Shown here: positions 1-35,751 of the stretch, in pieces | How positions within the stretch are numbered: the stretch's first letter is position 1 | Layout: every line of letters starts with the position of its first letter | Virus record (IMG/VR): IMGVR_UViG_3300037107_000046 | Location: 1 to 35,751 of that record | DNA: 35,751 nucleotides | Strand: one strand, 5' to 3' | Origin: a virus | Program-made: the position numbers and the translations under genes | Notes under the pieces: generated by a model | Seen by the model: the letters and a program-made list of their open reading frames with translations, nothing else | Database searches by the model: none | What the model was told of the DNA's origin: nothing

Positions 1-72
1 CCGCAACTGCTCGCCGTGCACAACATGGCCGGCCTGGCAGTCCTTGAGTATCGCCGCTACCCCAGCCACTAG
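1..72 (+). CDS. C-terminal end of a truncated gene
   Basis: Frame 1 is open from the left edge and ends at TAG (70-72). It encodes 23 residues ending in EYRRYPSH. The stop codon runs directly into the GGAGG ribosome-binding site of the next gene, which suggests one operon. Too little is present to assign a function. The tail genes leave the right edge on the same strand, so this could be the end of a late gene, but that is only inference. Confidence 0.5.
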   Translation, partial: PQLLAVHNMAGLAVLEYRRYPSH

Positions 73-85
73 GAGGTCCGCCGCC

Positions 86-838
86 ATGACCGAACCACGT
101 AAGGCCGGCAAGCTCGGCATGATACCCAAGCCGCTGCCCGAGAATCTCGGGCTGCTGAGCACCTACCTGGTCAACCCTCTGGGCACGCCGCCGGCGTCTG
201 TCACGTGGCCGGTCGCCATGAGCAGCTGCGGCATGCTGGGCAACGATCGATTCGGCGACTGCACGTGGGCCGGCGCCGTTCATCTGCGCATGCTCTGCGC
301 GGCGATCGCCGGCGAGGTCGAGACGTTCCCCACAGACAGTGACACGATCAACGGCTACCTGGCCTTCACGCATGGCCAGGACTCGGGCTGCGTCGAGGCC
401 GACGTGCTCAAGCTCTGGCAGACGAAGGGCATGTTCGGCAACAAGCTCGCAGGCTTCGCGCCGTTGGACATTGGCGACACCGACGAGCTCAAGGCCGCCA
501 CGGCGCTCTTTGGCGGCACCTACATTGGTATCAAGGTGCCGGCCAACGCCAGCGCACAGTTCGAGGCGCATCAGGCCTGGCATCTCGACGACACGTCGGC
601 CGACGACAACTACGAGGGCGGTCACTGTGTCGTGAAGTGCGGCTACTGCCTCGACAGCGTCTGGGGCAAGGTCTGGGCTGTGCTCACCTGGGGCGCCGTT
701 CAGCTCGTCACCGAGGAGTGGCTGGTCAAGAACCTGCTGGAAGACTGGGCCGTGCTCACCGACGAGTTCATAGACGCCAAGCCCGGCCTGATCGACGTGC
801 CGGCGCTTCAGGCGGACATCGCCAAGCTGGCAGCATGA
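86..838 (+). CDS. papain-like cysteine-protease-fold protein
   Basis: This 250-residue protein has the landmarks of a papain-like cysteine peptidase. Cys59 sits in GDCTWAGAVH, His180 in YEGGHCVVKCGY, and a later TWG around Trp202 occupies the place where papain-like enzymes carry the third active-site region. No signal peptide is visible. The ATG at 86 is chosen because AGGAGG lies 10 bases upstream; the frame is also open back to 44 without a comparable site. It lies just across a terminator from the lysis block and overlaps the following gene by four bases. Proteins of this kind occur in phages without a settled role; host-protein cleavage, virion protein processing or an inactive structural use are all possible. 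The fold is read from motifs only. Confidence 0.6.
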   Translation: MTEPRKAGKLGMIPKPLPENLGLLSTYLVNPLGTPPASVTWPVAMSSCGMLGNDRFGDCTWAGAVHLRMLCAAIAGEVETFPTDSDTINGYLAFTHGQDSGCVEADVLKLWQTKGMFGNKLAGFAPLDIGDTDELKAATALFGGTYIGIKVPANASAQFEAHQAWHLDDTSADDNYEGGHCVVKCGYCLDSVWGKVWAVLTWGAVQLVTEEWLVKNLLEDWAVLTDEFIDAKPGLIDVPALQADIAKLAA

Positions 839-1014
839 TGATCGACGCATGCAAGTCCTGCGGGCACCCGGCCGACCGCACCGTCAAGCTGCCCGGCGAT
901 CGCTACGAGCGCATGTGCAACAGCTGCACAATGCGGCTCACGGTGTACCCGCCGCCGCGCGGGACCGTAAGTCGACGCGATCGCGGGCGACGACGTCTCA
1001 TCGTCGCCAGGTAG
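835..1014 (+). CDS. small zinc-ribbon protein
   Basis: This 59-residue protein starts with MMIDACKSCGHPADR and has a second CNSC pair, giving a CxxC-x(20 or so)-CxxC zinc-ribbon layout. The C-terminus is rich in arginine. The first ATG (835) overlaps the stop of the protease-like gene (ATGATGA), so translation is probably coupled. It is the last gene before a strong terminator. The role is unknown; a nucleic-acid-binding or metal-stabilised adaptor is plausible. Confidence 0.55.
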   Translation: MMIDACKSCGHPADRTVKLPGDRYERMCNSCTMRLTVYPPPRGTVSRRDRGRRRLIVAR

Positions 1015-1022
1015 GCCAAAAG

Positions 1023-1060
1023 AAAAGGGCCGGCAGCGCGTGATGGCTGCCGGCCCTTTT
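1023..1060. terminator. bidirectional intrinsic terminator
   Basis: A perfect 15-bp stem (1023-1037 paired with 1046-1060) with an 8-base loop is GC-rich at its core. It has A-runs on the left and T-runs on the right, so it reads as an intrinsic terminator on both strands. It sits between the converging + strand block ending at 1014 and the - strand block ending at 1074, where a shared terminator is expected. Confidence 0.9.
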
Positions 1061-1073
1061 TGCGTCTAGCGGC

Positions 1074-1295
1074 TCAAACCCGCAGGCGCTTCAGTACGAG
1101 GCCGAACGCGGGCATGGTCGGGTTGAGCCAGTTCAGAACGACCGAGAGGACGGCCGTGCCGGCCGTCATCGCGACGTACTTCCACTGGCCTGACCAGTTG
1201 AACTGGACGGCGACGAGCGCGTTGACGGCCGCCGAGATAGCGACCGTGACGAGCTGCATCGTTACCGGCTTCCAATTAGCGAAGAACTTCTTCAA
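1074..1295 (-). CDS. small membrane protein, holin candidate
   Basis: This short protein (73 residues from the TTG at 1295) has a basic N-terminus (KKFFANWK), two hydrophobic segments (roughly residues 10-31 and 40-58) separated by a polar turn, and a basic tail (LKRLRV). Such a layout fits a small two-segment holin, and it is the last gene of the opposite-strand block that carries the lysin. The TTG is preferred because GGAGGTGA lies four bases upstream. The frame is also open to an ATG at 1313, which is part of the same leader, and to a GTG at 1391 that overlaps the preceding stop. A longer 105-residue form is therefore possible. The holin function is inferred from topology and context. Confidence 0.55.
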   Translation of the reverse strand: MKKFFANWKPVTMQLVTVAISAAVNALVAVQFNWSGQWKYVAMTAGTAVLSVVLNWLNPTMPAFGLVLKRLRV

Positions 1296-1387
1296 GGTGT
1301 CACCTCCCTCCATGAAGGTCTGGTACCAGCGCTGTTGCCAGCGCGGGTCGAGCCATTCGGCGTGACGGTGCCGGAGCTCTCCGGTTT

Positions 1388-2080
1388 TCACAGGTAGCGC
1401 GATGCGACGTAGGCCGCGACGCGCGCGCGGGCGTCCGCAGGAAGGCACTCGATGTGGTTGATGCAGCGGGCGATCGCCCACAGCTCCCAGTCCATCGCCT
1501 TGCCCGCGAACGGCGTCGGCCCGTGTAGCTCAGGAGGTAAAGCTGGGGCCGACGCCGCCGTGTCGTCCTCGCGGGCCGCCGGCGGTTCGGTCAGGCCGCC
1601 GGCAGTCTCTATTGCACTTTCGGGCGGTTCAGGTGAATCGGCCGAGGCCTTATCGCAGTCGGGTGAGGTCTCGAGGACCAGTTCCTCTTTTGCGACCTGA
1701 GATGAGGTCGAAGAATCGGAACCGCCGTTCTGGGGGCCGATGATCTTGCTCGGCACCGCGACCGTCATGGGCTCGCAAGCCGCGCGCTCACGGACCTTCG
1801 TGCGATGCGCCTCGCCCGAGGCCACCGCCGCGACGGCCTCGGCTCCCCAGCCGACGAGACGCCAGCCGCCGTTACCCTGGTGAAGGATCACGAAGCCGGC
1901 CTGGTCGAGCTCGAGGAAGGTTGCCTTGATGATGGCGCCGGTCGTCGAGATCCCGAGTCGAGGGCGCGACACGTAGCCGTCCTCGCTCTCGGGGTTGCGC
2001 AGCCGGGCCAAGACCCGCGCTGCGCGCTTGGACAGTGTCGACTCGGCCTTCTCCTGTGTCGTGCCGTAACCGGGCGTCAT
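1388..2080 (-). CDS. winged-helix-like protein with acidic linker, unknown role
   Basis: This 230-residue protein follows the lysin gene by 17 bases. Residues about 15-75 (TLSKRAARVLARLRN through GGWRLVGWG) read like a winged-helix fold: helices followed by a short strand pair. Residues about 100-190 are a low-complexity linker rich in Ser, Glu, Pro and Ala. The last 35 residues (DWELWAIARCINHIECLP to ASRYL) form a separate helical segment. The start at 2080 is the first Met after the lysin stop and gives MTPGYG. No family was recognised; a DNA-binding regulator of the block is one option. Confidence 0.55.
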   Translation of the reverse strand: MTPGYGTTQEKAESTLSKRAARVLARLRNPESEDGYVSRPRLGISTTGAIIKATFLELDQAGFVILHQGNGGWRLVGWGAEAVAAVASGEAHRTKVRERAACEPMTVAVPSKIIGPQNGGSDSSTSSQVAKEELVLETSPDCDKASADSPEPPESAIETAGGLTEPPAAREDDTAASAPALPPELHGPTPFAGKAMDWELWAIARCINHIECLPADARARVAAYVASRYL

Positions 2081-2097
2081 CAGTCCCCCTTCATCGT

Positions 2098-2796
2098 TCA
2101 GTAGCCTCCGTGTGTGTACGAGTAGGCCAGTGCAGCAATCGGCGAGCCGTAGCGGCCGCGGATGTAGTCGAGTCCCCAGCGGATCTGGACGAGCGCGCTG
2201 TGAAGCCAGCCGGGCCCCATCTTCGATCCCGGTAGGGCCTGAGGGATGCCATAAGCTCCGCTGCCGGCGTAGTTCCAGCGCGTGACGCACCAGCCGCTCT
2301 CGTTGTTCCAGAGGGTGTAGAGGGCGCACCACTGGGCACCGACCCAGCCGTGAGCCGCGGCGAGCATGCGCCCGAGTGCGACGGGGTTCCGCAGCAGGGA
2401 CAGTAGGCGTCGGGACTGAGCAGTCCAGTGCTTGGCGAGGTGCTTGCAGGTGCGCCCGTAGCGCTGCCAGGCGGCAGCGTCTGGTCCGGCAGGTCGTACA
2501 GGTACCGCTCGGGGAGATCGACGTCCAAATTCATGAAGCGCGACGGCCAGTCGGGTTCGATCTCGCCTTGCCATCCTTGCCCAGTGTCGAGACCAACGGA
2601 CAAGGTCTGGACCGGCCAGCGCGACCGCGGGTGTGGCGCTCGGACTCCCCGATGGGCTAGGCGTCGCTGATACCGACGCTGCAGGCGAAGGAGACGCGGA
2701 GTCTGCGTGTGCACTCGGCACAGCGAGCGCAGCACCAACCCCAAGGGCAACGCAAAGAGCAGCCAACAGGACCACGAGAAGATAGCGAGGGCGCAT
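2098..2796 (-). CDS. exported lytic transglycosylase-type lysin
   Basis: This 232-residue protein begins with a signal-peptide-like segment (MRPRYLLVVLLAALCVAL, cleavage probably near residue 31). A Ser/Pro/Ala/Thr linker runs to about residue 60. A helical middle region precedes a C-terminal catalytic domain with LWNNESGW (probable catalytic Glu166), AYGIPQALPGSKM (181-193) and IRWGLDYIRGRYG (205-217). This signature is typical of exported transglycosylase/aggregation-promoting-factor C-terminal domains in Actinobacteria, which cut the glycan strands of peptidoglycan. GGAGG lies a few bases before the ATG at 2796. Sec export would let it act with only an accessory role for a holin. A virion-associated lysin is the main alternative. 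Confidence 0.8.
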   Translation of the reverse strand: MRPRYLLVVLLAALCVALGVGAALAVPSAHADSASPSPAASVSATPSPSGSPSATPAVALAGPDLVRWSRHWARMARRDRTRLAVALHEFGRRSPRAVPVRPAGPDAAAWQRYGRTCKHLAKHWTAQSRRLLSLLRNPVALGRMLAAAHGWVGAQWCALYTLWNNESGWCVTRWNYAGSGAYGIPQALPGSKMGPGWLHSALVQIRWGLDYIRGRYGSPIAALAYSYTHGGY

Positions 2797-2991
2797 GAAC
2801 GTCCTCCTGGATAGCTTCGAGTAGCCGGCTGGCGGCCAGCCCCCGCGAGCAAGTCATGCGCAGACAGCCGCGAGAGGCTCGAGTCGAGGTCGCGCCCACG
2901 AACGGTGCCGGCCGCAAAGGGGGAAAGGGCCGGCGAAGAGTCTCTGACCGACTGCCTGCGCATGAACAGAGGCTACGAGCAGAGATCATGG
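2797..2991 (-). promoter_or_regulatory. structured leader upstream of the lysin gene
   Basis: No convincing gene lies in these 195 bases. They separate the reversed GGGCTCCTCAGGG-type element from the lysin start. They can form a strong hairpin: seven bases at 2907-2913 (GCCGGCC) pair with 2928-2934 (GGCCGGC). A small stem-loop also forms near 2828-2842 (GCTGG/CCAGC). No T-run follows the first stem, so it is not a plain terminator. A leader affecting lysin expression is an inference. Confidence 0.35.
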
Positions 2992-3013
2992 GCCCCTGAG
3001 GAGCGCTAAGCGC
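2992..3013 (-). promoter_or_regulatory. directional GCTCCTCAGGGG element, copy 1
   Basis: Read on the - strand, this 22-base stretch matches the element at 21941-21962 in 21 of 22 positions; the shared core is GCTCCTCAGGGGC. It is intergenic, downstream of the stop at 3031 and upstream of the lysin operon, and it points toward the lysin gene. A promoter part or an asymmetric regulator-binding site would fit. Confidence 0.5.
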
Positions 3014-3030
3014 GGGGGGTCGTTCGGAGT

Positions 3031-3249
3031 CTAGGTGGTGGTCTTAGGCAGACGGGCCGTGATGACCTTGCAGCGAGCGCTCTGCAGGAAGCGGTAGCGG
3101 CCTGGCCTGGTGCGCAGCTCGTCGGATCCGCAGGCGTAGTAGACGCGCTGCGGGGCCTGCCCCTCTTCACCCCAGCGCTGGGCCTCGGCCTGTCCGCAGG
3201 CTGGACAGTGGTAGCGACCGTCGCGCTCGGGGAGGCCATCGCTGGTCAT
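3031..3249 (-). CDS. small zinc-finger-like protein
   Basis: This 72-residue protein has CPAC at residues 15-18 followed by YYACG, a partial zinc-ribbon pattern. A basic C-terminal region follows (FLQSARCKVITARLPK). It is the first gene of the opposite-strand block and starts from an ATG facing the regulator gene at 3377 across a 127-base divergent region. No family was recognised. It might bind nucleic acid, but a short ORF in GC-rich DNA carries some risk of being spurious. Confidence 0.45.
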   Translation of the reverse strand: MTSDGLPERDGRYHCPACGQAEAQRWGEEGQAPQRVYYACGSDELRTRPGRYRFLQSARCKVITARLPKTTT

Positions 3250-3376
3250 GGGCTCAGCCTACCACCAGAAACGTAGCCAGCGTTGGCAACCGGTTAAACT
3301 CGCCCCTTTCTCATGTAATCAGTGACAATAGCCGAAATAGACAACACAAGTAAACGATAGGGAGGACGCGGACACC
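3250..3376. promoter_or_regulatory. divergent control region with AACCGGTT palindrome
   Basis: This 127-base region separates genes on opposite strands and is visibly richer in A+T than its surroundings. It holds an 8-base palindrome AACCGGTT (3288-3295) overlapping GTTGGCAAC (3282-3290), which could be an operator. TTGGCA (3283-3288) and GTGACA (3322-3327) resemble -35 hexamers, but I do not see a well-spaced -10. Gene 3377 has GGGAGGA upstream of its ATG. Confidence 0.35.
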
Positions 3377-3637
3377 ATGCTCACACCAACGGAGAGACGA
3401 GAGCTCGAGGAGCTTCGCGAGAAGGCCAAGAAGCTCAATGGCCTGTACGTTGGCGACGCTTTGAAATACGCCCAGTTGCTGGGACAAAGGGGGCTCACGA
3501 AACCAAAGATCATGCTTGCCGCACGGCAGCATCGTCTGGGCGCCTTCCAGCCCAAGGGGGGCAAGTGGTGGGTCTTCCCGCTCGCCGGGCTTGAAGCTTA
3601 CTACGGCTCAGAGAGGATGTCCGACGAAACGGCTTGA
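3377..3637 (+). CDS. Xis/MerR-like DNA-binding regulator
   Basis: This 86-residue protein opens with a charged helix (LTPTERRELEELREKAKKL). It then has GLTKPKIMLAARQHRLGAF and GGKWWVFPLAGLEAYYG. This helix-turn-helix followed by a short wing resembles excisionase/MerR-type DNA-binding proteins. It stands alone between the opposite-strand block and the early operon. A promoter candidate overlaps its stop codon. It therefore probably regulates one or both neighbouring transcription units. With no integrase in view, a true excisionase role cannot be supported. Confidence 0.6.
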   Translation: MLTPTERRELEELREKAKKLNGLYVGDALKYAQLLGQRGLTKPKIMLAARQHRLGAFQPKGGKWWVFPLAGLEAYYGSERMSDETA

Positions 3638-3661
3638 CAGGTAGAACAGACGCTATAAAGT
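3634..3661 (+). promoter_or_regulatory. promoter candidate for the early operon
   Basis: A consensus TTGACA (3634-3639) is followed by TATAAAGT. Read as TAAAGT (3656-3661), the spacer is 16 bases; read as TATAAA (3654-3659), it is 14. The -35 overlaps the stop codon of the regulator gene. It lies about 75 bases before the first gene of the long + strand operon. Confidence 0.5.
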
Positions 3662-3736
3662 GTACTCACCAACACGCCGATAGGAGGTATAGACAGACAG
3701 ACGAACGGATGTAGACTTCATCGCAAAGGGGAGCAC

Positions 3737-3946
3737 ATGAAAATTCACGAACGAGGGGGCGCCCTCCGTGCAGAAGTAGCGCCCCCCGGAGCCCACTCGG
3801 GACTCGTCGCACATCCTACACCGCGCCGCAGCGCAAGGCTCGTCGAGAGCCCCAGCGACCTCGCGGCCTTCACCCTGTTCGTCCTGTGCGTCGTCATCCC
3901 GACGATCGCCTGGGCGTGGCTGCTCATCTTGGTGGCCACGTCATGA
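3737..3946 (+). CDS. small membrane protein, unknown role
   Basis: This 69-residue protein has a polar, basic N-terminal half and one C-terminal hydrophobic segment (AAFTLFVLCVVIPTIAWAWLLILVA, about residues 44-67). This suggests a tail-anchored inner-membrane protein. AAAGGGGAG precedes the ATG. It is the first gene of the early operon and overlaps the next gene by four bases. First-position small membrane genes in phages often affect the host or superinfection, but nothing here identifies the function. Confidence 0.5.
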   Translation: MKIHERGGALRAEVAPPGAHSGLVAHPTPRRSARLVESPSDLAAFTLFVLCVVIPTIAWAWLLILVATS

Positions 3947-4140
3947 CCTTCGATGACGACAACCCCATCACCTACCGCGCGGTCTTCGACTGTGGCCACA
4001 GCGCCCGGTATGAGGCCGCGAACACAGAGGACATCGCCCTCCTGCAAGAGATTGCCTCGCAACGTCTCTGCGCCGAGTGCACGTACAAAATTGGCACTCA
4101 CTCGCTCATGCTGCGGCATCGCGTCGAGGTGGCGTCATGA
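3943..4140 (+). CDS. small Cys/His protein, unknown role
   Basis: This 65-residue protein has FDCGHSARYEA and RLCAECTYKIG, which could bind one zinc ion through Cys and His. The start at 3943 overlaps the previous stop (ATGA), and its own stop overlaps the next start in the same way. Composition is acidic at the N-terminus and mixed elsewhere. No family was recognised. Confidence 0.5.
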   Translation: MTFDDDNPITYRAVFDCGHSARYEAANTEDIALLQEIASQRLCAECTYKIGTHSLMLRHRVEVAS

Positions 4141-4235
4141 GCGCGCTTCGCCGCTTGCTCGTCTGGCCGCTGGTACTGGCCGCACTGCTGGCTCTGCGAC
4201 TCGGGGCTATACGCCGGCAGGGGCGATTGCAATGA
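4137..4235 (+). CDS. 32-residue single-span membrane peptide
   Basis: This very short ORF encodes MSALRRLLVWPLVLAALLAL and a basic tail ending RRQGRLQ: one hydrophobic span flanked by arginines. Start and stop both overlap the neighbours by four bases (ATGA), which is the main support for its being a real gene. The function is unknown. Confidence 0.45.
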   Translation: MSALRRLLVWPLVLAALLALRLGAIRRQGRLQ

Positions 4236-4447
4236 GCGTTCTCTTCGTTGACCACGATGGCACACTGTGTCCCCACTGCGGCGCCGACGACATCCGCGAT
4301 CTTCCTGGAATCCCGACCCGCGCCGTCTCATGTGGCGAGTGCGGATGGTGTGGACCCCGCGATCGCCTGGTCAATGAGCAGGACCTGGCCGACTCCGCGG
4401 GCTGCCGAGAGTACCACGAGAGCGTGGACCGGGGGGTGGCATCGTGA
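4232..4447 (+). CDS. zinc-ribbon miniprotein
   Basis: This 71-residue protein has CPHC near residue 13 and CGECGWC near residue 34, a clear zinc-ribbon layout, followed by an acidic helical tail. ATGA overlap joins it to the gene before, and its stop overlaps the GTG start of the nuclease (GTGA). It could bind nucleic acid or act as an adaptor for the recombination genes that follow. No named family was recognised. Confidence 0.5.
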   Translation: MSVLFVDHDGTLCPHCGADDIRDLPGIPTRAVSCGECGWCGPRDRLVNEQDLADSAGCREYHESVDRGVAS

Positions 4448-5106
4448 CGCTCGCCACCGGCCACGTCCTGACCTTCGACCCGGTCGAGCACCGCTACACC
4501 CTCGACGGGCGCTCGGTCCCCGGCGTGACCACGATCATCAATCAGACCATGCGCCGGCCGGAGCTCGAGCGCTTTCGCGAGTGGGTCGGCACGGAAGAGG
4601 CCGACCGCATCCGCGACGAGGCGGCAGAGCACGGCACCCTACTGCACGCTGCCGCCGCAACCATCGCGGCAGACCTCGAGGACATCCCGTTCGGCATGGA
4701 CCCCGGCTTCGCCGAGAGCTACGCCGAGTTCAGCAACTGGTTCACGAGCCAGGTTGACGATGTGATCGCAACCGAGCTGCCCGTCTATGACGCGACGTGG
4801 TGGTACGCCGGCACAGCCGACGCCGTCGTAAAGCTCAAGGGCCGCAAGACGTACGACCTAGCGGATTGGAAGACCACCGCCAAGGTGTACGGCTCAGTGT
4901 TGATGCAGACCGCTGCCTATCGTCACGCAGCCACACAGATGCTCGACGTGAAGATCGGTGGTCGGATCGTCGTTCTGATCCCTCGCCGTCGCGTTGGCCA
5001 GGAACAGCAACCGCTGTCCGTGAACCGCCTCGACAACCACACCGCCGATTGGAACGCGTTCTGCCACGTGCTCAGCCTCTATCGCTGGCAAAGGAGCATG
5101 AAGTGA
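4444..5106 (+). CDS. PD-(D/E)XK nuclease, RecB/exonuclease-like
   Basis: This 220-residue protein has the order expected of RecB-like PD-(D/E)XK nucleases: GTLLHAAAA with His68, YAGTADAVV with Asp126, DLADWKTT with Asp141 and Lys143, then QTAAYRHA with Gln155 and Tyr159. These residues would bind metal and cut phosphodiester bonds. The nearby ATPase and SSB suggest it resects DNA ends for single-strand annealing, as a phage recombination exonuclease does. The GTG start overlaps the previous stop; no better start lies nearby. The alternative is a nuclease against host DNA. Confidence 0.75.
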   Translation: MTLATGHVLTFDPVEHRYTLDGRSVPGVTTIINQTMRRPELERFREWVGTEEADRIRDEAAEHGTLLHAAAATIAADLEDIPFGMDPGFAESYAEFSNWFTSQVDDVIATELPVYDATWWYAGTADAVVKLKGRKTYDLADWKTTAKVYGSVLMQTAAYRHAATQMLDVKIGGRIVVLIPRRRVGQEQQPLSVNRLDNHTADWNAFCHVLSLYRWQRSMK

Positions 5107-5480
5107 CTCCGGTGCTGTGCCAGTGCGGATGCGGCAGACCCGCTCCGATCGCGAAACAAACCAGGTCAGCCCAGGGTCACGTGAAGGACAAGCCCGTGCG
5201 CTTTATTCGCGGTCACCACACTCGCAAGCACATCTCCTACGCAGTCGACCCGTCCACGGGCTGCTGGATCTGGGACCAGGACATTCATTCGAGGGGCTAC
5301 GGCTGCATCGGGGGGCACCTCGCCCACCGCTTTGTCTACGAACAGATAGTCGGTCCGATCCCAGCGGGCCGCCAGCTTCACCACACGTGCGAGACCCGCC
5401 TGTGTGTGAACCCCCGTCATCTCGTTCCGCTCACCTATCACGAACACCGAGCGGTCCACGGATTTGAAGGAGCAAACTGA
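5103..5480 (+). CDS. HNH endonuclease
   Basis: This 125-residue protein has CQCGCGRPAP at its N-terminus. Its C-terminal half reads GRQLHHTCETRLCVNPRHL then VPLTYHEH, the HH...CVNP-H-L pattern of small phage HNH nucleases. The region in between (STGCWIWDQDIHSRGYGCIG then HRFVYE) matches the usual fold that carries this motif. The GTG start overlaps the preceding stop. It lies between the nuclease and the coiled-coil gene of the recombination set and is probably a free-standing homing-type endonuclease. Confidence 0.8.
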   Translation: MTPVLCQCGCGRPAPIAKQTRSAQGHVKDKPVRFIRGHHTRKHISYAVDPSTGCWIWDQDIHSRGYGCIGGHLAHRFVYEQIVGPIPAGRQLHHTCETRLCVNPRHLVPLTYHEHRAVHGFEGAN

Positions 5481-5481
5481 C

Positions 5482-6168
5482 ATGGCAACCCCAGCACAGA
5501 ACCTGCCCGCCATCCTCACCGTCCCCGAGCTCGACCTCGAGCATCTCGACAAGGTGCGCGAGGTCGCCGAGCAGCTGCTCTACGACGCGCAGGACTTCCA
5601 GGTGACCGACGACGCCACCTACGCCGCGGCCATCGAGATCCACGACGTCCTGAAGCTTCGTGTCAAGGCGATCGAGACGCACCGCACCGAGCGCACCGGC
5701 CCCATCAACAAGGCCCTGCAGCTCATCAACGCCGACCACAAGACGGCGGCCGAGCCTCTCACCAAGCTCGTCACGCTGCTGTCGAGCCGCGCCGGCCGCT
5801 ACTTCTCAGACAAGCAGGCGAAGGCCGAAGCCGAGGCTCGTCGCCAGGCCGAAGTGCTGGCCCGCCGTCAGGAGAAGGCCGCCGCGAAGGCCATGGAGCG
5901 TGGCGAGGAGGTCACACCCATCGTGGCCGCTCCCACGCCCATGGTGGTCGCGCCTGAGAAGACCTCGCGCAGCGCGGAGGCCACCGGTACCTGGCGCGAC
6001 AACGTGACCTTCGAGATCACAGACGAGAGCCTCATCCCTCACGAGCACGCGGGCGTGAAGCTCTGGACGCTCGACCTGGTCGCGATCCGCAAGTTGAACA
6101 ACGCCGGCGTCGAGATCCCCGGCGTCAAGCGGGTCGTCGAGAAGGTCCGCGCCACGAGGGGGTTCTGA
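5482..6168 (+). CDS. coiled-coil recombination-associated protein, role unknown
   Basis: This 228-residue protein has helical N-terminal segments. A strongly charged Ala/Glu/Arg/Lys coiled coil (about residues 105-145, KQAKAEAEARRQAEVLARRQ onward) follows. The C-terminal part has TWRDNVTFEITDE and NAGVEIPGVKRVVEKV. Similar coiled-coil proteins commonly neighbour RecT/ERF/Sak-type genes in phages, and this one ends two bases before the ATPase. The ATG at 5482 is preferred over 5464 because AAGGAG lies at good distance. It may assist the ATPase in DNA annealing; that role is inferred from position. Confidence 0.55.
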   Translation: MATPAQNLPAILTVPELDLEHLDKVREVAEQLLYDAQDFQVTDDATYAAAIEIHDVLKLRVKAIETHRTERTGPINKALQLINADHKTAAEPLTKLVTLLSSRAGRYFSDKQAKAEAEARRQAEVLARRQEKAAAKAMERGEEVTPIVAAPTPMVVAPEKTSRSAEATGTWRDNVTFEITDESLIPHEHAGVKLWTLDLVAIRKLNNAGVEIPGVKRVVEKVRATRGF

Positions 6169-6170
6169 CG

Positions 6171-7562
6171 ATGGCCACCGGACTGTTCCGCACCGCGCAG
6201 CGCCGCAAGGCCAAGCTGCGCCTCGGTCTCGACGGGCCCTCGGGCTCGGGCAAGACCTACTCCGCCCTGAAGATCGCCTACGGCATCACGGGCGACTGGG
6301 CCAAGATCGCCATGATCGACACCGAGCACGGCTCGGGCGACCTCTACGCCGAGGAGCTCGGCCCGTACAAGATCCTGACCTTCGACCCGCCTTTCCAGAT
6401 CGAGCGCTACATCAGGGCCATCAAGGCCGCCGAGAAGGAAGGCTTCGAGATCATCATCATCGACAGCCTGACCCACGCCTGGGCCGGCACGGGTGGGCTG
6501 CTTGACCTCCACGACGCCGCCACCGAGGCGAGCGCCAAGAAGAACAGCTACGTGGCCTGGCGCAACGTCACGCCGCTGCACAACGAGCTGATCGACACCA
6601 TCCTGCAGAGCAGCGCTCACGTGATCGCCACCATGCGCACGAAGGTCGAGTACTCGCAGGAACGCGACGAAGAGGGCCGCTCGGTCGTTCGCAAGCTGGG
6701 CATGAAGCCGATCCAGCGTGAGGGCATGGACTACGAGTTCACGCTGGTCTTCGATCTCTCACGCGAGCACGTGGCCACGGCCTCCAAGACGCGCATCAGC
6801 GAGTTCGACTCATGGATCGGCGTGCCCGACGAGTCGACCGGCGAGCAGCTGCTCGCCTGGCTTGAGATGGGCGTCGATACCGCGGCGCCAGCGCCAGTCC
6901 TACCTGTCGAGACCGAGCCCTCCGCGCCGGCGGCTGTCGCAGGCAACGGCAAGCCCAAGACCATCGGCCCCGACGAGGTCGCCAACATCGAGGCGATCAT
7001 CGCCGAGAAAGGCCGCACGGTCTCCGGTGTCGTGGCCTCGCTGAACCGTCACGGCGTCTGCCCGGGTGAGCTGGAGACCATCCCGATCGCCGCCTACGAG
7101 GACGTGGTCAACAACCTGCGCGACCTCAAGCCCGTCGCGCAGGCCGCTCCAGAGCCTCAGGAGGCCCCGGCCGCACCAGCAGTCGCCGAGGCGCCCACGG
7201 CGGTGCAGGCGGCCACAGAGCCGTCACAGCAGGCCGAAGCGCAGGCCGCCGTCGAGACCGCCGGCCTTGACCCCGACGACACGGCGTTCCTGCAGGGCTG
7301 CGACGACGACGCCAAGGCGGCCCAGAAAGCCAACGAGCCCGAGAAGGGCGGCGGCACGATCGCTTCACGCCAGCTGCAGCAGCTCGGCATCATCTGCTCC
7401 CACCTCGAGAGCGCCGGAATCATGTGGCAGCCGATCGCCACGAGCGTCATCAAGCGCGCCTTCGAGAGCCGCAAGGAGTTCAGCTTCGAGGAGGGCCAGG
7501 CCGTCATCAAGACCCTGCGCTCGATCGAAAAGACGCTGCCTGAAGAGGCGAAGGCATCATGA
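6171..7562 (+). CDS. Sak4-like RecA-fold ATPase
   Basis: This 463-residue protein has Walker A GPSGSGKT (22-29), MIDTEHGSGD (48-57), a Walker B-like IIIIDS (94-99) and the later PIQREGMDYEF. This arrangement occurs in phage RecA-like ATPases of the Sak4/AAA_24 type, used in single-strand annealing. The first 235 residues or so form the ATPase. A long Ala/Pro/Glu-rich linker (about 235-385) and a helical C-terminal domain (SRQLQQLGIICSHLESAG onward) make it longer than a minimal Sak4. It sits with a PD-(D/E)XK nuclease and SSB, the usual partners. The extra C-terminal domain is of unknown function. Confidence 0.7.
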   Translation: MATGLFRTAQRRKAKLRLGLDGPSGSGKTYSALKIAYGITGDWAKIAMIDTEHGSGDLYAEELGPYKILTFDPPFQIERYIRAIKAAEKEGFEIIIIDSLTHAWAGTGGLLDLHDAATEASAKKNSYVAWRNVTPLHNELIDTILQSSAHVIATMRTKVEYSQERDEEGRSVVRKLGMKPIQREGMDYEFTLVFDLSREHVATASKTRISEFDSWIGVPDESTGEQLLAWLEMGVDTAAPAPVLPVETEPSAPAAVAGNGKPKTIGPDEVANIEAIIAEKGRTVSGVVASLNRHGVCPGELETIPIAAYEDVVNNLRDLKPVAQAAPEPQEAPAAPAVAEAPTAVQAATEPSQQAEAQAAVETAGLDPDDTAFLQGCDDDAKAAQKANEPEKGGGTIASRQLQQLGIICSHLESAGIMWQPIATSVIKRAFESRKEFSFEEGQAVIKTLRSIEKTLPEEAKAS

Positions 7563-7957
7563 GCGGGTTCTCTCTCACGCGCCCCGACAAGCTGCCCGAC
7601 CCGCTGCCGATCGCCGTGGTGGCCTCACTCCAGGGCGTCTCACCGGTGACGGTCTACGCATCGTGTCACCGCTTCATGGCGGCCGCTCACAACGACGACA
7701 TCGAGGCGATGCGTCACGCCATCCCCTGCTACATGGAGGGCGGCGGCACGGATGCCGCCGGCAACCGCAAGGGCGGCCGCATCATCATCCCGCGCGACGC
7801 CTTCCTGGCCTACCACCGTACGGCCACGCTGGGCGTGGCGACCATCAAGGAGCTGTACGGGGACCCGCCCAAGCACATGACCATCGAAGAGTTCGACGCC
7901 GAGATCGCCAGGCTGGAGAAGGAAATCACAGAGCGACAGGGCGGTGAGGCGGCATGA
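7559..7957 (+). CDS. helix-turn-helix protein
   Basis: This 132-residue protein has LPIAVVASLQGVSPVTVYAS near residue 20, a helix-turn-helix of excisionase/MerR-like type. Later GGRIIIPRDAFLAYHRTA resembles the wing and following helix of such domains. The last 30 residues (IEEFDAEIARLEKEITERQ) are a probable coiled coil for self-association. ATGA overlaps on both sides place it firmly in the operon. A transcription regulator or a DNA-bridging replication accessory are both possible. Confidence 0.55.
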   Translation: MSGFSLTRPDKLPDPLPIAVVASLQGVSPVTVYASCHRFMAAAHNDDIEAMRHAIPCYMEGGGTDAAGNRKGGRIIIPRDAFLAYHRTATLGVATIKELYGDPPKHMTIEEFDAEIARLEKEITERQGGEAA

Positions 7958-8808
7958 GCGTGGTGGTTGCTCCGTACCAGGCCTACAAGAATCTCTCGCC
8001 GGCCACTGAACGTGCTCTACGCGCGAGCGTCAAGCGATTCGGCATCCTCGTACCCATGGTCAAAGACCAGCACGGGAACGTTCTGGACGGCCACCAGCGC
8101 GCCCGACTGGCCAGCATCCTCGGCGTCGAGTGTCCGAGCGTCACACGACAGGTTGCCGACGAAGACGAGGCCCGCGAGATCGCCCGGACCCTGAACGAAG
8201 ACCGCCGTTCAATGCCGAAGGAACAGCGGCTGCCAGTCGTGCAGGCACTGCGCGAAGAAGGCCACTCCATCCGCGCGATCGCGGGGGCGGTGGGGGTGGA
8301 CGTGCACACCGTGCACGACGATCTCTCAGGTGTTGGGACCCCAACACCTGCCGCCACTCACGGCCTCGACGGCAAGAGCTACCCGGCCCGCCGCACCAAG
8401 ACGACCACGCCACACGAACCCGCGACACCCGTCAAGCACGACAGGAGCCGTGCGGCCGTAGCGGCACGCCATGAACGCATCCGTGGACTGGCGGCGGAGG
8501 GGCACACGGCCGCACAGATCGCTGACCTTGTCGGTCTAGCTCCCGAGGGCGTCAAGATGGCCGCCAAGCGAGACGGAATCAATCTGGCGGCGGACACCGT
8601 GATGCACCACACCCGCCAGCCAAAGGTCGAGCACATTCTTTCCAGGACCGTCGACAATCTGCGAGCTGAGGCAGCCAGCCTGAGCCTGCTGCCTGAAAAC
8701 TACAGCGTTGAGCCCGTGCAGGCTCGCGAATGGGCGCAATCCCTCTACGAGTCACGCACGGCGATCACACGTCTGCTGAACAGACTGAGGAGCATGGGAA
8801 ATGAGTGA
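7954..8808 (+). CDS. ParB-like protein with two HTH regions
   Basis: This 284-residue protein begins with a ParB/sulfiredoxin-like fold: SPATERALRASVKRFGILVP, then GNVLDGHQRARLA (residues 42-53). A first HTH (SIRAIAGAVGVDVHTVHDDL, 105-124) follows, as in ParB proteins. A second HTH-like segment (EGHTAAQIADLVGLAPEGVK, 182-201) and a helical tail complete it. No ParA ATPase is visible, so partition is unproven. Phage ParB-like proteins can also act as nucleases or regulators. Two perfect palindromes lie inside this gene, immediately after the first HTH codons, and could be its own binding sites. It overlaps the next ParB-like gene by eight bases. Confidence 0.65.
   Translation: MSVVVAPYQAYKNLSPATERALRASVKRFGILVPMVKDQHGNVLDGHQRARLASILGVECPSVTRQVADEDEAREIARTLNEDRRSMPKEQRLPVVQALREEGHSIRAIAGAVGVDVHTVHDDLSGVGTPTPAATHGLDGKSYPARRTKTTTPHEPATPVKHDRSRAAVAARHERIRGLAAEGHTAAQIADLVGLAPEGVKMAAKRDGINLAADTVMHHTRQPKVEHILSRTVDNLRAEAASLSLLPENYSVEPVQAREWAQSLYESRTAITRLLNRLRSMGNE
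8301..8350. repeat. two adjacent perfect palindromes inside the ParB-like gene
   Basis: CGTGCAC (8301-8307) is mirrored by GTGCACG (8311-8317) across three bases. Nine bases later CAGGTGTTGGG (8327-8337) is mirrored by CCCAACACCTG (8340-8350) across two bases. Both are perfect. They encode DVHTVHDDLSGVGTPTPA, the end of the first HTH and the start of a linker. Such dyads are typical of dimer-binding sites. Confidence 0.6.
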
Positions 8809-9625
8809 CAACGATCTCTGCGGTCGCACGACATTCGAGCACGTCCGCCTCCAGGATATGCGGGTCGTGCCGCACTGCCAGCGCGAGAACAAGGAGGCGT
8901 TTCAAGCTTCCCTCGCGGAACGAGGGTTCGACCTCGACCTCTTTCACGTCCCGGTTCTTAGTCAGCGCGGGGAGGTCTACCACGTGCTGGATGCCCAGCA
9001 GAGGATCGGAGCCCTGCGCAACTGGCTCGGAGCCGGATGGGAGACGCAGCGCGTCTACTGTCAGGTGTATCACGGCCTGACTGATGAAGAGGAAGCTGCG
9101 ATCTTCCTTGATCTCAACTATCACCTGAACGTTTCGGCCTTCGACAAGTACGACAAGGCTGTGGTCGCGAGGCGCGAACCGGAAGCGACTATCGACGTCA
9201 TCGTAAGGGCTTGCGATCTTCACGTGGCGCGTACGCGCGGTTCCAAGTGTATAGGGGCGGTCGACGCTATCCGCAAAGTCTATGTCTCTGGGAACCGTCA
9301 GATTCTCGCCAAGACGCTGTGCATTCTCTATGACGCCTACGGTGATGCGGGGCTCGAAGGTTGCCTAATCAAGGGCTTCGGGATGCTCTGCCAGCGATAC
9401 AACGGGTCTCTCGATAAGGATGCCGTTGTCGCCAAACTGTCGGCCAGGAAGATGGGCGTCAAGGAGCTTCTTCAGAACGCCGCGACCCTGAAGGAAAAGA
9501 CCGACTGCCAAAAGCCCGTGGCGATAGCTGCTGCTGCGGTCGAGATCATCAACGCCGGCAAGGGCGGCAAGAAGCTCCCGTCGTGGTGGCGTGTCGACAG
9601 TCACGATGGTGAGGCTTCGTCATGA
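8801..9625 (+). CDS. second ParB/sulfiredoxin-like protein
   Basis: This 274-residue protein has VPHCQREN (residues 23-30), a ParB-like QRE signature. It continues with VPVLSQRGEVYHVLDAQQRI then GALRNW (50-75), the nucleotide-binding turn of that fold. The rest is helical with no obvious HTH. It resembles stand-alone ParB-like phage proteins (DUF6551-like), whose job is unclear: DNA binding, CTP/ATP binding or nuclease activity are options. It follows another ParB-like gene directly, which suggests the two act together or arose by duplication and divergence. Confidence 0.6.
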   Translation: MSDNDLCGRTTFEHVRLQDMRVVPHCQRENKEAFQASLAERGFDLDLFHVPVLSQRGEVYHVLDAQQRIGALRNWLGAGWETQRVYCQVYHGLTDEEEAAIFLDLNYHLNVSAFDKYDKAVVARREPEATIDVIVRACDLHVARTRGSKCIGAVDAIRKVYVSGNRQILAKTLCILYDAYGDAGLEGCLIKGFGMLCQRYNGSLDKDAVVAKLSARKMGVKELLQNAATLKEKTDCQKPVAIAAAAVEIINAGKGGKKLPSWWRVDSHDGEASS

Positions 9626-9852
9626 GCGTCGTCTGCGAGTACCCCAGCCTCTGTATCGACGGCGAGCGCCTGCGCGTCGAGCGCACCGGCCGCGGTTGCT
9701 ATGAGCTGTGTCGCCTCGACAAGCGCGGCCGGCGCATCCGGGCCATGACGATGCAGATCTCGCGCACCACGGCGTTCGACCACCTGATGGTGGCGCGCAG
9801 CCGCAAGGGCAGCGTGATCGGCGAGCTTGACCCGCCGGATCTCGTCGCATGA
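9622..9852 (+). CDS. small basic protein, unknown
   Basis: This 76-residue protein starts MSVVCEYPSLCIDGERLRVE and has KRGRRIRAMTMQISRTTAF in its middle. It looks like a small beta-rich, arginine-rich domain. ATGA overlaps join it to both neighbours. No family was recognised; its place before SSB suggests a replication-module accessory. Confidence 0.5.
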   Translation: MSVVCEYPSLCIDGERLRVERTGRGCYELCRLDKRGRRIRAMTMQISRTTAFDHLMVARSRKGSVIGELDPPDLVA

Positions 9853-10058
9853 GCCCCGCGGCACCAGCGGAGATCACCGAACTCGTCACCGGCATCTACC
9901 GCGGCCAGACACACCGCCTCACGCAGTACGTGCGGGCTTTCGGCTATGCGGCCGACCTGCTGGCGCAGTTCGGGCCGTTCGAGACGCCCGAGCAAGCACG
10001 CGCCTTCTGCCTCAAGCTCGCCGATCGGCGAGCACGGCGCACTGACAAGGAGACCTGA
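9849..10058 (+). CDS. small helical protein, unknown
   Basis: This 69-residue protein is predominantly helical (ITELVTGIYRGQTHRLTQYV, then EQARAFCLKLADRRARR) with a basic C-terminus. It shares one base with the SSB start (TGATG), so the two are probably translated together. No named family was recognised. Confidence 0.5.
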   Translation: MSPAAPAEITELVTGIYRGQTHRLTQYVRAFGYAADLLAQFGPFETPEQARAFCLKLADRRARRTDKET

Positions 10059-10495
10059 TGGCTCGCTCTCTCAACACCGTGATCCTCAGCGGCTACCTCG
10101 GCCGCGATCCTGACATGCACACCTTCGACAACGGCGACCAGGTCACGACCCTGCGCCTGGCCGTGAGCAATGCCAAAAAGCAGGGCGACGAGTGGGTCGA
10201 CGACACGCTCTGGGTGGACTGCAAGGTCTACGGCGCTCGTGCCGAGTCCGTGGCGCAGTACCTGGTCAAGGGCAGCTTCGTGATGGTCGAGGGCTCACTG
10301 GGTCAGCCGCGCAGCTGGGACGGCGACGATGGCGTGAAGCGCTTCACCATGGTCGTCAATCGCTGCAACGTGATCTTCGGGCCCAAGGCCGAGAGCAACG
10401 GCGGCGGTGGTCAGAGCCGCGCCGCCGCGGCGCCGGCGGCCGCCAGTACTGGCGGCAACATGTTCGACGGTGACGACCAAGACATTCCCTTCTAG
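10058..10495 (+). CDS. ssb: single-stranded DNA-binding protein
   Basis: This 145-residue protein has the OB-fold start NTVILSGYLGRDPDMHTFDNG. DTLWVDCKVYGARAESVAQYL and GSFVMVEGSLGQPRSW follow, the typical SSB order. A Gly/Ala-rich linker (about 113-134) leads to an acidic tip DGDDQDIPF that recruits partner proteins. It coats single-stranded DNA during replication and recombination. Length and layout are those of a bacterial-type SSB. Confidence 0.93.
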   Translation: MARSLNTVILSGYLGRDPDMHTFDNGDQVTTLRLAVSNAKKQGDEWVDDTLWVDCKVYGARAESVAQYLVKGSFVMVEGSLGQPRSWDGDDGVKRFTMVVNRCNVIFGPKAESNGGGGQSRAAAAPAAASTGGNMFDGDDQDIPF

Positions 10496-10510
10496 ACGAG
10501 GAGTTCGGTC

Positions 10511-11410
10511 ATGCCACGCAAGAAGTCCACAGCCACCACCGACGCCCCCACGGCCGTCGAGACAGAGGCCATCACCGACGCCGTCGAGGCGGCCGTCGAA
10601 GAGCTGGAAAACGGTGTCGATAATATCGACGCCGAACCCACACCTGTCGTCGCCTGCATCGGCGAGGACTGCGAGCAGTTCGGCCACGACAAGGCCGACC
10701 GCGACGTCTGTCTGGCGGGTCCGACCACGGGAGAGGGCTTCCCGGCTACTGAGGCGGGGCTCGCTTGCCTCGCGACGCCGGTCCCCAAGGTCGTGCACTG
10801 CATCGGATCCAACTGCCGGCACTACTCGATCGAAGTGCTGGAAGACGGCTCGGAGCGCCTGCTCTGCTGCGCTCTGCCCGACGAGCCGCCCACCGAGCTG
10901 GAGATCGGCGAGGAGCCGGGTGAGACGGCTGTCTGCATCGCTCCCACCCTCATGATGATGTTCGAGGGATGGGAGAAGCTCGTCGAGCACGACAACGGCC
11001 AGCTCGCTGTTGACGTGGACACAGACGACGACGTGCGCGACCAGGTGCGCGAGCGGCTGTTCAACGACGTGCTGAAGGCGCAGGACGCCGTCTCCAAGGC
11101 GGTCGACAAGCTAGGCGACGCCAGACAGGCACAGCGCGCGGCCGAGACGTTCCTGGAGAAGTACGACGCCTGGCAGGCCGACGTCACGGCGACGATCACA
11201 GAGCTCAAGGCTGAGCTACGCGAGCAGGGATCCGATGTGAACGACACGTCGCTTTCGAACGAGGATGTCAACCAGGACGAGGCCGAGGGCGGCGAGAGCG
11301 ACGACACCTACCCCGGTAACATGCTCGAGCCCGGCGACATGGGCTACTCCGATGACGACCCCGGTGAGAAGGCGCTGGCCAACGAAGAGCCGGCCGACGC
11401 CGAGTCATGA
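10511..11410 (+). CDS. acidic cysteine-containing coiled-coil protein, unknown
   Basis: This 299-residue protein is strongly acidic. Residues about 50-140 hold two cysteine-bearing stretches of similar form (ACIGEDCEQFGHDKAD and HCIGSNCRHYSIEVLE), each followed by more cysteines, like a duplicated small metal-binding unit. Residues about 175-240 form a coiled coil, and the last 60 are very acidic (DEAEGGESDDTYPGNMLEPG). GAGGAG precedes the ATG. The acidic tail could be a DNA mimic or an interaction tail, but this is not established. No family was recognised. Confidence 0.5.
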   Translation: MPRKKSTATTDAPTAVETEAITDAVEAAVEELENGVDNIDAEPTPVVACIGEDCEQFGHDKADRDVCLAGPTTGEGFPATEAGLACLATPVPKVVHCIGSNCRHYSIEVLEDGSERLLCCALPDEPPTELEIGEEPGETAVCIAPTLMMMFEGWEKLVEHDNGQLAVDVDTDDDVRDQVRERLFNDVLKAQDAVSKAVDKLGDARQAQRAAETFLEKYDAWQADVTATITELKAELREQGSDVNDTSLSNEDVNQDEAEGGESDDTYPGNMLEPGDMGYSDDDPGEKALANEEPADAES

Positions 11411-11868
11411 GACCGACACCCTGCCCCGCCTGCGATGGCGACGGGCGGATCCCCGACAAGACGGGTGGCGGCCATCACGGCCGCTGCCCGGAGTGCCTTG
11501 GGACGGGCGTCGAGATCGTGGTGAACAACGTCATGAAGCCAGTCCCGGTCGACCTCATCTCCTACGCGCGGATCCCCAAGCGCGAGCGTATCTGCGACGA
11601 CGACGTGCCCCAGTACCGTCTCTACATCCGCGGCGTGCCGGGCGGCCTGGGTGCCGGCTACACCAACATCCTGGTCGTCAGGATCTCCGAGGGCTGGTAC
11701 CTCATCGACCGCAAGCGCGGCGGCAGCGTCGTCCATCACTGGGACGAACGCGGCTTCAGCCCCTGCGTCTACCACAAGACGCGCGCAGCTGCGGCGGCGG
11801 AGATGCACCTGGCGCCGGAGTTCATCCCGGAGAATGTGCGCGAGTACCTCGCGGGCGTGACGCCATGA
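11407..11868 (+). CDS. DnaJ-type zinc-finger protein, unknown
   Basis: This 153-residue protein starts with CPACDGDGRI and GRCPECLGTG, two CxxCxGxG-like units of the DnaJ cysteine-rich zinc domain. A compact domain follows with QYRLYIRGVPGGLGAGYTNI and a helical C-terminus. There is no J domain, so it is not a co-chaperone in the usual sense. It overlaps its neighbours by four bases on both sides. A small metal-binding adaptor is the simplest reading. Confidence 0.5.
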   Translation: MRPTPCPACDGDGRIPDKTGGGHHGRCPECLGTGVEIVVNNVMKPVPVDLISYARIPKRERICDDDVPQYRLYIRGVPGGLGAGYTNILVVRISEGWYLIDRKRGGSVVHHWDERGFSPCVYHKTRAAAAAEMHLAPEFIPENVREYLAGVTP

Positions 11869-12689
11869 ACGCCATCGGCTGGTGCGACGAGACGCTCAAC
11901 CCGATGACGGGTTGCACGAAGGTCAGCGAAGGGTGTCTTAACTGCTACGCGGAACGGATGGCGCGGCGGTTCGAGAAGCCGAAGTGTCCAAACCCCGTCT
12001 GCGGCGATGAGTGTGGACCAGACTGCTACTTCCGGCCCACCTTCCACCCCGAGCGCCTCGACAAGCCGCTGCACTGGCGCAAGCCGCGGAGGATCTTCGT
12101 GGACTCGATGAGCGACCTGTTTCATGAGGCGTTCACCTGGGATCAACGCTGGGACGTCCTCGACGTCGTCGAGAGCTGCCCACAGCACACATTCATCGTG
12201 CTCACGAAGCGGGCGCAGGCCATGCACGACTTCTTTGCTGCCAACGAAGACAGGCAGGGCTGGCCGCCGGCCAACCTCTGGCTCGGCGTCACCGTCGAGA
12301 ACCAGGCCCGCGCCGACGAGCGCATACCGATCCTGCTCGACACCCCGGCGGCGGTGCGGTTCGTCTGCTGCGAGCCCTTACTGTCCGGTGTCGACCTGAG
12401 CGACTACATGCACGACTCGGTCTGTAACCCGGTGCGCCGTGAGAGCGGCTTGTGCATCTGCTCTGAGCCGCGAGAGCGTCACGTCGACTGGGTCATCGTC
12501 GGCGGCGAGAACGGTCCGGGCGCACGGCCGATGCAGCTGGAGTGGGCGCTCGACCTGGTCGACCAGGTCCACCGCGCCAACGTACCTGTGTGGTTCAAGG
12601 GCTGGGGGTCCGCGTCAACGCCACCACCGTTCAAGCCTTACACGCAGCTGGTGGCGATCCGCGAGCTGCCCGCGGTGGGTGCGGGATGA
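11865..12689 (+). CDS. DUF5131 / Gp37-Gp68-like protein
   Basis: This 274-residue protein begins with IGWCDETLNPMTGCTKVSEG followed by CLNCYAERMA. The close group Cys17, Cys24 and Cys27 and the later IFVDSMSDLFHEAF, VLTKRAQAM and WVIVGGENGPGARPM are hallmarks of the DUF5131 family found in many phages and bacteria. The cysteine group recalls radical-SAM-type metal sites, but I see no proof of that chemistry. It lies directly before the helicase-methyltransferase (ATGA overlap), so a role in DNA modification is conceivable. The family's activity is not known to me. Confidence 0.8.
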   Translation: MNAIGWCDETLNPMTGCTKVSEGCLNCYAERMARRFEKPKCPNPVCGDECGPDCYFRPTFHPERLDKPLHWRKPRRIFVDSMSDLFHEAFTWDQRWDVLDVVESCPQHTFIVLTKRAQAMHDFFAANEDRQGWPPANLWLGVTVENQARADERIPILLDTPAAVRFVCCEPLLSGVDLSDYMHDSVCNPVRRESGLCICSEPRERHVDWVIVGGENGPGARPMQLEWALDLVDQVHRANVPVWFKGWGSASTPPPFKPYTQLVAIRELPAVGAG

Positions 12690-14947
12690 GTGACGCGGTC
12701 TACGAGCGGTTTCTCGCCGACCGCATCACGATCGACCACGGCGACGGGTTCAAGGTCGACGAATCGGACGTCAACCCGATGCTGTTCGACTTCCAACGGG
12801 CGCTGGTGGCGTGGGCCTGTGAGAAGGGCCGCGCCGCCATCTTCGCCGACTGCGGCCTTGGCAAAACACCGATTCAGTTGGAGTGGGCGCGGCTTGTTTG
12901 CGAGCGTGCGGGCGGCATCGTCCTCATCGTGGCGCCGCTGGCCGTGGCTGAACAGACCGCTCGTGAGGGCGTCAAGTTCGGCGTGCCGGTCAACGTCTGC
13001 CGCACCGGCGAAGACATCACGCTCGGCGTCAACATCACGAACTATGAAATGCTGGGCCACTTCACGCCGGACGCCCTGGCCGGCATCGTTTTGGACGAGT
13101 CGTCCATTCTCAAGAGTTACGACGGCAAAACGCGCAGCGAGATCATCGCATTCGCCGAGCGGCTGCCCTTCCGGCTGGCCTGCACGGCAACGCCAGCGCC
13201 GAACGATCCCGCCGAACTCTGCAACCACGCCGAGTTTCTCGGCATCATGACCGAGAGCGAAGTCAAGGCGCTGTACTTCACCACGGACGGCACGACGACG
13301 CGCTGGCGTCTCAAAGGCCACTCGCACGAGGACTTCTACCGATGGATGGCGTCGTGGGCCGTAGCGATGCGCAAGCCATCCGACCTCGGATTTAACGACG
13401 GCGCGTTCGAGTTGCCAGCCCTAACCGTCGAAGAGGTCGTGGTTGAGGGGACGAACATCACTCCAGACGCTCTGTTCACGTCCGAGCGTATCGACCTCAA
13501 CGAGCGTCGCAAGGCGCGCAAGGCATCACTAGAGAACCGCGTCTACGCGGCGGCTTCGCTGGCCAACACGGCGCCGGGTCCGTTCATCTGCTGGTGCGAC
13601 CTGAACGCCGAATCCGACGCCCTCACGGCCGCCATCCCAGACGCCGTGGAGGTACGCGGATCGCAGTCGCCACAAGAGAAGGCCGCACGCATCCTGTCGT
13701 TCATCGACGGCGATCACCGCGTGCTGGTCAGCAAGCCGTCAGTCGCGGGATTTGGCCTGAACCTTCAGCACTGTTCCGAGATGGCGTTCGTCGGCCTGTC
13801 TGACAGCTACGAGCAGTTCTATCAGGCCATGCGGCGCTGCTGGCGATTCGGCCAGACGAAGCCGGTGACGGCCTATGTGGTCACGTCCGACGCCGAAGGC
13901 GCGGTAGTGGCCAATGTGAAGCGCAAGGAGAGAGAGGCGACCAAGTCCATGGATCTGATCGTGAAACACACCCGAGATGCCGTGTCGGGTCGCGCCGGCC
14001 GTCAAGAGGCGACCTACCAGGAATGCATCGAGGAGGGTGACAACTGGACGATGATGATGGGCGATTGCGTCGACGTGACCAAGCGCATCGACGACGAATC
14101 GGTCGACTTGTCAGTGTTCAGCCCGCCGTTCCCCGGCATGTACACCTACTCGAACAGCGTGCGAGACATGGGCAACGCGGCCGGCATCGACGACCTCATG
14201 GCCCACTTTGCGTTCCTGGCTCCCGAGCTGCTGCGCGTGACCAAGCCGGGCCGCTCGTGTTTCGTCCACCTGACACAGTACGTCGCCCACATCAACTCGG
14301 ACGGCTTCGCCGGGCTCAAGGACTTTCGTGGCCGCACGATTGAGATGATGCAGGCGGCCGGCTGGCGCTACTACGGCGAGATCACGATCGACAAGAACCC
14401 CCAAGTCAAGGCCATCCGTACGAAAGACCGCGGCCTGCTGTTCAAGACGCTGGCCAACGATTCGTCGATGATGCACGTCGCATTGCCAGACTGGGTCCTG
14501 CACTTCCGCAAGGACGGCGACAACGCCGCGCCGATTCGAGCCGGTATCTCGGAGAAGTACGACAACCCGCACGGATGGATCACGCAGGAGGAGTGGATTC
14601 GCTGGGCACGACCGATCTGGTACGCCCAAGACTGGGCACCTGACGGGGACGGCATCGGCGAGACCGACGTGCTGAATGTCACGGTGGCCCGCGAGTCGGC
14701 CGACGAACGACACATCTGCCCCCTGCAACTGCCCGTCATCGAGCGCATCGTCAAGCTCTGGAGCGCGCCCGGAGAGATGGTGTTCAGCCCGTTTGCCGGC
14801 ATCGGATCTGAGGGCCATGAGGCCGTCCGGCTCGGGCGTCAGTTCACCGGCATAGAGCTCAAGGAAAGCTACTGGCGCACGGCCTGTCGCAACCTGCGCG
14901 ATGCCGAGACGATGCTCGATTGCGGGACGCTGTTCGATGCCAGTTGA
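12686..14947 (+). CDS. SNF2-type helicase fused to a beta-class DNA methyltransferase
   Basis: This 753-residue protein joins two enzymes. Residues about 1-425 are an SF2/SNF2-type ATPase: ADCGLGKT (Walker A, 54-61), VLDESS (135-140), CTATPAPND (166-174), VAGFGLNLQHC (353-363) and MRRCWRFGQ (382-390, motif VI arginines). Residues about 450-753 are an amino-methyltransferase. SPPF (479-482) is the catalytic motif IV, and FSPFAGIGSEG (700-710) is the SAM-binding motif I. The order IV then I makes it beta-class, for N4-cytosine or N6-adenine. No nuclease domain is visible. It could methylate phage DNA while moving along it, protecting against host restriction. The start at 12686 overlaps the DUF5131 stop. 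Confidence 0.82.
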   Translation: MSDAVYERFLADRITIDHGDGFKVDESDVNPMLFDFQRALVAWACEKGRAAIFADCGLGKTPIQLEWARLVCERAGGIVLIVAPLAVAEQTAREGVKFGVPVNVCRTGEDITLGVNITNYEMLGHFTPDALAGIVLDESSILKSYDGKTRSEIIAFAERLPFRLACTATPAPNDPAELCNHAEFLGIMTESEVKALYFTTDGTTTRWRLKGHSHEDFYRWMASWAVAMRKPSDLGFNDGAFELPALTVEEVVVEGTNITPDALFTSERIDLNERRKARKASLENRVYAAASLANTAPGPFICWCDLNAESDALTAAIPDAVEVRGSQSPQEKAARILSFIDGDHRVLVSKPSVAGFGLNLQHCSEMAFVGLSDSYEQFYQAMRRCWRFGQTKPVTAYVVTSDAEGAVVANVKRKEREATKSMDLIVKHTRDAVSGRAGRQEATYQECIEEGDNWTMMMGDCVDVTKRIDDESVDLSVFSPPFPGMYTYSNSVRDMGNAAGIDDLMAHFAFLAPELLRVTKPGRSCFVHLTQYVAHINSDGFAGLKDFRGRTIEMMQAAGWRYYGEITIDKNPQVKAIRTKDRGLLFKTLANDSSMMHVALPDWVLHFRKDGDNAAPIRAGISEKYDNPHGWITQEEWIRWARPIWYAQDWAPDGDGIGETDVLNVTVARESADERHICPLQLPVIERIVKLWSAPGEMVFSPFAGIGSEGHEAVRLGRQFTGIELKESYWRTACRNLRDAETMLDCGTLFDAS

Positions 14948-15143
14948 ACCGACCATCGGCGAGGGCGTGATCGTCGAGGCCTACTACCCCGTCGACGGGC
15001 GAATGGCGAACTGGTGGACTCTGCACTATGGTTCCGAGTTCGTCGGCATCACGCACCGAGGGTCCGGTCAGCGCATGATTATCCCACGTCGGGCGTTCGA
15101 CGTGCTGATCGCTAAATTGCGGGATGCGGACGGGTTTTCGTGA
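14937..15143 (+). CDS. small protein, unknown
   Basis: This 68-residue protein begins MPVEPTIGEGVIVEAYYPVD and looks beta-rich (WWTLHYGSEFVGITH), ending in a helix (AFDVLIAKLRDA). It overlaps the end of the methyltransferase gene by 11 bases and the primase GTG start by four. Sitting between the methyltransferase and the primase-helicase, it may be an accessory of either. No family was recognised. Confidence 0.5.
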   Translation: MPVEPTIGEGVIVEAYYPVDGRMANWWTLHYGSEFVGITHRGSGQRMIIPRRAFDVLIAKLRDADGFS

Positions 15144-16840
15144 CTGTCTCTCTCGACGAACTGCTGACCCGCCTCGAGGCCGTCAAGAAGGCCGGCAACG
15201 GCTTCGTGGCGCGCTGCCCAGCCCATCAGGACCGCTCGCCTTCACTGACGGTCGGCGAAGGCACTGACGGGCGGATCCTAATGAAGTGTCAAGCAGGTTG
15301 TGAGACGCCCGACATCTGCGCGCGACTCAACCTCACGATGGCCGACCTGATGCCCGAGAAGCCCTCGGGCAACGGCTCAGGGAAGCTCGACATCATCGCC
15401 ACCTACGACTACTCAGACGAGCACGGAAAGCTGCTCTACCAGGTCTGCCGCCTCTCGCCGAAGTCGTTTCGTCAGCGTCGACCACAGGGTGAGGGTTGGA
15501 CCTGGAAGCTCGGTGACGTGACCCGCGTGCTGTACCGGCTGCGAGAGGTGCTCGACCAGGCCGATCGCGGCGGTGTCGTCTACGTCGTCGAGGGCGAGAA
15601 GGACGTCGCAGCTGTCGAGCAGGCGGGCGGGGTGGCGACCTGCAACTCGGGCGGCGCCGGCAAGTGGCGCGACGAGTACTCTGCGGCGCTGAAGGGCGCC
15701 CAGGTCGTCGTGGTGGCCGACAACGACGAGCCGGGACGCAAGCACGCGGCGCAGGTGGCGGCCTCGCTGAAAGACGTGGCGGCCTCTGTGGCCGTCGTCA
15801 GCGCCGCGGTGGGCAAGGACGCGGCCGACCATCTGGCGGCCGGCAAGACGCTCGAGCAGTTCGTCAAAGAGGGCGACCCGACGCCGTCCGTGTTCATCGA
15901 CTGGCCCGAGTTCTGGACGACCGACTTCGGCAAGACGGAGTGGCTCTACGACGAGGTCCTGGCGCGCGGCCGAGCTCACGTCATCTACGCCGCCCACAAG
16001 GAAGGCAAGAGCCTCTTCTGCCTGTCGGTCGCGGCCAAGCTTGCCACCGGCGACGAGCCGGTGGTGTGCGTCTACCTCGACTACGAGATGACGCCGGCCG
16101 ACCTGCGCGAACGCCTCGACGACATGGGCTACGGGCCCGGCAGCGACTTCTCCCGCCTGCGCTACTGGCTACTGCCCATGCTACCGCCGCTCGACACGGT
16201 CGCCGGCGGGGTCGAGCTTTGCAAGCTCATCAGCGAGGTCGCGGCGCAGTTCCCCGACCACCACATCGTGACCTTCTTCGACACCATGGGTCGAGCGGTG
16301 GTCGGCAAGGACAACGACGCCGACACGATCCGCGCGTTCTACAACTTCACGGGCCTGCAGCTCAAGCGGATGGGCATCACCTGGGTCCGGCTCGACCACG
16401 AGGGCAAGGACGTCACTCGCGGCCAGCGTGGTACGTCCGCCAAGGGCGACGACGTCGATGTGACCTGGCGGCTCACCAAGAACGAGAGCGGCATCACCCT
16501 GCACCGTGACTCAGCGCGCATGGCGTGGGTGCCCGAGCGAGTCGTCTTCAGCCAGGCAGAGGACCCGCTCACCTACACGCGCTCGACCTCGGATTGGCCG
16601 CTTGGCACGGGCGAGGTCGCCAACATCCTGGACCGCCTCAAGGTACCCGAGGATGCCACCGTAAAGGTCGCCCAGGCGGCCCTGAGAACGATCGACGAAC
16701 AGCGCCGCAGAGCAGTCGTCGGAGCGGCCCTGCGATGGCGCAAGGCACGGACCGACTCAGGCGTGGGAACCGCTGCGGGAACCGCCCGGAACCGTTCCGA
16801 GCCGGTTCCCGGAACCGACGAAGAGACCTTTGACTTTTGA
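15140..16840 (+). CDS. primase-helicase (zinc finger, TOPRIM, RecA-like ATPase)
   Basis: This 566-residue protein combines three parts of the replication machinery. A DnaG-type zinc finger uses Cys26, His29, Cys50 and Cys54 (CPAHQDRSPSLTV, KCQAGC). A TOPRIM domain has VVEGEKD (149-155) and ADNDEPG (193-199), whose acidic residues bind metal for RNA primer synthesis. A RecA-fold ATPase has a variant Walker A, AAHKEGKS (284-291), and VYLDYEM (311-317), resembling RepA/AAA_25 helicases. The last 30 residues are a Gly/Thr/Arg/Asn-rich tail whose DNA carries GGAACCG boxes continuing past the stop. The gene therefore seems to overlap a replication origin. GTGA overlap gives the start at 15140. Confidence 0.85.
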   Translation: MTVSLDELLTRLEAVKKAGNGFVARCPAHQDRSPSLTVGEGTDGRILMKCQAGCETPDICARLNLTMADLMPEKPSGNGSGKLDIIATYDYSDEHGKLLYQVCRLSPKSFRQRRPQGEGWTWKLGDVTRVLYRLREVLDQADRGGVVYVVEGEKDVAAVEQAGGVATCNSGGAGKWRDEYSAALKGAQVVVVADNDEPGRKHAAQVAASLKDVAASVAVVSAAVGKDAADHLAAGKTLEQFVKEGDPTPSVFIDWPEFWTTDFGKTEWLYDEVLARGRAHVIYAAHKEGKSLFCLSVAAKLATGDEPVVCVYLDYEMTPADLRERLDDMGYGPGSDFSRLRYWLLPMLPPLDTVAGGVELCKLISEVAAQFPDHHIVTFFDTMGRAVVGKDNDADTIRAFYNFTGLQLKRMGITWVRLDHEGKDVTRGQRGTSAKGDDVDVTWRLTKNESGITLHRDSARMAWVPERVVFSQAEDPLTYTRSTSDWPLGTGEVANILDRLKVPEDATVKVAQAALRTIDEQRRRAVVGAALRWRKARTDSGVGTAAGTARNRSEPVPGTDEETFDF

Positions 16841-16937
16841 GACTGGGAACCGCTTGGGAACTGCCCGGAACCGCTTTGCGCGGCATGAGGGGCCAGAGGG
16901 TCACCCCTTTAGGGGTGCCCCTGCCCAGCCGGAACCG
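16766..16937. repeat. cluster of nine GGAACCG boxes, candidate replication origin
   Basis: GGAACCG occurs on the + strand at 16766, 16778, 16788, 16811, 16846, 16867 and 16931, with a one-mismatch copy at 16857 and an inverted copy CGGTTCC at 16803. The inverted and direct copies at 16803-16817 form a perfect dyad with a one-base centre. Several neighbours are spaced 10-12 bases apart, about one helical turn. The array begins inside the end of the primase-helicase gene and continues through the noncoding DNA after it. Iterons near a replication gene are a classic origin layout; a regulator array is the alternative. Confidence 0.6.
16902..16917. repeat. short perfect hairpin within the iteron region
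   Basis: CACCCCT (16902-16908) pairs with AGGGGTG (16911-16917) across two bases. It lies between the eighth and ninth GGAACCG boxes in noncoding DNA after the primase-helicase. No T-run follows, so a terminator is unlikely; an origin structural element is possible. The rest of the gap to 17052 shows no further structure that I can support. Confidence 0.4.
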
Positions 16938-17052
16938 GGACAAGAAATGCTTGCCTGCGACTCGCTTCGAATCCCGACCTCGCGGCGGGGGTGCCGCGAT
17001 CTGGCCGGGCGACTCACAAGAGGCGGCGCGCTATGCGTCGCGAGGAGGGACC

Positions 17053-17316
17053 ATGCCTGACGACACACACACCATCGACTCGGACGCGGCACGCGTCGCG
17101 GCACACCTGCCCATGCACCTGCCCGGCGACCTCGCGGAGCGCTGCCCGCTGTGCGCCTTCCTGCGGATCCTCGCGATCGCTCGCGAGGCGGAGGGCTGGA
17201 AGTTCGCGGCTGAGCACACGCCGGGCATCGGCGGCGACGGGCCCATGGAGCGCGACGCCGAGGAGGTCGACGAGATGCTGCGGTTTGCGGCTCACGGCGA
17301 GAAGGGTGGGGAGTGA
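17053..17316 (+). CDS. small protein, unknown
   Basis: This 87-residue protein starts after a strong GAGGAGGG site at the end of the 212-base gap behind the primase gene, so it opens a new translational series. It has LAERCPLCAFLRILAIARE, with one CPLC pair, then acidic residues (GPMERDAEEVDEML). The frame is open upstream to 16837, but that part is repeat-rich and lacks a ribosome-binding site. No family was recognised. Confidence 0.5.
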   Translation: MPDDTHTIDSDAARVAAHLPMHLPGDLAERCPLCAFLRILAIAREAEGWKFAAEHTPGIGGDGPMERDAEEVDEMLRFAAHGEKGGE

Positions 17317-17597
17317 TGCCTAGCATCAACGCAGATTTGGACGCAGCCCTCGTGGGTTGCAAGGAACGCGCCGCCGAGTTCAACGACAAGCCCGGCTGGC
17401 GTCCGATGAGCGAGTGCGACGAGCGGGACATCATCCCCTTTATCGAGCGCGTAGAGGACAACGCCTATGCCGCAAAGCGCGAATTCGGACTGTTCCGCGG
17501 CACGGAGAAGTATCACGCGGACGACGTGCTGAGGGACCTGCGCGACGCGGCGAACATGGCCCTGCTCGCCCTGAGCATCCTGGAGCGTGAGTCATGA
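17316..17597 (+). CDS. small helical protein, unknown
   Basis: This 93-residue protein (MPSINADLDAALVGCKERAA onward) is mostly helical and acidic. It contains WRPMSECDERDIIPFIERVED and ends in a helix with LRDAANMALLALSILERES. The ATG at 17316 shares one base with the previous stop; a GTG at 17313 is the alternative start. The function is unknown. Confidence 0.5.
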   Translation: MPSINADLDAALVGCKERAAEFNDKPGWRPMSECDERDIIPFIERVEDNAYAAKREFGLFRGTEKYHADDVLRDLRDAANMALLALSILERES

Positions 17598-17926
17598 CCG
17601 ACCACACCGCCGACCCCATCAGTGAGGCCCGTGAGCGGGGGCTGCTGCCGAATGGCGGCATAGACGAACTACTCGCCGCAATCTCTATCAACCACCACGG
17701 CGACGCCCCGCGCGAGCTGGCCACACTCAAAGCGCGCAGGCAGCTCAACGCCCTCGCCGCCCGCCTGCTGGAGCTGCTGGGGGAGAACGAGCGGCTGAGC
17801 AAGTCTCTCCACATGCACCGTCATCATGTCGCCCTCCGCGAACTCGTCTGGGACCTGGACGCCGGCATGACGCTGATGAGGTTCGACGCCCGCTGCAACG
17901 CCCACCCCACGGAGCCGACGACATGA
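17594..17926 (+). CDS. small coiled-coil protein, unknown, shares a segment with gene 18135
   Basis: This 110-residue protein has a heptad-like helix LNALAARLLELLGENERLSK (residues about 51-70). A very similar helix, AARLLELDDENKRLK, occurs in the protein at 18135, and the two genes share 23 identical bases there (17754-17776 and 18232-18254). This points to a local duplication or domain exchange. The rest contains RHHVALRELVWDLDAGMTLM. Overlaps of four bases join both neighbours. The function is unknown. Confidence 0.5.
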   Translation: MTDHTADPISEARERGLLPNGGIDELLAAISINHHGDAPRELATLKARRQLNALAARLLELLGENERLSKSLHMHRHHVALRELVWDLDAGMTLMRFDARCNAHPTEPTT

Positions 17927-18138
17927 GTGACGAGGTGCACGGCGTGGTGCCCGTCCGGCCACAGGGCACCAACTCGACCATGTTCACGTCCTGCTGCCAT
18001 GTCGCCATCTGCGATGACCAGACCCGCTGTCCAGTCTGCGGAGACTTCATCGTCGGGCACGACGCCAGCAGCGACCATGAGCGCGGGCAGGTTCGCTGGC
18101 GGTATGCAACCCGGCACTGGAGAAGGGACAAGCCATGA
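17923..18138 (+). CDS. zinc-ribbon miniprotein
   Basis: This 71-residue protein has TSCCHVAICDDQTRCPVCGD, which gives up to four cysteines for one zinc, and a basic C-terminus (VRWRYATRHWRRDKP). The basic end suggests nucleic-acid binding. ATGA overlaps on both sides. No family was recognised. Confidence 0.5.
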   Translation: MSDEVHGVVPVRPQGTNSTMFTSCCHVAICDDQTRCPVCGDFIVGHDASSDHERGQVRWRYATRHWRRDKP

Positions 18139-18488
18139 GCGACATCGACGAAGCCCTCGAAAAGCTCAAAGAAGTCGACATCCAGACGTGGAGCGACCTC
18201 AGCTATTGCCTGAAGTCCGTGGCTGGAAGGGTCGCCGCCCGCCTGCTGGAGCTGGACGACGAGAACAAGCGGCTGAAGGTCTGCGGCAACTGTCAGCACA
18301 TGAACTGGTGCGGCATGGACGTCGTGACCGAGGACAACAAGAAGTACGTCCAGGATGGCGCGGTCGGCTGGTGTCTGGCAGGCGAGATAGCACCGCGCGT
18401 CATCCCCGACGCCCACCCGAACCAGCGTTGTGTCTTCAACCCGCCGCGTTGGGCCGCCCACGCCCCCGACGAAGGCGGCGAGGGATGA
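18135..18488 (+). CDS. coiled-coil plus cysteine motif protein, unknown
   Basis: This 117-residue protein has an N-terminal coiled coil ending AARLLELDDENKRLKV, then CGNCQHMNWC, and later cysteines in GWCLAGEI and QRCVFNPP. Together these look like one small metal site. The coiled coil is shared with the gene at 17594. This helix-then-CGNC layout recurs in small phage proteins of unknown role. ATGA overlaps join both neighbours. Confidence 0.5.
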   Translation: MSDIDEALEKLKEVDIQTWSDLSYCLKSVAGRVAARLLELDDENKRLKVCGNCQHMNWCGMDVVTEDNKKYVQDGAVGWCLAGEIAPRVIPDAHPNQRCVFNPPRWAAHAPDEGGEG

Positions 18489-18661
18489 GCCGACTCACGA
18501 GTTGCGTGCTCGCCTGGGCATCAGGGTTCGGCGTGGCGGGGGGGTTCGCCTTGTTGACCACTCCGCGCTACGACGTCGTGTCTGGAGCGACGCTCATCGC
18601 GGCCGGATGGGCTGCCGGGCTCTTCGCGATAGTCGTCGCCGCTGGAGATCGCTTCCGATGA
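18485..18661 (+). CDS. two-span small membrane protein
   Basis: This 58-residue protein has two hydrophobic stretches (about residues 6-24, VLAWASGFGVAGGFALL, and 34-53, GATLIAAGWAAGLFAIVVAA) joined by a short polar loop. It ends in DRFR. Starts and stops overlap the neighbours by four bases, which supports a real gene. Size and topology would allow a holin or antiholin, but it lies in the early operon, so a host-directed membrane role is as likely. Confidence 0.5.
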   Translation: MSRLTSCVLAWASGFGVAGGFALLTTPRYDVVSGATLIAAGWAAGLFAIVVAAGDRFR

Positions 18662-19059
18662 CCGCCCGCATGACCGTCGAGCAGTTCCGCCGCGCGAATG
18701 CCATCGAAGACGAGGCGGGCGTCATCCAGGTCTGCCGTCAGGTCGCCCACCGCGCCGGCGTCGTGCTCGAGGAGATCGGCCAGCGAAAAGCGAAGGGCAG
18801 CGGCACCACGATCGGCTTCCCGGATCTCGCGCTGTCGTGCGACGGCTGGTGGGTGCCGCTCGAAGGCAAGTTTCGCGCCGAGGTCTCCGAGGCTCAGTAC
18901 CTGCTCGCCGTCTGGAAGCGCGAGCAGGGCGTCGACACGGCGCGCATCACGAGCGGGCAGGACCTGGCTGATGTGATCGGGTTCTGTCGGCGGCATCCGC
19001 GCGAGCGTCTGCTGCTGCCGCACAGCCTCGTCGACTACGTCGAGGGGAAGCGGCGGTGA
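18658..19059 (+). CDS. VRR-NUC-like nuclease
   Basis: This 133-residue protein has GSGTTIGFPDLALSCDG, then WWVPLEGKFRAEVSEAQYLL, matching the GxPD ... ExK ... Q pattern of small VRR-NUC nucleases in the PD-(D/E)XK superfamily. Pro-Asp and Glu-x-Lys would be the metal and catalytic residues. It is close to the terminase genes, where phages often keep a resolvase-like nuclease to clear branched DNA before packaging. That role is inferred from position and fold. ATGA overlap gives the start. Confidence 0.65.
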   Translation: MTARMTVEQFRRANAIEDEAGVIQVCRQVAHRAGVVLEEIGQRKAKGSGTTIGFPDLALSCDGWWVPLEGKFRAEVSEAQYLLAVWKREQGVDTARITSGQDLADVIGFCRRHPRERLLLPHSLVDYVEGKRR

Positions 19060-19502
19060 CGCGCGTCTGCCGCGACCAGGACTGCGACACGATCCTGCGC
19101 TCCGACAACGACACCGGCTACTGCTCACTGCACGAGCGCCCGGCAGCCGTCGAGGCCATCGTCTGCTACCTCGAGGGCGAAGAGCTCGCCTGTGTCGTCG
19201 CCGGGCTGCTGCTCGTCCACCGCGGCCTGCGCCCGGGCGAGCCGGTAATCCTTCAGAGCGAGCTGCGTCGGCTAGGCATCGAGGCGACCACTGAGCAGAT
19301 CCACAACGCCACCCGCGGCCTGCCTCGTCGCGGGCTGGCGCTCTTCACCAAGGAGCGCGAGGCCGGCTACACTCTGCGGGAGTGGCTTACGCCGGGCCAG
19401 GCGATGATGCGGGCAGCGCGGCAGAATGATGAGGACCACAAGCTGTTGCCGTCTGTTGCCGAAGCCGACCACAAAGGCGGACAGAGTGATGGACAGAAAT
19501 GA
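19056..19502 (+). CDS. zinc-finger and winged-helix-like protein, unknown
   Basis: This 148-residue protein begins with VCRDQDCDTILRSDNDTGYC then SLH, a Cys/Cys/Cys/His zinc site. A helical region follows with PGEPVILQSELRRLGIEATT and then EQIHNATRGLPRRG, which resembles a winged helix. It is the last gene of the early operon and precedes a 200-base gap before the small terminase, so a late regulator is an attractive guess. GTGA overlap marks the start. Confidence 0.5.
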   Translation: MTRVCRDQDCDTILRSDNDTGYCSLHERPAAVEAIVCYLEGEELACVVAGLLLVHRGLRPGEPVILQSELRRLGIEATTEQIHNATRGLPRRGLALFTKEREAGYTLREWLTPGQAMMRAARQNDEDHKLLPSVAEADHKGGQSDGQK

Positions 19503-19703
19503 CGGCCAGTCAGTCGTTTCCCCTGCAAACGGCAAGACTCTTGGTGACATTCTGTAGGCTCTTGATCGGTATTCTCACGTGACGGTCGACATGCAAGACA
19601 CGGCTGCCGAGGCCACCGACGCCCTGCTGGCGCCGCTACTGCGCTTGGCTTAGACGTTCAGGGCTCCTCAGGGCGGAAAAAGTTTGGCGCGCACCATGGC
19701 GCC
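19503..19703 (+). promoter_or_regulatory. early-to-late gap with directional element, copy 2
   Basis: This 201-base gap ends the early operon and precedes the small terminase. It carries GGGCTCCTCAGGG (19661-19673), the core of the element found at 2992 and 21941, pointing toward the terminase and ending 30 bases before its ATG. A 24-codon ORF (19579-19653, starting GTG) lacks support as a gene. I see no convincing -35/-10 pair and no terminator stem. Confidence 0.5.
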
Positions 19704-20153
19704 ATGGACCCCACTGAGAAACCCAAGCACAGACACGCCGATAGAGTACCTGCCGCTGTCGTCTCCGCTCGCACCGAGGACATCCTGCCGCTCGTCACGG
19801 ACGGGGCCTCGCGTCGCGAGATCCTCGCCTGGGTGAGGGAGAAGACTGTCTGGGGTCACGACATCTGCGATCGCACCATCGAGAACTACATGGCTAGAGC
19901 CAACCGTCTGATCCTGAAACGCTCCGAGGGCAGCGCCGAGTGGTACACCTCGCAGGCGCTGGAGCGCTATCAGCGCCTCTTCTGGCGGGCCTCGAAGAAG
20001 GGCGAGCTCGGCGAGTGCCGCCAGATCCAGGCCGAGATCGTCAAGCTGCTGGGCCTCTCCAAGCCGGAGCGGCGCATCATCACCATCGAGGACTTCGACC
20101 ACGAGATCGAACGCCTGGAGGCCGAGCTTGCTCGTCGCTCCACAGAGAAGTAA
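19704..20153 (+). CDS. terminase small subunit
   Basis: This 149-residue protein has a helix-turn-helix-like N-terminal half (ILPLVTDGASRREILAWVRE through CDRTIENYMARANRLI). A helical oligomerisation region follows, with GELGECRQIQAEIVKLLGLS and an EELEAEL-like C-terminus. It directly precedes and overlaps the large terminase gene by 26 bases. Small terminases recognise phage DNA and feed it to the packaging motor. The assignment rests on position and layout; small terminases are poorly conserved. Confidence 0.75.
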   Translation: MDPTEKPKHRHADRVPAAVVSARTEDILPLVTDGASRREILAWVREKTVWGHDICDRTIENYMARANRLILKRSEGSAEWYTSQALERYQRLFWRASKKGELGECRQIQAEIVKLLGLSKPERRIITIEDFDHEIERLEAELARRSTEK

Positions 20154-21582
20154 GAGCGACATCGAGCGCCGACTGGCGGCGCTGCGTGTCCGTCGTGAGC
20201 TCTTCACCGAGGTCAGGGAGCAGATGGCCATCGTGCCCGACCCCGACATTCCCGACGAGCTCGACTTCATCGCTTCACTGAAGATCGAGGACAAGGTCTC
20301 CGGCGGCCTCATCCCCTTCGATCTGTGGGACTGCCAGCGTGACCTCGTGGCGCAGCTGCGAGAATACTCGCGTCTGCTCGCGCTCAAGAGCCGCCAGCTC
20401 GGCGTGACCTGGACCGTGCTTGCCCATCTGCTCTACCTCGGCACCTTCTGGGGCGATCGCCTTTTCCTCATTGCGAGCCAATCCGGCGACGACGCGATCG
20501 ATGCCCTGCACCGCCTGCGCATTCTGCACGCCTCGATCCCGCTGCACTTGCGCCCAGAGATGATCAAGAACAACACCGAGGAGATGGCGTTCGCCAATGG
20601 CTCACGCTACGAGTCGGGCAAGGCGACGCGGCGCTACGGTCGTTCGAAGGCACCGTATGCGATCCTCGCCGACGAGATCGCCTTCTGGGAGTGGGCGGCC
20701 GATCAGTTCGCCTCGCTCGACGCCGCGGAGCGTATCTATGCCGTCACCACCGGCAACGGGCCCGATGACTACACCCACAAGCTCTGGCGCCGCGCCGAGG
20801 CCGGCGAGGGCAAGTGGAAGACGGTCTTCTACCCCTGGTCGGCTCATCCCGGCCGCGACGATGACTGGTATCGCCTCAACGTCATCGAGGCACCTGAGCC
20901 GCGTCTGGCACATCGCGAGTACGCCGCCACGGCCGAGGAAGCCTTCGCCGCGCCAGAGGGCATCTACTTCCAGCGCTGGTCGGAGATCAACAAGGTGGCC
21001 ATGAAGCCGCAGCACAACTGGGATACCTGGCGCGCGGTGGACTTCGGCTTCCACTGGCCGGCCTGTCTGTGGGTGCAGGAGTCTCCGTCGGGGCAGCCGG
21101 TCGTGGTCGCCGAGCTCGCCGGCCGCGAGGCCTTCGACTGGACCACCGAGGAGTTTGCCGACAACATCCTGGCCAAGGAGGCCACGCTCGGCCTGGTCAA
21201 GCCGGTCCGTGCCACCTTCTGCGATCCGGCCGGCAAGGGCGTCAACCCGCAGACTGGCGAGAGCGAGTTCGCCGTCTTCGCTGCCAAGGGCCTGGGCCCC
21301 ACCGGGGAGACGTCGTCGGTGCGCGACGGCTGCGTGCGCGTTATCGACGCGATCTCTGATCCGAGTCTTCCGCTGATCGTCTCTGACGCCTGTCCCTGGC
21401 TGCGCGAGGCTCTGGGGTCAGTGGCGCCCGACAAGCACAAGCCCGACATCTACAACGATGACTCGGTCTACGACCACGTGCTCGACACGCTGCGCTACTA
21501 CTTCGTCAATCGGCCGCGGTCAAGGTGTGTTTACCATCCGCCTGACTACTCACTGAACGAGACGGTGACGGCCGCCTGGTAG
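20128..21582 (+). CDS. terL: terminase large subunit
   Basis: This 484-residue packaging motor has a Walker A-like LKSRQLGVTW (86-95), typical of terminases, and Walker B YAILADE (177-183). The C-terminal RNase H-like nuclease shows AVDFGFHW (Asp305), FCDPAGKG (Asp366) and VYDHVLDTLRYYF (Asp449/Asp453). It powers DNA entry into the prohead and cuts the concatemer. The TTG at 20128 is preferred because GGAGG lies seven bases upstream within the small-subunit gene; an ATG at 20224 is the alternative. Confidence 0.9.
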   Translation: MLVAPQRSKSDIERRLAALRVRRELFTEVREQMAIVPDPDIPDELDFIASLKIEDKVSGGLIPFDLWDCQRDLVAQLREYSRLLALKSRQLGVTWTVLAHLLYLGTFWGDRLFLIASQSGDDAIDALHRLRILHASIPLHLRPEMIKNNTEEMAFANGSRYESGKATRRYGRSKAPYAILADEIAFWEWAADQFASLDAAERIYAVTTGNGPDDYTHKLWRRAEAGEGKWKTVFYPWSAHPGRDDDWYRLNVIEAPEPRLAHREYAATAEEAFAAPEGIYFQRWSEINKVAMKPQHNWDTWRAVDFGFHWPACLWVQESPSGQPVVVAELAGREAFDWTTEEFADNILAKEATLGLVKPVRATFCDPAGKGVNPQTGESEFAVFAAKGLGPTGETSSVRDGCVRVIDAISDPSLPLIVSDACPWLREALGSVAPDKHKPDIYNDDSVYDHVLDTLRYYFVNRPRSRCVYHPPDYSLNETVTAAW

Positions 21583-21852
21583 TCAGGCAGCGGCCTTCAG
21601 CTTGCGGTACGCCTTCGTGCCGCTGACGATGGCCACCAGCAGCGCTGCGATGCCGACGTAGCAGGCGATGTGCGCCACGGCCGTCCAGATGTTGGTCGGC
21701 GGCACGTAGGCCACCTTCATCATGAAGCTGTCGGCGGCGTTGGGGTCGCTCTGCGCTGGCATGAGAGCGCCGGCGATAAAGAACGTCACGATGCTGGCGG
21801 CCGTCAGGGCCAGCGACGAGTAGAAGATCATCCGCACTTGCTCGAAGTCCAT
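21583..21852 (-). CDS. opposite-strand membrane moron, unknown
   Basis: This 89-residue protein has two hydrophobic spans (about residues 12-31, SSLALTAASIVTFFIAGAL, and 57-78, AVAHIACYVGIAALLVAIVS) and a basic tail (KAYRKLKAAA). It lies opposite to the packaging and head genes and ends base-to-base with the terminase stop, which is how late-inserted cargo genes (morons) often sit. Its leader CACAAACGGGAGGGAC is almost the same as that of the opposite-strand gene at 32549. The function is unknown; a superinfection or host-membrane role is plausible. Confidence 0.6.
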   Translation of the reverse strand: MDFEQVRMIFYSSLALTAASIVTFFIAGALMPAQSDPNAADSFMMKVAYVPPTNIWTAVAHIACYVGIAALLVAIVSGTKAYRKLKAAA

Positions 21853-21940
21853 GGTCCCTCCCGTTTGTGCTGTTCGTTGCGTTTGATGCTCTTCGTATCG
21901 GCTGCCTGAATCCCAGACTTTAGCTTCAGACTCTCTGCGT

Positions 21941-21962
21941 GCGCTTAGGGCTCCTCAGGGGC
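21941..21962 (+). promoter_or_regulatory. directional GCTCCTCAGGGG element, copy 3
   Basis: This 22-base stretch matches copy 1 (2992-3013, opposite strand) in 21 of 22 positions and shares GGGCTCCTCAGGG with copy 2. It is intergenic and ends 28 bases before the GTG start at 21991, nearly the same spacing as copy 2 to its gene. A small stem (GGCAGA at 21960-21965 with TCTGCC at 21974-21979) follows it. Confidence 0.55.
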
Positions 21963-21990
21963 AGAAGGTGCCCTCTGCCAACCTGCTGGC

Positions 21991-22425
21991 GTGGCCGATG
22001 CAAACTGCTCGCCAGGAACGGCAGCCGCCGGAGCGCCTAGTGCGACTCCGGCTTTGCCGTCTCCGGAAGTGCCTCACGCTCACGAGCTCCACCTCTCCCG
22101 TCTGACGGTCACCGAGCGCATCGCGCTCAAGGTCGCCGCGGTGTTCGGGTCGGTGCCGATGTTCGTCGGCTGCGCCCTGTGGCTCTCGCTGGCCTTCATC
22201 GTGCCTTCCCTTCGGTCGCTGGTCTTCTTTGTCTCGTCTGCGGTTATCCAGTTGCTCGCCCTGCCGCTCCTCGGCGTCGCCAGCAACCTGCTCTCCAAGC
22301 AGTCCGAGGCCCGCGCCGACGCCGACTACCAGGTCAACGTCCAGGCATACCAGGACACCGAGGCCATTCTCGCGGCGATCGCCGCCCTCAACGCGAAGCT
22401 GGAGGGGCTCGATGGCGGTTCCTGA
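21991..22425 (+). CDS. membrane protein, DUF1003-like
   Basis: This 144-residue protein has a low-complexity N-terminus of about 35 residues (Ala, Pro, Ser). LTVTERIALKVAAVFGSVPM and two hydrophobic spans (about 50-70 and 75-98) follow. The tail is a soluble helix containing SKQSEARADADYQVNVQAYQ. The SKQ...D-D-Y-VN pattern after two spans recalls DUF1003-type membrane proteins. The GTG start has no clear ribosome-binding site, so the N-terminus is uncertain. It lies between terminase and portal, an unusual place for a membrane protein. Confidence 0.5.
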   Translation: MADANCSPGTAAAGAPSATPALPSPEVPHAHELHLSRLTVTERIALKVAAVFGSVPMFVGCALWLSLAFIVPSLRSLVFFVSSAVIQLLALPLLGVASNLLSKQSEARADADYQVNVQAYQDTEAILAAIAALNAKLEGLDGGS

Positions 22426-25069
22426 CCTCTCCGTCTACCTGCCCAAGGACGGCAAGCCCGACCTCAAGGAGCGCGGCGACACCGGCATGGGCTACTGGGG
22501 CTGGGTGTCGCCCGGCACCGAGCGCCGCATCCGTGAGATCGAGTACCTGTCGCGGCTGCGCGGCATGCAGGCGTACAAGGTCTACGACCGCATGCGGCTC
22601 TCCGATCCCAAGCTCTACGGCCTGCTGGCTGCCGTTGACCTGCCGATTCTGAAGGCCGATCCGCGCATCGAGTCGGCCGACAAGAAGAGCGACGAGGCCA
22701 ACAAGCGCGCCGAGTTCGTCAAGAGCGTGCTCCTCGAGCGCATGTGCTACCCCTGGCGTTCGACTCTCGAGGAGATCCTGCTGTACCGCCCGCTGGGCTA
22801 CAGCGCCTTCGAGATCATCTGGAAGGTCGAGGACGGCGACGTCATCATCGACCGCCTCGCCTACCGGCCGCCCGAGACCATCTGGTGGATCTGGGGCCAG
22901 GACGGTCGCATCAGCCACGTCGAGCAGATCATCTTCGGCCACTGGCTGACTATCGACGGCTCGAAGCTGCTGTGGTTCACCCACAAACGTGAGGGCGAGA
23001 ACTGGCGCGGCCGGCCCATCCTGCGCCCGCTCTACAAGCCCTGGTATGCCAAAGAGAGGCTCGAGGTCCAGCTCCTCATCCTGACCGAGAAGATGGGCGG
23101 CGTGCCGATCTTCCACACCGGTCCGTCGGTCAACGAGCAGACCGAGCAGATGCTCGACGAGGCGGGGCGCAGCTGGGCGATCAAGGAGCGCATGTTCCTG
23201 CGCATCCCCAGCGACGTCGAGTTCGAGCTCGCGGGGTCGAACATCAAGGCCGCGGACGTTATCCGCGAGATCGAGTACTACGACACGCAGATGAGCAACA
23301 CGCTCATCGCGCAGGTGCTCGACCTCGGCAAGACGGCGACCGGCTCGCGTGCCCTGGGCGAGACGCTGGGCGACATGTTCGAGCTCTCCTGCGAGGCCAC
23401 GGCGAACTCGATCGAGGACGAGATCAACCGCCGCGAGGGCCTCATCCATCAGCTCTGCGTCTACAACTTCCCCGACGGCGACGATCCCGACCTCATGCCG
23501 AAGTTCAGGTTCGGCAAGATCGGCAAGGTCGACCCGCTGGTCTTTGGCAACGGTCTGCAGTTTCTCACTCAGGCTGGCCTCTCTTTCAACGACCCGATCA
23601 CGGTCGAGTACATTCGCCAGCTTCTTGGCTTGCCGCAGCTCGACACCGACGACCTCCAAGACATTGCCGGCGACACCGGCGGCGAGCCGGCTCTCAACCC
23701 CGATGGCAGTCCGGTGCTGAACCCTGACGGCACGCCGGTTCTCAAGCCGCCGGCGCCGGCGCAGGGCGGCACGTTGCCGGCGATCGCAGGACTGCCCACG
23801 ACGCCCGGTGGCGCTGCTCAGATGAGCGCTGTAGCCCAGCACGTCGCGGGCCAGCTGCAGCATCAGAGCGACGCCGAGGCGATGGCGGCTCAGAACGCCG
23901 CCGCGCTGCAAGCCGGCATCAGCCCTGAGACGCAACCTGACGCCAAGGCCAACCTGCCGCTGCCGACCGAGACTGAGCAGACCAACGGCGCGCTCAATCC
24001 GAGCGCGATCAAGAACGCCAAGCAAGCGCAGGCCGCCAAGCCGCAGCGCGGCAAGGGCGCGGATCCGCAGCCCACCTCGGGCGCGGTCAACGATGCCGCG
24101 GCGCGCAAGTCGCCGCAGGCCGAGGGCACGACCAAGATCCAGCCCAAGACGAAGAACAAGCCAACGCGCGGATCGGTGCTGGCGGAGCGCAAGATCCGCC
24201 TCGCTGAAGGCAAGACCTGGCGCGACCCGAAGGGCGTCGAACTCTACGCCGACCTGGCTGAGCTGTCAGACGGCTTCGATGCGGCCAAGGACGCCATCCG
24301 CAGTGCCACTCAGGACACTCGCGACGCCATGGTGCGCGAGCTCATCAAGCGCGCTAAGGCCTCACCCTCGGTAGCTGACTTCGCGGCTGGCAGGCCGCCC
24401 ATGGTCGACGCCCTGGCCGGCCAGATCAAGGCCGTCCTGGCGAAGTCCTACGACCGCGGTCGCCAGCAGCTCACAGACGAGATCGACCGCCAGAAACGCG
24501 GCGAGCCCGTCGTCGCTCGCGAGATGGCAGTCCGCGAGGGCAAGCGCATCGCCGCCGCTGACCATGGCTTCAGGAGCCCTGATCTGGGCGCGCCGCTGGA
24601 CACACCGTCGGCCGGCAGCGCCTCGCACATCGACCAGCAGGCTCAGGTCGCAGCGCGCAAGATCGCCGACGCCACGAAGCACGCTGTGGCCGAGCAGGTG
24701 CTCAGCCATGTCATCACGCCGATGAACGCCGACGTCCTCGAGCGGATGGTCCTCCGTAGCTCGGACACCGCGGCGCTGCAATGTGCAGGCACCGTCACCC
24801 GCCTCATGGATCTCGGCCGCTCGGACGCCGCTCAGTCCATGGCAGACCAGATCAGCAAGGGCGTCTACTCGGCGCTGCTCGACAGCCACACCTGCTCCGA
24901 ATGCGAGGGCATGGACGGCAGCGAGACCGAGGACCTCGATGAGGCCGCTGCCTGGGCTCCCAATCCATCCTGCGAAGGTGGCGACGCTTGCCGCTGCCTC
25001 GTCTTCTACGAGTACGACCAGGGCGCCGGCTCTGGTCCGGATCAAGGAGTCGAAGATGAAGCGGCCTGA
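22412..25069 (+). CDS. portal protein (DUF935-like) fused to a Mu F-like domain
   Basis: This 885-residue protein has an N-terminal portal domain (about residues 1-425) with GYSAFEIIWKVEDGDVIIDR, HKREGENWRGRPILRPLYKP and SRALGETLGDMFELSCEATA, typical of DUF935/Mu gp29-like portals. A long low-complexity linker (about 428-600, with LNPDGSPVLNPDGTPVLKP) follows. The C-terminal region (about 700-870) ends SHTCSECEGMDGSETEDLDE, with later cysteines and a CLVFYEYD strand. This resembles Mu F/SPP1 gp7-like minor head proteins. Portal and F-like proteins are normally separate. GGAGGGG precedes the ATG at 22412. The portal is the DNA gate and head-tail joint. Confidence 0.85.
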   Translation: MAVPDLSVYLPKDGKPDLKERGDTGMGYWGWVSPGTERRIREIEYLSRLRGMQAYKVYDRMRLSDPKLYGLLAAVDLPILKADPRIESADKKSDEANKRAEFVKSVLLERMCYPWRSTLEEILLYRPLGYSAFEIIWKVEDGDVIIDRLAYRPPETIWWIWGQDGRISHVEQIIFGHWLTIDGSKLLWFTHKREGENWRGRPILRPLYKPWYAKERLEVQLLILTEKMGGVPIFHTGPSVNEQTEQMLDEAGRSWAIKERMFLRIPSDVEFELAGSNIKAADVIREIEYYDTQMSNTLIAQVLDLGKTATGSRALGETLGDMFELSCEATANSIEDEINRREGLIHQLCVYNFPDGDDPDLMPKFRFGKIGKVDPLVFGNGLQFLTQAGLSFNDPITVEYIRQLLGLPQLDTDDLQDIAGDTGGEPALNPDGSPVLNPDGTPVLKPPAPAQGGTLPAIAGLPTTPGGAAQMSAVAQHVAGQLQHQSDAEAMAAQNAAALQAGISPETQPDAKANLPLPTETEQTNGALNPSAIKNAKQAQAAKPQRGKGADPQPTSGAVNDAAARKSPQAEGTTKIQPKTKNKPTRGSVLAERKIRLAEGKTWRDPKGVELYADLAELSDGFDAAKDAIRSATQDTRDAMVRELIKRAKASPSVADFAAGRPPMVDALAGQIKAVLAKSYDRGRQQLTDEIDRQKRGEPVVAREMAVREGKRIAAADHGFRSPDLGAPLDTPSAGSASHIDQQAQVAARKIADATKHAVAEQVLSHVITPMNADVLERMVLRSSDTAALQCAGTVTRLMDLGRSDAAQSMADQISKGVYSALLDSHTCSECEGMDGSETEDLDEAAAWAPNPSCEGGDACRCLVFYEYDQGAGSGPDQGVEDEAA

Positions 25070-26630
25070 CGCCATCACCTTCCCTTACCGCGCCGCGCGC
25101 ATTGCCCTGGCCGAGGAGATCAAGGCCGGCGCCAGCGTGCCGATGATGCTCTTCCCGATCGGCAACTGGCACTCGAAGAACTACCCGAACCTGCCGCTGA
25201 GCCTCGACCTGGCTGACCAGGTGATCGCCAACTTCGAGGCCAAGGTCCAGGACCGCGACGTTCCCGTCGAGGCCTCAGGACGACACGACACCAGTGAGCC
25301 CGCCGTGGGCTGGGTCAAGCGCGTCTACCTGGCCGACTGCAAGAGCGAGCGCTTCACGGGGCAGGCCCTGTGGTGTGACTGGGAGCCCAACAACCGCGGC
25401 GCGATGCTGCTCAACGAGGGCGCCTATCGCTACAACTCCGTCGAGATCGACGAGGTAGTCGATCATCGCAGCTCCAAGGTCACGCCTAGTGTGCTGTTGT
25501 CCGTCTGCCTGACCAACGTGCCGGTCGTGCGCATCATGCCGCCCCTCGACGAGGCCTCGGCGGCCCTGCGTCTGGCCGAGCACTGCGACGGCAGCTGCGG
25601 CAAGAAGTTCGAGACGTATGCCTTCGAGGACGAGCCGGCCGTCGAGCACACCTGCGGCAAGCGGCCCTTCGCCGAGTTTGCGCTGGGCGAGCTCGTCGAC
25701 TCCTACAACGAGCCCGACGACAACAACAACCCCGCTAAGCAGGCGGGCGACACGTCGAAGATCGCCGGCGGTCTGCTCGCCGACACGAACACGGACCCGC
25801 ACTCGCGGTCGAATCCCGACACGGGCCAGCAGGCCGCGCAGACCCCGACTGACGCGCCGGCCTTCTCCGATCTCATGGCCCACGCCAGTGCCGTGCACGC
25901 GGCCCTTGTCGGCAAGGCCGCCGGCAAGAAGGGCGTCGGCGCCCTGCGCGACCAGGCCAAGGCGCTCTGCGACAAGTTCACCGAGCTCTGCGACGACACG
26001 CCTGTTCTTCAGACCTCAGAAGTTCATCCCGACCCCGCCGCCGGCGGGAGTCGTTCAGCGGCTGTTTCTCAGCAAGGCACGACGGCTGTGAAGGCCAGTG
26101 AAGGCACCGCAAGCGAACGGGAGCATTCCCAGAAGGTGGTGAATCACATGACCATCGCAACCAAGCTGAAGCTGGCCGAAACCGCCAGCGAAGCTGAGAT
26201 CGAAGCCGCCATCGACGCGCTCCACACGGACCGCGACACCGCGGTCACCGAGCTCGCCGAGAACAAGAAGACCGCGCACGACGAGGACGTCAAGGTCCGT
26301 CTGGCCGAGGCCCTCAAGATCGGCGAGATCACGGCCGCCGAGGCCAAGACCCTGGCGGAGAAGGACGACGCCTATCGCGACTCGTTCCTCGAGGCCCGCA
26401 AGGGTGTCGAGAAGCTCAAGCTCTCCGAGCAGGGGGGCAGCGAGCATCGCGAGTCGGGCAAGGCCCACGTCGAGATGCCCGAGGGCGATCCCTCGCAGCA
26501 GGTCTCGGCCCTCACGAAGCTCAAGATGGCCGAGCGCAAGGACCTCAAGCGTCCCGAGGCCCAGAAGCTCGTCCTCTCCGAGAACCCCGAGTTGCACCAG
26601 GACTATCTGGAGTGGCGGCGCCACAAGTAG
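25056..26630 (+). CDS. Mu I-like prohead protease with C-terminal scaffold
   Basis: This 524-residue protein starts with a Mu I-like protease domain (about 1-180): PMMLFPIGNWHSKNYPNLPL, DVPVEASGRHDTSEPAVGWV and GAYRYNSVEIDEVVDHRSSK. A cysteine-bearing insert (EHCDGSCGKKF, HTCGKR) and a low-complexity linker follow. The last 160 residues form a charged, coiled-coil scaffold (TIATKLKLAETASEAEIEAA onward). In Mu-like phages the scaffold is also made alone from an internal start, and a strong in-frame ATG exists here at 26148. The protease would cleave scaffold and itself after prohead assembly. Confidence 0.78.
   Translation: MKRPDAITFPYRAARIALAEEIKAGASVPMMLFPIGNWHSKNYPNLPLSLDLADQVIANFEAKVQDRDVPVEASGRHDTSEPAVGWVKRVYLADCKSERFTGQALWCDWEPNNRGAMLLNEGAYRYNSVEIDEVVDHRSSKVTPSVLLSVCLTNVPVVRIMPPLDEASAALRLAEHCDGSCGKKFETYAFEDEPAVEHTCGKRPFAEFALGELVDSYNEPDDNNNPAKQAGDTSKIAGGLLADTNTDPHSRSNPDTGQQAAQTPTDAPAFSDLMAHASAVHAALVGKAAGKKGVGALRDQAKALCDKFTELCDDTPVLQTSEVHPDPAAGGSRSAAVSQQGTTAVKASEGTASEREHSQKVVNHMTIATKLKLAETASEAEIEAAIDALHTDRDTAVTELAENKKTAHDEDVKVRLAEALKIGEITAAEAKTLAEKDDAYRDSFLEARKGVEKLKLSEQGGSEHRESGKAHVEMPEGDPSQQVSALTKLKMAERKDLKRPEAQKLVLSENPELHQDYLEWRRHK
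26148..26630 (+). CDS. nested scaffold protein from an internal start
   Basis: An in-frame ATG at 26148 inside the protease gene lies four bases after AAGGTGGTGAA (26133-26143). The same element precedes the next gene's start (26661-26671). The product (160 residues, MTIATKLKLAETASEAEIEA onward) is the highly charged coiled-coil scaffold alone. Mu I/Z and lambda C/Nu3 use this arrangement, so separate synthesis of the scaffold is likely. The evidence is the ribosome-binding site and family precedent; no direct proof exists. Confidence 0.6.
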   Translation: MTIATKLKLAETASEAEIEAAIDALHTDRDTAVTELAENKKTAHDEDVKVRLAEALKIGEITAAEAKTLAEKDDAYRDSFLEARKGVEKLKLSEQGGSEHRESGKAHVEMPEGDPSQQVSALTKLKMAERKDLKRPEAQKLVLSENPELHQDYLEWRRHK

Positions 26631-26652
26631 GCGTCTGCTCCAGACCTGGTCG

Positions 26653-26671
26653 CACCTGAAAAGGTGGTGAA
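26653..26671 (+). promoter_or_regulatory. hairpin overlapping the ribosome-binding site of the decoration gene
   Basis: CACCT (26653-26657) pairs with AGGTG (26662-26666) across GAAA, a stable GNRA tetraloop. The stem covers part of the AAGGTGGTGAA ribosome-binding site (26661-26671) for the gene at 26678. This could reduce or regulate initiation. The short stem makes its effect uncertain. Confidence 0.35.
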
Positions 26672-26677
26672 GACCAA

Positions 26678-27124
26678 GTGAGTCAGTCACACGACAGCTT
26701 CGCACCGACGATCACGGCCATCGCCGACTCGGCGGTAGCGAAGTTCACCGGCGTCAAGTTCGTGGCGTCGACAGACGGTTACCTGCACTGCGTGCCGGCG
26801 ACTACCGGCGTCTGTCACGGCATCGCGCAGACCGACTGCGCGTCGGGCCAAGAGGTCACCGTCAAGACCTTCGCGCCCGGCTACATGGTGCTGGCCGACG
26901 GCACGGCGGCCATCGCGGTCGGCAACCCGATCGTGATCACCGGCGCCGGCGCCACGAAGGCGACCGGCACGCCGCTCGCCGACGTCGACCCCGACGATCC
27001 TGTCGGTGTCAGCACGACCACGTACGTCGCCTTCGATGGCATCGCCATCGAGGCCCTGGCTTCGGGGACCGGAGTCATCGAGTTCCTGCCAATCAGCGGC
27101 GTCACCGCTGTGACGGTGGGTTGA
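26678..27124 (+). CDS. capsid decoration/cement protein, DUF2190-like
   Basis: This 148-residue protein (GTG start after AAGGTGGTGAA) is beta-rich. It reads like the DUF2190 family of capsid cement proteins: AVAKFTGVKFVASTDGYLHC, VCHGIAQTDCASGQEVTVKT and PGYMVLADGTAAIAVGNPIV. Such proteins bind the outside of the head and stabilise it after expansion. Its place between scaffold and major capsid genes is the usual one. Confidence 0.72.
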   Translation: MSQSHDSFAPTITAIADSAVAKFTGVKFVASTDGYLHCVPATTGVCHGIAQTDCASGQEVTVKTFAPGYMVLADGTAAIAVGNPIVITGAGATKATGTPLADVDPDDPVGVSTTTYVAFDGIAIEALASGTGVIEFLPISGVTAVTVG

Positions 27125-27137
27125 GAGGAGGCCTGAG

Positions 27138-28274
27138 ATGCCGATCGCACAGATAGGGTCGAACCTCGACCTCTTCCACATCGACCAGGCGATGAGCGAC
27201 TTCGCCGTGGGCTATGCCCAGGACGCAAGCGACATGATCGCCGACCAGGTGGCCCCCGTGGTCAGCGTCGCCAAGCGTAGCGACGCCTACTGGAAGGGCC
27301 GCACCGAGCACATGCAGCGTCACAACACGCTGCGTCAGAACCGCAGTCAATTCGGCCGCGGCGGCTTCGAGAACGCCGTCGACACGTACTACTGCAAGCA
27401 GTACGGCTGGGAAGAGCCGCTCGACTGGGCCGACCCGGCAAACGAAGACGAGGCGCTCGACGTCGAGAACGAGCAGGTCACGCTCTGCGTGGACATCCTG
27501 CAGCTCGACTACGAAGGCCGCACCGCGGACACGGCGCAGGACACGTCGAAGTTCCCGCACACTGGCGTCACCGCGACGCTGCTCGATCCCGCCTGCGACC
27601 CGACCGAAGACGTCGAGAACGCCAAGGACGAGGTCCGTGGGGCGACCGGTCACGTGCCGAACACCGTCACGATGGGCTATCGCGCCTGGCGTCGTCTGCT
27701 TCTGCTTGACTCGATGAAGCAGCGCATCAAGTACACCGGTGACCAGCAGGCCAGCGTCATCACCGCGGCGCAGGTCGCGCAGGTCTTCGGCGTCGATCGC
27801 ATCCTGATCGGCAAGGCAGTCTACGACTCGACGCCGGCTCTGCCTGGTGTCGACGCCAACCCCACGATGGTCGACGTCTGGGACCCGGGCGTCATCATCA
27901 TCAGCTACGTCGACCCGCGCATCGCACCGCTGCGCGGCAAGGTCATCTGCCCGATGCGGACCTTCGTCTGGAACAAGCTGGGCGGCCGCTTCGCGACCCG
28001 CACCTACCAGCAGGACGAGACCACGAGCACCGTCGTGCAGTCGATCGACTTCACCGACGAGAAGATCGTCGTGGCGAAGGCCGCCTACCTCCTCACCGGC
28101 GCGATGGCGGCCTACAACCCGTCGAGCTCGCACGCCGATCGCAGCGCAGCGGCCAAGGCTGCGGCAGACGCCCGCGAGAAGGCCAAGGCTGCGGCCAAGG
28201 CCAAGTCCGAGGTCAAGCCTCCTGAGGACGACAAGAGCAAGTCGTCTGATGACGACAAGAAGGCAGCTGCGTAA
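27138..28274 (+). CDS. major capsid protein
   Basis: This 378-residue protein follows the protease, scaffold and decoration genes, the standard capsid position. GAGGAGG precedes the ATG. The body has AYWKGRTEHMQRHNTLRQNR, TGHVPNTVTMGYRAWRRLLL and DPGVIIISYVDPRIAPLRGK, consistent with a Mu/HK97-fold capsid protein of the family with VYDST and MRTFVWNKLGG. The last 45 residues are an unusual Ala/Lys/Asp-rich tail (AAKAAADAREKAKAAAKAKS onward), probably disordered. Many copies would form the head shell. Confidence 0.82.
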   Translation: MPIAQIGSNLDLFHIDQAMSDFAVGYAQDASDMIADQVAPVVSVAKRSDAYWKGRTEHMQRHNTLRQNRSQFGRGGFENAVDTYYCKQYGWEEPLDWADPANEDEALDVENEQVTLCVDILQLDYEGRTADTAQDTSKFPHTGVTATLLDPACDPTEDVENAKDEVRGATGHVPNTVTMGYRAWRRLLLLDSMKQRIKYTGDQQASVITAAQVAQVFGVDRILIGKAVYDSTPALPGVDANPTMVDVWDPGVIIISYVDPRIAPLRGKVICPMRTFVWNKLGGRFATRTYQQDETTSTVVQSIDFTDEKIVVAKAAYLLTGAMAAYNPSSSHADRSAAAKAAADAREKAKAAAKAKSEVKPPEDDKSKSSDDDKKAAA

Positions 28275-28291
28275 GCAGCCACAGGAGCCAT

Positions 28292-28324
28292 GGGGGCCGG
28301 GCCACGCAAGAAGGCCCGGCCTCC
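28292..28324. repeat. strong hairpin after the capsid gene
   Basis: A 12-bp stem with one G-T pair (28292-28303 with 28313-28324, core GGCCGGGCC/GGCCCGGCC) and a 9-base loop follows the capsid stop by 17 bases. There is no T-run. It may protect the 3' end of capsid mRNA or partly stop transcription to lower expression of later genes. Confidence 0.55.
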
Positions 28325-28343
28325 GGTGAGAGGAGTGACGAGC

Positions 28344-28868
28344 ATGATCGGCATCTACGCCGTCAGTCTGGATGGCGAGGACTTCAAAGTGCTACGGCTT
28401 GACGGGGTCGATATCGAAGCTCTGCCCGTCTCGTTTTCGGGTGTGCTCTCAGGCGTCGCCCTGCCCACCGGGCAGCAGAACACGGCGGGCTCGGTGCCCG
28501 TCACCATGGCCTCAGACCAGCCGCCCATCGGCATCGCCGAGGCCGGCGCGGCAGTCGCGGGATTCGACTCCGAGGCCGGCGCCACGGCGCACCACCAGCT
28601 CATCGCCGCGCAGGGCGGCACGGAGGTCGTCTACGTGCGCGGCCTGACGGTCTTCAACGCCGCCACGGCGCCCATCACGTTGCAGCTCGAAACAGACACG
28701 GGTGGCGCCCACACGGCCATCTCGCCGGCCTTCCCAGTGCCGGCCGGTGGCAGCATCAACCTGGTCTTCGGCGGACCCGGCCTGCCCGGCGCCGCCAACA
28801 AGAACGTGGGCTACTCATCGGTCGGCGCCAGCGCCTTCTCGGTGGTTGCGAACGGGGTCGCTCGGTGA
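28344..28868 (+). CDS. structural protein, unknown
   Basis: This 174-residue protein (ATG at 28344 after GAGAGGAG) is beta-rich and Gly/Ala-rich, with QQNTAGSVPVTMASDQPPIG and a C-terminal half like a beta-sandwich (VFNAATAPITLQLETDTGGA). It lies between the capsid and head-completion genes, so a head or head-tail structural role is likely. No family was recognised with confidence. The frame also opens at 28290, but that part overlaps the hairpin and has no ribosome-binding site. Confidence 0.55.
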   Translation: MIGIYAVSLDGEDFKVLRLDGVDIEALPVSFSGVLSGVALPTGQQNTAGSVPVTMASDQPPIGIAEAGAAVAGFDSEAGATAHHQLIAAQGGTEVVYVRGLTVFNAATAPITLQLETDTGGAHTAISPAFPVPAGGSINLVFGGPGLPGAANKNVGYSSVGASAFSVVANGVAR

Positions 28869-29380
28869 GCGACAACGACGTCAGTGTCGACATCGTGGTT
28901 CCGCAGCCCGTCGTGCGCGCCGAGATCCCACCCGTCGCGGACCCGCATCGCTACCCGATCCTGCCGGTCGACTTGCTCGCCTACATGCCGCAGGGCATCA
29001 CGATCGACGACACGACCACGCCCTCGACGGCCGACGTGCAGCTGATGATTACCAACGTCTGCGACCGCATCAACGGCGTCCTCAACAGCCGCGGTTTCGC
29101 CATGCCTCTGCAGACGGCACTGATTGACTCCGCTGGCCTGAGCTTCCTGAACACCTGTTGCACCTACGGCGTGATCGCCCGTTGGGCTCGCACCAAGTAC
29201 CCCTCGGACACCGGCCCAGGCGGCTCGAAGGGATTTTCCGAGGACTACAGCAAGATGTTCGAGGACTTCCTCAAGCAGATCACGGCTGGGGCAATCTCGC
29301 TGCCCGAGGAACCTCGCGCTGTCGTCTCGCACGGTTTCGGCGACGGGCCCACAGACTTCCACGACGATATGAGGTTCTGA
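28865..29380 (+). CDS. head-tail connector (gp36/DUF1320-like)
   Basis: This 171-residue protein starts at a GTG overlapping the previous stop. It has YPILPVDLLAYMPQGITIDD, TADVQLMITNVCDRINGVLN and LSFLNTCCTYGVIARWARTK, a helical layout close to Mu gp36/DUF1320-type head-completion proteins. These sit under the portal and link head to tail. The position just after head genes supports this. Confidence 0.65.
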   Translation: MSDNDVSVDIVVPQPVVRAEIPPVADPHRYPILPVDLLAYMPQGITIDDTTTPSTADVQLMITNVCDRINGVLNSRGFAMPLQTALIDSAGLSFLNTCCTYGVIARWARTKYPSDTGPGGSKGFSEDYSKMFEDFLKQITAGAISLPEEPRAVVSHGFGDGPTDFHDDMRF

Positions 29381-29991
29381 TGCCCGCCTCGGCCTCCGCA
29401 CCCGGCATGGGCGTGCTGTTCAATTGGGATCCGCCGCTGCCCGAGTTCCACGTCGAGATGAACCGCTTCGCCGACGGCATCAGCGACTTCACGGCGCTGT
29501 TCGCCGAGATCGGCGGCCTCTTCAAGCAGGATATGGCGGCGCAGTTCGTCACCGAGGGCGCGACGTCAGGCGACACCTGGGCGCCGCTCTCAACGGCCTA
29601 CGCCGCCTGGAAGGCCAAGCACTATCCCGGGCGCGGCATCGGCTTCGCCTCTGGTGCCGGCATGCAGTCGCTCACCGGCGGCGCCGGCTACACCGAGATC
29701 ATCACGCCGACGACGGCCGAGTTCGGCCAGTCAGACGGCGCCACGAGCACCCCGGACGGCAGCTACATGGCGTTCTTCGACAAGGGCTGGAGTCACGCCT
29801 CGGATGGGGCGCACGCGCCGGCGCGGCCGATCATGCGCTTCACCGCAGCCTGGGGTCGCACCTGGTCGGCGCTCACGGCGCGCTGGGTGCGCACAGAGGC
29901 CCACCACGCCGGCCTGTTGGGTACTGGCTCGAAGACTTTCAACCAGCCGCTCTCCGACCTCTCCTACACCGACACGCTGCCCAGCACATGA
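29380..29991 (+). CDS. virion morphogenesis protein (Mu G-like)
   Basis: This 203-residue protein (start TGATG overlap) has DMAAQFVTEGATSGDTWAPL, then STAYAAWKAKHYPGRGIG, ARPIMRFTAAWGRTWSAL and W-R regions matching phage virion morphogenesis proteins of the Mu gpG/tail-completion type. Such proteins join the head-tail interface or finish the tail. It has the usual place between connector and neck genes. Confidence 0.72.
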   Translation: MPASASAPGMGVLFNWDPPLPEFHVEMNRFADGISDFTALFAEIGGLFKQDMAAQFVTEGATSGDTWAPLSTAYAAWKAKHYPGRGIGFASGAGMQSLTGGAGYTEIITPTTAEFGQSDGATSTPDGSYMAFFDKGWSHASDGAHAPARPIMRFTAAWGRTWSALTARWVRTEAHHAGLLGTGSKTFNQPLSDLSYTDTLPST

Positions 29992-30536
29992 CCGGCTTCA
30001 ATCAACAGCCGGGACCGCGCATTGGCATCATCACGGTGATCAACCAGGCGACGGCTGTGCTGCAGGCCAAGCTTCCGGCCGAGGTCGATTTGATCAACGC
30101 TTGGGCGACGGCGCAGGGCATGCCGTATCAGATCAAGATGCCGGCGGCCGATTGCATCTACAGCTGGATGACGTGGCCTAAGTTCTTCGCCGGCTATCCG
30201 GCGATCGCTCTGCACCCGGCCGACACGCGCCCTCTCAAACACTCGATCGCCGCACCGCACCAAGACGAGTACGAGGTCGCCCGCGCGTGGGTCTGCGACG
30301 TGCTCGACGTTGGCAGTGACTGGCTCGAGCTCACGGCCAAGCTCGGACTCTGGGAGCTCGCGCTGATGGAGATCCTCGCCGACACCGACTGCCTCGACTG
30401 CGGCCACAACGTCTGGCAGGGCACCTCTTGGGACCAGCCGCGCCAGACAGCCCGCGATTCGCAGGATCTGATGCAAGACCTGCCGCTCATCTTCACGACC
30501 GAAACTTTTGAGTACACCAACCCCACATTGTCATGA
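29988..30536 (+). CDS. neck/tail-completion protein
   Basis: This 182-residue protein overlaps the previous stop by four bases. It has NQATAVLQAKLPAEVDLINA, ADCIYSWMTWPKFFAGYPAI and TAKLGLWELALMEILADTDC. It is of the size and place of head-tail joining or tail-completion proteins before the tail-tube gene, but no family is firmly recognised. A minor structural role is likely. Confidence 0.5.
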   Translation: MTGFNQQPGPRIGIITVINQATAVLQAKLPAEVDLINAWATAQGMPYQIKMPAADCIYSWMTWPKFFAGYPAIALHPADTRPLKHSIAAPHQDEYEVARAWVCDVLDVGSDWLELTAKLGLWELALMEILADTDCLDCGHNVWQGTSWDQPRQTARDSQDLMQDLPLIFTTETFEYTNPTLS

Positions 30537-30549
30537 GAGGAGCTAGCGC

Positions 30550-30717
30550 ATGAGCCCGTTCGCCGTACCCGGGCAGGGCGTCTTCGCCACCGAGGCGGAC
30601 GCTCACGCCGCAATCGCCAAGGCCCAGGCCAAGCCCAAGAAGAAGGGCAAGAAGGCCGACACCGACACGCCGGAAACCGAGCCGGAGACCACGACCGACG
30701 CAGAGGTAAAGCCATGA
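30550..30717 (+). CDS. small lysine-rich protein, unknown
   Basis: This 55-residue protein starts at ATG 30550 after GAGGAG. It has a short helix (ADAHAAIAKAQAKPKKKGKK) and an acidic Thr/Glu/Pro tail. Its stop overlaps the tail-tube start (ATGA). Low-complexity basic-then-acidic small proteins before tail genes could be structural; no function is known. Confidence 0.5.
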   Translation: MSPFAVPGQGVFATEADAHAAIAKAQAKPKKKGKKADTDTPETEPETTTDAEVKP

Positions 30718-31763
30718 CCGTGGCCCTCGGACCATACCTCGAGCTTGCACTCGAGGAGGCGCCAAACTGTGAGGGCGCCGACAACACCGTCTCGACCTAC
30801 AGGACCTTCCCGCCGGCCGAGGACATCACCGACGACGAGAACATGACCGTCCTCGAGGAGAAGAACCTCGTGCGCGGCTTCCTGGCACCGATGCCTCATC
30901 TCGGCGCCGCCATGTTCGAGCCGAAGTGGAAGATCGGCAAGGTGCACCCGCGGCCCTCGCATCTCGGGTTCATGCTGGCCTGGATGCTGGGCTCGTGGAC
31001 GAGCACGCCTGGCGACGGCGACGCGGTCATGGACCCCGACGACGTCGCGGTGCCTATCGGCGCCTACAAGCATGTCTTCGAGTTCCGCTTCGCGCTCGAG
31101 CCGCAGACCACGCAGGCGCGTGCCTGCACCGGCAACGGCGAACACCGCCTGGCGACCGGCATCGCGCTCTCGAAGCTGGGCTTCGCCTGGGAGAACGGCG
31201 CGCTCGTGGTCGAACCTGACGGCCTGGCCCTGCTCACGCAGCCGGTCAGTGCGCCCGACCCTGCGGTCGCTCCAGTGATTGACCTGGCGCATCCGTTCAG
31301 GCGTGGCGACCTGACGATCGACTGGCTGGCCGGGAGCGCCTACACGCGCGCTTTCGACTTCGCCTTCAACGCGCCGATCGAGCAGATCTGGTCGCCCGTC
31401 CACAGCTCGCTCTCGCCCACCGACATCTGGTACAAGAACGGCGAGCTGCCCTTCATCTCCGGCACGATCGACAAGGCCACCGTCGAAGACGCCGACTGGC
31501 AGGCCCTGGCGCAGGGTAACCAGTTCGCCGCGACGATCAAGATCGTCCACCGCGAGCCGATCGGCGAGACCGACTACGTGCCGACCTTCTGGTGCGTCAT
31601 GCCCGGCTGCGAGCTCACCAAGAACGCCAAGCAGGCGATCAAGGCAGAGCGCCGCCGCGAGACGAAGTACGACTGGGAGAGCCGCTACGATCACGTGACC
31701 GGCAAGCTGGCGACCGTCACGCTCGTCAATGAGACCCCGGCCTATGCGGTCTATGGCGGCTGA
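30714..31763 (+). CDS. major tail tube protein
   Basis: This 349-residue protein has EEKNLVRGFLAPMPHLGAAM, YKHVFEFRFALEPQTTQARA and SPTDIWYKNGELPFISGTID, consistent with siphophage tail-tube subunits. Its position just before two tail-chaperone-like genes and the tape measure is the standard one. Many copies stack around the tape measure to form the tail tube. The length is above average, so an added domain is possible. Confidence 0.72.
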   Translation: MTVALGPYLELALEEAPNCEGADNTVSTYRTFPPAEDITDDENMTVLEEKNLVRGFLAPMPHLGAAMFEPKWKIGKVHPRPSHLGFMLAWMLGSWTSTPGDGDAVMDPDDVAVPIGAYKHVFEFRFALEPQTTQARACTGNGEHRLATGIALSKLGFAWENGALVVEPDGLALLTQPVSAPDPAVAPVIDLAHPFRRGDLTIDWLAGSAYTRAFDFAFNAPIEQIWSPVHSSLSPTDIWYKNGELPFISGTIDKATVEDADWQALAQGNQFAATIKIVHREPIGETDYVPTFWCVMPGCELTKNAKQAIKAERRRETKYDWESRYDHVTGKLATVTLVNETPAYAVYGG

Positions 31764-32155
31764 TGATCGTCACGCTGCCAAGCGGCCACAAGGCGCCCCT
31801 GGAGCCGGCAGACCTTACTCGTCTGCTGGCCTGCTCTGGCAGCCGCCTGGGCCTCTGTCAGGCCGTCTGGGCACATCCGGACCTTGACGCCGTAGAGGCG
31901 CTGTCGTGCGCCAAAGACGACGCCATAGCGGTGGCCATGTGGGCGATCAGGCAATTCCTCACCACGGATGACGCGGGTGAACTTGCGGCCGTCTGTGAGT
32001 TCTATCACGACACGCCGTCGGCGCGGCTCGGCCTTACCGATCGCGTGCTGGCTTTCGCGCTTGACCAGGGCTGCCTCGTGAAGCTGCAAGCCATGCGCGA
32101 AGCGGCCAAGCCCGGTGAGGATCACGCGTTCAACTCAGGAGGGGTCAATGGCTGA
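31763..32155 (+). CDS. tail-assembly-chaperone-like protein 1
   Basis: This 130-residue protein starts MIVTLPSGHKAPLEPADLTR. LPSG at the N-terminus is typical of tail-assembly chaperones, and the next gene has TLPSGAVVKLAQP in the same style. The rest is helical. Chaperones of this kind keep the tape measure soluble and help tail building. The start shares one base with the tail-tube stop (TGATG), and it overlaps the next gene by eight bases. The resemblance is short, so the call is tentative. Confidence 0.5.
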   Translation: MIVTLPSGHKAPLEPADLTRLLACSGSRLGLCQAVWAHPDLDAVEALSCAKDDAIAVAMWAIRQFLTTDDAGELAAVCEFYHDTPSARLGLTDRVLAFALDQGCLVKLQAMREAAKPGEDHAFNSGGVNG

Positions 32156-32537
32156 GGAAGAGATCATGGAAGAGACGGCGCCAGTCTACACGCCGGTCGA
32201 CCAGTGGCCGAGCGGTTCCGGCGAAGAGACGCACACACTACCGAGCGGTGCTGTCGTCAAGCTCGCGCAGCCGCCCGTCATCCTCTACGCGATGACCGGG
32301 CGCATCCCGGCGCACATTCGTGCGATCGCCAAGCATCACGCCGCCGACGGCGGGGAGTGGACGCCGGAAGAGTCGCAGGTTGCTATCGACTGGCTCGTGG
32401 CGTGTTCGTTCGTTGAGCCCAAGGTGTCGGTCACGGCCAAGGAGGGCTGCCTGCCGATCGCCAAGCTGAGCGATCAGGACAAGCAGGCCGTCATGGTCGC
32501 TCTCAACCTCGTCATGATGGTGGGGGCAATCAGGTGA
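32148..32537 (+). CDS. tail-assembly-chaperone-like protein 2
   Basis: This 129-residue protein (ATG at 32148 after AGGAGGGG) has HTLPSGAVVKLAQPPVILYA and later VACSFVEPKVSVTAKEGCLP, both close to siphophage tail chaperones. The common -1 frameshift extension is not clearly present. A G-run (32522-32526) lies near the stop, but the frame after it runs into the antisense of the next gene. It probably works with the preceding protein on the tape measure. Confidence 0.62.
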   Translation: MAEEEIMEETAPVYTPVDQWPSGSGEETHTLPSGAVVKLAQPPVILYAMTGRIPAHIRAIAKHHAADGGEWTPEESQVAIDWLVACSFVEPKVSVTAKEGCLPIAKLSDQDKQAVMVALNLVMMVGAIR

Positions 32538-32548
32538 CGGTCGGCTCT

Positions 32549-33016
32549 TCACTGCGTGTCTGCGAACAGGTCCCAGCTGTGGCCCTGACCGATTGCCGCG
32601 ATGTAGTAGCTCCCTGCCGGCATGACCTCGAGGGTGTACATCGACCCGGTCGTGCCATTCGTGAAGATGCGACACGAGGACAGGCTGTTGCCGATATCAG
32701 TCAGGTCCTGCGGGATGCTTGCCGGGACGATGTAACCACTGACCGTGGCGTCGCTTGTCAGACCAGAGAGCCCATGAGCTACGCCCATGAGCCGCACCAT
32801 GCCGCTCTGGCCGACCGTAAAGGTGCTGCTGTAGGCGAACCACTGGGTGTCCGAGACGCTCAGGTTTGTCAGGCTGTGAGGGCAGGCGGGGGCGTTTTGG
32901 ATGGCTGCGACCGTGTTCCACGGTGCCTCGTGGTGGCGCGGCCAGATGACCGCCAGCGTGATTGCCACGACAACCACCATGAAGATCACAGTCCACTTGT
33001 TGACCTTGGCATTCAT
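32549..33016 (-). CDS. opposite-strand membrane-anchored moron, unknown
   Basis: This 155-residue protein has an N-terminal hydrophobic span (about residues 8-26, WTVIFMVVVVAITLAVI) followed by a soluble, beta-rich outside domain with Ser/Thr-Gly-rich strands (TNGTTGSMYTLEVMPAGSYY). It is anchored in the membrane or is a lipoprotein-like exported protein, though no lipobox is seen. It lies reversed between the chaperone and tape-measure genes. Its leader CACAAACAGGAGGGAC matches the leader of the gene at 21583 in 15 of 16 bases. The function is unknown. Confidence 0.62.
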   Translation of the reverse strand: MNAKVNKWTVIFMVVVVAITLAVIWPRHHEAPWNTVAAIQNAPACPHSLTNLSVSDTQWFAYSSTFTVGQSGMVRLMGVAHGLSGLTSDATVSGYIVPASIPQDLTDIGNSLSSCRIFTNGTTGSMYTLEVMPAGSYYIAAIGQGHSWDLFADTQ

Positions 33017-33020
33017 GCTG

Positions 33021-33036
33021 TCCCTCCTGTTTGTGT
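33021..33036 (-). promoter_or_regulatory. shared moron leader with ribosome-binding site
   Basis: Read on the - strand this is CACAAACAGGAGGGAC, four bases before the ATG at 33016. The copy upstream of the other reversed gene (21854-21869) differs at one base. It includes GGAGG as ribosome-binding site. Identity beyond the GGAGG suggests a common regulatory leader. Confidence 0.5.
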
Positions 33037-33117
33037 CGTTTATTCTGTTATCGACAGGTCAGCGGTTGGACTTGAGGAAGCACTGGCGGTGACAGCATCA
33101 GCGACCTAGTCACAGCG

Positions 33118-34755
33118 TTGCGGTTAATTTTAAGTGGGGATTCAGCGGGCGCCGTCGCTGCGATCAAGGAAGTCGGCGACGCCACCGAGGCGACCGACGC
33201 CAAGACCAAGGCTGCCAACGAGACTCAGGCCAAGTCAGTCAGCGCCATGGGAGCGCTCACCAACACCGCCATCGTCGCCGGCGGTGCGCTCGCCGGCCTC
33301 ACCGCCATCATGGGCCTCTCGCTCGACTCTTACGCAAAGTGGGGCGAGGCGGTCATCAAGGGCGCTGCCCTCACGGGGATGAGCACAGAGGCATACAGCA
33401 AGGTCGCCGGCGAGATGAAGGCGTACAACGTCAACGCTGACGCGGCGACGACCTCGATGAAGTTCTTCGAGAAGCAGACCTACGCCGCCGAGCAAGGCAC
33501 CGCAGCATCGGTCAAGGCGTTCACGCAGCTTGGTATCAGCATGCAGCAGGTCAAGACCATGTCGCCGGCCGACTTGCTTGAGCTCGTCCGCTCGCGGCTG
33601 GCCTCCTGCGGCAACGCCGCCGAGCGCACGGCGCTCATGGTCCAACTCTTCGGGCGCGGCTCGACGAACATGATTCTCTGGGCTCAGGCGTCGTCTGATC
33701 AGATGGCCAAGGTCGACGCCGGCCTGAAGAGCACCGGCATGATCCTTGACCAGCAGCACGCCAAGCAACTCAAGCAGGCCGGTGAAGACTGGATGAAGTT
33801 TAAGCTCGTGCTGCAAGGGCTCGAGATCACGCTGGCGCAAGTCATCCTGCCGGCGGTCGACAAGCTTACAGAAGGCGTCACTTGGCTGATGGGAGCCGTG
33901 CGGCCGTTCCTGCCGTTGATCCCCATCCTCGCGGGCGCACTCGCCGCCTATCTGGCCGTCGTGCTGCCTATCATCGCCGCCCAGAAGCTCTGGGCGCTGG
34001 GCGTCACGGCCCTCAAGACCGCCCAGGCCCTGTGGCTCATCGTGCAGACTGCGTGTGCAATCGCCACGGGCAAGGTGACGCTCGCCGAGGGCTTGCAGAT
34101 TCTCAGCACGAAGACGCTGACCGTGGCTAAAGAAGCCGAGACCACGGCCACCGAAGCCGAGACGGTAGCCACCAGTGAGGGCAGCGCTGCCATGCTCGCC
34201 AGCGTGGGCATCTACGCCCTCGTTGCCGCCGCGATCGCCGCCGACATCGTCCTCATCTACAAGGCCGTGCAGGCCTACGAACAGATGAAGCAGGCCATGC
34301 AGCAGGCGGCGCAAGCACAGGCGCAGTTCAAGCAGAACGCCGCCGCCGCCGAGCAGTCCACCAGCGCCAAGTACGGCGCCAACAGCAGTCAGGAGCAGTC
34401 GGTGGCGAAGGTTGCCAACGCCACCACGAACAGCGCAGGTGTGAGCTACACGAGCGGCGCCAGGGGCAGCTGGTGGAACCCATTCGGCTGGGCCGGTGGC
34501 TTCGAGGGCACGGTCAACGGCCCGACCGTCGCGCTGCTAGGCGAGGCCGGCAAAGAGGACGTGACGGTAAGGCCGGTTGGGCAGGACGCGGCGAGCGGCA
34601 GCGCGACTGGTGGAGGCGGCTCACCCACCGTCCAGATCGTCGTGCAGAACGTCTTCGGCACCATCAACCGCCAGATCGCCCAGCAGTGGGTCGAACCCTT
34701 GGCTCAGGCGCTCGGCGAGCGCCTGTATGACACGCAACACGGAGCGAAACATTGA
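33118..34755 (+). CDS. tape-measure protein, start uncertain
   Basis: This 545-residue protein has a charged N-terminal half and several hydrophobic stretches (IVAGGALAGLTAIMGL; PFLPLIPILAGALAAYLAVV; SVGIYALVAAAIAADIVLIY), Gln/Ala-rich coils (MKQAMQQAAQAQAQ) and a Gly-rich C-terminus, all typical of tape measures, which set tail length and help inject DNA. The TTG at 33118 has no ribosome-binding site. The frame continues upstream as GGDSISDLVTALR with no start codon. A GAGGAAG site (33074-33080) instead points to a GTG (33089) one frame away that stops at 33109. The N-terminus is therefore unresolved. Confidence 0.78.
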   Translation: MRLILSGDSAGAVAAIKEVGDATEATDAKTKAANETQAKSVSAMGALTNTAIVAGGALAGLTAIMGLSLDSYAKWGEAVIKGAALTGMSTEAYSKVAGEMKAYNVNADAATTSMKFFEKQTYAAEQGTAASVKAFTQLGISMQQVKTMSPADLLELVRSRLASCGNAAERTALMVQLFGRGSTNMILWAQASSDQMAKVDAGLKSTGMILDQQHAKQLKQAGEDWMKFKLVLQGLEITLAQVILPAVDKLTEGVTWLMGAVRPFLPLIPILAGALAAYLAVVLPIIAAQKLWALGVTALKTAQALWLIVQTACAIATGKVTLAEGLQILSTKTLTVAKEAETTATEAETVATSEGSAAMLASVGIYALVAAAIAADIVLIYKAVQAYEQMKQAMQQAAQAQAQFKQNAAAAEQSTSAKYGANSSQEQSVAKVANATTNSAGVSYTSGARGSWWNPFGWAGGFEGTVNGPTVALLGEAGKEDVTVRPVGQDAASGSATGGGGSPTVQIVVQNVFGTINRQIAQQWVEPLAQALGERLYDTQHGAKH

Positions 34756-34763
34756 GCACCCAG

Positions 34764-35291
34764 CTAACAGAGACGGCCGGCCCACTCCTCGGGAAGCTTC
34801 GCGCCCTTGCTAGTGTTGCAGTGGGCGCAGGCAATCACCAAGTTCTCCGGGCCGTTGGAGCCACCGCGGCTGAGCGGAGTGACGTGGTCGACGTGCTTTG
34901 CTCGCCATGTGACCTTCTCGCCGCACCAGTAGCAGCGGCCCTTTTGGCGACCGTACTGGGTGCGAGTATCGGCGGCGGTGTGGCTGCCGGAAGCGCCGGC
35001 AAGACGTGCTCGGCGCCTGTGGAAGTCCACGACGGCCTGCTCCGGATGCTTCGTCTTCCACGCTCGCTTGTACTCGCGCATCTGCTCCAGGTGTGCCGCG
35101 CGATAGGCGGCAGCATAGGCGTGTGCCTTCTCGGGTCGAGCGGCTACGCGCACGCGCCTGCTGGCGTTCGCGCGCTCTCTGTTCGCGGCATACCAGTCGC
35201 GGGCGCGCTTCCGCTCGGCATCAGCGTGAGTGGTGTAGTAGGCGATGAGATATGCGTGTCGACCGGTGGGGCTGCTAGACTCGTCTCGCAT
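34764..35291 (-). CDS. HNH endonuclease, opposite strand
   Basis: This 175-residue protein has a basic, helical N-terminal region (DAERKRARDWYAANRERANA) and a C-terminal HNH domain: CYWCGEKVTWRAKHVDHVTP, then SRGGSNGPENLVIACAHCN. The two CxxC pairs hold zinc, and the HVDH plus N and H residues form the catalytic site. GGAAGGTGA precedes the ATG at 35291. It sits reversed between the tape-measure and distal-tail genes, the way mobile homing endonucleases insert. Confidence 0.82.
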   Translation of the reverse strand: MRDESSSPTGRHAYLIAYYTTHADAERKRARDWYAANRERANASRRVRVAARPEKAHAYAAAYRAAHLEQMREYKRAWKTKHPEQAVVDFHRRRARLAGASGSHTAADTRTQYGRQKGRCYWCGEKVTWRAKHVDHVTPLSRGGSNGPENLVIACAHCNTSKGAKLPEEWAGRLC

Positions 35292-35383
35292 GCGGATCAC
35301 CTTCCGTCTGCCACGCCCCCGGCAGTTTGCGCTGCGCGGGGGCACTCTCTACTGAGGACATCATACCACCTGGGGGTGACGGC
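35292..35383. other. short intergenic region with hairpin
   Basis: This 92-base region lies between the reversed HNH gene and the next tail gene. GCCCCCG (35315-35321) pairs with CGGGGGC (35337-35343), and GCAG/CTGC (35322-35325 with 35332-35335) extends the stem across a one-base bulge. There is no T-run. It may shield or regulate the start at 35384, but this is unproven. Confidence 0.35.
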
Positions 35384-35751
35384 ATGTTCTCTGTAGGAGC
35401 CTTCGACTTTCACGACCCGGCCAGCGGCGGCATGGTGACGGGCGCCATCACGCGCACGATGCTCAACCCAAAGCTGATCATCCGCGGCAACCCGTTCGCG
35501 ACCTCAGACGACCAAGTCGCGAACGTACTCAACGGACTTTGCGAGTGGAAGGTGCCGGTGAGGCTCTACAGCACAGATGGCACGGCAGAGAGCCTCGCGC
35601 GCGTGATCGCTACGCTGAACGCCGAGCTGACCTGTACCTCACCGTCCTCGACGCCTGGAACGAACGGCGCTGACCCGACGAACACCCTGACCGACTCGCT
35701 CGAGCGCGACGACGACGACACGCCGGCGACGGTCTTCGTGCTGAAGAAGAG
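35384..35751 (+). CDS. distal-tail/minor tail protein, cut at the right edge
   Basis: This reading frame starts at ATG 35384 after GGGGGTGA and stays open to the edge (122 codons). It begins MFSVGAFDFHDPASGGMVTG and contains TMLNPKLIIRGNPFATSDDQ, then an acidic stretch (LERDDDDTPATVFVLKK). A gene right after the tape measure in siphophages usually encodes a distal-tail or minor tail protein. The sequence fits such a structural protein, but no family was recognised and the C-terminus is missing. Confidence 0.5.
   Translation, partial: MFSVGAFDFHDPASGGMVTGAITRTMLNPKLIIRGNPFATSDDQVANVLNGLCEWKVPVRLYSTDGTAESLARVIATLNAELTCTSPSSTPGTNGADPTNTLTDSLERDDDDTPATVFVLKK

Follow-up and report, generated by a model that had tools for sequence, protein, structure and literature searches.

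The C-terminal domains of the initiator helicases SaPI Rep and SCCmec Cch2 have been found by experiment to read short iterons that lie directly downstream of the helicase's own gene (PMC7581432). RSF1010 combines a RepA-type helicase with iterons and with stem-loops where primers start, and pRN1 encodes a primase-helicase, ORF904, whose C-terminal domain binds DNA, and has its origin just behind that gene, an arrangement in which structure is kept and sequence varies (both PMC4234260). Iterons can also lie within a replication gene, as they do in lambda O (PMC11447400).

Here we analysed a complete virus record of 35,751 bases (IMG/VR IMGVR_UViG_3300037107_000046; hereafter the window), in which an array of GGAACCG boxes spans the stop codon of a primase-helicase gene; together with a palindrome, this array is probably an iteron-type replication origin, its iterons putatively recognised by the C-terminal domain of the helicase itself. 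As in the SaPI Rep–ori pair, the short iterons lie at and after the 3′ end of an initiator-helicase gene; unlike in SaPI, the array extends into the coding region and is accompanied by a palindrome at a set distance, and binding by the C-terminal domain is a proposal drawn from sequence and a structural model. The helicase type also differs, SaPI Rep and Cch2 being DUF927-like and D5/Primase_Cterm-like whereas the window helicase is of the RecA/RepA-like type and carries a Toprim primase in the same chain, so that the window protein is not a SaPI Rep by family. The likeness to RSF1010 lies in the RecA/KaiC-type ATPase domain of the window helicase, which is related to RepA (1g8y, 1olo); in RSF1010, however, three separate proteins serve as helicase, primase and iteron reader, whereas in the window primase and helicase form one chain whose C-terminal domain is the proposed reader. 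By analogy, the window system would unite a SaPI-like layout with an RSF1010-like helicase, iterons and stem-loop in a single chain. pRN1 ORF904 differs in its archaeo-eukaryotic primase, SF3 helicase and large stem-loop, and in the absence of iterons. As in lambda O, the window's iterons lie inside a replication gene; lambda O itself is a separate initiator without helicase activity. P4 alpha, like the window protein, has a Toprim-type primase fused to a helicase (PMC4234260), but that helicase is of the SF3 type and the window's is AAA_25/RepA-like.

The gene (15140–16840, plus strand) encodes a Zn-ribbon and Toprim primase part, a RecA/RepA-like helicase domain, a C-terminal domain and a tail; Pfam recognised AAA_25, Toprim and Zn ribbon in the protein and returned no D5 or DUF927 match. 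Profile and Foldseek matches placed the helicase domain at approximately 15893–16588 (plus strand): RSF1010 RepA (1g8y) matched with a profile E of 2.3e-6 and is, RecA fusions aside, the closest solved relative by sequence, while Foldseek matched 1olo with an E of 2e-9 and a TM of 0.51 by query length, and KaiC was also matched. Behind it, an AlphaFold model predicts a three-helix domain (about 16607–16756, plus strand; helices at residues 239–248, 257–265 and 273–288 of the modelled fragment, with pLDDT mostly 91–97 across the block), our candidate for the box reader. Searched alone, this domain gave no significant Foldseek match; its best VIA score was to a ribosomal protein (Z 5.0), and Fur, ArgR and homeodomains scored near Z 3–4, a weak HTH-like resemblance, both of which we treated as uninformative. 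The tail (16763–16837, plus strand), for which the first half of the array codes, is predicted to be disordered, with pLDDT below 50 across residues 291–315 of the fragment; as the tail starts at about 16763 and the first box at 16766, the array begins where the protein fold ends.

The array occupies 16766–16937. Our recount agrees with the sequence-only reading, which had reported nine boxes in these 172 bases: eight are exact copies of GGAACCG, seven direct (plus-strand starts at 16766, 16778, 16788, 16811, 16846, 16867 and 16931) and one inverted (minus strand, 16803–16809), and the ninth is a one-mismatch box, GGAACTG, at 16857. That reading had put several of the box spacings at 10–12 bases, and two triplets measure accordingly: triplet A (16766–16794, plus strand), with boxes at 16766, 16778 and 16788 spaced 12+10, and the noncoding triplet B (16846–16873, plus strand), with boxes at 16846, 16857 (GGAACTG) and 16867 spaced 11+10. 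Between them, the inverted box and one direct box form a dyad, CGGTTCC-C-GGAACCG (CGGTTCCCGGAACCG; 16803–16817, strand-neutral), which proved as exact on re-reading as it had been described, and the perfect 7-bp hairpin said to lie between the last two boxes was found at 16902–16917 (CACCCCT-TT-AGGGGTG). This hairpin is the inner part of a strand-neutral palindrome, AGGGTCACCCCT-TT-AGGGGTGCCCCT (16897–16922), which pairs at 11 of 12 positions in the extended form and is centred 64 bp from the start of triplet B; the final box (16931–16937, plus strand) lies beyond it. The helicase stop codon (16838–16840) falls inside the array, with five exact boxes coding and three downstream, so that the array does span the last primase-helicase codons and the noncoding DNA that follows, as had been claimed.

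Chance does not account for the GGAACCG cluster. Across the 35,751 bp the box occurs 13 times exactly, against a mean chance expectation of 6.15 for the whole window; 8 of the 13 copies lie inside the 172 bp and the remaining five match chance, and the genome-wide count that had been suggested as a check thus brought out no second cluster. The top 7-mer count per 172-bp stretch reached only 3–6 in 100 dinucleotide shuffles, and elsewhere in the window no 7-mer exceeds four copies in such a stretch. The GC-skew inflection that had been suggested for this position did not appear, cumulative skew being flat around the array and uninformative, and the array sequence contains no AT-rich unwinding element. 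Elsewhere in the window, two ParB-like genes lie adjacent at 7954–9622, the second of which (DUF6551) contains GGAACCG twice, in opposite orientations, at 9238 and 9291; in a single open frame at 12542–14947, an N6/N4 DNA methylase domain is fused to a phage DNA helicase (Helicase_C).

By alignment search we obtained 215 relatives; 80 of these were kept, and 36 non-redundant loci were analysed. The array stands at the same place in L003 (56% identity), L007 (68%, with all boxes reading GGAAACG) and L008 (55%), and at 25 of the 36 loci no background window of the locus has as many copies of a 7-mer as the cluster around the helicase stop. Arrays are shorter, degenerate, tied or outdone by another repeat of the locus in L003, L130, L141, L149, L158, L183, L187 and L191, and three loci with a similar C-terminal segment (L140, L155 and L195) lack an array both at the gene end and in the rest of the locus. 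The box is uniform within a locus and differs between lineages (GGGAACCG, GGGAAACG, GGGACGCG, CGGGACAC, GGGGACCA and others); box-core identity is 5.9 of 6 within a locus, a figure partly built in because triplets were picked for likeness, but 3.6 of 6 when boxes at the equivalent place in different loci are compared. The earlier expectation that the array would be conserved beside the primase-helicase genes of relatives therefore held for position, spacing and within-locus uniformity and failed for the letters GGAACCG themselves.

A protein-independent scan of viral contigs for GGAACC triplets led to a further locus, L081, with an array directly behind a related helicase; among the matches listed, most are not beside such a helicase. 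The cleanest check, although the sample is small, comes from a helicase profile search of 396 Actinomycetota genomes unselected for arrays, the other statistics having been set after the first arrays were seen. Five prophages besides the known one carry the helicase in these genomes; an array and palindrome were recognised by reading in all five, and four of the five passed the count test. In the cultured relative Streptomyces phage mu1/6 (gp21, 34% identity), ten GGGCAGG/CCTGCCC boxes and a hairpin lie in the 3′ part of the helicase gene, as in the window but with a different box sequence; no origin is annotated here in the mu1/6 record. Such arrays are nowhere described in the literature covered, which took in few subscription journals, and an earlier account, for example of mu1/6, is possible.

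No array was read at the gene ends of the Arthrobacter phages L005 and L006, which matched via the primase part, or at the 3′ end of Corynephage BFK20 gp43, a distant RepA-like protein with a profile match to the ATPase part only, and PLSDB plasmids contained no relative of the helicase. In BFK20 (L215), CTGGAAC occurs 11–12 times within 800 bp around ORF39 (about 28400–29600 of the record), away from the primase gene, possibly an array of another kind. L195 has a perfect 28-bp A+T-rich palindrome, GAAGATTATTGTAATTACAATAATCTTC, immediately after the helicase stop (4909–4937), and in L130 a long tandem repeat (period 11 bases) lies at about 8140–8290, about 3 kb past the stop. Many viral contigs of ~30–36 kb (L133, L139, L141, L142, L158, L164 and others) end 400–1000 bases past the helicase stop, suggesting that the array may sit near the genome end in those phages. 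In L003 and L004 the helicase domain is preceded, by eye, by an N-terminal part other than the Toprim primase; the array thus appears to travel with the helicase and C-terminal domains.

The geometry of the boxes recurs more faithfully than their letters. Near the stop, 27 spaced triplets (12+10, sometimes 11+10) were counted over the 36 loci, where a Markov shuffle predicts about 0.002 per region; another 27 matches fall outside the stop region, 18 of which come from a single tandem repeat. Measured from triplet start to palindrome centre, the distance is 64–68 bp in 12 loci and 73 in L133, taken in the window and L007 at triplet B, which in the window includes the one-mismatch box. Many loci also have their own box within the arms of the palindrome. 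TA is often found at the palindrome centre, which is not an independent finding since the automatic choice of palindromes required TA.

Comparison with the nearest relative, L007, joins the array to the 3′ part of the gene. The two are up to 100% identical at 15300–15700, which covers much of the primase part, and about 100% identical from 16975 to about 17200; the intervening block (about 15775 to about 16970, plus strand, limits approximate), comprising helicase domain, C-terminal domain, array and palindrome, is 66–85% identical, with GGAAACG in place of GGAACCG. This is the trace expected of an initiator–origin pair exchanged by recombination, although we infer both the event and its direction from the alignment. 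Across loci, box similarity tracks C-terminal-domain similarity given the ATPase domain (partial Mantel r 0.19, p 0.017; a modest correlation, with phylogeny partly corrected and boxes registered by eye), versus p 0.20 for ATPase similarity given the C-terminal domain, and the strongest Mantel windows are at residues 241–290 of the modelled fragment. In the neighbourhoods of the 36 loci, mostly about 5 kb, no real gene family besides the helicase occurs in more than 8 of 36, families antisense to the helicase gene being discounted. Predicted fold, covariation and the divergence shared with the array hint indirectly that the three-helix domain may bind the boxes.

The boxes in the coding region share neither a single reading frame nor a single strand; in most relatives the array is entirely within the helicase coding region, tens of bases upstream of the stop, and in the window, L003, L007, L008, L129, L133 and L081 boxes run beyond the stop. 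Their presence in all frames and behind stops indicates selection on the DNA, not on the protein, and, with the tail predicted disordered from the end of the fold, lends good support to the proposal of the sequence-only reading that the repetitive tail is a by-product of a DNA site: the last ~25 codons would be disordered because the origin site overlaps the gene end. It is hardly credible that the repeats instead encode a Gly-Thr tail selected as protein, or represent neutral, low-complexity DNA; five of the eight exact boxes do lie in coding sequence, but the 12+10 spacing breaks frame, and the frames, inverted copies and boxes behind stops led us to reject a protein-level Gly-Thr repeat. 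An operator or RNA element controlling the helicase operon or the downstream genes would suit a hairpin-bearing array between two same-direction genes, but is improbable: we found no promoter-like or terminator-like site at the array, no T run beyond 16922 that would mark an intrinsic terminator and no Rfam match, the array of relatives is mostly inside the coding region with varying genes downstream, and rigid DNA spacing with changing sequence better suits a nucleoprotein complex than an RNA.

Direct repeats beside such a gene can also serve partition, as the mycobacteriophages Miko and Rachaly have a direct-repeat parS just downstream of repA (PMC7157519), and the window does encode the two ParB-like genes at 7954–9622; yet a partition centromere of parS-like repeats bound by ParB is very unlikely here, since no ParB-like family is common to the array neighbourhoods within about 5 kb, ParA was not recognised in the subset of window proteins scanned, and the array accompanies the helicase across hosts and gene orders. 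There is an outside chance that the array is an origin read by another protein, either a host factor or a phage initiator whose gene lies elsewhere, which recruits the helicase in the manner of RSF1010 RepC and RepA or of lambda O. RSF1010 RepA, the closest solved relative apart from RecA fusions, does use RepC as iteron reader (PMC4234260), and the window's C-terminal domain has no confident match to a DNA-binding fold; but within the roughly 5 kb covered at most loci no other family turns up beside more than 8 of the 36 arrays, although a more distantly encoded binder is conceivable, a host factor would leave unexplained why boxes change with the helicase block between close relatives, and box similarity best tracks the C-terminal domain.

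A candidate iteron-type origin beside a replication gene, as the sequence-only reading had it, is thus the best-supported account, there being no second cluster in the window and the array being conserved beside the helicases of relatives. Such an origin would be encoded in cis with its initiator, the primase-helicase, which would grip the boxes through its small C-terminal three-helix domain, so that a helicase hexamer might assemble on the box triplets. The DNA would then be opened, presumably at or beside the palindrome, the helicase would load itself onto the opened DNA, and primers would be begun by the fused Toprim domain or perhaps by a host primase.

A broader reading, towards which we are somewhat sceptical, is of an actinobacterial phage family with a self-contained initiator–origin module, comprising a RepA-like helicase, a small C-terminal reader, 12+10 iteron triplets and a palindrome at 64–68 bp, in which reader and boxes would change together and fast and many mutually exclusive origin types would be exchanged as blocks by recombination. 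If true, this would provide a simple rule for locating replication origins in many actinobacterial phages and prophages that are uncultured. It would also offer a natural series of readers with their sites, from which a small DNA-binding domain's recognition code might be derived, and sets of compatible origin–initiator pairs for plasmid tools in Actinomycetota.
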